NCBI GenBank assembly: GCA_947371015.1
Contig: CANBNK010000024.1
Coordinates: forward strand, 1 to 52,084
Length of the DNA: 52,084 bases
Reading direction: 5' to 3'
Source: Acetobacteraceae bacterium
GTDB taxonomy: Bacteria; Pseudomonadota; Alphaproteobacteria; Acetobacterales; Acetobacteraceae
Position numbers and translations under genes: made by a program. This document shows positions 1 through 52,084 of this stretch, one piece after another. The stretch's first letter is position 1; each line of letters opens with the position of its first letter. The notes under the pieces were generated by a model that was not told the DNA's origin, ran no database searches, and worked only from the letters and a program-made list of their open reading frames with translations.

Positions 1-849
1 CTTCACGTCCTCGCTCTCCAGCGCCTGCCGGGTCAGCGCGGCCATGCGCGCCACCATCGGCGCCGGCAGGCCGGCGGGGGCCAGCACGCCGCCCCAGCTG
101 TCGATCTCGAAGCCCGGCAGGAACTCCGCCATGGCCGGGAATTCCGGCGCCAAGGGGCTGCGCTTGGCACTGGTCACTGCGAGCGCCCGCACCTTGCCTT
201 CGCGCGCGCTTTGCAGCCCCTGCGGGATATTGTCGAAGATCATCTGCACCCGGCCGGCCAACAGGTCGATATGCGCCGGCGCGCCGCCCCGATACGGGAC
301 ATGGACCATGTCCAGCCCGGCCAGCACCTTGAACATCTCGCCCGAGAGGTGGACCGTGGTGCCGCTGCCGGAACTGGCGAAGCTGAACTTGCCCGGGTTG
401 GCCTTGATCAACGCGATCAGCTCCGGGACGGTACGGGCGGGTACGTCGTTGTTGATGATCAGCAGGTTCGGCAACTGCCACAGCCCGGCGATGTAGGTGA
501 AGTCCCGCTCGGGGTCGAAGGGCAGGCGGCTGTACAGCGTGGGTGAGATGGCCAATGCCGCCACGCTGGCCAGGCCGATGGTGCCGCCATCCGGCCGGGC
601 GCGGGCAATAGCCTCGGTGCCGACATTGCCGCCGGCGCCGGCGCGGTTTTCCACCACGAATTGCTGGCCGGTGAGTTCGGCCATCTTCATGCACCAGATC
701 CGGCTGAGGATGTCGGTGCCGCCGCCGGGCGGGAAGATGCCGATGAAGCGGATGGACTGGTTCGGCCAGTCAGCGCCCTGGGCCTGCGCGGTGGCGGGAA
801 GGGCCAGGAAGGGGGCGGCCAGCAAGCTGCGGCGCGGCAGGTTTGTCAT
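1..849 (-). CDS. Bug/TctC-family tripartite tricarboxylate transporter substrate receptor, C-terminus cut by window edge
   Basis: Periplasmic solute-binding receptor of the Bug family. These usually bind carboxylates or related small organics and may feed a TctAB-type permease. The ATG at 849 opens an uninterrupted frame of 283 codons to the window edge. It starts with a signal peptide (basic N-terminus, hydrophobic core, ATAQAQ cleavage region). Family landmarks follow in order: WPNQSIRFI, FPPGGGTDILSRIW, QFVVENRAGAGGN, RPDGGTIG, LPFDPERDF, HVPYRGGAPAH and MIFDNIPQG. About 40 residues are missing beyond the edge. It lies 72 bp downstream of a close paralogue on the same strand, so the pair looks like a tandem duplication. 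No membrane subunit is nearby. The ligand cannot be predicted. Confidence 0.9.
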   Translation of the reverse strand, partial: MTNLPRRSLLAAPFLALPATAQAQGADWPNQSIRFIGIFPPGGGTDILSRIWCMKMAELTGQQFVVENRAGAGGNVGTEAIARARPDGGTIGLASVAALAISPTLYSRLPFDPERDFTYIAGLWQLPNLLIINNDVPARTVPELIALIKANPGKFSFASSGSGTTVHLSGEMFKVLAGLDMVHVPYRGGAPAHIDLLAGRVQMIFDNIPQGLQSAREGKVRALAVTSAKRSPLAPEFPAMAEFLPGFEIDSWGGVLAPAGLPAPMVARMAALTRQALESEDVK

Positions 850-921
850 GCGGGTTCTCGGCGTTTCCGTTGTTGCGACGATATGTGGTGCAAACTGGCG
901 CGGCGGCAATCCAGGCGCGGG

Positions 922-1905
922 TCAATCGACCCGCGCGCCGGAAGCACGGATCACCGGGGCCAGCTTGGCCTGCTCGGCGTCGCGGAAGGCCGCCAGCGCC
1001 GCCGGCGTGGTCCACCACGGCGTGGTGCCCAGGTCCAGGAAGGCGCGGGTCAGCTCCGGCGTCGCCAGCGCCTGGCGGCTGAGATCGGCAATCCGGTCCA
1101 CCACCGCGGCCGGAATGCCCGCCGGGCCGCAGGCGCCGGCCCAGGCGGTGATGTCGTAGCCCGGCAGGAAGCGGCCGATCGGCGGCACCTCGGGCGCCAC
1201 CGGGCTGGGCGCAGGGCTGGTCACGCCCAGCGCGCGGACCGTACCCTGCCGCGCCTGAGCGATGGCGCCGGGCATATTGTCAAAAATCATCTGCAACCGG
1301 CCGGCCACCACGTCCAGCATCGCCGGCCCACTGCCCCGATACGGCACGTGCAGTACCTGCACCCCCGCCATGCTGTTGAACATCTCACCCGAAAGATGCG
1401 GCGAGGTACCCGAGCCGCCGCTGCCGAAACTGTACTTGCCCGGGCTGGCACGCAGGTAGCGGATCAACTCCGGGACGTTCTCCACCGGCAGATCCTTGTG
1501 GACCACCAGCATGTTCGGCATCTGCCACAGCCCGCAGAAGAAGCTGAAGTCGCGCGCGGGGTCGTAGGGGAGCGTCGGGTACAGCGTCGGCGAGATGGCA
1601 TGCGGCGCAATATTCGCCATGCCCATGGTGTAGCCATCAGGCCGGGACTTCGCGACCGCATCCGTGCCCACATTGCCGCCGGCCCCGGCGCGGTTCTCCA
1701 CAATGAACTGCTGGCCGGTCAGCTCGCTCATCTTGGCGCACCAAAGCCGGGACAGCACATCGGTCGGCCCACCCGGGGCGTAGCAGACGATGAAGCGCAC
1801 CGGACGGTTGGGCCAGGCATCCTCGGCCCGGGTGGCGCGGGCCAGCAGGGGCAGCGCCAGGCCGCCAAGCAGCGCCCGGCGCGGGGTTGAAATGAAGACG
1901 GCCAT
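922..1905 (-). CDS. Bug/TctC-family tripartite tricarboxylate transporter substrate receptor
   Basis: Complete 327-residue periplasmic receptor, the normal length for Bug proteins. The ATG at 1905 is followed by a signal peptide with a Tat-like or Sec start (STPRRALLGG, hydrophobic core, ATRAEDAWP). Landmarks: WPNRPVRFIVCYAPGGPTD, FIVENRAGAGGNVGTD, RPDGYTMG, LPYDPARDFSFF, GSGGSGTSPHLSGE, HVPYRGSGPA and MIFDNMPGA. It is closely similar to the truncated receptor downstream and to the receptor at 10913 on the other strand. These three form one sub-clade that shares the ENRAGAGGNVG box and a C-terminal RASGARVD ending (seen in this protein and the 10913 one). The ligand is unknown. Confidence 0.93.
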   Translation of the reverse strand: MAVFISTPRRALLGGLALPLLARATRAEDAWPNRPVRFIVCYAPGGPTDVLSRLWCAKMSELTGQQFIVENRAGAGGNVGTDAVAKSRPDGYTMGMANIAPHAISPTLYPTLPYDPARDFSFFCGLWQMPNMLVVHKDLPVENVPELIRYLRASPGKYSFGSGGSGTSPHLSGEMFNSMAGVQVLHVPYRGSGPAMLDVVAGRLQMIFDNMPGAIAQARQGTVRALGVTSPAPSPVAPEVPPIGRFLPGYDITAWAGACGPAGIPAAVVDRIADLSRQALATPELTRAFLDLGTTPWWTTPAALAAFRDAEQAKLAPVIRASGARVD

Positions 1906-1997
1906 GGGTGCCTCCCGCTTGTGCCGCGGCTTGCCACCGGGCTTGGGCGAGAGGTTAGACCGAGCGCAGCCGGGAATGGAACCGTGGCGCGTGCGCT

Positions 1998-2100
1998 AGA
2001 GTCTGTCAGGCGCAAACAGAAGCGCCCGACAGGCTCCAGCTCATTGTTTTGTCGTGTGATTCACGTCTTCGGCGATGCCGCCTGCGACGATCACACTCTA
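1998..2100. repeat. Dispersed two-hairpin repeat, copy 1
   Basis: About 100 bp with two imperfect palindromes. Hairpin one pairs 2004-2013 (TGTCAGGCGC) with 2022-2031 (GCGCCCGACA), with one mismatch. Hairpin two has an outer pair GTGAT (2056-2060) with ATCAC (2090-2094) and an inner pair CGGC (2070-2073) with GCCG (2077-2080). Related copies lie at 11931-11993 and 31443-31606. The TAG stop codon of the small lipoprotein gene (2098-2100) sits at the edge of this copy, so the element directly abuts a gene end. It may act in 3'-end formation or be a REP-like element. The function is inferred only. Confidence 0.7.
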
Positions 2101-2289
2101 CCGCGTCGGCACTCCCAGCGGCACGCTCGGCATCACCGGTGCGGCCTCGGCGGGGCCGCTGCCGGCGGGCCGCGCCGGATAGGCCCGCGGATAGATGATC
2201 TGGTCCACCGGCCCCGGCGCCCGCGGCGGGCCGACACGCCCGCAGGCCGCCAGGGAAGCCAGCGCCAGCAGCGCCAGGGCCGTTCTCAT
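2098..2289 (-). CDS. Small LptM/YifL-like lipoprotein
   Basis: A 63-residue lipoprotein starting at the ATG at 2289, which overlaps the TGA stop of argH by one base (TGATG), so translation is probably coupled. The sequence begins [18 protein letters not shown], a short lipoprotein signal with lipobox LAAC. The mature protein starts CGRVGPPRAPGP, the cysteine-glycine-x-x-glycine-proline pattern of YifL/LptM, which in enterobacteria helps mature the LptDE translocon. The rest is proline- and alanine-rich and probably disordered. A small lipoprotein directly after argH is common in proteobacteria. The lipoprotein call is firm; equivalence to LptM is an inference. Confidence 0.75.
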   Translation of the reverse strand: MRTALALLALASLAACGRVGPPRAPGPVDQIIYPRAYPARPAGSGPAEAAPVMPSVPLGVPTR

Positions 2290-3677
2290 CACGCCAGCCT
2301 TTCCTGCCATTCCACCGCCATGCGCGACACATTGGCCGGCGCAGTACCACCATAGCTGGTGCGGCTGCGCACGCTGGCGGCCACGCTGAGCACACCGAAC
2401 ACCGCATCGGTGATGCGCGGCTCCACCGCCTGCATTTTTGCGAGCGTCAGCGCCGCCAGGTCGCAGCCGCAGTTCTCAGCCTCCGCCACGAGGCGGCCGG
2501 TCACGTGGTGGGCGTCGCGGAACGGCATCTTCAGCTCGCGCACCAGCCAGTCCGCCAGGTCCGTGGCGGTGGAGAAGCCGGCACCTGCCGCCTCGGCCAG
2601 CCGGGCCACGTTGGGCTGCATATCCTTGACCATGCCGGCCACCGCGGCCAGCGAGAGAGTCAAGGTCTCGGCGCTGTCAAAAATGCCTTCCTTGTCTTCC
2701 TGCATGTCCTTGAAATAGGTCAGCGCCAAGCCCTTCATCACGGTCAGCATGCCGACCAGCGCGCCGAACATCCGCCCGGTCTTGCCGCGCACCAGCTCCG
2801 CCGCATCCGGGTTGCGCTTCTGCGGCATGATGCTGCTGCCGGTGGTGAAGGCGTCGCTCAGCTTGACGAAGCCGAAATACGGGTTGGTCCAGATCACCAC
2901 TTCTTCCGCGAAGCGCGAAAGGTGGGTCGCGCACATGGCGCAGCAGAACAGGAACTCCGCGGCGAAATCGCGCGAGGCAACGCTGTCCAGGCTGTTCCGC
3001 GTCGGGCCGTCGAAGCCCAGCGCCGCGGCCGTCATGTGCCGGTCGATCGGGAAGCCGGTGCCGCACAGCGCCGCGGCGCCCAGCGGGCTTTCATTCAGCC
3101 GCCGCCGGCAATCCGCCAGGCGGGAGAGATCCCGCGACAGCATTTCCACATAGGCCAGCAGATGGTGGCCGAAGGTGGTCGGCTGCGCCGGCTGCAGATG
3201 GGTGAAGCCCGGCATGACGGTGCCAGCGTGTTCCGCGGCTCGGGCGACCATGGCGCGCATCACGTCGCGCACCTGCTCGGACAACCCATCGATGGCGTCG
3301 CGCACCCACAGCCGCACATCCAGCGCCACCTGATCGTTGCGGCTGCGCCCGGTGTGCAGGCGCTTGCCGGCCTCGCCGATGGCGTCGGTCAGCCGGGCCT
3401 CGATGTTCATGTGCACGTCTTCGAGCGCTTCCGACCATTCGAACGCGCCGGCCTCGATCTGGCGCGCGATCTTCTCAAGCCCCTCGCGGATCGCCATCTC
3501 GTCGGCAGCGCCGATGATCCCCACATGCGCCAACATGGCGGCATGGGCCTGGCTGCCGCGGATATCCTGCCGCCACATCTTGCGGTCAAAGCCGACCGAG
3601 GCGTTGATGGCCTGCATGATGGCCGAGGGGCCCTGGGCGAAGCGGCCGCCCCACTGCACATTGGACTCGTTGGACAC
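2289..3677 (-). CDS. argH: Argininosuccinate lyase
   Basis: Cleaves argininosuccinate to arginine and fumarate, the last step of arginine synthesis, as a cytosolic tetramer. At 462 residues it has the usual length. Visible landmarks: the N-terminal [10 protein letters not shown] box, HTGRSRNDQ (about 108-116), [13 protein letters not shown] (about 159-171) and the fumarase/aspartase superfamily signature [11 protein letters not shown] (280-290), whose flexible loop carries the catalytic serine. The start is a GTG at 3677; no upstream ATG is in frame. A TlpA-type gene is divergent 18 bp away, and the lipoprotein gene follows with a one-base overlap. In many alphaproteobacteria lysA comes next, but here it lies about 10 kb away (see findings). 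Confidence 0.97.
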
Positions 3678-3695
3678 GAAGGGGATGTTCCCGTG

Positions 3696-4232
3696 ATGCG
3701 AAACGTTGGCCGGCGGATGACGCTGCGGCTGAGCGCGGCGACCCTATACGCCGGGCTTGCCGCCGGGCAAGGGCGCGCCGCCACGTTGGGCCAGTTGGTG
3801 GAGGCCCCGCCACGGCCGCTGCCCGACCTGGCCTTCGCCGATGCCGAGGGCGCCCCGCGGAAGCTGGCCGATTTCATGGGCAAGGGGCTGCTGGTGAACC
3901 TGTGGGCCACCTGGTGCGCCCCCTGCGTGGCGGAAATGCCGGCGCTGGACCGCGCACAGGCAGCCCTGGCCGGGGCCGGCATCCAGGTGCTGGCGCTGTC
4001 ATCCGACCGTGGCGGCCGGCCGGTGGTGGAGAAGTTCTACGCCGAGCGCGGCATCAAGGCGCTGGGCATCTGGTTGGACCCGCGCGGCGCCGCAGGGCGG
4101 GCGCTGGGCGTGCGTGGGCTGCCCACCTCCGTGCTGGTCAACCGCGCCGGGCAGGAAGTGGCGCGGCTGGAAGGCGCCGCCGAATGGGACCAGCCGGAGA
4201 TGCTGGACCGGCTGCGGGCGCTGCTGGGGTAG
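3696..4232 (+). CDS. TlpA/ResA-family thiol:disulfide interchange protein
   Basis: Periplasmic thioredoxin-fold protein that probably reduces or exchanges disulfides, for example in cytochrome c maturation. It has 178 residues from the ATG at 3696, preceded by AAGGGGA at suitable distance; the ATG at 3717 is a close alternative. The N-terminal 25 residues look like a signal peptide or anchor ([21 protein letters not shown]). A redoxin domain follows with the active site WCAPC at 73-77, the cis-proline region GLPTSVLVN and a C-terminal helix. It is divergently paired with argH, an arrangement common in alphaproteobacteria. The redox partner is unknown. Confidence 0.92.
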
Positions 4233-4245
4233 CGCCGGGCCGGGC

Positions 4246-5226
4246 CTACTCCATCTTGATCCCGGTTTCACGGACGATGGCCTGCCAATTCTTCAGGTCC
4301 TCCATCCAGTACCGGTAAAAATCCTCCGGCGTGCCGGCCAGGCTGGTATGGGCGCCTTCGTCCATGCGCTTGACGATCGGGGCGCTGGCCAGCCAGCGGT
4401 TGCTCTCGGCGTTGATCTTCTCGACCATCGGCCGCGGCATGCCGGCCGGCCCCCAGACGCCGAACCAGACATCCTCGACGAAGCCGGGAAAGCCCACTTC
4501 GGACAGCAACGGCAGATCGGCCATCTGGCGCTGCCGGGCGCGGCCGGTAAAGGACAGGAAGCGCAGCTTGCCCTCCCGCGCGAACATGCCGGAATTGCCG
4601 ATATTGTCGAAGATGTAGTCGCTCTCGCCCTGCGCCACCGCCAAAATCGCGGAGGGCCCGCCGCGATAGGGAATGTGCACGCGGTTGAAGCCGGCGGCCA
4701 TGTGGAAGCGCTCCGCCATCATGTGGCCGACACTGCCGATGCCGACACTGGCCATGTTCACGCCACCGGGCCGCTGCTTGGCCCAGGCGATGAACTCGGC
4801 GGTGGTGTGGACGGGAATGCTGGGGTTGACGATCAGCGCCATTGGGTAGTGGTACAGCCCGGCGATGCCGACGAAATCCTTCACCGGGTCGTAGGGCACG
4901 GAGCGCAGCACGAGGGGCGCGGCCACGTGCGACGTGTTGGAGGTGAACAATAACGTAAAACCATCCGGCGCGCTGCGGGCCACTTCCGCGGTACCGATGC
5001 TGCCGGTGCCGCCGATACGGTTTTCCACCACGAAGGTGCCGCCGAAGACGCGGCCGAAGTGGTCCGCGAACATGCGGGCATAGACATCCGCCGGGCTGCC
5101 GGCCTGGCTCGGCTGGATGATGCGGACCGGCCGATTGCCAGGCCATTCCGGTTGCGCCTGAACGATGGCGGGGGCCGCCAGCGTCAGCCCGGCGCCGGCG
5201 CCGGCGATGAACGCCCTACGCTGCAT
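4246..5226 (-). CDS. Bug/TctC-family tripartite tricarboxylate transporter substrate receptor
   Basis: A 326-residue periplasmic receptor. I chose the ATG at 5226 because a strong GGAGGA ribosome site lies just upstream and the signal peptide starts there (MQRRAFIAGAGAGLTLAAP, then IVQAQ). Landmarks: WPGNRPVRIIQPSQAGSPAD, FVVENRIGGTGSIG, APDGFTLLF, VPYDPVKDFVG, HIPYRGGPSAIL and DYIFDNIGNSG. The first loop reads SQAGSPAD instead of the usual PPGG-TD, so this receptor is more diverged than its neighbours. It follows the M20 peptidase by 46 bp on the same strand and probably shares its transcript, so its ligand may be a substrate or product of that enzyme (inference). Confidence 0.92.
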   Translation of the reverse strand: MQRRAFIAGAGAGLTLAAPAIVQAQPEWPGNRPVRIIQPSQAGSPADVYARMFADHFGRVFGGTFVVENRIGGTGSIGTAEVARSAPDGFTLLFTSNTSHVAAPLVLRSVPYDPVKDFVGIAGLYHYPMALIVNPSIPVHTTAEFIAWAKQRPGGVNMASVGIGSVGHMMAERFHMAAGFNRVHIPYRGGPSAILAVAQGESDYIFDNIGNSGMFAREGKLRFLSFTGRARQRQMADLPLLSEVGFPGFVEDVWFGVWGPAGMPRPMVEKINAESNRWLASAPIVKRMDEGAHTSLAGTPEDFYRYWMEDLKNWQAIVRETGIKME

Positions 5227-5272
5227 TGGTTTCCTCCGTTGCGGATTTGGCGGAAACCTATGCGGCAAGGGG

Positions 5273-6505
5273 TCAGGCGGCAAGCACCTCCGCCAGCACC
5301 CGGGCGATCACCAGCGTCGCCTTGTGCAGGTCCGCCAGCACCAGGTTCTCATCCGGCGCATGGGCGTTGGCTTCCAGGATGCTGCGCGGCCCGGCGCCAT
5401 AGAGCACGGTGGGGATGCCGGCCTCGGCATAGTGCCGCGCATCGGTGTACAGCGGCACGCCCACCTGCTTCACCTCGGTCGCGAACACCTCGGACGCCAC
5501 GCGGCAAATCCGCGCCGCCAGCGCGCGGCTCTCGTCGCTCGGCACCAGCGGCCCGGCCAGCACGATGCGGTTGATGGTGACGTTGCTGCCGGGGACGCGG
5601 CGGCACGCGGCCTCGATCAGCGCGCGCAGCCCGGCTTCCACCTCGGCCGGGTTCTCCTCGGGGATGATCCGCCGGTCCAGCCGCAGCGCGATGCGGTCGG
5701 GCACGACATTGGTGTTCACCCCGCCGCTGATCCTGCCCACGGTCACCGCCGGGCAGCCAATGCCCTGCACGCCCGACATCAGCCCCGAGAGTCTGGCGCG
5801 TTCGCCATACAGGCTGCGCAGCGCCTCGGTTGCGGCTTCCAGCGCATCCACGCCGGTATGCGGCATGGCGGCATGCGCCTGCTTGCCGTGGAAGATCGCC
5901 TCCAGGTGCAGCACGCCGTTATGGCCGGTGGTCACGGCATAGGAAAAGCCGGCGCAGATGCACAGGTCGGGTTTGCTCAGGCCGCGCTTCAGCAGCCATT
6001 GCGGGCCGATCTCGCCGCCGGTCTCCTCGTCATAGGTCAGGTGCAGCTCGACCGTGCCGTTCAGCGCCAGGCCGCTGGCCTCCAGCGCGCGCAGAGCGAA
6101 GGCATAGGTGGCGAAGTCGGATTTCGAGACGGCGACGCCGCGGCCATACATCCGGCCGTCCTTTAGCGCCGCGCCGTAGGGGTCCTGGGTCCAGCCCTCG
6201 CCGGGCGGCACCACGTCGCCATGGGCGTTCAGCGCCACGACCGGGCCGCCCGTGCCGAAGCTACGGCGCACGATCAGGTTGGTGGCACTGGTCATGCCCA
6301 CCGCGGCGCATTCATCGGCCGGCACCGGGTGCCGTTCCACGGTGAAGCCCATGGCTTCCAGCAGCGGCACCGTGACCTCGGCATGCGCGGCGCAGTCGCC
6401 GGCGGGATTGTCGGACGGCACCCGCACCATGGCGGCGAGGAAGGCTTCAGCCTCGGCCCGCAGCGGGGCCAGGGCGGCGGTGAGGACGGTGTTCGGGTCT
6501 GCCAT
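5273..6505 (-). CDS. M20-family metallopeptidase/amidohydrolase (ArgE/DapE-like)
   Basis: A 410-residue zinc hydrolase of the acetylornithine deacetylase / succinyl-diaminopimelate desuccinylase group. Visible motifs: NAHGDVVPPGEGW, with the first zinc histidine and the bridging aspartate; YDEETGGEIGP, with the catalytic glutamate pair; and the dimerisation-domain strand GGVNTNVVPDRIALRLDRR. A late histidine (ANAHAPDE) would be the last metal ligand. The enzyme probably hydrolyses an N-acyl or peptide bond in the cytosol. It lies upstream of a Bug receptor and downstream of the dioxygenase and urate genes on the same strand, so a catabolic role fits better than amino-acid synthesis. The substrate is not assignable. 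Confidence 0.9.
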   Translation of the reverse strand: MADPNTVLTAALAPLRAEAEAFLAAMVRVPSDNPAGDCAAHAEVTVPLLEAMGFTVERHPVPADECAAVGMTSATNLIVRRSFGTGGPVVALNAHGDVVPPGEGWTQDPYGAALKDGRMYGRGVAVSKSDFATYAFALRALEASGLALNGTVELHLTYDEETGGEIGPQWLLKRGLSKPDLCICAGFSYAVTTGHNGVLHLEAIFHGKQAHAAMPHTGVDALEAATEALRSLYGERARLSGLMSGVQGIGCPAVTVGRISGGVNTNVVPDRIALRLDRRIIPEENPAEVEAGLRALIEAACRRVPGSNVTINRIVLAGPLVPSDESRALAARICRVASEVFATEVKQVGVPLYTDARHYAEAGIPTVLYGAGPRSILEANAHAPDENLVLADLHKATLVIARVLAEVLAA

Positions 6506-6577
6506 GCGGGCCTCCTGCTCAGGCCGGCTTAGCGCATAAACCTGCCGGCCGGAACAGCCGGGGCGCTGCCCACGCTC

Positions 6578-6642
6578 GCGCCTTCAGCGCAACCCTGCCC
6601 GTGCGCCTTCAGCGCAACCCTGCCCGTGCGCCTTCAGCGCAA
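6578..6642. repeat. 25-bp tandem repeat, 2.6 copies
   Basis: The unit beginning GCGCCTTCAGCGCAA runs at 6578-6602, again at 6603-6627, and in part at 6628-6642. The two full copies are identical. The last, partial copy is the 3' end of the dioxygenase gene, including its TGA stop at 6634-6636, so the array looks like repeated duplication of a gene end. Each unit carries a GCGC-CTTCA-GCGC mini-hairpin. Confidence 0.9.
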
Positions 6643-7671
6643 GGCCAGCGAGGTCAACCGCGTCACCTCGTCGCCCAGATGCACCTCGGTCGGCTGGTTG
6701 ATGCCGTAGCCGAGTTGGCGCGGAAAGCCCGCCGCCAGCGGCCAGGGTTCCCGCATCGCAAGCCACAGCCGCAGCATGTGGCGGCGGCGCTCAGGCTCGG
6801 GGAAGTCGTCGTACTCCGTGCGGCTGTGCAGGACGGTGTAGTTGTTGCACAGCTGGATGTCGCCAACCTGCAAATCCATGTCCAGCCGAATGCCCTCGGT
6901 GCCCGACAGCTCGGTGAACAAATCCAGCGCGCGCAACTCGTCATCCGCCAGCGCCACGCCGAAATGCTTGGCCGCCGCGCGGATCTGGTTGCCGACGATC
7001 CGGCAGCTCACCACGCCGTCCTCGGCGCCAAAGACCGGCACGCGGTTCGGGCTCACCGGCGCATCGGTCAGCGCCGCTTCACGCCGGATGTAGTGGTAGC
7101 CGCGATACAGCGGCGCCAGCGCCGCCGGCTCGCGCGCCGCAATCTCGGCATGCACCGTCAACGCCGAGGACAGGCTGGAACGCCCGCCCGCCTTGGCCGC
7201 GCGCAGGCACAACAAGCCCACAATCTCGCAGCCATCGGTATGGAAGGGCAGGAAGGCGTTGGTCTCGTAGCCGCGCACATCCTTGCCGCCATAGGCGCGG
7301 CCCTGGTCGTGCACATGGCCCAGCAGGTCACCGCGCGGATTCTGCCGCAGCGTGTCGCCCAGGTACGCCCCCATGCCGTAGAACATGGTGCCGACATCGG
7401 CATCGCTGTAGCGCGCCACCGGCAGGCCACGCAGCACGACGAAGCCGCGGCCTTCGCGAATTTCGTGCAGTATCGCCGCCAACTTCGGCGCAAAGCCCGT
7501 TAGCGGGAAATCGGCGGCGGTCAGCGCCTCATCCGGCAGCCCCCGCGCCCGCACACCGGCCAGCGCGGCGTCCAGCTCAGCCAGGTCGTCGCTGGTAAAA
7601 TGCTGAATCCAGGTGCTGTCCTGGGCCAGGTCGCTGCCTTTCCAGGCAGCCTTGGGCGAGGCGAGCGGCAT
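6634..7671 (-). CDS. TauD/TfdA-family 2-oxoglutarate-dependent dioxygenase
   Basis: A 345-residue non-haem iron oxygenase. I chose the ATG at 7671 because GGAG sits six bases upstream; a GTG at 7698 is possible but has no clear ribosome site. The iron triad is visible: H144-T-D146 in PFHTDGCE and the distal H282 in TVLHSRTEYDD. R301 in HMLRLWL is placed to bind 2-oxoglutarate. These enzymes couple 2-oxoglutarate decarboxylation to hydroxylation of a small substrate. The gene follows puuD and a purine permease on the same strand, which raises the possibility of a purine-related substrate. Fungal XanA, a TfdA-type xanthine dioxygenase, is a precedent. That link is speculative. Confidence 0.88.
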   Translation of the reverse strand: MPLASPKAAWKGSDLAQDSTWIQHFTSDDLAELDAALAGVRARGLPDEALTAADFPLTGFAPKLAAILHEIREGRGFVVLRGLPVARYSDADVGTMFYGMGAYLGDTLRQNPRGDLLGHVHDQGRAYGGKDVRGYETNAFLPFHTDGCEIVGLLCLRAAKAGGRSSLSSALTVHAEIAAREPAALAPLYRGYHYIRREAALTDAPVSPNRVPVFGAEDGVVSCRIVGNQIRAAAKHFGVALADDELRALDLFTELSGTEGIRLDMDLQVGDIQLCNNYTVLHSRTEYDDFPEPERRRHMLRLWLAMREPWPLAAGFPRQLGYGINQPTEVHLGDEVTRLTSLALR

Positions 7672-7722
7672 GCAGGGCTCCGTGTCGGGCGTTTCCACCC
7701 CGGGGACGCAAACCGCGTGCCG

Positions 7723-8916
7723 CTACTTCCCGGAAAGCCAGGCCAGCAGCACCCGGCGCTCCTCAATCTCCATGCGCGTGATGTTGTTCGGCGGCATCGC
7801 GGCCGACAGCACCGACTGCAGCGCGATCTGCGGCGCCTGCCGATGGATGCTCTCAGGCCCGGCGAAGACCACGCCGCGCGGCGCCACCGCAATACCGGGC
7901 CACACCGGCTCTGCCGCATGGCACATGGAACAGCGCGCCATGACAATATCCACCACCTCTTCAGAAGGCGGCGGCGCCCGCCAGGCCAGGCCCAGCGCCT
8001 CCCGCCCCAGCGGCGAGGAGGTCATCGAGACGGCGGCAGCTGCGGCAAGGCAGGCCGCGGCCACCGCCCAGCACCACCACTGCATGCCGCGGCCCTGGTG
8101 CATCAGGTTGAAGAACACCCGGATCATGGCGCCGGCCACCAGCACCAGCCCGACGATGACGAAGGCGTAGGGCGTCGACCACACCATGGGGTAGTGGTTG
8201 GCCAGCATCAGGAACAGCACCGGCAGCGTCAGGTAGTTGTTGTGCGTGCTGCGGATTTTCCCGGCCTTGCCCAGCGCCGGGTCCGGCGCCTCGCCGGCCA
8301 GCAGGGAAGCGATGACCTTCTTCTGGTTCGGGATGATGATCAGAAAGACGTTGCCGGTCATCCAGGTGGCCATCAGCGCGCCGGTATGCACCATGGCGCC
8401 GCGGCCGCTGAAGATCTGCTGGAAGCCCCAGGCCACCAGCACGACAAAGCCGAAGCCCACCGCCGCCAGCAGCCGGTCATCCTTCGCCAGCGGCGATTTG
8501 CACAGCCCGTCATAGACGAACCAGCCCAGCGCCAGCGTGCCGATGCCGATCACCCAGGCCATGCCGGCCGACATCTCCATGACCGTGGGGTCGATCAGGA
8601 ACAGGTCGCTGCCGCCGTAGTACACCCAGCACAGCAGCGCGAAGCCGGACAGCCAGGTCGAATAGCTCTCCCACTTGTGCCAGATCAGCTGCGGCGGCAG
8701 CGAGGACGGCGCCACCAACCACTTCCGCACCTGGTAGAAGCCGCCGCCATGCACCTCCCAGGCCTCACCGCCCTTGCCGGGGGGAATGTCCGGCGCCGGC
8801 TTCAGCGAGGCGTCGACATGCATGAAGTAGAAGCTGCTGCCGATCCAGGCCATGCCGGCCAACACGTGCAGCCAGCGCAGCAACAGCCCGCCCCATTCGA
8901 TCAGCAGCGCTTCCAT
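7723..8916 (-). CDS. puuD: Membrane urate oxidase (urate hydroxylase) PuuD with C-terminal cytochrome c domain
   Basis: Oxidises urate to 5-hydroxyisourate and passes electrons to the respiratory chain. The 397 residues show a multi-helix membrane domain (DUF989 type) to about residue 295, starting LLLRWLHVLAGMAWIGSSFYF and containing conserved histidines. A short periplasmic cytochrome c domain follows with haem site C329-S-M-C332-H333. This order of domains and length match PuuD. It starts one base after the stop of the permease gene, so the two form a transport and oxidation pair. The later enzymes of urate breakdown (UraH/PucM, UraD) are not in this window. Confidence 0.94.
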   Translation of the reverse strand: MEALLIEWGGLLLRWLHVLAGMAWIGSSFYFMHVDASLKPAPDIPPGKGGEAWEVHGGGFYQVRKWLVAPSSLPPQLIWHKWESYSTWLSGFALLCWVYYGGSDLFLIDPTVMEMSAGMAWVIGIGTLALGWFVYDGLCKSPLAKDDRLLAAVGFGFVVLVAWGFQQIFSGRGAMVHTGALMATWMTGNVFLIIIPNQKKVIASLLAGEAPDPALGKAGKIRSTHNNYLTLPVLFLMLANHYPMVWSTPYAFVIVGLVLVAGAMIRVFFNLMHQGRGMQWWCWAVAAACLAAAAAVSMTSSPLGREALGLAWRAPPPSEEVVDIVMARCSMCHAAEPVWPGIAVAPRGVVFAGPESIHRQAPQIALQSVLSAAMPPNNITRMEIEERRVLLAWLSGK

Positions 8917-8917
8917 G

Positions 8918-10279
8918 TCAGTGCGCTTCCGACTTCGCCGCGGCGGCCTGAACTTCGGCTTCAGCTTCCTCGGCCGACTTCACGCCATTGAAGAACAGGT
9001 TCAGCAGCACCGCCGAAAAGGCGGTCAGCAGAATGCCCGAATGCAGGATCGGGCTCAGCGACTTCGGCAGTTCCTTGAAGAAGTCGGGCGCCACCAGCGG
9101 GATCATGCCGAAGCCGACGGAAATGGCGACGATGAACAGGTTGTTGCGGTTGGTCTTGTAGTCCACCCCGGCCAGGATGCGGATGCCAGTGGCGGCGACC
9201 ATGCCGAACATGACGATGCCGGCGCCGCCCAGCACGAAGACCGGCACCGATTCCATCAGCGCCCCCAGCTTGGGCACCAGGCCCATCGCCAGCAGCATGG
9301 CGCCGCCGGCCACGGTGACCCAGCGGCTGCGCACCCCGGTCACGCCGACCAGACCGACATTCTGGCTGAAGCTGGTGTAGGGGAAGGTGTTGAAGATGCC
9401 GCCGACCAGCGTGCCGATGCCGTCCGTCCGCAGGCCGCGCGTCATATCGTCGCGGGTGATCTTCTTGCCGGTCATGTCGCCCAGCGCCAGGAACATGCCG
9501 GCGCTCTCGATCATCACCACGATCATCACCACGCTCATGGTGACGATGGCGACGAAATCGAATTTCGGCATGCCGAACTGGAACGGCATGATCAGCCCGA
9601 ACCAGGGGGCGGTCTCCACCTTGGCAAAGCCCATTTTTCCGAGTGCATAGGCAATGCCGCAGCCGGCCACGATGCCGATCAGCACGGCAATATTGGCGAA
9701 AAAGCCCGAAGCGTATTTGGTGATGACCAGGATCAGCACCAGCACCGCGGCGGCAACGCCAAGGTTGAGCGGTGCGCCATAGCCAGGAATGGAGGAAACC
9801 GGCGCGCCGGCCGCCCAGTTGACGCCCACCCGCATCAAGGAAATGCCGATCATCAGGATGACCGCGCCGGTGACGATGGGCGGAAACAGCGGCAACAGGC
9901 GGGAGACGAAGGGCGCCACCAATATGGTGAAGATGCCGGCGCCGATGCACGACCCGAAAATGCCGAGCAGCCCCAGGTCCGGGTTGCCGGCCATGGCCAG
10001 CATCGGCCCCACGGCGGCGAAGGTCACACCCATCATCACCGGCAGGCGGATGCCGAACGGCCCGATGCCCAGCGACTGGATCAGCGTGGCGATGCCACAG
10101 GCAAACAGGTCGGCATTGACCAGCAGCGCCACCTGTTCCGGCGGCAGGCGCAGCGCCCGGCCGATGATCAGTGGCACCGCAACGGCGCCGGCATACATCA
10201 CCAGCACGTGCTGCAGGCCCAGGGCCAACAGCTTGGGTGTCGGCGGAACCTGGTCCACCGGCGCAATGGCATCAGACAT
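8918..10279 (-). CDS. Nucleobase:cation symporter-2 family purine permease (urate/xanthine type)
   Basis: Inner-membrane importer of xanthine, urate or uracil driven by protons. The 453 residues have about twelve to fourteen hydrophobic segments. Motifs: LQHVLVMYAGAVAVPL, with the conserved QH of TM1; ADLFACGIATLIQ; and the NAT signature QNVGLVGVTG in the TM10 region. The C-terminus is charged and alanine-rich. Tight linkage to puuD (one base between the genes) makes urate the most likely substrate. Start at ATG 10279. Upstream, a small hairpin and the cupin gene end suggest that the transcript begins between 10280 and 10390. Confidence 0.92.
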   Translation of the reverse strand: MSDAIAPVDQVPPTPKLLALGLQHVLVMYAGAVAVPLIIGRALRLPPEQVALLVNADLFACGIATLIQSLGIGPFGIRLPVMMGVTFAAVGPMLAMAGNPDLGLLGIFGSCIGAGIFTILVAPFVSRLLPLFPPIVTGAVILMIGISLMRVGVNWAAGAPVSSIPGYGAPLNLGVAAAVLVLILVITKYASGFFANIAVLIGIVAGCGIAYALGKMGFAKVETAPWFGLIMPFQFGMPKFDFVAIVTMSVVMIVVMIESAGMFLALGDMTGKKITRDDMTRGLRTDGIGTLVGGIFNTFPYTSFSQNVGLVGVTGVRSRWVTVAGGAMLLAMGLVPKLGALMESVPVFVLGGAGIVMFGMVAATGIRILAGVDYKTNRNNLFIVAISVGFGMIPLVAPDFFKELPKSLSPILHSGILLTAFSAVLLNLFFNGVKSAEEAEAEVQAAAAKSEAH

Positions 10280-10364
10280 GAAAAACCCCTTCAGTTCCAG
10301 CCTGTGGCCGGCGCCCGTCCCTTGAGCATAGTTTCACCCTCTAAGGGAGCGAGACGCAAGCCGG

Positions 10365-10380
10365 CTCGCGAAACCGCGAG
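10365..10380 (-). terminator. Candidate hairpin at the cupin gene end
   Basis: CTCGCG (10365-10370) pairs perfectly with CGCGAG (10375-10380) around an AAAC loop, 10 bp past the cupin stop codon. There is no T-run, so it is at best a weak intrinsic terminator. It separates the cupin from the permease-puuD transcript. Confidence 0.35.
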
Positions 10381-10390
10381 GACTGTCGCT

Positions 10391-10795
10391 TCATGCCGGG
10401 CTGGCGAGCGGCTTACCCTTCTCGACGATGTAGGTGATGAATATCTTCGACACGCCGCTGCCGTTCTTCGCTGCGTGAACGGTGCCGGCCGGCACCATGA
10501 AGCTGCCACCCGAGGTGATGACCTCCGGCGCCTCGCCGCGCACCGAAAGCGTCACCGAACCGCTGATCACATAGCTCGCCTCGATACCCGGATGGGTGTG
10601 GAAGCCCACCTCGATGCCCGGATCCAGTTCCAGCGTCATCTGGATCGTCTCGTGGTTGGTGCCGGCCAAGTCGTGCTTGCGCACCACGGCGCGGCGGATG
10701 CCGGCGGGCGGGGTCTGCGCGCTGGCGGTACCGGCGGCGATGGCCAGCGCACCGCACAGCGCACAGCCACTGAAGATACGGCGACGTGACAGCAT
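10391..10795 (-). CDS. Secreted cupin-domain protein
   Basis: A 134-residue protein with a signal peptide (MLSRRRIFSGCALCGALAIA, then AGTASAQ) and a single cupin barrel. Cupin motif 1 reads GFHTHPGIEASYVISG, with two histidines and the glutamate ligand. Motif 2 reads PAGTVHAAKN, with the last histidine. A metal-binding beta-barrel in the periplasm is therefore likely; whether it is an enzyme or a binding protein cannot be said. The ATG at 10795 has GGAGGA upstream. The gene is divergent from a Bug receptor 117 bp away, and similar small exported cupins accompany Bug genes elsewhere, so the two may share regulation (inference). Confidence 0.85.
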   Translation of the reverse strand: MLSRRRIFSGCALCGALAIAAGTASAQTPPAGIRRAVVRKHDLAGTNHETIQMTLELDPGIEVGFHTHPGIEASYVISGSVTLSVRGEAPEVITSGGSFMVPAGTVHAAKNGSGVSKIFITYIVEKGKPLASPA

Positions 10796-10912
10796 GGGGT
10801 TTCCTCCGGTTTTGCTTGTTCGTGCAACAAGGCTAACGGTGGGCGGCCAAGCCGCGCTAGCCTTTTCCCGAAGCGGCCGGCAGCAGAACCGGCCACACCG
10901 AGGAAACCACCG

Positions 10913-11902
10913 ATGCCGTTCACGCTCCGCCGCCGCAGCCTGTTCGCCGCCCCGTTGCTGCTCGCCGCCCCGCCGCTGGCTGGCGCCGCCCGCGCCCAGG
11001 GCAATGACTGGCCGAATCGGCCAGTGCGCTACATCAACCCCTACCCGCCGGGCGGCCCGACCGACACGCTCAGCCGCATCTACTGCCAGAAGATGACGGA
11101 GCTGACCGGCCAGCAATTCGTGGTGGAAAACCGCGCCGGCGCCGGCGGCAATGTCGGCAGCGAGGTGCTCGCCCGCAGCCAGCCGGATGGCTACACCATT
11201 GGCCTCGGCGGCATCGCCAGCCACGCCATTGCGCCCACGCTCTACCCCACCCTGCCGTTTGACGTGGAAAAGGACTTCACGCTGGTCGCCGGCATCTGGC
11301 AGCTGCCCAACCTGTTGGCGGTCCACCCCTCCATCGCCGCCACCACCACGGCGGAGTTGATCGCGCTGCTGAAGGCCAACCCGGGCAAGTACAGCTTCGG
11401 CTCGGCCGGCTCCGGCACCACGCTCCATTTGGCCGGGGAGATGTTCAAGCACCTGGCCGGCGTGGACATGCAGCACATCCCCTATCGCGGCAGCGCCCCG
11501 GCCCAGGTGGATTTGATGGCCGGGCGCGTGGCGATGATGTTCGACAACATGCCCGGCACGCTGGCGCTTTCCCGCGAAGGCAAGGTGCGGCCGATCGCCG
11601 TCACCAGCCTGGCGCGTAGCCCGGTGGCACCGGAAATCCCCGCCATCAGCGAAACGCTGCCCGGCTTCGACGTCATCAGCTGGACCTGCGTGACCGGCCC
11701 GGCCGGGCTGCCGCGCGCCATGGTGGAACGCCTGGCCGCCTTCACCAAGCGTGCCGTGCAGAGCGCCGACCTAGTGCAGGCCTACTTCAACCAGGGCGCC
11801 GCGGCCTGGGATATCGGGCAGGAGGGGATCAACGCCTATGCCCATGCCCAGCGTGCCCGGCTGGCGCCGCTGATCCGGGCGAGCGGCGCCAGGGTGGACT
11901 AG
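10913..11902 (+). CDS. Bug/TctC-family tripartite tricarboxylate transporter substrate receptor
   Basis: A 329-residue periplasmic receptor with ATG 10913 and ribosome site GAGGAAA. The signal peptide is TLRRRSLFAAPLLLAAPPLA, then GAARAQG. Landmarks: WPNRPVRYINPYPPGGPTD, FVVENRAGAGGNVGSE, QPDGYTIG, LPFDVEKDFTLV, GSAGSGTTLHLAGE, HIPYRGSAPAQ, MMFDNMPGTL and the C-terminal RASGARVD. It belongs to the same sub-clade as the two receptors at 1-1905 but lies in the opposite orientation, which fits duplication plus rearrangement. It is divergent from the cupin gene and followed by a perfect 8-bp hairpin and repeat copy 2. Confidence 0.93.
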   Translation: MPFTLRRRSLFAAPLLLAAPPLAGAARAQGNDWPNRPVRYINPYPPGGPTDTLSRIYCQKMTELTGQQFVVENRAGAGGNVGSEVLARSQPDGYTIGLGGIASHAIAPTLYPTLPFDVEKDFTLVAGIWQLPNLLAVHPSIAATTTAELIALLKANPGKYSFGSAGSGTTLHLAGEMFKHLAGVDMQHIPYRGSAPAQVDLMAGRVAMMFDNMPGTLALSREGKVRPIAVTSLARSPVAPEIPAISETLPGFDVISWTCVTGPAGLPRAMVERLAAFTKRAVQSADLVQAYFNQGAAAWDIGQEGINAYAHAQRARLAPLIRASGARVD

Positions 11903-11906
11903 GCCA

Positions 11907-11926
11907 TGATCCACTATGGTGGATCA
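11907..11926 (+). terminator. Perfect 8-bp hairpin after the Bug receptor
   Basis: TGATCCAC (11907-11914) and GTGGATCA (11919-11926) enclose a TATG tetraloop, starting five bases after the stop codon. There is no T-run directly downstream. It is a likely 3'-end stabiliser or weak terminator, and it sits where copies 1 and 3 of the dispersed repeat carry their first hairpin. Confidence 0.5.
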
Positions 11927-11930
11927 CGGT

Positions 11931-11993
11931 CTAGCCTTTGTTCGAGAGGCTGATTCACCGCTCCGGCGATTCCGCCTGCGCGGATCAGGCTCC
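11931..11993. repeat. Dispersed two-hairpin repeat, copy 2
   Basis: This stretch aligns over its full length with the core of copy 3, sharing GGCTGATTCAC, CCGGCGATTCCGCC-like and GGATCAGGC blocks. It keeps the same outer and inner arms: CTGAT with ATCAG, and CGGCGATTCCG as the inner loop region. A partial echo of its left end recurs downstream: 11921-11943 resembles 12033-12055 (GGATCA, GG, CTA, TTGT in register). It lies in the same orientation as copy 1, between a Bug receptor and lysA. Confidence 0.65.
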
Positions 11994-12085
11994 AGCCTCG
12001 GACCGAGGGGGTGGGTTGCGGCCCCGGATCGGGGATCATGGACTAACGCTTGTCTGCGGCCCGGCCACGCCCACACTATGGGGGC

Positions 12086-13441
12086 ATGGCCACTCCCGCT
12101 CCCGCCTTGTTCGCCGAGGCCGATCCCACCTTCGCCGACCTGCTCGCCGCCCGCCCGGCGTTGACGCTGCATGCCCATGACGGCCTGCTGCTGGAGGGCG
12201 TCGCGCTGGCCCGCATCGCCGAGGTCGTCGGCACCCCCACCTGGGTCTATTCCGCCACCACGCTGCGCCGCCGCTACCGGGCGCTGGCCGCCGCGCTGGC
12301 CGGCGCCGGGCTGGACGCGGAGATCCACTACGCGGTGAAGGCCAACACCAACCGCGCCGTGCTCAGTGTGCTGGGGGCCGAGGGCGCCGGCGCCGACATC
12401 GTCAGCGAAGGCGAGTTGCGCGCGGCACGCCTGGCCGGCATTTCTGCCAACCACATCGTCTTCTCCGGCGTTGGCAAGTCCGAGCGGGAACTGCGCCTGG
12501 CACTCGCAGAAGACATCCACCAGATCAACGCCGAGAGCGCCGAGGAGATCGCCATGATCTCCGCCCTGGCCACCTCACTCGGCCGCACCGCCCGCGTCGC
12601 CATCCGGGTCAACCCGGATGTCGATGCCGGCACCCACGCCAAGATCACCACCGGCAAGAGCGACAACAAGTTCGGCGTGGCCTTCGACGACGCGCTGGCG
12701 CTCTACGCCCATATGGCCGCGCTCCCGGGCATCCAGGCGGTCGGCATCGCCACCCATATCGGCAGCCAGATCACCAACGGCATGGCCGCCTACCGCGCCG
12801 CCTATGCCCGGCTGGCCGAGCTGGTCCACGGCATCCGCGCCCGCGGCCTGCCGATCGAGCGAATCGACTGCGGCGGCGGCCTCGGCATTCCCTACCGCGA
12901 CGAACCGGCGCCCAGCCCGGAAGCCCTGGCCGGCGCCATCAAGGCCACGCTTGGCGGGCTCGGCCTGCCGGTGATGCTGGAACCGGGCCGCTGGCTGGTC
13001 GGCCCGGCTGGCGTGCTGCTTGCCAGCATTGTCATCCAGAAGCAGGGCGCCGCCCGGCGCTTCCTGGTCACGGATGCCGCGATGAACGACCTGGTCCGCC
13101 CCGCCATGTACGACGCCTGGCACGGCATTTTGCCGGTCTCGCCCCGCGCTTTCGCCGCCGAGGCAACCCCCGCCGACGTGGTCGGCCCGGTCTGCGAAAC
13201 CGGCGACACCTTTGCCAAAGGCCGCGCGCTGCCCATGCTGGCGCCGGGCGAGTTGGTCGCCTTCCTCGATGCCGGCGCCTATGGCGCGGTGATGTCTTCC
13301 ACCTACAACCTGCGCCCGCTGGCCGCCGAGGTGATGGTGGAGGGCGACCGCTTCGCCGTGGTGCGCGACCGGCAGAGCTACGACGCCATGCTCGGCGCAG
13401 GCCGCCTGCCGGAATGGCTGCTATCGGAGGCCGCGCCCTGA
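12086..13441 (+). CDS. lysA: Diaminopimelate decarboxylase
   Basis: PLP enzyme that converts meso-diaminopimelate to lysine and CO2, the last step of lysine synthesis. It has 451 residues from the ATG at 12086; the only upstream in-frame start is a TTG. Motifs: HYAVKANTN, with the PLP lysine (K85); HIGSQIT; the glycine loop GGGLGIPY; MLEPGRWLVG; CETGDTFAKGR, with the active-site cysteine contributed across the dimer; and a C-terminal tyrosine in GAYGAVMSSTYN. The reading frame overlaps the next gene by about 28 bases. In related genomes lysA commonly follows argH and its lipoprotein gene, a linkage broken here. Confidence 0.96.
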   Translation: MATPAPALFAEADPTFADLLAARPALTLHAHDGLLLEGVALARIAEVVGTPTWVYSATTLRRRYRALAAALAGAGLDAEIHYAVKANTNRAVLSVLGAEGAGADIVSEGELRAARLAGISANHIVFSGVGKSERELRLALAEDIHQINAESAEEIAMISALATSLGRTARVAIRVNPDVDAGTHAKITTGKSDNKFGVAFDDALALYAHMAALPGIQAVGIATHIGSQITNGMAAYRAAYARLAELVHGIRARGLPIERIDCGGGLGIPYRDEPAPSPEALAGAIKATLGGLGLPVMLEPGRWLVGPAGVLLASIVIQKQGAARRFLVTDAAMNDLVRPAMYDAWHGILPVSPRAFAAEATPADVVGPVCETGDTFAKGRALPMLAPGELVAFLDAGAYGAVMSSTYNLRPLAAEVMVEGDRFAVVRDRQSYDAMLGAGRLPEWLLSEAAP

Positions 13442-16023
13442 CCCCGAACCTGCCCCTGCGTCGCCTGCTCGCCCGGCTGGCGCTGGGGTGGGAAGTGCTG
13501 TGGCCGCTGCTGTTCCCGGTGCTGGCCGTGCTCGGTGGCGGGCTGATCCTGGCGCTGCTGGGCCTGCCGGCGGCCTTGCCGGCCTGGCTGCACCTGGTGC
13601 TGCTGGTGGGCTGGCTGGCCCTGCTCGGCTGGGTCGGCTGGCGCCAGATCAGCGGTTTCCGCTGGCCGGATGCGGCCGCGGCCGACCGCCGCATGGAAGC
13701 CGATGCCGGCTTGCGCCATCGCCCGCTGGAAGCCCTGACCGACCAACCCGCCGGCCAGGACCCGATGGCCCTGGCCCTGTGGCAGGTCCACCAACGCCGG
13801 GCCGCCGCCGCGCTGGCAAAACTGCGGATCAAGCCGCCCTCCCCCGGCCTGCCGGCGCGCGACCCGCGGGCGCTGCGGGCGGTGCTGGTGCTGGGCTTGG
13901 TCGCCGCCACCACCATCGCCGGTGGCGATGCCACGCAACGCCTGCGCCGCGCCGTGCTGCCCGCCTTCGGCAGCGCCACCCCGGCCCCGGGCATGCGGAT
14001 CGAGGCCTGGGTGACGCCGCCCGCCTATACCGGGGCGGCGCCGATATTCCTGGATGCCGCCGGCGGCACGGCGCAGGTGCCGGTCGGCAGCAAGCTGCAA
14101 CTGGCGCTCTCCGGCGGCGGCGCGGCGGTACCGGACCTGGTGCAGGGCGAAGCCGCTACCCCCTTCCAACGGCTGGATGCCGGCAGCTTCTCGGCCGAGG
14201 CAACGCTGGACGCCGACGCCACCCTGGCGGTGCGCCGCAACGGCCAGCCGCTCGCCCGCTGGGCCATCACCGTGCAGCCGGACGCGCCCCCCAGCGCCGA
14301 GTTCACCGAAGCCCCCGCCCGTGGCCAGCGCGGGCTGAACCTGCGCCTGCCCTGGCGCGCCGAGGATGACTGGGGCCTGGCCTCCGCCCAGGTGGAGTTG
14401 CGGCTGAAGGCCCGGCCGGAGGCGCCGCCGTTGACGCTGGACCTGGCCCTGCCCGGCGGCCGGCCGAAGCAGGCCCGCGGCGCCGCCCAGCCGGAGCTCT
14501 CCGCCCACCCCTGGGCCGGGCTGGAGGTGGTGCTGCAATTGGTCGTCAAGGACGGCGCCGGGCAGCAGGGCGTCTCGGCCCCGGCCGAGTTGACCCTGCC
14601 GGAACGCAGCTTCAACCACCCCGTGGCCAAGCTGATCATCGCCATCCGCCGCGCCATGTCGCTGGACCCGACTGCCCGCCGCCCGGCACGCACCGCGCTG
14701 GATGCCGTCGCCGCCGCGCCCGAAGCCTTCGAGCACGATACCACCACCTACCTGGCGCTGCGCAGCGCCCGCGCCCGCCTGAGCTTCGACCGCCGACCGG
14801 CCGCGGTGGAGGAAGTCCAGGCGCTGCTGTGGGACACCGCCGTGGCGCTGGAGGAAGGCCGCGACGCCCGCACCCAGCGCAACCTGGCGCAGGCTGAGGA
14901 AGCCCTGAAGCAGGCCATCGCCGAAGCCGAGCGCAACCCGCAGGACGCCCAGGCGCGCGAGGAGATGCAGCGCCGCATCCAGGAATTGCGCGAGGCCATC
15001 CGCCAGCACCTGGAAGCGATGGCGGAGCGTCTGCAACGCGAAAATGCCGAGGCGCTGCCCTACGACCCGCAGCAGCGCCTGATGGACCAGCGCCAGATCG
15101 ACCGCCGCACCCAACGCATGGAACAGGCCGCGCGCGAAGGCCGCACCGAGGACGCCAAGAAGGAACTGGCCGAACTCGAAGAAATGCTGAAGGCGCTGCA
15201 GGAAGGCCGCCAGCCCCAGCAGAACCAGGCCGAGCGCCAGCAGCGCCGCGAGCGTGGCCAGCAGCAGATGGGCGTGGTGCAGGACATGGTGCAGCGCGAA
15301 TCGCAGATGTTGGACCGCAGCCACCAGCGCGCCGAAGGCGAGGAGCGCGCCCGCACCGAACAGCGCCGCCAGCAGCAGCGCGACCGCCTGCGCCAGCAGC
15401 AGGGCCAGCGCTGGCCGCAGGAGCCGCCGGCGGCGCCGGGTACGGAACCGCCGGCCGACCCGCAGGCGCAAAGTCAGGCTCAGCAGGACCGCACCCAGGA
15501 TGGCCGCCGCCAACGCGCGCTGCGCCGGGCGCTGGGCGAACTGATGCAGCAATTCGGCGACCTGACCGGTCAGGTGCCGGAAGCGCTCGGCCGCGCCGAC
15601 CAGGCGATGCGTGACGCGCAGGAAGCGCTGGGCGAAGGCCAGGACGCCCGCGAGGCGCAGCAGCGCGCCATGCGGGCGTTGCAGGAAGGCGGCCGGCAGA
15701 TGGCGCAGCAGATGCAGCGCCAGTTCGGCCAAAGCCAGCCCGGCGAGGAAGACGGCGAGGGTGAGGACATGGCCGGCGACCAGCAGGGCGGCGGCGAGGG
15801 CCAGGACAGCGCCCAGCAGCAGGGCGAGGGCCGCGACCCGCTGGGACGCCGCACCCGCGACGTCAATGGCACGGCCGACAACGGCGCCGATACCCGCGTG
15901 CCGGACGAGGCGGAACTGCTGCGCACCCGCCGCATCCAGGAGGAGTTGCGCCGGCGCGAGGCCGAGAAGCAGCGCCCGGCCGAGGAACTGGACTACATCG
16001 ACCGGCTGCTGAAGCGGTTCTGA
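13414..16023 (+). CDS. DUF4175 / TIGR02302-family membrane protein with long coiled-coil region
   Basis: An 869-residue inner-membrane protein found next to lysA in alphaproteobacteria, of unknown function. Two hydrophobic segments lie near the N-terminus (LLARLALGWEVLWPLLFPVL and LHLVLLVGWLALLGWVGW) and a third near residue 150. A periplasmic beta-rich part follows (AWVTPPAYTGAAPIFLD). From about residue 490 comes a long stretch rich in glutamine, arginine, glutamate and alanine that must form extended coiled coil, ending in an acidic glycine/glutamine-rich linker. The start at ATG 13414 overlaps lysA. A CTG at 13438, which has GGAGG upstream, is a possible alternative start. Confidence 0.9.
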   Translation: MAAIGGRALTPNLPLRRLLARLALGWEVLWPLLFPVLAVLGGGLILALLGLPAALPAWLHLVLLVGWLALLGWVGWRQISGFRWPDAAAADRRMEADAGLRHRPLEALTDQPAGQDPMALALWQVHQRRAAAALAKLRIKPPSPGLPARDPRALRAVLVLGLVAATTIAGGDATQRLRRAVLPAFGSATPAPGMRIEAWVTPPAYTGAAPIFLDAAGGTAQVPVGSKLQLALSGGGAAVPDLVQGEAATPFQRLDAGSFSAEATLDADATLAVRRNGQPLARWAITVQPDAPPSAEFTEAPARGQRGLNLRLPWRAEDDWGLASAQVELRLKARPEAPPLTLDLALPGGRPKQARGAAQPELSAHPWAGLEVVLQLVVKDGAGQQGVSAPAELTLPERSFNHPVAKLIIAIRRAMSLDPTARRPARTALDAVAAAPEAFEHDTTTYLALRSARARLSFDRRPAAVEEVQALLWDTAVALEEGRDARTQRNLAQAEEALKQAIAEAERNPQDAQAREEMQRRIQELREAIRQHLEAMAERLQRENAEALPYDPQQRLMDQRQIDRRTQRMEQAAREGRTEDAKKELAELEEMLKALQEGRQPQQNQAERQQRRERGQQQMGVVQDMVQRESQMLDRSHQRAEGEERARTEQRRQQQRDRLRQQQGQRWPQEPPAAPGTEPPADPQAQSQAQQDRTQDGRRQRALRRALGELMQQFGDLTGQVPEALGRADQAMRDAQEALGEGQDAREAQQRAMRALQEGGRQMAQQMQRQFGQSQPGEEDGEGEDMAGDQQGGGEGQDSAQQQGEGRDPLGRRTRDVNGTADNGADTRVPDEAELLRTRRIQEELRRREAEKQRPAEELDYIDRLLKRF

Positions 16024-16133
16024 GCCGGGTCAGCGGCCAGGTTCCGCGACCACCCGGACGCGGAGCCTGCTCTGGACGTCCCTGAACCCGGGCACGGAAT
16101 CCGCCCGGACGACCCCGTCCGAAGCGCTCTCAC

Positions 16134-16520
16134 TCAGGCCAGCAGCCCATACAGTCGCTGGATCGGCGGCCAGGCCAGCGAAAGTTCGGCCCGGAACAGC
16201 CACAGCCCCGCCAGCGCGAGCGCCACCGCGCCGACCGAGGCGACCCAGGCCAGCCACAGCCTCAACCCGCCGACCGGCGCCCGGCTGGCCCTCGCCGGCC
16301 GAGGTGGCGCCGCGGGCTCCGCCGCCACCGACCCAACCTCGGGCGCGGCCTCGGGCGCTGGCACCAGCTCGGGCGAGGCCGCCTCCGGCGGCTCCAGGCT
16401 CACCGGGGGCCGCACCATCCAGTCATGGTCGCAACGGGCACAACGCAGCCGCCGCCCGGCACCGATCAGGCGGTCGGGAACGTCGTACTGGACATCGCAG
16501 GCAGGGCAAAGGACGCGCAT
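16134..16520 (-). CDS. Zinc-ribbon (MJ0042-type) membrane-anchored protein
   Basis: A 128-residue protein with an N-terminal zinc ribbon: C5-x2-C8 and C27-x2-C30 in MRVLCPACDVQYDVPDRL and RCARCDHDW. A proline- and alanine-rich linker follows, then one transmembrane helix (LWLAWVASVGAVALALAGLWLF). The N-terminal domain is the one used by alphaproteobacterial proteins named zinc-ribbon or MJ0042 domain, often encoded beside ftsE. The function is unknown. It is divergent from ftsE with 124 bp between them, so the two may share a regulatory region. The 110 bp before the DUF4175 stop hold no gene. Confidence 0.88.
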   Translation of the reverse strand: MRVLCPACDVQYDVPDRLIGAGRRLRCARCDHDWMVRPPVSLEPPEAASPELVPAPEAAPEVGSVAAEPAAPPRPARASRAPVGGLRLWLAWVASVGAVALALAGLWLFRAELSLAWPPIQRLYGLLA

Positions 16521-16644
16521 GGCGGGCGAAGATGCGCACGCTGCGGCCCGGCCGCAAGCTTCGCCTTGTCAGCGTTAACCCGTCGGTCATGGCTGCCTGC
16601 AATCGGCCATGGCGCCGCGGGCTGCCGCCTAGTATGTCGGCCAG

Positions 16645-17325
16645 ATGGTGCGATTCACCTCCGTTGGCCTGCGCTATGCGCCCCCGGCCGGGTCCTCGGA
16701 CCCCGGCATGGGGCATGACGTCCTGTCCGACCTCAATTTTGAACTGCCCACCGGCAGCTTCCACTGGCTGCTCGGCCCTTCCGGTGCAGGCAAATCCTCG
16801 CTGCTCAAGCTGATGCAGCTGGCCCAGCGGCCGACCCGTGGCGACATGGAGGTGCTGGGCGTGGTCACCAGCCGGGCCGCGCGGCGCGACCTGCCGGCGC
16901 TGCGCCGCCGCATCGGCGTGGTATTCCAGGATTTCCGCCTGCTGCCGCACCTGTCGGCCTTCGACAACATCGCGCTGCCGCTGCGAATCGCCGGCCGGGC
17001 GGAGCTGGCGCTGCGCGCCGACGTGACGGAAATGCTGCGTTGGGTCGGGCTGGAACCCAAGGCCGAGTCGCTGCCGCTGGAACTTTCGGGCGGCGAGCAA
17101 CAGCGCATCGCCATCGCCCGCGCCGTGGTCATGCGCCCGGCCCTGCTGCTGGCGGACGAACCCACCGGCAACCTGGATGCGGTGCAGTCCCGCCGGGTGC
17201 TGTCCCTGTTGCAGGAAATGCACCGCATGGGCACCACCGTGGTGGTGGCGACGCACAGCGAAACCCTGGTGAACGCCTATCCCGGCCCGGCCCTGCGCCT
17301 GGCCGATGGCCGGCTGGAGAGCTAG
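16645..17325 (+). CDS. ftsE: Cell division ATP-binding protein FtsE
   Basis: ABC-type ATPase that works with FtsX at the divisome to couple septum assembly to peptidoglycan hydrolysis. The 226 residues carry Walker A GPSGAGKS (44-51), Q-loop VVFQDFRLL (about 92-100), signature LSGGEQQR (147-154), Walker B LLLADEP (167-173) and a switch histidine in VVVATHSE. The DFRLLPHLSAFDN segment after the Q-loop is typical of FtsE. ATG at 16645 without a strong ribosome site. The stop is four bases before the ftsX start, so the pair is co-transcribed. Confidence 0.95.
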   Translation: MVRFTSVGLRYAPPAGSSDPGMGHDVLSDLNFELPTGSFHWLLGPSGAGKSSLLKLMQLAQRPTRGDMEVLGVVTSRAARRDLPALRRRIGVVFQDFRLLPHLSAFDNIALPLRIAGRAELALRADVTEMLRWVGLEPKAESLPLELSGGEQQRIAIARAVVMRPALLLADEPTGNLDAVQSRRVLSLLQEMHRMGTTVVVATHSETLVNAYPGPALRLADGRLES

Positions 17326-17329
17326 GGCG

Positions 17330-18256
17330 ATGTCCGGCACCGGCAAGTTCACCGTCTCCCGCTGGGCCAACCGCCGGCCGGTCCTGCGCCGCGGCCGCGG
17401 CCGCGACCCGCTGGGGCTGCGCCAGGCGCTGCCTGGCCTGCTGCTGCCGGCGGTGGCGCTGGCGATGACGCTGCTGGCGGCGCTGGCGCTGGGTGGCGCC
17501 TTTGGCGCCCGCGCCCTGGCGCAACGCTGGCAGGAAGGCGCCGCCGCCGCGGTCACGGTGCAACTGCCGGACATGGACCCCGCCCGCGTCGCCCGCACCC
17601 TGGCCGCCCTGCGCGAGTTGCCGGACCTGGTGGAAGCCCGCCCGATGGACCAGGCCCGGCTGGCGGCGCTGCTGCGGCCCTGGCTGGGCGATATTCCGGC
17701 GCTGCCGCTGCCGTCCATCCTGGAACTGCGCTTCGACCCGCTGCCGGAAAACCCGGAAGGGCTGGCGCTGCGCATCCTGTCGGTGGTGCCGGGCGCCACC
17801 GTGGAAACCCAGGGCGTCTGGGTCGCCCGGCTGGTGGCGCTTGCCACCCGGGTCCAGCAGACCGCGCTGGGCGCCGTGGTACTGGTGCTGCTGCTGGCGG
17901 TGGCCGTGGTGGCGGTGGGCATCCGCGCCGGGCTTTCAGCGCGGCAGGACGTCATTACCATCCTGCACGACCTCGGTGCCACGGATGGCGATATCGCCAA
18001 CCGCTTCGCCGGCCGCGTGGCGCTGCTCAGTGCGCTTGGGGCCTTGGCCGGGCTGCTGGTGGCGGTGCCGGCGCTGCTGCTGTTCAGCGGCATGGCCGGC
18101 TCGCTGCTCGGCCGGCTGCCGGTGACGCGGCTGGCGGAGTTGCCCTGGCGCGCCCTGCCCTGGCCATTCCTGGCGGCGCTGCCGGTTGCCGTTGCCGCCC
18201 TGGGCTGGGCCACCGCCGCGGTGACGGTGCGGGGCTGGCTGAAGCGTCTGCCGTGA
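17330..18256 (+). CDS. ftsX: Cell division protein FtsX
   Basis: Membrane partner of FtsE. At 308 residues it has the FtsX layout. A basic cytoplasmic N-terminus leads into a first helix (LLLPAVALAMTLLAALALGG). A periplasmic domain of about 120 residues follows (VTVQLPDMDPARVARTLAAL onward). Three more helices come after it (VVLVLLLAVAVVAVGIRAG; LLSALGALAGLLVAVPALLLF; FLAALPVAVAALGWATAAV). The segment ARQDVITILHDLGATDGDIANRF between TM2 and TM3 is the conserved FtsX cytoplasmic coupling region. I chose the ATG at 17330 because it follows the ftsE stop by four bases. The protein is unusually rich in leucine, alanine and arginine. Confidence 0.93.
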   Translation: MSGTGKFTVSRWANRRPVLRRGRGRDPLGLRQALPGLLLPAVALAMTLLAALALGGAFGARALAQRWQEGAAAAVTVQLPDMDPARVARTLAALRELPDLVEARPMDQARLAALLRPWLGDIPALPLPSILELRFDPLPENPEGLALRILSVVPGATVETQGVWVARLVALATRVQQTALGAVVLVLLLAVAVVAVGIRAGLSARQDVITILHDLGATDGDIANRFAGRVALLSALGALAGLLVAVPALLLFSGMAGSLLGRLPVTRLAELPWRALPWPFLAALPVAVAALGWATAAVTVRGWLKRLP

Positions 18257-18346
18257 GCGCGATGCCGCCATCCCCCGCTCCTGCCCCGGCCCATGCCCGC
18301 ACCCATGCCGGTACCGACTACCTGGGCCACGGCGGCTGAGCCGGCG

Positions 18347-18946
18347 ATGCGCCTGCTGCGCCCCCTGCTGCTGCTCGCGGTCCTGCTGGCGCTGGCGCTG
18401 GGCGCCGGCTTCATCGGCTTCCTGCGCGTCGCCGCCGCCGCGCCCGAGACACCGGCCCGGCGCGCCGACGGCATCGTGGTGCTGACCGGCGGCGCCGAAC
18501 GGATCGCCACCGGCCTGCGCCTGCTGCGGGAAGACCTGGGCCAGTGGATGCTGATCTCCGGCGTGCACCGCGACACCATGCTGGAGGACCTGGCCACCGG
18601 CGCCGAGCTCGGCGCCCTGGCGCAGCGGGTGGAACTGGGCCGCGTCGCCACCACCACCCGCGGCAATGGGGCCGAGGTGGCCGAGTGGGCGCGCACCTAC
18701 CGCCTGCGCAGCGTCCGCGTGGTCACCGCCGGCTACCACATGCCCCGCGCCATGCTGGAGTTGCGCCGCGCCGCGCCGGGGGTGGAATTGCTGCCCTGGC
18801 CGGTGGTACCGCCACGGCTGCGCCAGGCCGGCGCGCTGGGTGAACTCCGCACCTGGTCGCTGCTGGTCGGGGAATACATGAAGCTGCTGCTCGCCTGGAC
18901 CGGGCTGCCCGCCCTGGCCGGCGGAGCAATGCCGGGGACTGCCTGA
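18347..18946 (+). CDS. DUF218 (YdcF/SanA-like) membrane-anchored protein
   Basis: A 199-residue protein from the ATG at 18347; an ATG at 18293 would add 18 proline-rich residues. An N-terminal anchor (LLRPLLLLAVLLALALGAGF) is followed by the DUF218 fold. Motifs: ADGIVVLTGGAERI; LISGVH; TRGNGAEVAEWAR; and VVTAGYHMPRAMLELRR, which matches the conserved S/T-x-x-H-M-x-R element of the family. Members such as SanA and ElyC affect envelope integrity and lipid-carrier metabolism, but the chemistry is unsettled. The stop overlaps the plsC start (TGATG), indicating translational coupling after ftsEX. Confidence 0.87.
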   Translation: MRLLRPLLLLAVLLALALGAGFIGFLRVAAAAPETPARRADGIVVLTGGAERIATGLRLLREDLGQWMLISGVHRDTMLEDLATGAELGALAQRVELGRVATTTRGNGAEVAEWARTYRLRSVRVVTAGYHMPRAMLELRRAAPGVELLPWPVVPPRLRQAGALGELRTWSLLVGEYMKLLLAWTGLPALAGGAMPGTA

Positions 18947-19689
18947 TGCTGGTTATGCTGCGCTCCTACCTGTTCAGCCTGTGCTTCTTCCTGATGACCA
19001 CGACGCTGACGCTGCTGCTGATCGTGCCGGTGCTGCTGCTGCCGCGCAGCGCCCTGGTGCCCTTGCTGCGGCTGTATGCCGGCATGGTCATCGGCCTGCT
19101 GCGGCTGTGCTGCGGCATCCGGCTGCGGGTAACGGGCCGGGAATACCTGCCCACTTCGGGTGCCGCGCTGGTCGCCGCCAAGCATCAGTCCGCCTTCGAT
19201 ACGCTGGTCTGGCTGCATTTGCTGCCGGACGCCTCCTACGTGCTGAAGAGCGAGTTGCTGAAGGTGCCGCTCTGGGGCGTGCTGGCGCGCAAGTCCAAGA
19301 TGATCGCGGTGGACCGCCAGGCCGGCGGCAAGGCGATGCGCCAGATGCTGGCCGAAGCCAAGGCGGCGGGCGCCGAGGGCCGCCAGGTGGTGATCTTCCC
19401 CGAGGGCACCCGGGTGCTGCCCGGCCAGAAGGTGCCCTACCAGCCCGGCGTCGTCGGCCTGGCCGGCATCATGCGCGTACCGGTCATCCCGGTGGCGACC
19501 GACAGCGGGCTGTGCTGGCCGCGCCATGGCTTCCGCAAACCCCCCGGCGTCATCACGGTGGCGCTGCTGCCGCCGCTGCCCGTGGGCCTGCCGCGTGAGC
19601 AGCTGCTGCCCACGCTGGAGGCCGTGATCGAAGCCGAGACCGACCGCCTCTGCGGGGTGCGCAACCCTGTGGATAAGATGGTGGATTGA
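18946..19689 (+). CDS. plsC: 1-acyl-sn-glycerol-3-phosphate acyltransferase (PlsC family)
   Basis: Inner-membrane enzyme that acylates lysophosphatidic acid to phosphatidic acid. It has 247 residues. N-terminal hydrophobic segments span about residues 8-57. The catalytic HX4D box reads KHQSAFDTLVW, and the substrate box reads FPEGTRVLPG. MIAVDRQ and a proline-containing VPVIPVATDSG block complete the family pattern. The start codon overlaps the DUF218 stop. Related acyltransferases such as lipid-modifying OlsA share these motifs, so the exact acceptor is inferred from family. It ends the ftsE-ftsX-DUF218-plsC run common in Rhodospirillales. Confidence 0.9.
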   Translation: MLVMLRSYLFSLCFFLMTTTLTLLLIVPVLLLPRSALVPLLRLYAGMVIGLLRLCCGIRLRVTGREYLPTSGAALVAAKHQSAFDTLVWLHLLPDASYVLKSELLKVPLWGVLARKSKMIAVDRQAGGKAMRQMLAEAKAAGAEGRQVVIFPEGTRVLPGQKVPYQPGVVGLAGIMRVPVIPVATDSGLCWPRHGFRKPPGVITVALLPPLPVGLPREQLLPTLEAVIEAETDRLCGVRNPVDKMVD

Positions 19690-19814
19690 TGCGCGGGATG
19701 CGAGGCTGACAACGGTTTCGAGGGCAATAGCCGGATCGGCCGATTCAGCGTCTTCATTCCGGATTTGGTCAAATTCCTTAATCAGACGGAGACACAGGCC
19801 TTCCGTAACTCATT

Positions 19815-19838
19815 GAATTCGAACAAATTAACGAATTC
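19815..19838. repeat. Inverted repeat inside an AT-rich islet
   Basis: GAATTCG (19815-19821) and CGAATTC (19832-19838) are a perfect inverted repeat around a 10-base AT spacer. The surrounding stretch, about 19762-19865, is far richer in A and T than any other part of the window. It lies between the converging ends of plsC and chaC. It could be an operator, a promoter or a relic of foreign DNA; no gene is evident. Confidence 0.6.
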
Positions 19839-19941
19839 TTTCGATCTTGATCTATTTATAGTCACGGAACCGGAACTGATCCCGTCGGACGCTACAGCAT
19901 CCCACATGGTGCAGCATCGTCGATTGTGGATGGCGTACCAT

Positions 19942-20523
19942 CTACTCGTCGGCGAGCGACCTGGCTGGGGCCGCCGGCAACAGTGCCGCGATCCGCTCCA
20001 GCCCCGAATCCCGCACACCCAGCGCCCGCAACTGCGCCACCGTGTTGAGCAGGTAGTCCCGGTTGGCGCCCGTCGTGCCCACCCCTTGGGCGATGGCGCG
20101 GACAGCCTCTTCGGCGGGGGGGCGGCAATAGGCCTGATGGCCCCGGTTGGCAACATAGGAAATGGCCGTGACCATCCGGCCGCTGTCCAGCAACCGCACC
20201 GGCACCAGGCGCCGATGATAGACCGTCTCGCCCTTGGGGTTCTCGCGTTCCTCCAGGTAGTCCAGCACCGCGGCGGCGCGGGCGCCGGGCACGCGGAAGG
20301 CCAGGCCGCGGCAGGCGCCGCCGCGGTCCAGCCCCAGCACCAGCCCGGGCGCTTCCGGCGTGCCACGATACAGCCGGCTCCACAGGCAGAAGCGGCGATG
20401 AAAGCCGCGCAGCAGCGCCGGATGCGCGTGCTCATGCGCAAAGCCGGGGCGCCACAGCAGAGAGCCATAGCCGAAGACGTAAAGCGCGCCATCGGCGGCA
20501 AGAAGCGATGCTGCGGTGGTCAT
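19942..20523 (-). CDS. chaC: Gamma-glutamylcyclotransferase, ChaC type
   Basis: Probable glutathione-degrading enzyme that releases 5-oxoproline and cysteinylglycine. The 193 residues run from the ATG at 20523. The substrate-binding loop reads YVFGYGSLLWRPGF, matching the YGSLxW signature of ChaC. The catalytic glutamate lies in YLEERENPKGETVY. Further ChaC blocks are GLVLGLDRGGACRGLAFRV and YVANRGHQAYCRP, with a C-terminal GVGTTGANRDYLLNTVAQLRALG. It is divergent from the DUF2125 gene with about 93 bp between starts. The 3' end faces plsC across the AT-rich islet. Confidence 0.9.
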   Translation of the reverse strand: MTTAASLLAADGALYVFGYGSLLWRPGFAHEHAHPALLRGFHRRFCLWSRLYRGTPEAPGLVLGLDRGGACRGLAFRVPGARAAAVLDYLEERENPKGETVYHRRLVPVRLLDSGRMVTAISYVANRGHQAYCRPPAEEAVRAIAQGVGTTGANRDYLLNTVAQLRALGVRDSGLERIAALLPAAPARSLADE

Positions 20524-20616
20524 GGGCTGCGGGTCGGGGTCCTCGGGGCCAGCGGGCGGCGGCGAACGGGCAACAACTCGCGCCCGGCCGGGCGGCGGCG
20601 TATATCCCGCCGCGAA

Positions 20617-21648
20617 ATGCCCAGCAACATGCACGCCACCCCCCTCCCCCAACCGGTTCGCCAGGCGGCGCCCCGCTGGCTGCTGCTCGGCCTGGCGGCC
20701 GTCTCGCTGCTGGGCATCGGCCACGCGCTGCTCTGGACCTGGCTGGCCGGGCGGATGGAAACCGAACTCGCCGGCTGGGTGGCCCAGCGCCGCGCCGCCG
20801 GCTGGCAGGTGCAGCACGGAGATCCCAGCCGAACCGGCTGGCCCTGGGTGGTACAGCTGACCCTGCCGGGCGTGCAGCTGCGGGAACCCGGGGGCCTCGG
20901 CTGGCAGGGCGAAAGCCTGGCGCTGCGCCTGGCACTGCCCTGGCCGCGCCATCTCGGCCTGGTGGCCAGCGGCACTCAGGCCCTGTTGGCCGGCCCGGCC
21001 AGCCTGCCCTTCCAGGCGGCCAGCCTGACCGGCACGGTGCCGCTGGGCGGCCTGCCGCTGCGGGTGCAGGCCGAGGCGCTGAACGCCCAGGCCGCCAACG
21101 GCCCGGTGCTGGTGCGCCGCGCCGCGCTGGTGCTGCCGGAGGCCAGCGCCTTCGACCTGACGCTGGAAGGCCTGGCGCTGCCGGACCTGCCGCCGGCCGC
21201 GCTGGCGCTGGGGCGGGAAGTGCAGCGCCTGGACGTCCAGGCCACCCTGGCCGGTCCGTTGCCCGGCGCCGGCAGCCCAGCGACCCAGGCCGCCGCCTGG
21301 CGCGACGCCGGCGGGCGGCTGGAACTGCGCGCGCTGGACCTGCTCTGGGGCCCGGTCCAGGCCGGCGCGCAGGGCCACCTGGTGCTGGACGCGGCGCTGC
21401 AACCAGCCGGGCGGCTGACCCTGGCGCTGGCCGGCTTCGGCGAGGCGCTGGACGCCCTGACCGCCGCTGGCCTGCTGGCACCCGGCAATGCCCGTGGGCT
21501 GCGCGCCCTGGGCATGCTGCTGCAACGCGCCCCGGCCGAGGGCGGCCCCCCCCGGCTGCAGCTGCCGCTGCTGCTGCGGGACCGCACGGTCTCGGCCGCC
21601 GGCTTTACCCTGCTGCGGCTGGCGCCAGTGGCCTGGCCCGAGCGGTAG
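20617..21648 (+). CDS. DUF2125 domain-containing exported protein
   Basis: A 343-residue protein starting at ATG 20617, with ATG 20629 as a near alternative. An N-terminal signal or anchor (APRWLLLGLAAVSLLGIGHA) is followed by the DUF2125 pattern. This includes MetELAGWVAQRRAAGWQVQHG and TGWPWVVQLTLPGVQL, and repeats of amphipathic beta-strands with many leucines, as in periplasmic AsmA-like or lipid-handling proteins. The family is alphaproteobacterial and has no established function. A TATATCCC element about 16 bases upstream of the start may be part of the promoter. Confidence 0.83.
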   Translation: MPSNMHATPLPQPVRQAAPRWLLLGLAAVSLLGIGHALLWTWLAGRMETELAGWVAQRRAAGWQVQHGDPSRTGWPWVVQLTLPGVQLREPGGLGWQGESLALRLALPWPRHLGLVASGTQALLAGPASLPFQAASLTGTVPLGGLPLRVQAEALNAQAANGPVLVRRAALVLPEASAFDLTLEGLALPDLPPAALALGREVQRLDVQATLAGPLPGAGSPATQAAAWRDAGGRLELRALDLLWGPVQAGAQGHLVLDAALQPAGRLTLALAGFGEALDALTAAGLLAPGNARGLRALGMLLQRAPAEGGPPRLQLPLLLRDRTVSAAGFTLLRLAPVAWPER

Positions 21649-21757
21649 CCTCGGCCCGCGCAACGGGATTGGTACGAGCCATGGCCCCGTGCCGAGCGAT
21701 CGGCTGGCCCGCGCAATAGGCTTGGCTCGGCGGCCGGCCGTGCGTTAGGCTTCTCCG

Positions 21758-21845
21758 ATGCAGCTTTATTCCGCCCGCACCGCGCGAATTACCGGCCCGG
21801 CCGCCTGAGCCTGGCCGCGCATCCGTGCGGCTGTGCCGCGCGGCC
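21758..21845 (+). promoter_or_regulatory. Possible leader of the ACT-domain gene (short ORF plus alternative hairpins)
   Basis: A 16-codon ORF (21758-21808, MQLYSARTARITGPAA) is followed by two hairpins that exclude each other. The long arm pair is GGCCGCGC (21813-21820) with GCGCGGCC (21838-21845). The short one is GCGGC (21827-21831) with GCCGC (21835-21839). Such an arrangement resembles an attenuator, but the peptide is not rich in branched-chain residues and no T-run is present. Weak evidence. Confidence 0.25.
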
Positions 21846-21885
21846 GGAGAACCTTCGCCCCTCTCCTCGCGCCCCGGAAGCTGCC

Positions 21886-22149
21886 ATGACCCAGACCCAG
21901 AACGTTCGTTACCTCGTTGTCGCCGAAGCCTCGCCCGGCCTGCTGCCGCGCCTGCTGCAACCCTTCGCCAAGCGGGACCTGACCCCCGACGCCATGCAGT
22001 CGCGGCGCGAGGGCGACACGCTGCGGGTGGAATTGCTGCTGCACGCCGCGCCGGCCGAGATGGTGGCGCTGGTCGCCGGCAACCTTGGCCAGGTGGTGGG
22101 CGTGCTGGAGGTGACCCTGCAGCTGGACCAGGCGCGCATCGCCGCCTGA
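21886..22149 (+). CDS. Small stand-alone ACT-domain protein (IlvM-like)
   Basis: An 87-residue protein consisting of one ACT-like domain. It begins VRYLVVAEASPGLLPRLLQPFAKRDLTPDAM, the beta-alpha-beta start with the glycine/proline loop typical of ACT domains. It continues with LRVELLLHAAPAEMVALVAGNLGQVVGVLEVTLQ. The layout resembles small regulatory subunits of acetolactate synthase (IlvM). No catalytic ilv gene is nearby, so it may bind an amino acid and regulate a partner elsewhere. ATG at 21886. The domain call is good; the partner is unknown. Confidence 0.75.
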   Translation: MTQTQNVRYLVVAEASPGLLPRLLQPFAKRDLTPDAMQSRREGDTLRVELLLHAAPAEMVALVAGNLGQVVGVLEVTLQLDQARIAA

Positions 22150-22224
22150 GCCGGACCACGGCCGGCACTGACGCAAGCGCCGCCCAGGCCATGGCCGGCG
22201 GTTGTGTGACCGGGCCGACCAACA

Positions 22225-22324
22225 GGCGTTCCGGGCTGCGCGGTACAGCCGAAACGCCGCCTGCCCGATAAGCAGGCCCCGGCGTCCGGCAACAGCGCCC
22301 GCACGCGGCCACGGAACCGTGCGG
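22225..22324 (+). promoter_or_regulatory. Structured leader upstream of the PepSY-like gene
   Basis: Three hairpins lie in series. GGCGTT (22225-22230) pairs with AACGCC (22253-22258), with GGCTG (22234-22238) and CAGCC (22246-22250) nested inside. GCCTGC (22259-22264) pairs with GCAGGC (22272-22277). CCGCACG (22299-22305) pairs with CGTGCGG (22318-22324). The 246-bp gap between the ACT gene and ATG 22396 otherwise holds no ORF. It could be a terminator series or a regulated 5' leader. Confidence 0.35.
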
Positions 22325-22395
22325 CCCTGTTCCCCGTTGAACTGGCCTGCGTCGGGCAAGGTGCCCTTCGCCAGCAGCCACACGGGAAACAACAC

Positions 22396-22803
22396 ATGAA
22401 ACGGATACTGTTCGGTCTGGCGCTGAGCACGATTGCCGCGCTCCCGGCCCATGCCCAGACCACCACGACTGCCCCCACCGCGCCCAGCGTGACCACCCCG
22501 GGCACCTCCCCCGGTACGGCCATGCCTGTCGCCCCCGCCGCCCGGCGCGACAGCACCACCGGCGCCAACTCCACCCCGCCGGCGGTGCAGACGGACAGCT
22601 CTCGCCAGAACGCCAGCGGCGCCGCCCCCGGCGCCAACAGCTTCACCGAGAGCCAGGCCCGCAGCCGCATCGAGGGCGCCGGCTTCGCCAACGTGACCGG
22701 CCTGCACAAGGACAACGAGGGCGTTTGGCGCGGCCGTGCCATGCGCGGCGGCAGCGCGGCGGATGTCTCGCTGGACTACCAGGGCAACGTCGCCGGCCGC
22801 TGA
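22396..22803 (+). CDS. Secreted small protein with PepSY-like C-terminus
   Basis: A 135-residue exported protein. The signal peptide is MKRILFGLALSTIAALPAHA with cleavage after AHAQ. A low-complexity region rich in threonine, proline and alanine covers residues 21-78. A compact C-terminal domain follows: FTESQARSRIEGAGFANVTGL, then WRGRAMRGGSAADVSLDYQGNV. That is the pattern of small PepSY-like domains (helix, turn, then hairpin ending in D-x-x-G-x-V). The ATG at 22396 has GGGAA upstream. It lies 80 bp before a stress-type protein and the two may be co-expressed. The function is unknown. Confidence 0.72.
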   Translation: MKRILFGLALSTIAALPAHAQTTTTAPTAPSVTTPGTSPGTAMPVAPAARRDSTTGANSTPPAVQTDSSRQNASGAAPGANSFTESQARSRIEGAGFANVTGLHKDNEGVWRGRAMRGGSAADVSLDYQGNVAGR

Positions 22804-22883
22804 GCCCCCTGCCGCGCGCGGCCGGTGCATCGCCGCGCCGCGCGGCCCCTCCCCCCTCAAAACCCCTCCGGGAGTTAAGCCAC

Positions 22884-23540
22884 ATGGCCATCCGTACCAT
22901 TGCCAGGCTGTTCGACAGCTACAACGACGCCGCGGCGGCGCTCGCCGAACTGGAAGCCGCTGGCTTCGCGCGCGACGACCTCAGCCTGATCGCCAACCGC
23001 GCGAACTCCGCCGGCAGCACCGCCGCCAGTGACGACAATGTCGTGGGCACCGACGACGCGACCGGCACCGGCGCCGGCACCGGCGCAACAGTGGGTGCCG
23101 TGCTCGGTGGCGGGGCAGGCCTGCTTGCCGGCCTCGGCGCGCTGGCCATTCCCGGCATCGGCCCGGTGGTCGCGGCAGGCTGGCTGGTGGTGGCGCTCGC
23201 GGGTGCCGGCGTTGGCGCGGCCAGCGGCGGGCTGCTCGGCTCCCTCGTCGGCTCCGGCGTGTCCGAGGAGCATGCCCATGTCTATGCCGAGGGCGTCCGC
23301 CGCGGCGGCAACCTGCTGACCCTGCGCACGGACGAGGCCCGCGTGGCGGAGGCGGAGGCCATCATGGCCCGCCACCACCCGGCGGACGCGACGCAGCGCG
23401 GCAACGAATACCGCAGCGCCGGGTGGAACAACTACGACGACAAGTCGGGCCCCTGGACCGGCGGCAACCCGACTGGCATGGGCATGACGGGCACGCGCAC
23501 CGCCACGGCGGGCACCATACCCTCCCGCGACCCCGTCTGA
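22884..23540 (+). CDS. General-stress-protein 17M (YflT)-like protein with glycine-rich hydrophobic core
   Basis: A 218-residue protein from ATG 22884, with GGGAG upstream. The N-terminal 40 residues (ARLFDSYNDAAAALAELEAAGFARDDLSLIAN) match the heat-induced stress protein YflT domain. A long glycine/alanine segment (about 70-125) follows that could span the membrane twice in the manner of glycine-zipper proteins. After it comes SEEHAHVYAEGVRRGGNLLTLRTD, a second conserved block of this family. The tail is hydrophilic, with NEYRSAGW and SGPWTGGNPTGMGMTGT. It is likely an envelope or general stress protein; the precise role is unknown. A perfect 8-bp hairpin follows the stop. Confidence 0.78.
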   Translation: MAIRTIARLFDSYNDAAAALAELEAAGFARDDLSLIANRANSAGSTAASDDNVVGTDDATGTGAGTGATVGAVLGGGAGLLAGLGALAIPGIGPVVAAGWLVVALAGAGVGAASGGLLGSLVGSGVSEEHAHVYAEGVRRGGNLLTLRTDEARVAEAEAIMARHHPADATQRGNEYRSAGWNNYDDKSGPWTGGNPTGMGMTGTRTATAGTIPSRDPV

Positions 23541-23556
23541 TCAAACCCATCTGATC

Positions 23557-23582
23557 AGGGCCGGTTGAGCCGACCCGGCCCT
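23557..23582 (+). terminator. Probable terminator of the stress-protein transcript
   Basis: AGGGCCGG (23557-23564) and CCGGCCCT (23575-23582) form a perfect 8-bp stem with a 10-base loop, 17 bp after the stop codon. It is followed by TTCCC, so only a short pyrimidine tract is present. Confidence 0.55.
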
Positions 23583-23722
23583 TCCCGCTCAGGCGGAGGG
23601 GCCGGCACACGCCAACCCATCACGGCGAGATGCGCGCCGGTGGCAACACCTTCGCGCATTTTGCACTACGGGTCCGCTGCCATCCCGCGCACCGCCCGCA
23701 TCCCCGGGGGTCCGAGCCGGCG

Positions 23723-24130
23723 CTACCGGTGCGGCAGGTAGGCGTCGGTCCAGCCGGTTTCGCTGGTGCGGCCCAGCGTCTTCACCTGGGTGCGGCCATA
23801 GCCGCGGCGTTCCAGCACCTCAACCGGCGTGCGGGCGCCCACCAGGAAGCAGCCGGCCGGCAGGGTGGGCTGCTCGTCGGCGCCCAGCGCGGCCAGGGCG
23901 GCCTGGCGGCGCTGCAACTCCTCCGAAGTGCGGCACAGCACCGCGCCTGGCTCCAGCCGGATGCCGACATTGCCCGCGGTGGTGGTTGGCTCCGGCAATG
24001 CGCCCGGCATGGAAAGGTTGCGGTTGCCCGTGGGCCGCCGGGCGGCACCGGGCGTCTGTGCCTGGGCGGTAGTGGCGGCCAGGCAACACAGTGCGACCAG
24101 GCAGCCCAGCAGGCGACGCGAAGCGATCAT
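23723..24130 (-). CDS. Secreted protein of unknown function
   Basis: A 135-residue protein from the ATG at 24130 with a clear signal peptide (MIASRRLLGCLVALCCLAAT, then TAQAQ). The mature part is basic and proline-rich at first. It then contains two cysteines in AVLCRTSEELQRRQ and LPAGCFLVGARTPVEVLERRGYGRTQVK that could form a disulfide, and it ends in GWTDAYLPHR. I do not recognise the family. The LPAGCFLVG / VLERRGYGRTQVK part looks like a small SH3-like or periplasmic beta domain, but this is only an impression. It follows the Bug triplet on the same strand by 110 bp. Confidence 0.7.
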   Translation of the reverse strand: MIASRRLLGCLVALCCLAATTAQAQTPGAARRPTGNRNLSMPGALPEPTTTAGNVGIRLEPGAVLCRTSEELQRRQAALAALGADEQPTLPAGCFLVGARTPVEVLERRGYGRTQVKTLGRTSETGWTDAYLPHR

Positions 24131-24240
24131 GGTACTGGTTCTCGAAAGCCAGGGTGGTCGGCGGCCCCGTCTATCGGGCCAGCGCGGTCCCTGAGTCAAT
24201 CAATCGCCGAGTCCGCGACGGCGCATCCCGCGACGCCCGC

Positions 24241-25212
24241 TCAATCGATGCTCAGGCCGCGCCGGGCCACGGTGGTACGCTCATACTCCGTGCGCTGGCG
24301 GGCGAAAGCCAGGTAGTCGGCCGGCCCCAGGTATTCCCGCGGCATTTCCCAGCGGTTGATGATCGCCTGGCTGGCCTCGTCCTCCATCGCCTTCTTGAAG
24401 GCGCGATGCAGCACATCGACGATCTCCGGCTCCACCCCCTTCGGCCCGACAATGCCATAGGGGCTGGTGACGACCATGTCGTAGCCCAACTCCATCAGCG
24501 TCGGCGCCTGCGGCACGGCGCGCAGCCGCTCCCGCTTCCACACCGAAAGCAGGCGCAACTCGCCGGCTTCCACATTGGGCAGCCAGCTTGCGCTGTCGGC
24601 CACGCAGCTGATCTGCCGGCCCAGCAGTGCCGTCACCCCCTCCTGGCTGCCGCGATAGGGAATGTGCAGCATCTCGCCACCCGCCCGCTCCAGGATATCC
24701 TCCATCGCCAGGTGGTTGGTGGTGGCGATGCCCGAGGTGGAATAGCTGTACTTGCCCGGCTCCGCCTTGGCCGCGGCCATCAGCTCGGCGAAGCTCTTCC
24801 AGGGGCTGTCGGCCCGCACCACGGTGCCGAACAGGAAGCCCGACAGCTGCATGATGTAGGTGAAGTCCGCCACCGGGTCCCAGGTGCGCGCCTTGGTCAG
24901 GAAGGGGTGCCGCAGGATCGACAGGTGATGATGCGCCAGGGTGTAGCCATCCGGCCGCGCCTGGTTGATCAGGAACAGCGCCGCCTGGGTGCCGCGCGCG
25001 CCGGGGCGGTTTTCTATCAGTACCGGCTGGCCGAGGTCCTTGGCCATCACCTCGAACATCTGCCGATGCAACGCATCCAGCGCGCCGCCGGGCGGCCAGG
25101 GGATCAGGAAGCGGATCGGCCGGTCTGGGTATTTTGCTTGCGCGAAGGCGGGGGTGGCCAAGGGCGAGGCAAGCAGGCTGGCGCCAGCCAGCAGGGAACG
25201 GCGTGCCAGCAT
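24241..25212 (-). CDS. Bug/TctC-family tripartite tricarboxylate transporter substrate receptor (third of triplet)
   Basis: A 323-residue periplasmic receptor. Signal peptide MLARRSLLAGASLLASPLAT, then PAFAQAKYP. Landmarks: YPDRPIRFLIPWPPGGALD, VLIENRPGARGTQ, RPDGYTLAHHHLSILRHPFLT, HIPYRGSQEGVTALLG and VVTSPYGIVGPKGVEP. The ATG overlaps the stop of the upstream receptor by one base (TGATG). It belongs to a sub-clade distinct from the receptors at 1-1905 and 10913. The clade marks are PWPPGG, the T-T/S-NHLAMED box, and the VVTSPYG-GPKG box. It is the most diverged of the triplet. The ligand is unknown. Confidence 0.93.
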   Translation of the reverse strand: MLARRSLLAGASLLASPLATPAFAQAKYPDRPIRFLIPWPPGGALDALHRQMFEVMAKDLGQPVLIENRPGARGTQAALFLINQARPDGYTLAHHHLSILRHPFLTKARTWDPVADFTYIMQLSGFLFGTVVRADSPWKSFAELMAAAKAEPGKYSYSTSGIATTNHLAMEDILERAGGEMLHIPYRGSQEGVTALLGRQISCVADSASWLPNVEAGELRLLSVWKRERLRAVPQAPTLMELGYDMVVTSPYGIVGPKGVEPEIVDVLHRAFKKAMEDEASQAIINRWEMPREYLGPADYLAFARQRTEYERTTVARRGLSID

Positions 25213-26171
25213 CAGTCGATCCTCAGGTTCAGCTTGCGCGCCATGTCCTGTTCGTACACCGCCCGACGGGCGATGAAGTCCTGGTAGGCGGCGGTGTCGT
25301 AGTATTCCAGCGGCATGTCGAACTGGCCGCGCACGGTCTTGTTGGCGTCCGAGAACAGCGCGTCCTTCATCGCGTCATGCAGCACCCGCACCACGCCGGG
25401 GTCCATGCCCTTGGGGCCAGAGACGCCATACGGGCTGGTCACCACCATGTCGTAGCCCAACTCCTTCAGGGTCGGCACGGTGGGGAAGCGCGGGGTGCGC
25501 TCGGCGGTCCAGACACTGATGCAGCGGAGCTGCCCGCCTTCCACCAGCGGCGCCCAGGCGCTGCTGTCGGCCACGCTCAGCACCTCGCCGCTGGCGACCG
25601 CAACGGCGGCCTCGTTGCTGCCCCGGTAGGGGACGTGGACGGCCTCGATCCCCTCCTTGGCCATCAGGTCTTCCATGGCCAGGTGGTTGGAGGTGGCGAT
25701 GCCCGAGGTGGTGTAGGTCAGCCGGCCCTTGTTGGCCTTTCCGTAGGCGATGTAGTCGGCCCAGCTCTTGATCGGGCCATCGCCCTTCACGCAGACGCCG
25801 AACAGCCAGCCGGTCAGGCCGATGATGTGGGTGAAGTCCCGCACCACATCCCAGGGCGGGTTGCGCACCAGGAACTGCCGCCGCACCACGGACATGTGCA
25901 TCTGGCCCAGGGTATAGCCATCCGGCCGGGCCTGGGTGGCCAGGAACTGCGCGCCCAGCGTGCCGGAAGCGCCGCTGCGGTTTTCCACCAGCACGTTCTG
26001 GCCCAGCGCGCGGCCGGCAATCTCGGCCAGGGAGCGCAGTTGCGCATCGGCGGAGCCACCGGGCGGCCAGGGCACGATCAGCCGCAGCGGCCGGTCGGGG
26101 AATTTCTCCTGCGCCAATGCGGGGGCGGCGAGCAGGCCGGCGGCCAGCGTCGGCAGGGTGCGACGATGCAT
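25212..26171 (-). CDS. Bug/TctC-family tripartite tricarboxylate transporter substrate receptor (second of triplet)
   Basis: A 319-residue receptor. I chose the ATG at 26171; the in-frame codon at 26180 is a TTG. Signal peptide MHRRTLPTLAAGLLAAPALA, then QEKFP. Landmarks: FPDRPLRLIVPWPPGGSAD, VLVENRSGASGTLG, RPDGYTLGQMHMSVVRRQFLV, HVPYRGSNEAAVAVASG, TSNHLAMEDLMAKEG and VVTSPYGVSGPKGMDP. It shares long blocks with the receptor upstream, indicating recent duplication. It starts five bases after that gene's stop and overlaps the next by one base. Confidence 0.93.
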   Translation of the reverse strand: MHRRTLPTLAAGLLAAPALAQEKFPDRPLRLIVPWPPGGSADAQLRSLAEIAGRALGQNVLVENRSGASGTLGAQFLATQARPDGYTLGQMHMSVVRRQFLVRNPPWDVVRDFTHIIGLTGWLFGVCVKGDGPIKSWADYIAYGKANKGRLTYTTSGIATSNHLAMEDLMAKEGIEAVHVPYRGSNEAAVAVASGEVLSVADSSAWAPLVEGGQLRCISVWTAERTPRFPTVPTLKELGYDMVVTSPYGVSGPKGMDPGVVRVLHDAMKDALFSDANKTVRGQFDMPLEYYDTAAYQDFIARRAVYEQDMARKLNLRID

Positions 26172-26176
26172 GGTGC

Positions 26177-27157
26177 TCAATCCAGCTTGATGCCGAGGCG
26201 GGTGACCATGTCGCGCTCATAGCCCGCGCGCTGGTTGATGTAGGCGGTGTAGTCGGCCGTGTTCAGGTACTGCTTGGGCATGTCGAACTGGCCGCGCACA
26301 TTGGCGTTGGCCGCCCCGTCCAGCGCCGTGCGGAAGGCGTCGTGCAGGGTGCGGATGATCGCGGGGTCCATGCCCTTCGGGCCGGAGACGCCATAGGGGC
26401 TGGTCACCACCATGTCGTGCCCCAGCTCCTTCAGCGTCGGCACCTGGGCGATCTTGGCGATCCGCTCCTCGGTCCAGACGCAGAGGCAACGCATCGCGCC
26501 GGCTTCCACCTGCGGCATCCAGGCGGAGCTGTCGGCGATGCAGTCGGTGGTGCCGGACAGCACGGCGGTGACGCCTTCCGAGGAGCCACGGAACGGCACG
26601 TGGGTGAACTGCACGCCTTCCCGCGTGCCCAGCTCCTCCATCGCCAGGTGGTTGGTGGTGGCGATGCCCGACGTGGCGAAGGTGACGCGGCCGGGGTTGG
26701 CGCGGGCATGGGCGATGAACTCGGCCCAGCTTTTCCACGGCGCATCGGCCTTCACCGCCACGCCATACAGCCAGCCGCAGACCCGCATGATGTGGCTGAA
26801 GTCCGTGGTGGTGTCCCATTGCGGGGTCTTCACCAGGAAGGGCCGGCGCACCACGGAAAGGTGCATCTGGCCCAGCGTGTAGCCATCCGGCCGGGCCTGG
26901 GCCAGCGCCTGGGCATGCAGCGTGCCGGAGGCGCCGGGCCGGTTCTCGGTGATGATCGGCTGGCCCAGCAGCTTGCCGGCTTCCTCGCACAACGACCGCA
27001 TCTGCACGTCCGACGACGAGCCGGCGGTCCAGGGCACGAAAAGCTTGATCGGCCGGTCGGGGTAGCGTTCCTGCGCATAGGCAGGCGTGGCGAGCGCGGC
27101 GGCGCCGAGCGCCAGCAGCTGGCGGCGCGGCAAGGGCCTGGAGAGCTTGGTTGGCAT
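26177..27157 (-). CDS. Bug/TctC-family tripartite tricarboxylate transporter substrate receptor (first of triplet)
   Basis: A 326-residue receptor leading the packed triplet, from ATG 27157. The signal region carries a twin-arginine-like PRRQLLALGAAALATPAYA. Landmarks: YPDRPIKLFVPWTAGSSSD, IITENRPGASGTLH, RPDGYTLGQMHLSVVRRPFLV, HVPFRGSSEGVTAVLSG, TTNHLAMEELGTREG and VVTSPYGVSGPKGMDP. The first loop reads TAGSSSD where its paralogues have PPGGSAD, a change in a ligand-contacting region that may alter specificity. It is divergent from an MHS-type transporter about 200 bp away. A shared substrate between that permease and the receptors is possible but not shown. Confidence 0.93.
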   Translation of the reverse strand: MPTKLSRPLPRRQLLALGAAALATPAYAQERYPDRPIKLFVPWTAGSSSDVQMRSLCEEAGKLLGQPIITENRPGASGTLHAQALAQARPDGYTLGQMHLSVVRRPFLVKTPQWDTTTDFSHIMRVCGWLYGVAVKADAPWKSWAEFIAHARANPGRVTFATSGIATTNHLAMEELGTREGVQFTHVPFRGSSEGVTAVLSGTTDCIADSSAWMPQVEAGAMRCLCVWTEERIAKIAQVPTLKELGHDMVVTSPYGVSGPKGMDPAIIRTLHDAFRTALDGAANANVRGQFDMPKQYLNTADYTAYINQRAGYERDMVTRLGIKLD

Positions 27158-27353
27158 GGCGTTCCCGGTTGCTTTTCCCGCAGGCTAGCGCCTGCGCGGC
27201 CGGGAAAGAAGCGGATACCGACGGGCCGCCGCATGGCGCCGCGGAATGCTGGCGTTGACGACCGCGCGAGGCGCCGGCGCTGGCAGCCCACGCCGACGCG
27301 CCGGGGCGGGACGCCGGCGGCGAAGCTGCGTTGCTGCGGGCAAGGAGAGCCCA

Positions 27354-28679
27354 ATGCCCAGCCCGACCAGCCTCACCGCCGCCACCCCTGCCGCCCGTAC
27401 CCCCGCCACCGACAGCCCCGCCGATACCCGCCGCCGGGTGCTGGCCATCGTCGGCGGCGCCTCGGGCAACCTGGTCGAATGGTATGATTTCTACGTGTAT
27501 TCCTTCCTGTCGCTGTACTTCGCCGCCAGCTTCTTCCCCGGCGGCAACCCGACGACGCAGTTGCTGAACACCGCCGGCATCTTCGCCGCCGGCTTCCTGA
27601 TCCGTCCGCTCGGCGGTTGGGTGTTCGGCCGCCTGGCGGACCGGCGCGGGCGGCGCTTCTCCATGATGGCCTCGGTGCTGCTGATGTGCGGCGGCAGCCT
27701 GATGATCGCGGTGCTGCCGACGCATGACAGCATCGGCATCGCCGCGCCGATATTGCTGCTGGTGGCCAGGCTGGCGCAGGGGCTGTCGGTCGGCGGCGAA
27801 TACGGCACCAGCGCGACGTACATGAGCGAGGTCGCCAGCGCCCGGCATCGCGGCTTCTTCGCCAGCTTCCAGTACGTGACGCTGATCGGCGGGCAATTGC
27901 TGGCGGTGCTGGTGCTGGTGGTGCTTGAGGCGCTGCTGGACACGGCGCAGATGCGCGCCTGGGGCTGGCGGATCCCCTTCGTCATCGGCGCCCTGGCCGC
28001 GGTGGTGGCGCTGTTCCTGCGCCGCGCCCTGCAGGAGACGCAGAGCGCCGAGGCCGCCGACAACAAGGAGGCCGGCAGCGTCCGCGCCCTGCTGCGCGAC
28101 CACCTGAAGGAGGTGCTGCTGGTCATGGGCCTGACCGCAGGCGGCTCCATGAGCTTTTATGTGTTCACCACCTTCATGCAGAAATACCTGGTCAATACCG
28201 CCGGCATGGCGACGCGCACGGCCAGCGCCACCATGGCTGCCGTGCTGTTCTGCTTCATGCTGCTGCAGCCGCTGTTCGGCGCGCTGTCGGACCGCGTGGG
28301 GCGGCGGCCGCTGCTGCTGGTGTTCGGCCTGGGCGGCGCGGTGATGACGGTGCCGCTGTTGACCGCGCTGGGCCAGCCGGGCGGGCCGGTGCGGGCCTTC
28401 CTGTTGGTCATGGCCGCGCTGACCGTCATCAGCTGCTACACCTCCATCAGTGGGCTGGTGAAGGCGGAGCTGTTCCCGGCCTCGGTCCGGGCGCTGGGCG
28501 TCGGGCTGTCCTATGCCGTGGCCAATGCGCTGTTCGGCGGCACGGCCGAGTATCTCGGGCTGTGGTTCAAGGCCGCGGGCCTGGAAAGCGGCTTCTTCTG
28601 GTATGTCAGCGGCTTCCTGCTGATCGCCGCCGCCAGCGCCTGGGCGCTTGGGGAAACCCGGCAGCGGGGCCACCTGTAG
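27354..28679 (+). CDS. MFS transporter, metabolite:H+ symporter (KgtP/ShiA-like) family
   Basis: A 441-residue inner-membrane proton symporter, probably for an organic acid or similar metabolite. I chose ATG 27354 because AAGGAGA precedes it. Family marks: [24 protein letters not shown] in TM1, typical of the MHS family; [15 protein letters not shown], the loop 2-3 motif; [21 protein letters not shown] around TM4; and a second loop motif [14 protein letters not shown]. Twelve helices are expected. The gene is divergent from the Bug triplet. The substrate cannot be named from sequence. Confidence 0.92.
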
Positions 28680-28809
28680 ATGGGTGCCATGCCGGCACGG
28701 CGGTCGCCCCTCACCCGGGGGGTGGCTGCCCCATACCGGCACGGCGCTTGCCTCACGCCGCAAGTAGCGCCAAAACGCCGCCGAAATCCTGCGTGATTAG
28801 GAATTTTCC

Positions 28810-30186
<1,377 letters not shown>

Positions 30187-30201
<15 letters not shown>

Positions 30202-30221
30202 AGCGACGCGTTGCATATCTG
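30187..30221 (+). repeat. Duplicated end of lpdA
   Basis: GCGTTGCACATCTG (30187-30200) recurs as GCGTTGCATATCTG (30208-30221), 13 of 14 bases identical, at a 21-base period. The first copy encodes the C-terminus of Lpd up to its stop; the second is non-coding. Confidence 0.8.
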
Positions 30222-30228
30222 CCCCAGG

Positions 30229-30247
30229 GCATCCCGCCCCGGGATGC
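30229..30247 (+). promoter_or_regulatory. Perfect hairpin covering the cyclase ribosome-binding region
   Basis: GCATCCCG (30229-30236) and CGGGATGC (30240-30247) pair around a CCC loop and end six bases before the GTG start at 30254. The only purine-rich stretch upstream of that start (GGGA, 30241-30244) is inside the stem, so the hairpin could limit translation, or act as the lpdA terminator. Confidence 0.4.
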
Positions 30248-30253
30248 TGCCGC

Positions 30254-31435
30254 GTGATCGATGCCAGCCGGGTCACTGCCCTGATCAACTGGCTGATGGC
30301 CGGGGCGCCGCCGCGCCAGTCCATCACCGACCTGGCGGCCCAGCTGGCCAAGCGGCTGCGCGCCGCCGGGCTGCCGGTGGACCTGCTGGGGCTGTACCAG
30401 CTGCTGATCCACCCGGAGATGCCCGGCCGCTACACCTATTGGACCGAGGAACTCGGCGCGCTGAGCATGCATGGCTCGCGCGATGAACTCAGCCAGGGCA
30501 CCAGCTGGCCGGGCAGCCCGGCCGAGGCCTGCCTGCTCACCGGCCGCCTGGTGGTACATACCCACGGCGCCACGCCAGCCTATGATGACCGGCCGGACAG
30601 CCGCCTGACCGCCGAGCGTGGCTATATCCAGACCATCTACACCCCGCTGCATTCCACCTGGGCCATGAGCAACAGCGTGGCCCGCTACGCCACCAAGCAG
30701 CCCGGCGGCTTCACCGAGGCCGAGGTTCACACGCTGCGGCTGATCCAGGCGCCGCTGGCCCGCGTGGTGGAGGCCTTCATCCTGAACGAGGGCACCATCG
30801 CCGTGCTCTCCACCTATGTCGGCCGCAACGCCGGCAGCCGGGTGCTGGCCGGCAATATCCGCCGCGGCGACGCCGAGGAAATCCCCTCCATCGTCCTGTT
30901 CGCCGACCTCAAGGGCTTCACGCGCCTGTCCAATGCCCAGCCGGCGCCCGTGGTGATCGCCACGCTGAACGTGTTCTACGAGGCGATGGAAACCGCCATC
31001 GGCGCCAATGGCGGCGAAATCCTGAAGTTCATGGGCGATGGCCTGCTGGCGATCTTCCCCACGCCCGACGACGTCTCCGCCCAGATGGCCGCGGCCAATG
31101 GCGCCCTCGCCTCGCTGGAGGAAGCCCGCGCCACGCTGGATCTGGCCGGGCGGCACGACATCCAGTTCCGCGCCGCGCTGCATTTGGGGGACATCCACTA
31201 CGGCAATATCGGCAGCAAGACCCGGCTGGACTTCACCGCCATCGGCCCGGCGGTGAACCTGACGGCGCGGCTGCTGGGCGCCGCCGACGAGTTGCGGGCG
31301 GAGACCGTGTGCTCGCGGCCGTTCCACGCGCTGGCGCCGGAGCGCACGACGCTGCTGGGTGAACGCGCCTTCAAGGGCTTCGAGGGGCTGCACCAGGTCT
31401 ATGGCGTGCCGGCGCGGCGGCTGAACGCGGCCTGA
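30254..31435 (+). CDS. Class III adenylate cyclase with N-terminal sensor-like region
   Basis: A 393-residue cytosolic protein. The first ~200 residues form a domain of unknown type, helical at both ends, without membrane helices. The catalytic domain (about 213-385) has the first metal aspartate in LFADLKGFT and the second in KFMGDGLLAIF, with the adenine-specifying lysine just before it. DFTAIGPAVNLTARL supplies the base-recognition aspartate and the transition-state asparagine and arginine. All key residues are present, so it should make cAMP; two subunits must pair. GTG start at 30254. It follows lpdA by 52 bp, and repeat copy 3 lies directly after the stop. Confidence 0.9.
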   Translation: MIDASRVTALINWLMAGAPPRQSITDLAAQLAKRLRAAGLPVDLLGLYQLLIHPEMPGRYTYWTEELGALSMHGSRDELSQGTSWPGSPAEACLLTGRLVVHTHGATPAYDDRPDSRLTAERGYIQTIYTPLHSTWAMSNSVARYATKQPGGFTEAEVHTLRLIQAPLARVVEAFILNEGTIAVLSTYVGRNAGSRVLAGNIRRGDAEEIPSIVLFADLKGFTRLSNAQPAPVVIATLNVFYEAMETAIGANGGEILKFMGDGLLAIFPTPDDVSAQMAAANGALASLEEARATLDLAGRHDIQFRAALHLGDIHYGNIGSKTRLDFTAIGPAVNLTARLLGAADELRAETVCSRPFHALAPERTTLLGERAFKGFEGLHQVYGVPARRLNAA

Positions 31436-31442
31436 CACGCTG

Positions 31443-31606
31443 GAGTCTCTCAGACGCTCAGGGGAGCGTCCGACAGACGCTAAGTTGTTGTTTGAGCGGC
31501 TGATTCACGCCGCCGGTGATTCCACCGCCGACGATCAGACGCTAAGCCGTTGTTTGAGCGGCTGATTCACGCCGCCGGTGATTCCACCGCCGACGATCAG
31601 ACGCTA
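31443..31606. repeat. Dispersed two-hairpin repeat, copy 3, with internal 62-bp tandem duplication
   Basis: The first hairpin pairs GACGCTC (31453-31459) with GAGCGTC (31464-31470) around AGGG. The second part occurs twice in tandem: 31475-31536 and 31537-31598, 62 bp each with two mismatches. A final AGACGCTA (31599-31606) follows. Each tandem unit has the arms CTGAT/ATCAG and CGGTG/CACCG. The TAG stop of the small membrane protein gene is the CTA at 31604-31606, inside the element, exactly as in copy 1. It lies between the converging cyclase and small membrane protein genes. Confidence 0.85.
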
Positions 31607-31834
31607 GTCCCGCCCCCAGCGCCAGCGCCAGGGCGCGCTGCTGCGGGCGCGGCTGAGGGCGACGAAGGCCGAGGCAACCGGCACCACCACCAGCCAGCGC
31701 CACGGGTCCGGCAGCCGCGCCACCGCCAGCGCCACCACCAGGCCGCACCCAAGGGTCAACGCCCAGCCCTGCCAGGCAATGGGCGTGGCGCCATAGCCGA
31801 AGCGCTTCGGCGCGAACCAGGGCTGTTGTGGCAT
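31604..31834 (-). CDS. Small two-helix membrane protein of unknown function
   Basis: A 76-residue protein from the ATG at 31834, with GAGGA eight bases upstream. After a hydrophilic start (MPQQPWFAPKRFGYGATPIA) come two hydrophobic helices (WALTLGCGLVVALAVARL; WLVVVPVASAFVALS) joined by a short turn DPWR, then a basic, tryptophan-rich tail RARSSAPWRWRWGRD. The topology resembles small inner-membrane hairpin proteins. Its stop codon is provided by the adjoining repeat. A perfect alphaproteobacterial SOS box lies 76 bp upstream of its start, so damage-induced expression is possible. I do not recognise a named family. Confidence 0.72.
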   Translation of the reverse strand: MPQQPWFAPKRFGYGATPIAWQGWALTLGCGLVVALAVARLPDPWRWLVVVPVASAFVALSRARSSAPWRWRWGRD

Positions 31835-32193
31835 GGCTGCTTCCTCGTCACGGGCCGAACGGTCGGGCACGGCGGCGGCGGCGTCAATCACGCCTTGAAC
31901 AGACCATATGTTCCATATATGTTCTGAATGACGCCAAGGCCTCCCGCTCTTTGCCAATCGCATCCGCCCCCAACCCGCGGCCGGTCCCTGCCGCGGATAG
32001 CCCCGGGGTATTTGTCCGAAACCAGCATCGCCCTGCCGGCACCGCGGCTTCCGGGCCGACCCGTGCCTATTGGCCGTCCCTCGCCCTTCCCGGTTACCCA
32101 CCGGCTGTCCAGGCCATTTGTCCGAAGCTGGACCATGCCGCGGCATGGCACGGCTTGCTCCGGCGCGAGTCGCCGCGCTACCACGGAACCCCA
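31835..32193. other. 360-bp regulatory intergenic region between the small membrane protein and the DNA methyltransferase
   Basis: No convincing gene. It holds an AT-rich promoter-like patch with an SOS box (31910-31924), a repeated 11-mer ATTTGTCCGAA at 32010-32020 and 32116-32126, and a perfect 16-bp palindrome CCATGCCGCGGCATGG at 32133-32148. A candidate plus-strand promoter is TTGAAC (31895-31900) and TATGTT (31918-31923), 17 bp apart, overlapping the SOS box. Confidence 0.6.
31910..31924. promoter_or_regulatory. LexA SOS box, alphaproteobacterial type
   Basis: GTTC-CATATAT-GTTC matches the alphaproteobacterial LexA consensus GTTC-N7-GTTC exactly, with an AT-only core after the first C as in many natural boxes. 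It lies in a divergent intergenic region. On the minus strand it is 76 bp upstream of the small membrane protein ATG. On the plus strand it overlaps a candidate -10 element and lies 270 bp upstream of the DNA methyltransferase. Which gene it controls is not decided by sequence. Confidence 0.65.
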
Positions 32194-33264
32194 ATGATCA
32201 AATATATCGGCTCCAAGCGCGCGCTGCTGCCGCAGATCCTGGCGGCCATCGCCGGCGTGTTGCCTCCCGGCCATACGGTGCTGGACCTGTTCTCCGGCAC
32301 CTCCCGGGTCGGCCATGCGCTGAAGGGCGCCGGCTACCGCGTGCTGGCCAATGACCACAACGCCTACGCCCATACGCTGGCCACCTGCTACGTCCAGGCC
32401 GATGCTGAAACCTGGGCCGACCAGGCCCGCCTGATCCTGGCCGACCTGAACCGGCTGCCCGGCGCCGCCGGCTGGTTCACCCAGAGTTACTGCGTGGAAA
32501 GCCGCTACCTCCACCCTGACAACGGCGCCCGGATCGAGGCCATCCGCAACGCCATCGCGGCGCTTGCGGCCGAGCCGGAATTGGAAGCCATCCTGCTGAC
32601 CGCGCTGCTGGAAGCCGCCGACCGGGTGGACAGCACCGCCGGCCTGCAGATGGCCTACATGAAGCAATGGGCGCCCCGCGCGCTGCGCCCGCTGGAGCTG
32701 CGGCTGCCCGCGCTGCACCCGCGCCCCGCCGCCGGCCCCTGCCGCGCCACCTGCGCCGATGCCGAGGACGCCGCCAGCCTGCAAGCCGACCTGGCCTATC
32801 TGGACCCGCCCTACAACCAGCACAGCTACCTGCGGAATTATCATGTCTGGGAAACCCTGGTGCGCTGGGACGCGCCGGAGACCTATGGCATTGCCCGCAA
32901 GCGCGCCGACTGCCGCACCCGCATCTCCGCCTTCAACAGCAAGCCCGGCCTGGCCCCGGCGCTGGCCCGCACCATCGGCCGGCTGCGCGCGCCGATTTTG
33001 CTCGTTTCCTTCAACGACGAAGGCTTTGTCGGCCGCACCGCCATGGAAGCCATGCTGGCGCACAAGCCGTATGTCCAGGTGCTGGAGATTCCCTACAACC
33101 GCTACGTCGGCGCCAAGATCGGCATCCATAACCCGAAGGGCGAGAAGGTCGGCACCGTCGGCCGGCTGACCAACCTGGAATACCTGTTCCTGGCCAGCGA
33201 CCAGCCGCTCGCCCTGCCGCCAGCGCTGCTTCAGGGCCAGGCCGCCGAACCAGCCGCGGCCTGA
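32194..33264 (+). CDS. Orphan D12-class adenine-specific DNA methyltransferase
   Basis: Transfers a methyl group from SAM to N6 of adenine in DNA. The 356 residues run from ATG 32194. The D12-class start MIKYIGSKRALLPQILAAI is followed by the SAM-binding motif DLFSGTSRVGHAL (31-43), an ANDHNAYAHTLA acidic loop, and the catalytic DPPYNQHSY at 204-212. The central part is a helical target-recognition domain. SKPGLAPALARTIGRLRAPILLVSFNDEG follows the catalytic motif. No restriction enzyme gene is adjacent, so it acts alone, perhaps in epigenetic regulation or as a relic of a restriction system. The recognition site cannot be predicted. Confidence 0.9.
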   Translation: MIKYIGSKRALLPQILAAIAGVLPPGHTVLDLFSGTSRVGHALKGAGYRVLANDHNAYAHTLATCYVQADAETWADQARLILADLNRLPGAAGWFTQSYCVESRYLHPDNGARIEAIRNAIAALAAEPELEAILLTALLEAADRVDSTAGLQMAYMKQWAPRALRPLELRLPALHPRPAAGPCRATCADAEDAASLQADLAYLDPPYNQHSYLRNYHVWETLVRWDAPETYGIARKRADCRTRISAFNSKPGLAPALARTIGRLRAPILLVSFNDEGFVGRTAMEAMLAHKPYVQVLEIPYNRYVGAKIGIHNPKGEKVGTVGRLTNLEYLFLASDQPLALPPALLQGQAAEPAAA

Positions 33265-33339
33265 CCTGGGCCCAGGCCCGATTTAGCCCCGCGACCCAGC
33301 CCGCTTGGCGACCCGCCCGAGGCCCGCCATGCTGGCGGC

Positions 33340-34521
33340 ATGACCCTGTCCTCTCCCCGCGCCGTGGCGCTGTTGCTTGGCGTGGCGCAGACCCTGGCCT
33401 GGGGCAGCACCTACTATCTGCCGGCGGTGCTGGCGCCGGTGGTGGTGCAGGACCTCGGCGCCGACCCGGCGCTGATCTACGGCGCCTTCTCGGTGGCCAT
33501 GCTGATCTCCGGCTTCGCCGCCCCCAGCGTGGGCCGCCTGATCGAGCGGCTGGGCGGCAAGCCCGTGCTGGTCGCCTCCTCCTTCGTCCTGTCGGCCGGC
33601 CTGGTGCTGTTGGCGCTGGTGCCGGGCATCTGGGGATGGTGCCTGGGCTGGGTGGTGCTGGGCTGCGGCATGGCGCTGGGCCTGTATGAGGCCGCCTTCG
33701 CCACGCTGGGCATGCTGTATGGGCGGGAAGCCCGGCGGCCCATCACCATCGTGACGCTCTGCGCCGGCTTCGCCAGCACCTGGGGCTGGCCCACCAGCGC
33801 GGCGCTGGTGCCGATGCTGGGCTGGCGCGGCACCTGCCTGGCCTATGTCGCCATCAACCTGCTGTGCGTGCTGCCGCTGTACCTGCTGCTACCGCGTGGC
33901 CAGGGCGCGGCGCCCGTCGCGAAGCAGGCCACCGGAGCGCCGTCGGCGGTCGGCTCGGCCCGGCGTGCCTTCCGGCTGCTGGCGGTGTTCTTCACGCTGC
34001 GCTCGCTGATCTCGGGCGTCATCGCCGTGCATTTCGTGGCCCTGTTCGGCGGCCTCGGCCTGGGCGTCGCCGCCGCCGTCGCGGTGGGCGCCCTGCAGGG
34101 GCCGGCGCAGGTTGGCGGCCGGCTGCTCGAGTTCACCCTGGGCGCCCGCGCGCATCCGCTGGACGTGGCCAAGGCCGGCGCCGTGCTGCTGCCGCTGGGC
34201 GCCGGCTGCGTGCTGCTGCTCAGCCCCGGCGAGATCGGCCTGGCGGCGGCGGCCTTCATGCTGCTGTACGGCGCCAGCAACGGCATCCTGACCATCAGCA
34301 AGGGCCAGGTGCCCTTGGCGCTGTTCGGGCCGCAGGGCTACCCGGTGCTGATGGGCCGGCTGGCGCTGCCGATGCTGGTGGCGCAGGCAGTGGCGCCCAC
34401 CCTGGCCGCGCCGGTGGTGGCGGTGCTGCCGGCCGCGGTCAGCTTTGGCGTGATCGCCGGGCTTTCGGCGCTGGCGCTGGGCTGCCTGATGCTGCTGCGG
34501 GCGCCGCCGACGCCGGCCTGA
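33340..34521 (+). CDS. MFS transporter
   Basis: A 393-residue major facilitator with about twelve helices. It starts AVALLLGVAQTLAWGSTYYLPAVLAP (TM1, with the conserved WGSTYYLPAV typical of one bacterial MFS group). The loop 2-3 motif appears as GRLIERLGGKPVLV. A central cytoplasmic linker GQGAAPVAKQATGAPSAVGSARRA separates the halves. The end is leucine-rich (LSALALGCLMLLRAP). The substrate is unknown. It follows the DNA methyltransferase by 75 bp on the same strand; co-transcription is possible but without functional logic. Confidence 0.88.
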   Translation: MTLSSPRAVALLLGVAQTLAWGSTYYLPAVLAPVVVQDLGADPALIYGAFSVAMLISGFAAPSVGRLIERLGGKPVLVASSFVLSAGLVLLALVPGIWGWCLGWVVLGCGMALGLYEAAFATLGMLYGREARRPITIVTLCAGFASTWGWPTSAALVPMLGWRGTCLAYVAINLLCVLPLYLLLPRGQGAAPVAKQATGAPSAVGSARRAFRLLAVFFTLRSLISGVIAVHFVALFGGLGLGVAAAVAVGALQGPAQVGGRLLEFTLGARAHPLDVAKAGAVLLPLGAGCVLLLSPGEIGLAAAAFMLLYGASNGILTISKGQVPLALFGPQGYPVLMGRLALPMLVAQAVAPTLAAPVVAVLPAAVSFGVIAGLSALALGCLMLLRAPPTPA

Positions 34522-34617
34522 CCATCACGCCAACGGCTCCGAGCCTGCCGCCCGCGGTTGGTGTCGCTCAGGCCACGGAAGCCGAGGCCTCCGCCCGCCA
34601 TCTGCGGGCAGGGCAAT

Positions 34618-34636
34618 CCTGACGCCAGCGGTCAGG
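34618..34636. terminator. Possible bidirectional terminator
   Basis: CCTGAC (34618-34623) pairs with GTCAGG (34631-34636) around a 7-base loop, between the converging ends of the MFS and methyltransferase genes. A second weak stem CCCGC/GCGGG lies 20 bp to the left. No T-run. Confidence 0.3.
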
Positions 34637-34653
34637 CAACCCGGCCGGTGCCC

Positions 34654-35841
34654 TCAGAACTCCAGCGCCAATGTCGCCACCGCCACGCCCAGCGGCCGGG
34701 CGTCGGTGCTGAGGCCGAGTTCGGCCGGGCTGGCCCAGCGGGATGGCCGCAGCACCACCTCCAGCGTCGCGGCACCGGGCGGCAAGGGCGGCAGCGCCAC
34801 GGCGTGGGAGGCCAGCTGCGGTTGGTCCAGCAGCAGCGCCGGCAGGTCCACGCCGCCCACCTGGAGCGCCAGCGACAGCGGCGGCACCAGCCCGCGGGCG
34901 TGCAGCAGCAGCTGGCGGGGCGGCGGCCCGGGCGGCAGCGGCAGCAGCAGCCGGGCCATGGCGCCGAGGCTCCAGCGCCCCCAATCTTCCGGCCCGGACC
35001 AGCCGGCGCCGAACAGGCCGGGCGGCGGGTCCAGCCCGGCCAAGCTGAACTCCACCCGGGGCACCGGCTGCGCCGCCCGGGTGCCGATCTGTGCCGGCAA
35101 GGTCGCCAGACCGGTGAAGCCGAGTACCTGGCAGGGCCAGCCGGCCAGCTCCACCTGGCGCACCCGCGCGGCCCAAGGCAACACCCGGGCCGCCAGCGCC
35201 GCGGCCCAGCCGGCATGGTCCTGGCGCCGCACCAGGAACAGCTTGCCGCCCGCAACGGCCAGCGGCGCCAGGGTGGCATCGGGCGCCTGCAGCCGCGCCA
35301 GCGCCGCCTCGGTCACGCCGGGCCAGTCGGGGTCGAAGAAATCATCCAGCAGCACCACGCCACCGGGCGCCAGGCAGGCCTCGGCCAGCGCCAGGTCGTT
35401 GGCGGCGTGCAGGCGGGTGTGGCCACCATCCACGCTGAACAGCCGGATCTGGCCACCCAGCGCCAGCACCTCGGCCGGCGCCAGGGTCAGGCTGTCGCGC
35501 GCCAGGATGCGGCTGCGGCGCTGCACCCGCCAGCGGGCCAGGTGGGCTTCCAGTACGGCGCGGTCGCCATGGCCGCTGGCATCGGGGTTGAGGTCCTGGC
35601 GTTCGAAGATGTCCACCGCCAGCGCGGCTTCCTCGGGGCTGGCCAGCAGGGCCAGGGCGATGAAGAACTTGCCATGGTGGACGCCGATCTCGGCCACGCT
35701 GCCGCCCTGGCCGGCGGCGCGCTGCACCCGGTGCAGGCCGAGGGTCAGCAGCAGCGCATCGCGTTGCAGCCAGCCTGCCACGGCGGTGTGGCCGTGCTGG
35801 AAATAGGACAGGTCCAGCAGGGGCGGCTCGGGCGGGATCAT
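34654..35841 (-). CDS. Class I SAM-dependent methyltransferase with C-terminal beta-rich domain
   Basis: A 395-residue protein from ATG 35841. The N-terminal half (about 45-200) is a Methyltransf_24-type fold: SVAEIGVHHGKFFIALALLA for SAM binding, AVDIFERQDLN with the ribose-binding acidic residue, LFSVDGGHTRLHAANDLALA, and LAPGGVVLLDDFFDPDWPG. The C-terminal half (about 280-395) is a separate domain reading WGRWSLGAMARLLLPLPPG and RQLLLHARGLVPPLSLALQV, then VVLRPSRWASPAELGL. It looks like a beta-sandwich of the kind seen on glycan-related proteins. This suggests modification of a surface sugar or secondary metabolite (inference). Confidence 0.85.
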   Translation of the reverse strand: MIPPEPPLLDLSYFQHGHTAVAGWLQRDALLLTLGLHRVQRAAGQGGSVAEIGVHHGKFFIALALLASPEEAALAVDIFERQDLNPDASGHGDRAVLEAHLARWRVQRRSRILARDSLTLAPAEVLALGGQIRLFSVDGGHTRLHAANDLALAEACLAPGGVVLLDDFFDPDWPGVTEAALARLQAPDATLAPLAVAGGKLFLVRRQDHAGWAAALAARVLPWAARVRQVELAGWPCQVLGFTGLATLPAQIGTRAAQPVPRVEFSLAGLDPPPGLFGAGWSGPEDWGRWSLGAMARLLLPLPPGPPPRQLLLHARGLVPPLSLALQVGGVDLPALLLDQPQLASHAVALPPLPPGAATLEVVLRPSRWASPAELGLSTDARPLGVAVATLALEF

Positions 35842-35983
35842 CGGGCGACCGCCGGGCCTCGCGCGGGTGCGCGACAGATCATCCGGCACGCGGAGGCGCG
35901 GTGCGTGCCGCGGACGGTCGCACCGTGCACAACCCAGCGCGCGGATGCGCCGGACATCATTCCGCGCGGGGGTGCGCTGGCCA

Positions 35984-36916
35984 TCACTCAGCGCGCGGGT
36001 GAGCTCGACGCCATGTCGCCAGCAGGCTGGCAGCGTCCACGGCGGTATAGCGCTGCGTGGTCGAGAGGCTGGCGTGGCCGAGCAGTTCCTGGATCGAACG
36101 AAGATCCGCCCCGCCGCCCAGCAGATGCGTGGCGAAGCTATGGCGCAGCGCGTGCGGCGTGGCGTGTTCCGGCAGGCCAGCCAGCCGGCGCCAGTCGCGG
36201 ATGGCCTTCTGCGCCACCGCGGGGTCCAGCCGGGCACCACGCGCGCCGATGAACAGCGGCGCCTCCGGCCCGGCGGCGGCGCGCCAGGGCAGGTAGTCGG
36301 CAATGGCCTGGCGCACTGCCGGCAGCACCGGCACCAGCCGTTCCTTGCCACCCTTGCCGAGCACCCTCAGCGCCTGTTCGCCGCCGGCCCTGGGGGCGTC
36401 ACGCAGGTTCAGGCCCAGCGCCTCGGACAGGCGCAGGCCGCAGCCATACAGCAGGGTGAACAGCGCCACGTCGCGCGCCGCCTGCATCGCCGGGGATTGC
36501 GCATGGCCGGGCACATGCACGGCGCCGATGCCACGCGCGGCGGTATGCGCCTGCTCAGCGGTCAGCGCGCGGGGGACCGGCGGCTTCAGCCGCGGGCCAC
36601 GCAGGCCGGTCAGCGCCGCGGTGGGCGCACCATGGAAGCGCGCCAGCCAGCGCAGGAAGCCGCGCACGGTAGCCAGTTGCCGGGCGCGGGTGGCATTGCC
36701 GGCGCCGGCAGCGCCGCGGGCGCCGAGGAAGGCACGGATATCGGCCGGGCGGAGTTCCGACAGCGCCTGCAGGTCGGGCTCCCCGCCCAGGTGCTTGTTA
36801 AGGAAGCCCAGGAAATCGCCGAGGTCGCGGCCATAGGCCTCCACCGTGTTGTCGGCGGCGCGGCGTTCCTTGGCCAGCCAGGCCAGGTAGGCGGCGCGGG
36901 CCTCGGTGCCCTGCAT
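35984..36916 (-). CDS. xerC: Tyrosine recombinase XerC
   Basis: Site-specific recombinase that resolves chromosome dimers at dif together with XerD. The 310 residues have an N-terminal SAM-like core-binding domain (YLAWLAKERRAADNTVEAYGRDL). The catalytic domain contains all active residues: arginine in YGCGLRLSEALGL, lysine in VLGKGGKERLVP, H-x-x-R in HALRHSFATHLL, histidine in LLGHASLSTTQRY and the tyrosine nucleophile in that same segment. ATG at 36916. The neighbour upstream on the same strand is a DUF484 gene, the usual xerC partner in proteobacteria. XerD-like alternatives are less likely given this context. Confidence 0.94.
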   Translation of the reverse strand: MQGTEARAAYLAWLAKERRAADNTVEAYGRDLGDFLGFLNKHLGGEPDLQALSELRPADIRAFLGARGAAGAGNATRARQLATVRGFLRWLARFHGAPTAALTGLRGPRLKPPVPRALTAEQAHTAARGIGAVHVPGHAQSPAMQAARDVALFTLLYGCGLRLSEALGLNLRDAPRAGGEQALRVLGKGGKERLVPVLPAVRQAIADYLPWRAAAGPEAPLFIGARGARLDPAVAQKAIRDWRRLAGLPEHATPHALRHSFATHLLGGGADLRSIQELLGHASLSTTQRYTAVDAASLLATWRRAHPRAE

Positions 36917-36960
36917 CAGGCCGGGACCCGACGCGAAACGGCGGCGCCGGGACGCGGCAT

Positions 36961-37638
36961 CTACCGCGCCAGCGCCGCCGCCACGGCGCGGCCGAGGAAG
37001 GCCAGCGTGGCGGTGACGTGCCGGGCCGGCAACGCCGCGGGGTCGCGGGTGCCGAGCGCCATAATCACCGCCTCGCCGGTCCAGACGGGCACGCGGGCCA
37101 GGGCATCGCGCACCACCAGGCCGGCGGCTTCCTGGTGCAGCAGGTCCAGGTCGGTAGGGTGGGCGCGGACCAGCGCTTCCCGCCCGCCCGGCAGCAGCCG
37201 GACGATGGTGCCCAGCGGCAGCTTGCCGATGCCGCGGCGGTCTGGCCGTTCGGCCAGCAGCATGCAGCTTTCCACCCCCAGCAGCGCCGGCAACTCATGC
37301 TGCACCGCCTCCACCGGGTCCGGGCTGCGCATCAGCGCCAATACCGCCAGGCGCACCCGGATGGTCAGGCCCTGGTTGGCGCGGCCGGCGCTCAGTGCCG
37401 CGTCCATCTCGGCTTCCAGGCCGCGCAGGCGGCGGCGCTCGGCCGCCAGCATCGCCGCCATATGGTCGGCAATACGGTCACCATGCACCCGGCGCGGTGG
37501 CGCCAGCCGGCGGTAGATATCGGGCCGCTCGGCCAGGAAGCCGGGATTGGCGCGGAGGAACTCCTCCACCGCCGCCGGCGTCGGCAGACTATCCGGCTCG
37601 CAGCCGTTGTCGCAGAGCAGGCGGCGGGGCTGGGTCAC
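36961..37638 (-). CDS. DUF484 family protein
   Basis: A 225-residue GAF-like protein of unknown function, frequently encoded next to xerC. I chose the GTG at 37638 because it overlaps the stop of the transaldolase gene (GTGA), a common coupled arrangement; the only upstream option is a TTG. Features: [24 protein letters not shown], the conserved N-terminal DUF484 block; an arginine/alanine-rich helix likely to form coiled coil ([20 protein letters not shown]); and a C-terminal GAF-like half with [11 protein letters not shown] and [27 protein letters not shown]. Gene order fsa-like, DUF484, xerC suggests one operon. Confidence 0.88.
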
Positions 37639-38291
37639 AGGATGCTTTGGCCCGTCTTCTGCCAATCCGCCAGGAAGGCGGCCAGGCCCTTGTCGGTCAG
37701 CGGGTGGTTCAGCAGCTGGCGGATGACGTTGGGCGGCAGCGTCGCCACATGCGCGCCCAGCTTGGCCGACTGGATCAGGTGGATCGGGTGGCGGATCGAG
37801 GCGACCAGCACCTCGGTGCGGAACTCCGGATAGTTGCCGTAGATCTGCACGATCTCGGAGATCAGCTCCATGCCGTCCTGGCCGATATCATCGAGACGGC
37901 CGACGAAGGGGGAGATGAAGGCGGCGCCGGCCTTGGCGGCCAGGATGGCCTGCCCGGCCGAGAAGCAGAGCGTGACGTTGACCAGGGTGCCCTCGGAGGA
38001 CAGCGCCTTGCAGGTGCGCAGGCCAGCTTCGGTCAACGGCACCTTGATGCAGACATTCGGCGCGATCTGGCGCAGGTACTTGCCTTCGGCCAGCATGCCG
38101 GCGAAATCCGTGGCGGTGACTTCGGCCGAGACCGGGCCGGGGGTGATGGCGCAGATCTCGGCGATCACCTCGCTCATCTTGCGGCCGGACTTGGCGATGA
38201 GGCTGGGATTGGTGGTGACGCCGTCAACCACGCCCAACTCGACCAGGGAACGGATGTCCGCAACCTCGGCGGTATCAACGAAGAACTTCAT
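37635..38291 (-). CDS. Transaldolase / fructose-6-phosphate aldolase family (TalB-like, short type)
   Basis: A 218-residue class I aldolase of the short transaldolase group (TIGR00875 type), found in many alphaproteobacteria, that serves the pentose phosphate pathway. [20 protein letters not shown] and the [14 protein letters not shown] block are typical. The Schiff-base lysine is K83 in [45 protein letters not shown] and the [13 protein letters not shown] block complete the barrel. Whether it acts as transaldolase or fructose-6-phosphate aldolase cannot be told from these motifs alone. It is divergent from priA with 65 bp between starts. Confidence 0.92.
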
Positions 38292-38356
38292 GCGGCACGG
38301 ACCTTTGGCGTGATGGCGAGAGTTTGTTTCAGCTTTGTTCTGGCATAGGATAGCCC

Positions 38357-40585
38357 ATGCCTCTGGGTTCCCGAAAGCACCACAGCACTGATGTCACGGC
38401 CCCTGTGCCTTCCCGGCCACGGGTACGGGTGATGTTGCCGCTGCCGCTGGCCGGCGCCTACGACTATCGGGTGCCGCCGGAGTTGGAGCTTGGCGTCGGC
38501 GACGTGGTGGCGGTGCCGCTGGGCCAGCGGGAGATATTCGGGGTTGTCTGGGACGCGGACCCGGCGGCCGAGGGCGTAGCGGAGGCTCGGCTGAAGCCGG
38601 TGCTGGCCAGGTTGCCGGTGCCGGCGATGACTGCCTCATTGCGGCGATTTATTGATTGGGTGGCGGCCTATACGCTTGCCCCGCCCGGCGCCGTGCTGCG
38701 GATGGCGCTGTCCTCACCCGGCGCGTTCGAGCCGCCTTCGCCCCAGGCGGGGTGGATGCTGGCGCCGCCCGGCAACAGCCAGCCCCGGCTGACCCCTGAA
38801 CGCAAGCGGGTGCTGGCGGCGATGGTGGCGGGCCACGCCTATGCCGGGGGTGCGCTGGCCGAGGCGGCGCAGGTTTCTACGGGCGTGCTGCGCGGCATGG
38901 CCGAGAACGGGTTGCTGCGGCCGGCGCTGCTGCCGCGTAGCCAGCGGTTCCGCGCGCCGGACCCGGAGCATCCGGGGCCTTCGCTGGCTGGGCCACAGGC
39001 GGCGGCGGCGGCGGCGCTGTGCGAACGGGTGGCGGCGCGCAGCTTCGGCGTGACGCTGCTGACCGGGGTGACCGGGTCCGGCAAAACCGAGGTGTATTTC
39101 GACGCGGTGGCGGAAGCGCTACGGCAGGGGCGCCAGGCGCTGGTGCTGCTGCCGGAGATCGCGCTTTCGGCCCAGTGGCTGGACCGCTTCCGCGAGCGCT
39201 TCGGCGTGGCGCCCGCGCTGTGGCACAGCGAACTGACCAGCAAGACCCGGCGGGATACCTGGCGGGCGCTCGCGGAAGGCGAGGTGCAGGTGCTGGTGGG
39301 GGCGCGCTCGGCCTTGTTCCTGCCCTACCCCGACCTGGGCCTGATCGTGGTGGATGAGGAGCACGAGACCGCCTTCAAGCAGGAGGAGGGGGTGATTTAT
39401 CACGCCCGGGACATGGCGGTGGTGCGGGCGCGGTTTGCCGAAGCAGCCTGCGTGCTGGTCTCCGCGACGCCCAGCCTGGAGAGCCTGACCAACGCCGAGA
39501 CCGGGCGCTACGCCCGGCTGGACCTGCCGACACGGCATGGCGGGGCGACGCTGCCGCAGGTGGTGCCGGTGGATCTACGAAAAACGCCGCCGGAGCGCGG
39601 GCGCTTCCTGGCGCCGCCACTGGTGGAGGCGGTGACGGCGACGCTGGCGCGGGGCGAGCAGGCCATGCTGTTCCTGAACCGCCGCGGCTATGCGCCGCTG
39701 ACGCTGTGCCGCGCCTGCGGCCACCGCATGCGCTGCCCGAACTGCACGGCCTGGCTGGTGGAGCACAGGGCGCAGCGGCGGCTGACCTGCCACCATTGCG
39801 GCCATGTGGAACCACCGCCCGCCGCCTGCCCGGAATGCGGCGCGGAACACAGCCTGACCGCCGTCGGCCCCGGGGTGGAGCGGGTACAGGAGGAAGCGGC
39901 GCAGCTATGGCCCGACGCGCGCCGGCTGGTGATGGCCAGCGACAACATCCCCGGCCCCGCCGCCGCCGCCGCCGCCGCCCAGGCCATCTCCAACCGGGAG
40001 GTGGATTTGATCATCGGCACGCAGATCGTCGCCAAGGGCTGGCACTTTCCGCATCTGACCCTGGTGGGGGTGGTGGATGCCGATCTCGGCCTGGCCGGCG
40101 GCGACCTGCGCGCGGCGGAGCGCACCGTGCAGTTGCTGCACCAGGTGGCCGGGCGGGCCGGGCGCGCCGAGGCGCCGGGCCAGGTGCTGCTGCAGAGCTT
40201 CTCGCCGGAGCACCCTGTGATGCAGGCGTTGATCGGGAACGACCTGGACGCCTTCATGGCCGAGGAAGCCGCGATGCGGAAACCAGGGCACTGGCCACCG
40301 TTCGGCCGGCTGGCGGCGCTGATCGTCAGTGCTGAGGACGAACGCGCCGCCGAGCGCGCAGCGCGCAACCTGGGGCTGGCGGCGCCAGGCGGAGATGGCG
40401 TGCAGGTGCTGGGGCCGGCGCCGGCGCCGCTGGCGCTGCTGCGCGGGCGGCATCGGCGGCGCCTGCTGCTGAAGTGCCGGCGCGACATTCCCGTGCAGCC
40501 GCTGCTGCGTGACTGGCTGGCGAAGGTGGAGATTCCCGGAAATGTCCGCCTGCAGGTGGACGTGGACCCCGTGAGCTTCCTGTAG
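38357..40585 (+). CDS. priA: Primosomal replication-restart helicase PriA
   Basis: Recognises stalled forks and reloads the replisome. The 742 residues begin with the 3' DNA-binding domain ([34 protein letters not shown]). The helicase core follows with Walker [18 protein letters not shown] box [17 protein letters not shown], and motif [15 protein letters not shown]. The zinc-binding insert has eight cysteines in pairs (CRACG, CPNC, CHHCG, CPECG). Later motifs include [32 protein letters not shown] and [12 protein letters not shown] at 38357 with an AGGA site. It converges on glnD with 20 bp between stops. Confidence 0.96.
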
Positions 40586-40605
40586 CTGCCGGCGTTTGCG
40601 CTGGT

Positions 40606-43461
40606 CTACGCCGGCTCGGCCACGGCGCGGCCGGGCGGCGGGGCGCTGTCGCCGGGGGTCTCCGGCGTGGCCAGGGCGCGGTCGATCGCCTTGCGCAGCG
40701 TGTTGAGCTTGCGCTCGTTCTCCACCTTCAGGCCAAAAATGTCCTTCACGTAGAACACGTCCACCGCGCGCACGCCGTAAGTGGTGATGTGCGCGCTGGC
40801 GATCTGCAGCCCCTGGTCGGAGATGGCGGCCGTCACGTCGTGCAGCAGGCCCGGGCGGTCGCGGCCATTCACCTCAATGACGGTGTGGCTGTTGCTGGCG
40901 TGGTTGTCGAACACAACGCGCGGCGGCACCGTCACGGCGCGCAGCCGGGCAGGTTCGCGCCGCACCTTCTGGATTTCGGTTTTCAGCCGCAGCCGTCCGC
41001 TCAGCGCCTGCTCGATCAGCACCGCCAGCTTGGCCAACCGATGCGGCTGGTCGAAGGCGCCGCCGGCGGCGTCCTGCACCCAGAAGGTGTCCAGCGCCAT
41101 CCCGTTCTGCAGCGTATGGATGCGGGCATCGACGATGCTGGCACCGGCCACCGCCAGCGCCCCGGCGATGCGGCTGAACAGGCCGGGATGGTCGGCGGCG
41201 TAGATGGTCACCTCGGTGACGGCGCGCTGTTCCAGCACCCGGGTCCTGACCGTCAGCGGCGCCTTGTTCTGCTCCGCCTCGCGGATCAGGCTGGCGTGGC
41301 GGGCGTGGGTCTCGGCGTCGAAGGACAGCCAATAGCCGGGGTAGCCGAGCGACAGGAACTGGTCGATATCCGCCTGCGGCCAGCCGCCGATCATGGCCGC
41401 GGCCGCCTCGCGCGCGCGGGCCACGCGCACGTCGCGTTCCGGCACGGAAAGCCCGCCGGCCAGCACCTCGGCCACGCGCCAATAGACTTCGCGGAGCAAC
41501 GTGGCCTTCCAGCCGTTCCAGACCTTGGCGGACACCGCGCGCATGTCGGCGACCGTGAGTACCAGCAGCAGCCGCAGCCGCTCCGGCGACTGCACCAAGT
41601 CGGCGATGTCGAGGATGGTCTTGGGGTCCTCGATGTCGCGTTTGAAGGCGGTCTGGCTGATCAGCAGGTGGTGCAGCACCAGCCAGGAGACGGTCTCGGT
41701 CTCCTCCGGCGTCAGGCCCAGCTTGGGGCAAACTTCCTGGGCGATGCGGGCGCCGAGTTCCGAATGGTCGCCGCCCCGGCCCTTGGCGATGTCATGCATC
41801 ATGGCCGCGACATACAGCGCCCGGCGCGAGGAGACCTGGCCGATGAGTTCGCTGGCGACCGGCGCCACTTCCGCAAGGTCGCCGCTTTCCAGGCGTTGCA
41901 GGTTGCCGATCACCTCGATCGTGTGCTCGTCCACCGTGAACACATGATAGGTGTCGAACTGCATCAGCCCGACGATGCGGGCCCATTCCGGCACGAACCG
42001 GCTGAGGAAGCCGGTCTCGTTCATGATCCGCATCCAGGTGGCGGAATCCTTGCCACAGAGCAGGTCGAGGAACAGCGCATTGGCCTCGGCTTCGCCGCGC
42101 AGCCGGACCGCGTGGTGGGCGCTGCGGATCATCGCGCGCATGGCCAGCGGGTGGATGTCCAGATGCCGGTCGCGCGCCGCCTTCAGGATGCGCAGCATCA
42201 GGATGGGTTCGCGGGCGAAGTCGCGGTCGGGCGGCGCCGCCACCAGCTTGCCATCGGCGAAGGCCAGCCCGGCATCCGCCAGCGCCTTGTCACCGGTTTT
42301 CCGCCCGGCCGGCGGGCCAAGCGCGGCGCGCTCGATGGCGGGTTCCAGCACGCGGGAAAGGCGCGCCACGTCGCGCACTGTCAGGAACAGGTGCTTCATG
42401 AAGCGCTCGACGCCGTCCTGCCGGCCGCGCGGCGTGTAGCCCATGCGGGCGCCGACCACGGGTTGCAGGTCGAAGGTCAGGCGCTCCTCGGCACGCTGGG
42501 TGACCAGGTGCAGGTGGAAGCGGACGGTCCAGAGGAAGTTCCAGGCGCGGCGTACGGTGCGCGCCTCGTGTTCCGTCAACAGGCCGCCGCCGGGGCTATC
42601 GGGGCCGACCAGTTCCGGCATGCGCTGGGTGCCGAAAGCGTAGCGCGCCAGCCAGTACAGGGTTTGCAGGTCCCGCAGGCCGCCGCGGCCTTCCTTGATG
42701 TGCGGCTCCACCATGTAGGGGCTGTCGCCGTACTTGCCGTGCCGGACCAGGCGTTCCTGGCGTTTCGCCGCCAGGAAGGGTGCCAGACCGCGGTCGCGCC
42801 GCATCTTGGCGAAGGTTTCCTGGAAGCGTTCGAAGGCGGCGCGCTCACCATAAAGGAAGCGCGCATCGACCAGCGCGGTCAGGCTGGTGACGTCCTTGGC
42901 CGCTTCGTCCAGGCAGTCCTTCACGCTGCGGGTGGCGCGGCCGACCTTCAGGCCCAGGTCCCACAGCATGTAGAGCGTGAACTCGACCGTGCGCTGGGCG
43001 CGTGGGCCGGCTTGGCCGTCGCTCAGGAACAGCAGGTCGATATCGGAATAGGGCGCCAGCACGCCGCGGCCATAGCCGCCTGTCGCCACCAGGGCGTAGG
43101 GCGGCTCGCGCGCCTCGGCCGGGTTGCGCGGCGGCGTCATCTCCAGCGCATAGCGGTGGATGGCGTGCATCAGGCCATCTACCAGCGCCGCCAGCCAGCG
43201 GGCCGCGGCCAGGCCACTGAGCTGCTGGCTTTCGAAGGCATCCTGCACCCGGCCCTGGATACGGCCGAGATGGCGGCGCAGCAGCGACAGCGCGGCGTCG
43301 CGTGCCAGCGGCCCAGCGACCAGGGTCCCGGCGCCAAGCAGCTCGTTGATCAGGTCCGGCACGGCGGAGGGCACAGCGGCCAGGTCAGCCGGCGCGCCTG
43401 CCGGCGTCCGTGCCGGGAATGCAGCCTCAGGGGTCATCTGGCCCAGCCTAACGCCACTCAT
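40606..43461 (-). CDS. glnD: [Protein-PII] uridylyltransferase / uridylyl-removing enzyme
   Basis: Main nitrogen sensor: uridylylates PII when glutamine is low and removes UMP when it is high. The 951 residues contain the nucleotidyltransferase motif VATGGYGRGVLAPYSDIDLLFL (with the G-x-G and D-x-D residues), an HD domain with AAMMHDIAKGRGGDHSELG, and two C-terminal ACT domains that bind glutamine (IYAADHPGLFSRIAGALAVAG and VNGRDRPGLLHDVTAAISDQG). The last 30 residues are acidic/proline-rich. The ATG overlaps the stop of mutS (ATGA), so glnD is translated from the mutS transcript, an arrangement seen in other alphaproteobacteria. Confidence 0.96.
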   Translation of the reverse strand: MSGVRLGQMTPEAAFPARTPAGAPADLAAVPSAVPDLINELLGAGTLVAGPLARDAALSLLRRHLGRIQGRVQDAFESQQLSGLAAARWLAALVDGLMHAIHRYALEMTPPRNPAEAREPPYALVATGGYGRGVLAPYSDIDLLFLSDGQAGPRAQRTVEFTLYMLWDLGLKVGRATRSVKDCLDEAAKDVTSLTALVDARFLYGERAAFERFQETFAKMRRDRGLAPFLAAKRQERLVRHGKYGDSPYMVEPHIKEGRGGLRDLQTLYWLARYAFGTQRMPELVGPDSPGGGLLTEHEARTVRRAWNFLWTVRFHLHLVTQRAEERLTFDLQPVVGARMGYTPRGRQDGVERFMKHLFLTVRDVARLSRVLEPAIERAALGPPAGRKTGDKALADAGLAFADGKLVAAPPDRDFAREPILMLRILKAARDRHLDIHPLAMRAMIRSAHHAVRLRGEAEANALFLDLLCGKDSATWMRIMNETGFLSRFVPEWARIVGLMQFDTYHVFTVDEHTIEVIGNLQRLESGDLAEVAPVASELIGQVSSRRALYVAAMMHDIAKGRGGDHSELGARIAQEVCPKLGLTPEETETVSWLVLHHLLISQTAFKRDIEDPKTILDIADLVQSPERLRLLLVLTVADMRAVSAKVWNGWKATLLREVYWRVAEVLAGGLSVPERDVRVARAREAAAAMIGGWPQADIDQFLSLGYPGYWLSFDAETHARHASLIREAEQNKAPLTVRTRVLEQRAVTEVTIYAADHPGLFSRIAGALAVAGASIVDARIHTLQNGMALDTFWVQDAAGGAFDQPHRLAKLAVLIEQALSGRLRLKTEIQKVRREPARLRAVTVPPRVVFDNHASNSHTVIEVNGRDRPGLLHDVTAAISDQGLQIASAHITTYGVRAVDVFYVKDIFGLKVENERKLNTLRKAIDRALATPETPGDSAPPPGRAVAEPA

Positions 43462-46115
43462 GGCTCTGTGACAGCACCTGAAAGTAGAGATTTCAGACGA
43501 TACAGCGCTTCCTGCGCCTCGCGTGGCGACAGTGCATCAATGTCCAGGGCGGCCAGGGCGGCTTCGACCGCAGGCCTGGCGGCGCGCTCCGGTAGGCCGG
43601 CGGTGGGACGGGCCTGGGCAAACAGCGGCAACTCGTCCGAAAGCGGGTCCAGGCCGCGGGCGCGGGCTTCCAGCGCCGTCAGCACCTGGGCACCGCGGGC
43701 GAGCACGCCGCGCGGCACGCCAGCCAGCCTGGCGACGTGCAGGCCCCAGGATTTCTCGGCCACGCCCGGGCCGACGCTGTGCAGGAAGACCACGTCGTTC
43801 TTCCATTCCCGCACCCGCATCGTGGCCAGCGCCAATTCCGGCAGCTTGCCGGCCAGCGCGGTGAGTTCATGGAAATGGCTGGCGAAGATGGTGCGGCAGC
43901 GGACCCTGTCGTGCAGCGCCTCGAGCACCGCCCAGGCGATGGCCAGGCCGTCCCAGGTCGCCGTACCGCGGCCGACCTCGTCCAGCACCACCAGGCTGCG
44001 GGGGCCGGCCTGGTTGAGGATGGCGGCGGTCTCGGCCATCTCCACCATGAAGGTGGAGCGCCCGCCGGCAATGTCGTCCGCCGCGCCAACGCGGGAGAAC
44101 AGCCGGTCCACCAGGCCGAGCCGCGCGGATTCGGCCGGCACGAACAGGCCGGCCTGGGCGAGGACGGCGAACAGCGCATTCTGCCGCAGGTAGGTCGATT
44201 TGCCGGCCATGTTGGGGCCGGTCAGCAGGCACAGCCGGCGGCCGGGCGACAGGTCGCAGTCATTCGGCACGAAGCTGCCGGCCTTGTTGCGGGCCAGCGC
44301 CGCGGCCACCACCGGGTGGCGGCCACCGACCACGGCGAAGTCGGTGCGCTCCACCATCTCCGGCCGGCACCAGCGGCCCTCGGCGGCAATCTCGGCACTG
44401 GCGGCATGGACGTCCAGCGCGGCCAGGGCGGTGGCGGCGGCGGCGATGCCGGGGCCGGCGGCGAGGCACAATTCGCGCAGCCGGCGGGCGATCAGCTTCT
44501 CGCGCCGGGCGGCCTGCTCGGCGGCCTCGCTGAGGCGGCGGTCCAGGCTGGCCAGGGCGGAACAGGTAAAACGGTGCGCGTTGGCCATGGTCTGGCGGTG
44601 GATCGGGGCGAACTCCCCCACCGCCTTCGCGGGCGGGTCGCGCAGCAGCTTTTCGCCCGGGGCGGCCTGCATTTCCGCGAGGTAGCCGAATTGCTGGTGA
44701 TGCCGGATCTTGACGGAGGCGACGCCCCAGGCCTGCGCCAGGTCCATCTGCAAGGCGGCGATGGCGCCGCGCGCGTCGTCCCGCAGCCGGCGCAGCGCGT
44801 CCAGTTCGCCATCATAGCCCTGGGCCACCAGCCCGGGGTCGTCCAACCGCGCCGGCAGGGTTTCCGCCAGGGCGCGGGCGAGTTCGGGGCTGGGGTCGTC
44901 GGGCGGCAGCAGCGCCTCGGCCGCATCGGTCAGCTGGTGCGGCAGCATCAGCGCGGCCTCCCCCAGCGCGGCGGCGATGTGGGCGCCACGGGCCAGGCCG
45001 TCGCGGATGGCCGCCAGGTCGCGCGGGGCGAAGCGGTCCAGCGAGAGGCGCGCCAGGGCGCGGGCCATGTCCGGCGCACCCTTCAGCGTGGCGCGCAGCG
45101 TGGCGCGCAGCGGGCCGGCCAGCAGCAGGGCGTGAACGGCGTCGTGCCGGGCTCCGATCTCGTCCGGCTCGGCCAGCGGGGAGGCCAGGCGGGCCGCGAG
45201 TTCGCGGGTGCCGGCGGCGGTGATGGTGCGGTCCACCGCGCCCAGCAGGCAGTCCTTCGCGCCGCGTGCGGCACCCTCGCGTTCCGGCCGCAGGATTTCC
45301 AGGCTGCGACGGGTGGCGGCGTCCATCTGCAACAGGCCGCGGCCGCCGCGCGGCACCGGCCGGGAAAGCCTTGGCAGGGCGCCACGCTGAGTTGCCTTGA
45401 CGTAGTCCAGCGCCATCGCGGCGGCGCTGACCTCGGCGGTGCTGAAGCTGCCGAAGCCGTCCAGGGTCAGCACGCCATAGGCTTCGGTCAGGCGACGCGT
45501 GGCGTCGCGCGGCAGCGCAACCTCCACCGTGTCGGGTGCCAGGCCCTTCGGCGCCAGCACCTCGGCGGGTTCCAGCCGGGCCAGCAGGGCGGGCAGCTCG
45601 GCGCGGGGCAGCGACTCGGTCTCGAAGGCGCCCGTGGAAATATCCAGCCACGCGGCGCCGAGCGTGTCGTTGTCACCCGGCGCCAGGGCCAGCAGCCAGG
45701 CCGGGCGGGCGGCCTCCAAAAGACTGTCCTCGGTCAGCGTGCCCGGGGTGACCAGGCGCACCACCTCGCGGCGGACGGCGGTGGCCTTACGCTTCTTGGC
45801 TTCTTCCGGCGTCTCCATCTGCTCGCAGACCGCCACGCGGAAGCCGCGCCGGATCAGCCGGGCCAGGTAGGTATCGGCGGCGTGGACAGGCACGCCGCAC
45901 ATCGGCACCGGCTGGCCCTGGTGCGCGCCGCGATGCGCCAGCGCGATGTCCAGTGCCTCGCTGGCGGCCTCGGCATCGGCGAAGAACAGCTCGAAGAAGT
46001 CGCCCATGCGGAAGAACAGCAGCGCGTCCGGGTTCTCCGCCTTGGCGGCGAACCACTGGGCCATGGCGGGGGAAGCCCCCTCCGCCGCTGGGTATTGGCT
46101 GATCGAGCGCTGCAT
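43458..46115 (-). CDS. mutS: DNA mismatch repair protein MutS
   Basis: Recognises base mismatches and small loops and recruits MutL. The 885 residues show the N-terminal mismatch-binding F-x-E motif in RMGDFFELFFADAE; the connector and lever domains; and the ATPase with Walker A LTGPNMAGKSTYLRQNALF, the N-3 loop STFMVEMAETAAILNQAG, Walker B LVVLDEVGRGTATWDGLAIAW and the ASHFHELTAL switch. One variation: the Walker B loop reads RGTATWDG where most MutS have RGTSTxDG, a conservative change. ATG at 46115. It is divergent from maeB with about 210 bp between them and is followed by glnD. Confidence 0.96.
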   Translation of the reverse strand: MQRSISQYPAAEGASPAMAQWFAAKAENPDALLFFRMGDFFELFFADAEAASEALDIALAHRGAHQGQPVPMCGVPVHAADTYLARLIRRGFRVAVCEQMETPEEAKKRKATAVRREVVRLVTPGTLTEDSLLEAARPAWLLALAPGDNDTLGAAWLDISTGAFETESLPRAELPALLARLEPAEVLAPKGLAPDTVEVALPRDATRRLTEAYGVLTLDGFGSFSTAEVSAAAMALDYVKATQRGALPRLSRPVPRGGRGLLQMDAATRRSLEILRPEREGAARGAKDCLLGAVDRTITAAGTRELAARLASPLAEPDEIGARHDAVHALLLAGPLRATLRATLKGAPDMARALARLSLDRFAPRDLAAIRDGLARGAHIAAALGEAALMLPHQLTDAAEALLPPDDPSPELARALAETLPARLDDPGLVAQGYDGELDALRRLRDDARGAIAALQMDLAQAWGVASVKIRHHQQFGYLAEMQAAPGEKLLRDPPAKAVGEFAPIHRQTMANAHRFTCSALASLDRRLSEAAEQAARREKLIARRLRELCLAAGPGIAAAATALAALDVHAASAEIAAEGRWCRPEMVERTDFAVVGGRHPVVAAALARNKAGSFVPNDCDLSPGRRLCLLTGPNMAGKSTYLRQNALFAVLAQAGLFVPAESARLGLVDRLFSRVGAADDIAGGRSTFMVEMAETAAILNQAGPRSLVVLDEVGRGTATWDGLAIAWAVLEALHDRVRCRTIFASHFHELTALAGKLPELALATMRVREWKNDVVFLHSVGPGVAEKSWGLHVARLAGVPRGVLARGAQVLTALEARARGLDPLSDELPLFAQARPTAGLPERAARPAVEAALAALDIDALSPREAQEALYRLKSLLSGAVTEP

Positions 46116-46324
46116 CGGCCAAACTCCTAGCCCGGCCTTGCCCGTCTGGTAAGTCGGTGGCGCGGCTTAACCATGAAGCTTGCGGCCAGCTTAAGTTAAA
46201 TCCGCCGCTGTCGCTGCTTCGCACCCGCGAAGTGGCTGGCTTCCAAACCCTTGTCCCACCTGCGAAACTGGGACTTCACGCGCCGGTCAACCGGCGGATT
46301 CGGGTTACGAGGGACAGTAAAACC

Positions 46325-48637
46325 ATGGATGACGCGCGCAAGAGCCACATGCCGCCAGTCTCGCTTTCGGATGTGCGGACCGCGCGGGTGACGCCGGAGG
46401 AAGCCCTGGCGATGCACGCCGAAGGGCGCCCCGGCAAGCTGGAGATCCGCCTTTCCAAGCCGCTGGTCACCGCCCGCGACCTGTCGCTGGCGTACAGCCC
46501 CGGCGTGGCGGAACCCTGCCTGCACATCGCCCGCGACCCGTCGCTGGTGTACGACTACACCTCCAAGGGCAACTTCGTCGCCGTGGTCTCCAACGGCACC
46601 GCGGTGCTAGGCCTCGGCAATCTCGGCGCGCTGGCCTCCAAGCCGGTGATGGAGGGCAAGGTCGCGCTGTTCAAGCGCTTCGCCGACGTCGATGGCATCG
46701 ACCTCTGTCTCGATACCGAGGATGTCGACCAGATCATCAACTGCGTGCGCTACCTGGGGCCGAGCTTCGGCGGCATCAACCTTGAGGACATCAAGGCGCC
46801 GGAATGCTTCGTCATCGAGCAACGGCTGCGCGAGCTGATGGACATTCCAGTGTTCCATGACGACCAGCACGGCACTGCCATCGTCGCCGCCGCCGGCCTG
46901 ATCAACGCGGCGCACCTGACCGGGCGCGACCTGGCGAAGACGAAGCTGGTCATCAACGGCGCCGGTTCCGCCGCCATTGCCTGCGCCGAGCTGCTGCGCG
47001 CCATGGGCATGCGGCCCGAAAACATCATCATGTGCGACACCAAGGGCGTGCTGTACCGCGGCCGCACCGAGGGCATGAACCAGTGGAAATCCGCCCACGC
47101 GGTGGAGACCACGGCACGCACCCTGTCCCAGGCGATCGCGGGCGCCGACGTGTTCTTCGGCCTTTCGGTCAAGGGTGCCCTGACGCCCGACATGGTCCGC
47201 GCCATGGCCCCGGCGCCGATCATCTTCGCCATGGCCAACCCGGACCCGGAGATCACCCCGGAGGAGGCCCGCGCCGCCCGGGCCGATGCCATCATCGCCA
47301 CCGGCCGTTCGGACTATCCGAACCAGGTCAATAACGTGCTGGGCTTCCCCTTCATCTTCCGCGGCGCGCTGGACGCCCGGGCCAGCACCATCAACGACGC
47401 GATGAAGATCGCGGCCGCCAACGCCCTGGCGTTGCTGGCGCGAGAAGACGTGCCTGAGGAGGTCGGCTCCGCCGGCGCTGGCAACTCGCTGCGCTTCGGG
47501 CCGGAATACATCATCCCCAACGCTTTCGACCCGCGGCTGATCAGCCGCGTCTCGCCCGCCGTAGCCAAGGCGGCGATGGACAGTGGCGTGGCGCGCAAGC
47601 CGATCAAGGACATGGACGCCTATGCGCGGGAGCTGACCAAGCGGCTGGACACCACGGCGTCGGCGTTGGAGTTCATCACCGAGCGGGTGCAGGCCAACCC
47701 GAAGAAGGTGGTCTTCGCCGAGGGAGAGGAGGAGAAGGTGATCCGCGCCGCGATCGCCTACATCAACAGCGGCTACGGCACGCCGGTGCTGGTCGGGCGG
47801 GAGGAGCGGATCAACGCCACTGCCGCGGCGCTGGGCCTGGTGCTGCCGGCGGGGATGGAGATCCACAACGCCCGCGTCTCCTCCCACAACCGGCGCTATG
47901 CCGAGTTCCTGTATGCCCGGCATCAGCGCGGCGGCATGCTGCTCCGCGACTGCCAGCGCCTGGTCAACCAGGACCGCAACGTCTTCGCCGCCTGCATGGT
48001 GGCGCTGGGCGAGGCGGATGCGATGCTGACCGGGCTGACCCGCAGCTACAGCGTGGCGCTGGACGGGGTGCGGATGGCGCTGGACCCGGCGCCGGGGCAG
48101 GCGCTGTTCGGGCTGACGCTGATGTTGGCGCGGGTCTCCGGCACCGTCTTCGTCGCCGATACCGCCATTCATGAGCGGCCGGATGCGCAGACGCTGGCGG
48201 ATATCGCGGTGCAGTCCGCCGCCGCCGCCCGCCGCCTGGGGCATGAGCCGCGCGTGGCCTTCCTCAGCTTCTCCAACTTCGGCGACCCCAAGGGGGTGAT
48301 CCCCGGCAGCGTGCGCGAGGCGGTTAAGCTGCTGGACGAGCGCAAGGTCGATTTCGAATATGACGGCGAGATGAGCGCCGACGTGGCGCTGGATCCCCAG
48401 CTGCGGGCGCTCTACCCGTTCTGCCGGCTGACCGGGCCGGCCAATGTGCTGGTGATGCCCGGCCTGCATGCCGCGCATATCCTCACCAAGGCGGTGCCGC
48501 GGCTGACCAGCGGGACCGCCATCGGCCCGCTGCTGATGGGCATGGCCAAGCCGGTGCAGATCGTCTCCATGGATGCCAGCGTGAACCAGCTGCTGGACAT
48601 GGCCTGCCTGGCGGCGCACGCCGCCATCGTGCGGTAA
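46325..48637 (+). CDS. maeB: NADP-dependent malic enzyme with C-terminal phosphotransacetylase-like domain
   Basis: Decarboxylates malate to pyruvate and makes NADPH. The 770 residues run from ATG 46325, with GAGGGA upstream. The malic domain includes AYSPGVAEPCLHIA, SNGTAVLGLGNLGALASKPVMEGK, DIKAPECFVIEQRL and VFHDDQHGTAIVAAAGL, and the NADP fold has VINGAGSAAIACAELL. From about residue 440 comes the PTA-like domain (KKVVFAEGEEEKVIRAA; GEADAMLTGLTRSY; TSGTAIGPLLMGMAKPVQIVSMDASV), which regulates the enzyme, usually through acetyl-CoA, rather than acting as PTA. In this family such fusions form large oligomers. Confidence 0.95.
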   Translation: MDDARKSHMPPVSLSDVRTARVTPEEALAMHAEGRPGKLEIRLSKPLVTARDLSLAYSPGVAEPCLHIARDPSLVYDYTSKGNFVAVVSNGTAVLGLGNLGALASKPVMEGKVALFKRFADVDGIDLCLDTEDVDQIINCVRYLGPSFGGINLEDIKAPECFVIEQRLRELMDIPVFHDDQHGTAIVAAAGLINAAHLTGRDLAKTKLVINGAGSAAIACAELLRAMGMRPENIIMCDTKGVLYRGRTEGMNQWKSAHAVETTARTLSQAIAGADVFFGLSVKGALTPDMVRAMAPAPIIFAMANPDPEITPEEARAARADAIIATGRSDYPNQVNNVLGFPFIFRGALDARASTINDAMKIAAANALALLAREDVPEEVGSAGAGNSLRFGPEYIIPNAFDPRLISRVSPAVAKAAMDSGVARKPIKDMDAYARELTKRLDTTASALEFITERVQANPKKVVFAEGEEEKVIRAAIAYINSGYGTPVLVGREERINATAAALGLVLPAGMEIHNARVSSHNRRYAEFLYARHQRGGMLLRDCQRLVNQDRNVFAACMVALGEADAMLTGLTRSYSVALDGVRMALDPAPGQALFGLTLMLARVSGTVFVADTAIHERPDAQTLADIAVQSAAAARRLGHEPRVAFLSFSNFGDPKGVIPGSVREAVKLLDERKVDFEYDGEMSADVALDPQLRALYPFCRLTGPANVLVMPGLHAAHILTKAVPRLTSGTAIGPLLMGMAKPVQIVSMDASVNQLLDMACLAAHAAIVR

Positions 48638-48646
48638 GCCGCGGCA

Positions 48647-49096
48647 TTGGGCACGGTTTTCACCATCGGCTACGGGAACGCAACGCCGGCCACGCTGGTC
48701 GCGGCGCTGCAACGGGCCGGGGTGGTGACCGTGGCCGATGTGCGGGCGCTGGCCAACAGCCGGCGCCCCGGCTTCGCCAAGCGGGCGCTGAGCGCAGCGC
48801 TGGAGGAGGCCGGGATCGGCTACTGGCACATTCCGGCGCTGGGCACCCCGGCGGCGGGGCGCCAGGCCTCACGCGAAGGCAAGCCGGAGGTGATGAAGCC
48901 GATCTTCACCCGGCATCTGGCGGGTATCGAGGCCCAGGCGGCACTGGGCGCGCTGCGGGAGCGGGCGCTGCGGGAGACGGTGTGCCTCCTCTGCCTGGAG
49001 GCCGACCCGCGGCACTGCCACCGCACCATGGTGGCCGAGGCGCTTGAAACTTCAACCGTGAAACATTTGCATCCGGGGCTGGCTCAGGCAGACTAG
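48647..49096 (+). CDS. DUF488 family protein
   Basis: A 149-residue protein starting with a TTG at 48647, nine bases after the maeB stop; no ATG or GTG is available. The pattern TIGYGNATPATLVAALQRAGV, then VTVADVRALANSRRPGF, is diagnostic of DUF488. So is the C-terminal CLLCLEADPRHCHRTMVAEAL, with the conserved C-x-E and C-H-R. The function is unknown, although the conserved cysteines and arginines suggest binding of a small molecule or nucleic acid. It probably shares the maeB transcript. Confidence 0.87.
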   Translation: MGTVFTIGYGNATPATLVAALQRAGVVTVADVRALANSRRPGFAKRALSAALEEAGIGYWHIPALGTPAAGRQASREGKPEVMKPIFTRHLAGIEAQAALGALRERALRETVCLLCLEADPRHCHRTMVAEALETSTVKHLHPGLAQAD

Positions 49097-49124
49097 TCGG
49101 GCTGTGCGTGAGGAGACGCTCGCC

Positions 49125-49412
49125 GTGCCGCTCGCCCTGGTGATCCATGACCTGCCCGCCGGCTCCGCGGCGCTGAAGGCGATGTTCGACGCGATCTACG
49201 AGATTGCGCCGGAGCATTGGCCGATGTCCGACGGCAGCCTGCTGGCCGCCACCGGGGTTTCGCCGGCCTATCTGCGCGACCACCTGCTGCGGGCACTGAA
49301 GGCACAGGGCCAGCAGGCCGGGCTGATACTGGTGACGCGGCTGGGCGAGCAAGCCGCCTGGTCCGGCCTGCCGGCGGATGGCGAGGCCTGGCTGCGGGCG
49401 ACGATCGACTGA
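49125..49412 (+). CDS. Small protein of unknown function
   Basis: A 95-residue protein. I chose the GTG at 49125 because GAGGAG lies nine bases upstream; a GTG at 49104 would add seven residues. It contains IHDLPAGSAALKAMFDAIYEIAPEHWPMSDGSLLAATG, a short linker, then LRDHLLRALKAQGQQAGLILVTRLGEQAAW and ends GEAWLRATID. It is predicted alpha-helical and acidic, with no membrane segment. I do not recognise the family. Codon use is normal for this genome, so the gene is probably real. It is 29 bp from the DUF488 gene and may be in the same operon. Confidence 0.65.
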   Translation: MPLALVIHDLPAGSAALKAMFDAIYEIAPEHWPMSDGSLLAATGVSPAYLRDHLLRALKAQGQQAGLILVTRLGEQAAWSGLPADGEAWLRATID

Positions 49413-49965
49413 ATACGCGGGGATGCGATCCTCCCGCTGCGGCGGTTGCGTGGGAGACCGGTTCACGCGCTCCCGTCTCAGGCGATCACGCACGGCCCGT
49501 TGCCGAACCACGCCCAAGACTGGCTCATGGCGTTCGGCGCCGCATGTAGCTGCGTTCCGGGCGATAGCGTAGCCAGTGGCGCAGGCGCGCGGCCAGCGTC
49601 CTCACGAGTACAGGCATCGGCGGCTTTTCCATTTGTCGAACCGTCCGGTCGCGCATTTCGCCACCGGGATGCCCAGCAGTATGGCCGCGGAAGATTGCCA
49701 AAGGCTTGGCGGGCATGCGGCAAGATGAAGGCGCCGCCTTCACACCTGGCGGCGTGGTTCATACTAAGCGCACGAAGGTTTCACCTTCGCGCGCCCTCAG
49801 TCGCGTCGTGCATTGGCAAGCCGCTGGCATGACGCGGGCCGCCTCCACGACCGTTGGCGTCGTGCGCAGGCACGCTGACGCGTGACGCGGCATTAGCCGC
49901 GGCCGCCATTCGGCGGCTCGGCCCGCAAGCGGCGGGCCGCAAGTCGGAACTTCATGTGCTTGGGT
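49413..49965. other. 550-bp gene-poor region with several hairpins
   Basis: No convincing gene. Frames on both strands are short or have composition unlike the neighbours. One minus-strand ORF of 35 codons (49525-49632, ending RYRPERSYMRRRTP) is basic and faintly protein-like, but unsupported. The region has a perfect hairpin CGAAGGT (49773-49779) with ACCTTCG (49783-49789), and three stacked hairpins at 49886-49939. A segment at 49461-49492 (GGTTCACGC...GCGATCAC) faintly echoes the dispersed repeat. Confidence 0.6.
49886..49939 (-). terminator. Three stacked perfect hairpins downstream of the methyltransferase gene
   Basis: Listed in plus order: CGCGGC (49886-49891) with GCCGCG (49896-49901), loop ATTA; GCCGCC (49902-49907) with GGCGGC (49912-49917), loop ATTC; CGGCCCGC (49919-49926) with GCGGGCCG (49932-49939), loop AAGCG. 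They start 27 bp past the stop of the minus-strand methyltransferase. No T-run. They may be a GC-rich terminator or RNA 3'-end protector. Confidence 0.5.
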
Positions 49966-50952
49966 TCAGCCGGCCTTGCGGATGATGATGCCGGCCGAGG
50001 TGACGATGCGTCCGCGGAACGCCAACCGCAGGTGCGGCGCATGCAGCGGGCCGAGCGCGAAGGGGTGGTACTGGTAGGGCGGCAGGTCCACGAACTGGTC
50101 CAGCATGCCCTCGCCGTTGGCGTCATCGAAGGCCAGCATCTCATGGCCCTCGGCGGCCAGGCGGGCCGCCAGTTCCTGCAGATGGCGGCGCTGGTACAGC
50201 ACCGTGGTGCCGCGCCCCAGCGTGCGTTCCTGCTGGTTCAGGTTGTATTCGGTGGTGTGGACGGCAATGCCGCCGGGCTTCAGGCAGCGCATGGCGCGCA
50301 GCACGAAGTCGAGGCCACGCTCCAGCGTGCCCAGATGCTCCAGGGCACAGACCGACCAGAGGAAGTCGTAGTCGCGCAGGCCAGCGGGAATGCGGCGCAT
50401 GTCCACGGCCTGGAAGTTGACCCGCGCATCGAAGGCGGCGCGCTCCAGCTGATGCGGGTGGTGCAGATGCGCCGCCGAGGCGTCGCTGTGCTGACCAGTG
50501 GCCAGCCAGCCACGGGCGCGGCGGTCGGCGGGGTCCAGGTCGGTGGCCGTGATCTCCAGCCCGCGGGCGGCGAAGAGCGAGGGCAGTTGTTCCTGCCCCA
50601 CGGCAAAGCCGAGGCCGCGGCGGCCGGCCTCCAGCATGCCGGCTTCCCACAGCGCCTGCAGGACAAAGCAGTCCTCCCACAGCTTGCGGTGGTACAGCGG
50701 GTAGCAGAACAGCGCCGGGCACCAGTGGCGCAGCCAGTCATGCTCGATATCCGCCTGGCGGCAGACCCGGCTGGTCAGGCCGACAAGGACCGGCGCCGCC
50801 GGCGCGGTGAAGCCGGGGCCGGCATGGCCCTCGGCGAAGCGTTGCCGCGCCAGGTCGGTGGCCAGCACCTTGGCGTTCCAGCGCACCAGCTCGGCGGTGC
50901 GGCCGCCAAGCAGCAGGCGTTCCAGCCAGAACCGAAAGCGGGCCGGCAGCAA
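49966..50952 (-). CDS. Class I SAM-dependent methyltransferase
   Basis: A 328-residue protein from a TTG at 50952; no ATG or GTG is in frame upstream before a stop. The middle part (about 110-240) is a Methyltransf_11-like fold. GFAVGQEQLPSLFAARGLEITATDLD replaces the usual glycine-rich SAM loop but keeps the ITATDLD acidic turn. YDFLWSVCALEHLGTLERGL and MRCLKPGGIAVHTTEYNLN are motifs IV and V. The end contains GRIVTSAGIIIRKAG. Flanking segments (DIEHDWLRHWCPALF, YPLYHRKLWEDCFV) resemble methyltransferases of polysaccharide clusters. The substrate is unknown. It follows a Bug receptor by 16 bp. Confidence 0.82.
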   Translation of the reverse strand: MLPARFRFWLERLLLGGRTAELVRWNAKVLATDLARQRFAEGHAGPGFTAPAAPVLVGLTSRVCRQADIEHDWLRHWCPALFCYPLYHRKLWEDCFVLQALWEAGMLEAGRRGLGFAVGQEQLPSLFAARGLEITATDLDPADRRARGWLATGQHSDASAAHLHHPHQLERAAFDARVNFQAVDMRRIPAGLRDYDFLWSVCALEHLGTLERGLDFVLRAMRCLKPGGIAVHTTEYNLNQQERTLGRGTTVLYQRRHLQELAARLAAEGHEMLAFDDANGEGMLDQFVDLPPYQYHPFALGPLHAPHLRLAFRGRIVTSAGIIIRKAG

Positions 50953-50968
50953 GTGGGGCGGGATCAGC

Positions 50969-51937
50969 TCAGCTGTCCAGCTTGATGCCCAGCTCGCGGA
51001 TCAGCGGGCGCCACTCGGCGTTCTCCTGCCGGACGAAGGCGGCGAATTCGGCGGGTGTCGAGGCGCGGTTCTCAATGCCGAGGTCGCGGAAGCGGGCCTG
51101 CACGTCATCGGCGGCCACGGCGGCCAGCAGCGCCTGGTTCAACTGGGCCAGGATCGGCGCCGGGGTGGCGGCGGCGACGCTCATGCCCTGCCAGCCATAG
51201 GCGATGGCATTGGCGAAGCCGAGCTCGCGCAGTGTCGGCACCTGCTGTGCCACCGGGCTGCGGGCTTCCGAGAAGCAGCACAGCGTCTTGACCCGGCCGG
51301 AAGTGATGTAGGGCGTGCCGGTAGCGCAATCGACCACGGCGCATTCCACGTTGCCGGCCAACAGGTCCTGCACCGCGGCGGGGGTGCCGCGATAGGGCAC
51401 GTGGGTCGCTTCCAACCCGGTGCGGCGCTTGGCCATCTCCATCGCCAGGTGATGCGGCGAGGCGACGCCGGGCGAGGCATAGGACAGCGTGCCATTCTTC
51501 GAGCGGGCGACCATCTCGGCGAAGGTATTGGCGCGGTGGTCGGGCCGCACCATCAGGAACAGCGGGAAGCGGCCGATGAAGCCGAAGCCGGTCAGGTCGC
51601 GGTCGGGGTCATACGGCAAGCGGCTGTAGAGCGCCGGGTTGTAGGTCAGGATACCGTTGTCCACGTGCAGCAGCGTGTGGCCATCGGCCGGGGCGCGCAC
51701 CACGGTTTCGGTGGCCACCACGGCGCCGCCACCGGGCTTGTTCTCCACCACCACGGACTGGCCGAAGCGGGTGGACATGTGCGCGGCCAGCAGCCGGGCG
51801 AACAGGTCCGAGGCGCCGCCGGGCGGGTAGCCCACCACCAGGCGCAGCCCATGGCCGGGAAAGCCGCCTTGCGCCTGGGCGCTACCGGCCACGGCCATTC
51901 CGGCGGCAGCTTGCGCCAACATCCTGCGTCCCAGCAT
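50969..51937 (-). CDS. Bug/TctC-family tripartite tricarboxylate transporter substrate receptor
   Basis: A 322-residue periplasmic receptor from the ATG at 51937, chosen for the AAGGGGA ribosome site eight bases upstream and because the signal peptide begins there (MLGRRMLAQAAAGMAVAGSA, then QAQGGFP). Landmarks: FPGHGLRLVVGYPPGGASD, VVVENKPGGGAVVATE, LPYDPDRDLTGFG, GVASPHHLAMEMAKRRTG, HVPYRGTPAAVQ and ECAVVDCATG. It differs in details from all other receptors in the window and stands alone. It is upstream of a methyltransferase and downstream of a possible AEC transporter gene, all on the same strand. Confidence 0.92.
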   Translation of the reverse strand: MLGRRMLAQAAAGMAVAGSAQAQGGFPGHGLRLVVGYPPGGASDLFARLLAAHMSTRFGQSVVVENKPGGGAVVATETVVRAPADGHTLLHVDNGILTYNPALYSRLPYDPDRDLTGFGFIGRFPLFLMVRPDHRANTFAEMVARSKNGTLSYASPGVASPHHLAMEMAKRRTGLEATHVPYRGTPAAVQDLLAGNVECAVVDCATGTPYITSGRVKTLCCFSEARSPVAQQVPTLRELGFANAIAYGWQGMSVAAATPAPILAQLNQALLAAVAADDVQARFRDLGIENRASTPAEFAAFVRQENAEWRPLIRELGIKLDS

Positions 51938-51974
51938 GGCTCGATCCCCTTCGGCTGCGCCAGGGACCATACCG

Positions 51975-52084
51975 CTAGCCCAGCGCCAAGGCCATCCACA
52001 GCGGCAACGTCAGCACGCAGGCCAGGTGCTCGGCGCTGGTCAGGGCGGCCATCAGCGGGGCATCGCCGCCCATGGCGCGGGCCA
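51975..52084 (-). CDS. C-terminal end of a membrane transporter, possibly AEC family
   Basis: Only the last 36 codons are in the window, ending in TAG at 51975-51977. The residues read RAMGGDAPLMAALTSAEHLA followed by CVLTLPLWMALALG. A short G-G-D-A-P-L-M-A turn and a final hydrophobic helix with T-L-P-L-W is the usual C-terminus of auxin-efflux-carrier (AEC) permeases. The reading frame is open to the window edge. The partial length makes the family call tentative. Confidence 0.5.
   Translation of the reverse strand, partial: ARAMGGDAPLMAALTSAEHLACVLTLPLWMALALG

Follow-up and report, generated by a model that had tools for sequence, protein, structure and literature searches.

A LexA-type SOS box in the 52,084-nucleotide stretch of Acetobacteraceae DNA analysed here (the window) does not look like a shared switch of its two neighbouring genes, and appears instead to head a non-coding array unit found in many genomic places. 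We propose, with a probability of roughly 0.4, that this unit is SOS-repressed and that its transcript would display a sense-strand motif common to SOS mRNAs. The features concerned are the following, in window coordinates:

31604 to 31834, minus strand: gene of a small, apparently membrane protein of 76 aa (neighbour), an ORF with no Pfam or PADLOC match
31895 to 31923, plus strand: promoter-like TTGAAC-N17-TATGTT reading toward the array, with a -35 TTG geometry found in 26 of 32 boxed promoters
31910 to 31924, plus strand: SOS (LexA-type) box GTTC-CATATAT-GTTC, found by pattern, of the type that stands before lexA, ssb, imuA and two radical-SAM genes
31944 to 31971, plus strand: leader CCGCTCTTTGCCAATCGCATCCGCCCCC, identical in G003 and, by reading, similar in L013, L017, L070, L186, L192, L195 and L328
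32010 to 32023, plus strand: array motif copy 1, ATTTGTCCGAAACC, from the motif search
32115 to 32128, plus strand: array motif copy 2, CATTTGTCCGAAGC, from the motif search
32153 to 32181, plus strand: promoter-like sequence of the methyltransferase itself, GCTTGCTCCGGCGCG...CGCGCTAC, conserved in five aligned genus genomes
32194 to 33264, plus strand: D12-class adenine DNA methyltransferase gene (neighbour, outside the unit), from ORF, Pfam and PADLOC

The box GTTCCATATATGTTC, reported in an earlier note on this DNA, is real, and a pattern search identified it as the single GTTCN7GTTC match of the whole window. When the window was shuffled 100 times, 45 of the shuffles had one match or more (mean 0.50), so that the box taken alone is weak evidence, near chance for 52 kb. 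At the scale of the corresponding genome (G000, 5.37 Mb) it does stand out: the pattern occurs 83 times versus 47 for the reversed pattern, and 19 of these 83 boxes have the form GTTCN4TATGTTC. According to the available part of PMC12700426, GTTCN7GTTC is the alphaproteobacterial LexA operator and the Caulobacter consensus. Its presence before lexA (L037; Pfam LexA_DNA_bind), ssb, imuA and the two radical-SAM genes supports the assignment of the window's box to the LexA type of this genome. The rightward TTGAAC (31895-31900)-N17-TATGTT (31918-31923) described in the same note is also present and is promoter-like by consensus only, with a -10 overlapping the box. The locus thus combines a GTTC-N7-GTTC operator, an overlapping promoter-like sequence and a boxed lexA elsewhere in the genome, as in the alphaproteobacterial LexA regulon (available part of PMC12700426), whereas the operator of the window would drive a non-coding motif array and not a protein gene. 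The same geometry recurs in 32 boxed promoters (17 of arrays and 15 of DUF4096 genes, from G000 and genus relatives): a -35 TTG was found 15-19 bp before TATGTT, at its best position, in 26 of them, compared with 4.5% in upstream-shuffled controls, and CTTG at a spacing of 17 or 18 bp in 22. Because of this recurrence, the arrays look transcribed from SOS-repressed promoters.

Between the box and the methyltransferase stand two copies of the 10-mer TTTGTCCGAA (32011-32020 and 32117-32126), missed by the earlier note, and box, leader and motifs are all kept at this locus in G003. G000 contains 52 copies of the 10-mer versus one of its reversed pattern, distributed among boxed and unboxed arrays, orphan DUF4096 genes, positions in or after parC, positions after lexA, imuA and rnhB, and elsewhere. 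G003, G004, G005, G095 and G056 contain 77, 48, 40, 65 and 33 copies, respectively, and controls 0 to 3, while the 12-mer CATTTGTCCGAA was detected in 36 of 147 genomes, usually as a single copy, and reaches three or more copies in ten.

Box and motif are associated, on one strand only. In G000, at least two copies lie close together at 13 loci. At eight of them an exact box lies on the same strand no more than 300 bp upstream, for a chance expectation of 0.0023 per locus (binomial 1e-18, with loci treated as independent). Seen from the boxes, within the G000 stretches fetched, a same-strand TTTGTCC follows within 800 bp in 12 of the 19 TATGTTC boxes (7 having none) versus 0 of 14 other boxes, and the opposite strand showed one copy within that distance, 200 bp from the L012 box. 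The boxed loci devoid of TTTGTCC in the stretch fetched include ssb/uvrA (L034), parE (L033), the rSAM-UDG gene of L018, the helicase of L031 and L035, by reading a nucleotide reductase, among others. Across 41 array loci from G000 (13), G003 (16), G004 (6) and G005 (6), chosen for holding the motif and with orthologous loci counted apart, the core TTTGTCC is present in 157 copies on one strand and 0 on the other; a box lies on the same strand, up to 300 bp upstream, at 26 of these loci, and on the opposite strand, up to 600 bp away, at none. Because orthologous and tandem copies were counted as independent in these statistics, the p-values are too small; the loci from G003, G004, G005 and G095 (eight in G095) were picked for holding the motif and are part of the motif lists. 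In G003, the box was found at nine of 19 motif loci. Transcript direction was assignable, by our own sorting, for 36 of the 52 copies of G000 (16 were not), and all 36 are in the sense orientation, 26 in box-led loci (one with a one-mismatch box) and 10 in or after ORFs.

Spacers differ between array loci while box and motif stay exact, and the spacings between copies range from 26 to more than 100 bp (26, 38-42, 57-69, 74-78, 93, 105 and 124 bp), with no helical period by eye. By reading, the copies fall in different reading frames; a peptide-coding role was rejected on these different frames (FVR, LSE, CPK) and on spacings that are often not multiples of three. A DNA uptake sequence was considered and dropped for too few copies. 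As to an antisense partner, the exact complement was considered, which gives again the 52 known sites. By reading, the neighbourhood of several loci is preserved in similar form in G003 (comM, MFS, lexA and parC). Upstream of a comM-like gene (Pfam ChlI; L106 and L184) lie CCTTATATATAGGACTAT and a pair of motif copies at a 26-bp spacing, an arrangement kept in G003. In L189 of G003, a box is followed by an array of ten TTTGTCC copies at exactly 42 bp, and its counterpart in G000, by reading, is the four-copy array L030 before an MFS gene.

The motif is also carried by protein-coding loci, several of them SOS genes. Sense copies stand after lexA (L037, L190 and L330), after imuA in L025 (L183 in G003), whose box lies 7 bp before the ATG and whose ImuA match is below the NCBIfam cut-off (85.8 of 150 bits), and after rnhB in L032 (by reading), L185 and L329, the L032 copy lying behind a boxed PA0069 radical-SAM gene. 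Others are located inside parC (assigned by NCBIfam for the L101 gene) and inside a DUF6352 gene. In Belnapia (G056), copies occur inside an rSAM_link_UDG gene, whose G000 counterpart is boxed, and inside a PA0069 gene; among the seven copies inside ORFs tested there, L219 had the better score when read antisense to its ORF.

These observations suggest a mechanism in which the box would be the operator of a LexA-repressed promoter for a short non-coding unit, from about 31930 to 32150, containing two UUUGUCCGAA copies. The unit would be one of many: further box-led arrays contain the motif, and so do orphan DUF4096 genes and parC loci (inside the gene or behind it), and it also follows the SOS genes lexA, imuA and PA0069-rnhB. 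Wherever its orientation is assignable in G000, it is sense. A trans-acting factor, which may be a DUF4096 protein, would read the motif in SOS transcripts. Upon LexA cleavage, the stand-alone arrays would be made and would supply many extra motif copies, acting as a damage-induced RNA sponge or hub. LexA binding, induction, an RNA-level action of the motif and the factor's identity are what we infer from a sequence in which the box, the promoter-like sequence, the array, its strand bias, the shared motif and nucleotide-level conservation can be directly read. Rfam covariance models, applied at the gathering score to 20 array loci, returned no family match, the only hit being a tRNA in L102. 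In predicted RNA folds, motif accessibility was 0.508 versus 0.470 in flank-shuffled controls (56 of 87 above; Wilcoxon p 0.019), a slight excess that is weak evidence and does not decide between RNA and DNA.

The orphan DUF4096 genes bear on what may read the motif, and also on the main competing explanation. Four of the 19 TATGTTC boxes of G000 immediately precede genes encoding about 195 aa. The first half of these products corresponds to the DUF4096 domain known from IS5-type transposases, a domain that we take to belong to the IS427 group of the IS5 family. The full-length orphan scanned matched DUF4096 only, with NF033580 below its cut-off over residues 20-110, and no DDE family was matched in the two orphans scanned, one of which is a fragment. 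Around the orphans L305-L308 and L316, the search for flanking terminal inverted repeats found only 13-14 of 16 pairs, at scattered distances. DUF4096 relatives were detected in 43 of 80 genomes at an E-value of 0.001, many of them ordinary transposases, and similar orphan copies are found again in different species of the genus. Of 57 orphan DUF4096 genes from ten genera, 54 retain the DNA string TTTGTCC, and genes without the core were found in L166, L169 and L179. At the core, 54 of 56 Leu residues use the rare codon TTG, versus 55 of 1522 elsewhere, and a T precedes the core in 56 of 57 orphans though the residue is D, L, V or I. Because it is kept through a rare Leu codon and despite a changing preceding residue, the core in these genes is, on sequence grounds, under nucleotide-level constraint. 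Within the 160 bp looked at upstream, our count gives an exact GTTC box for 18 of 26 orphans of the genus and 2 of 31 in other genera.

An alternative that we consider possible, albeit unlikely, is that TTTGTCC is a duplex-DNA binding site of the orphan DUF4096 proteins, which would be the DNA-binding halves of IS5/IS427-type transposases without DDE. Placed behind SOS promoters, the arrays would then serve as clusters of operators, roadblocks or decoys, and each DUF4096 gene would regulate itself through its internal copy. The ends of related elements bear on this possibility: 24 transposase loci with a related DUF4096 domain were examined, several of them copies of one element, and, in line with an expectation written down beforehand, GGACAAA (the reverse complement of TTTGTCC) lies in an element end in eight, among which are L124 (right end only) and L125 (both ends, e.g. 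CTAGGCCGCGTGGACAAAGCG), the nearest two to the orphans at the protein level. By contrast, nine of the 24 have other terminal repeats, and the ends of the remaining seven were not resolved. Because some related transposase elements carry GGACAAA in their ends, DUF4096 proteins are possible readers of the motif. The DDE-less domain content of the scanned orphans and the co-occurrence of orphans with the motif in the motif-rich G095 (65 copies), G056 (33) and G079 (8) are also in favour of DNA sites, but G002 has two CATTTGTCCGAA and no orphan found (in a genome 85% complete), the strict strand bias is not expected of simple duplex sites, and the spacings lack a helical period by eye. While the insertion-sequence-end match argues for DNA, we favour the sense-strand RNA motif because of its strand bias and its placing inside and after SOS genes. 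Extending this RNA reading, Acetobacteraceae SOS transcripts would carry a second, RNA-level code, with sense UUUGUCCGAA in or after the lexA, imuA, radical-SAM, parC and orphan DUF4096 mRNAs being read by a trans-acting factor, perhaps DUF4096 proteins as transposase DNA-binding domains that have become regulators, and this factor would be titrated by the damage-induced RNAs of LexA-boxed stand-alone arrays, including that of the window; we regard this complete scheme as a tentative and, taken as a whole, rather unlikely proposal.

The model first put forward for this DNA, in which the box governs the divergent membrane-protein gene, the methyltransferase gene or both, and either would be a damage-response gene, now appears improbable. 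The genes themselves were largely well described: the plus-strand gene indeed encodes a DNA methyltransferase (D12-class adenine; Pfam MethyltransfD12, E 2.8e-30) that matches PADLOC type II models (best PDLC03298, E 3.3e-148), with its ATG 270 bp from the box, and the minus-strand gene has the announced 76 aa and an ATG 76 bp from the box, its two membrane helices being assigned by reading only. Neither this 76-aa protein nor the DUF4096 orphan had a PADLOC match. Methyltransferase relatives with 63-67% identity are common in Brevundimonas, the gene being therefore not restricted to Acetobacteraceae. The predicted SOS control of either gene as such was not supported, as the box is largely not conserved upstream of orthologues. 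Among 80 methyltransferase loci kept from named genomes, 77 of which have a recognisable start and three less than 200 bp upstream (including the G001 copy, 71 bp), two of the 77 have a GTTCN7GTTC in the 1 kb before the gene: one is G003, of the same genus and with the same element, and the other is an unrelated minus-strand match at -737 without the element. The membrane protein was found in G000, G003 and G004, and weakly in G012 and G013, and among its four parsed copies (the G013 copy not being one of them) the box is present in G000 and G003 and absent in G004 and G012. In G004, a genus relative whose two-row alignment is reliable only in its last 70 columns, the two genes adjoin with no box between them, and in G002 and G005 the methyltransferase has other upstream neighbours and no box. 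The box as a conserved switch of either gene was rejected on these counts (2 of 77 and 2 of 4 loci). In addition, the separate promoter-like GCTTGCTCCGGCGCG...CGCGCTAC, 13-41 bp before the methyltransferase ATG, is kept in five of five aligned genus genomes, box or not, and the box accompanies the array in many unrelated places. In favour of neighbour control, the box holds the same place relative to the membrane-protein ATG in G003. LexA binding could also affect the two adjacent genes in G000 and G003, and transcription starting at the box may run on into the methyltransferase gene. SidA and DidA are small membrane division inhibitors of Caulobacter. Compared by description only, the 76-aa protein resembles them as a small, apparently membrane protein beside an SOS box (for DidA, available part of PMC4211646), with the difference that the box is here not kept with the orthologues.

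Also improbable is a mobile MITE-like repeat, in which box, leader and motif would be the parts of a small non-autonomous element and any function incidental. It would account for the leader common to several loci and for a unit present in G000 and G003 and absent in G004 between the same two genes. However, no inverted repeats flank the unit in the window, where they were searched for, spacers mostly differ around an exact box and motif, several loci have, by reading, similar neighbours in G003, and coding genes of ten genera have the motif conserved within them. A chance LexA-like match without function, suggested by how common one match per window is in shuffles, is very improbable given the same-strand association of box and array in G000 (1e-18) and the box kept in G003.

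Beyond the genus, the motif is found behind other types of promoter. In Belnapia and others, it follows GTTC boxes or, at some loci, AGGA-N6-TCCT palindromes. Perfect AGGA-N6-TCCT palindromes occupy the position of the SOS box before DUF4096 genes of other genera (L123, L163-L165, L170 and L176) and also stand before motif copies in other genera (L203, L204, L213 and L216). In G095, the GTTC box was found at one of the eight array loci fetched. There, L318, L319, L323 and L324 share, by reading, a third promoter-like stretch, about CTCGCGCC...TACACTC, before single motif copies. Because the G095 arrays fetched are mostly unboxed and some promoters of other genera have AGGA-N6-TCCT, SOS control of motif loci is not universal, judging from these sequences, and the motif is the constant part, with the SOS box as one form of control.

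Compared with described systems, the operator is of the known alphaproteobacterial LexA type, while the arrays match no Rfam family in the 20 loci searched and resemble established repeat classes only in part. A Klebsiella small RNA regulator of cell division has been discussed with LexA and the SOS response (available part of PMC10907235); the likeness is a small RNA discussed with SOS in another organism, and in that part we noticed no motif array and no motif shared with SOS mRNAs or with a transposase-derived family. REP sequences and their TnpA-REP (RAYT) domesticated transposases, palindromes handled by an HUH enzyme in the available part of PMC8266576, offer the likeness of dispersed short repeats tied to a transposase-derived protein. 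We did not assign the arrays to these REPtrons, the motif being non-palindromic by reading and the protein matching DUF4096 only, with no catalytic domain. With the IS427 group of the IS5 family (available part of PMC3281130), the orphans share the DUF4096 domain, and some relatives end in GGACAAA. The orphans scanned do not qualify as IS5/IS427 insertion sequences, with no DDE match and no flanking terminal inverted repeats. In the literature searched, which mostly excludes subscription journals, we found neither the motif nor arrays of this kind described, nor any SOS-linked DUF4096 orphans. If our reading is true, the SOS response of a bacterial family would have a layer beyond LexA, in which the motif is carried by the SOS transcripts themselves and multiplied by non-coding arrays, with a link to transposase remnants kept for regulation. 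This would provide a testable case of insertion-sequence parts becoming host control circuits.

Finally, positions 31474-31597 of the window consist of two tandem 62-bp repeats with the core GATTCACGCCGCCGGTGATTCC. A 19-mer of this repeat has nine copies in G000 (control 0), and, by reading, a copy related to the GATTCACGCCGCCGGTGATTCC-core repeat lies upstream of the methyltransferase in G002.
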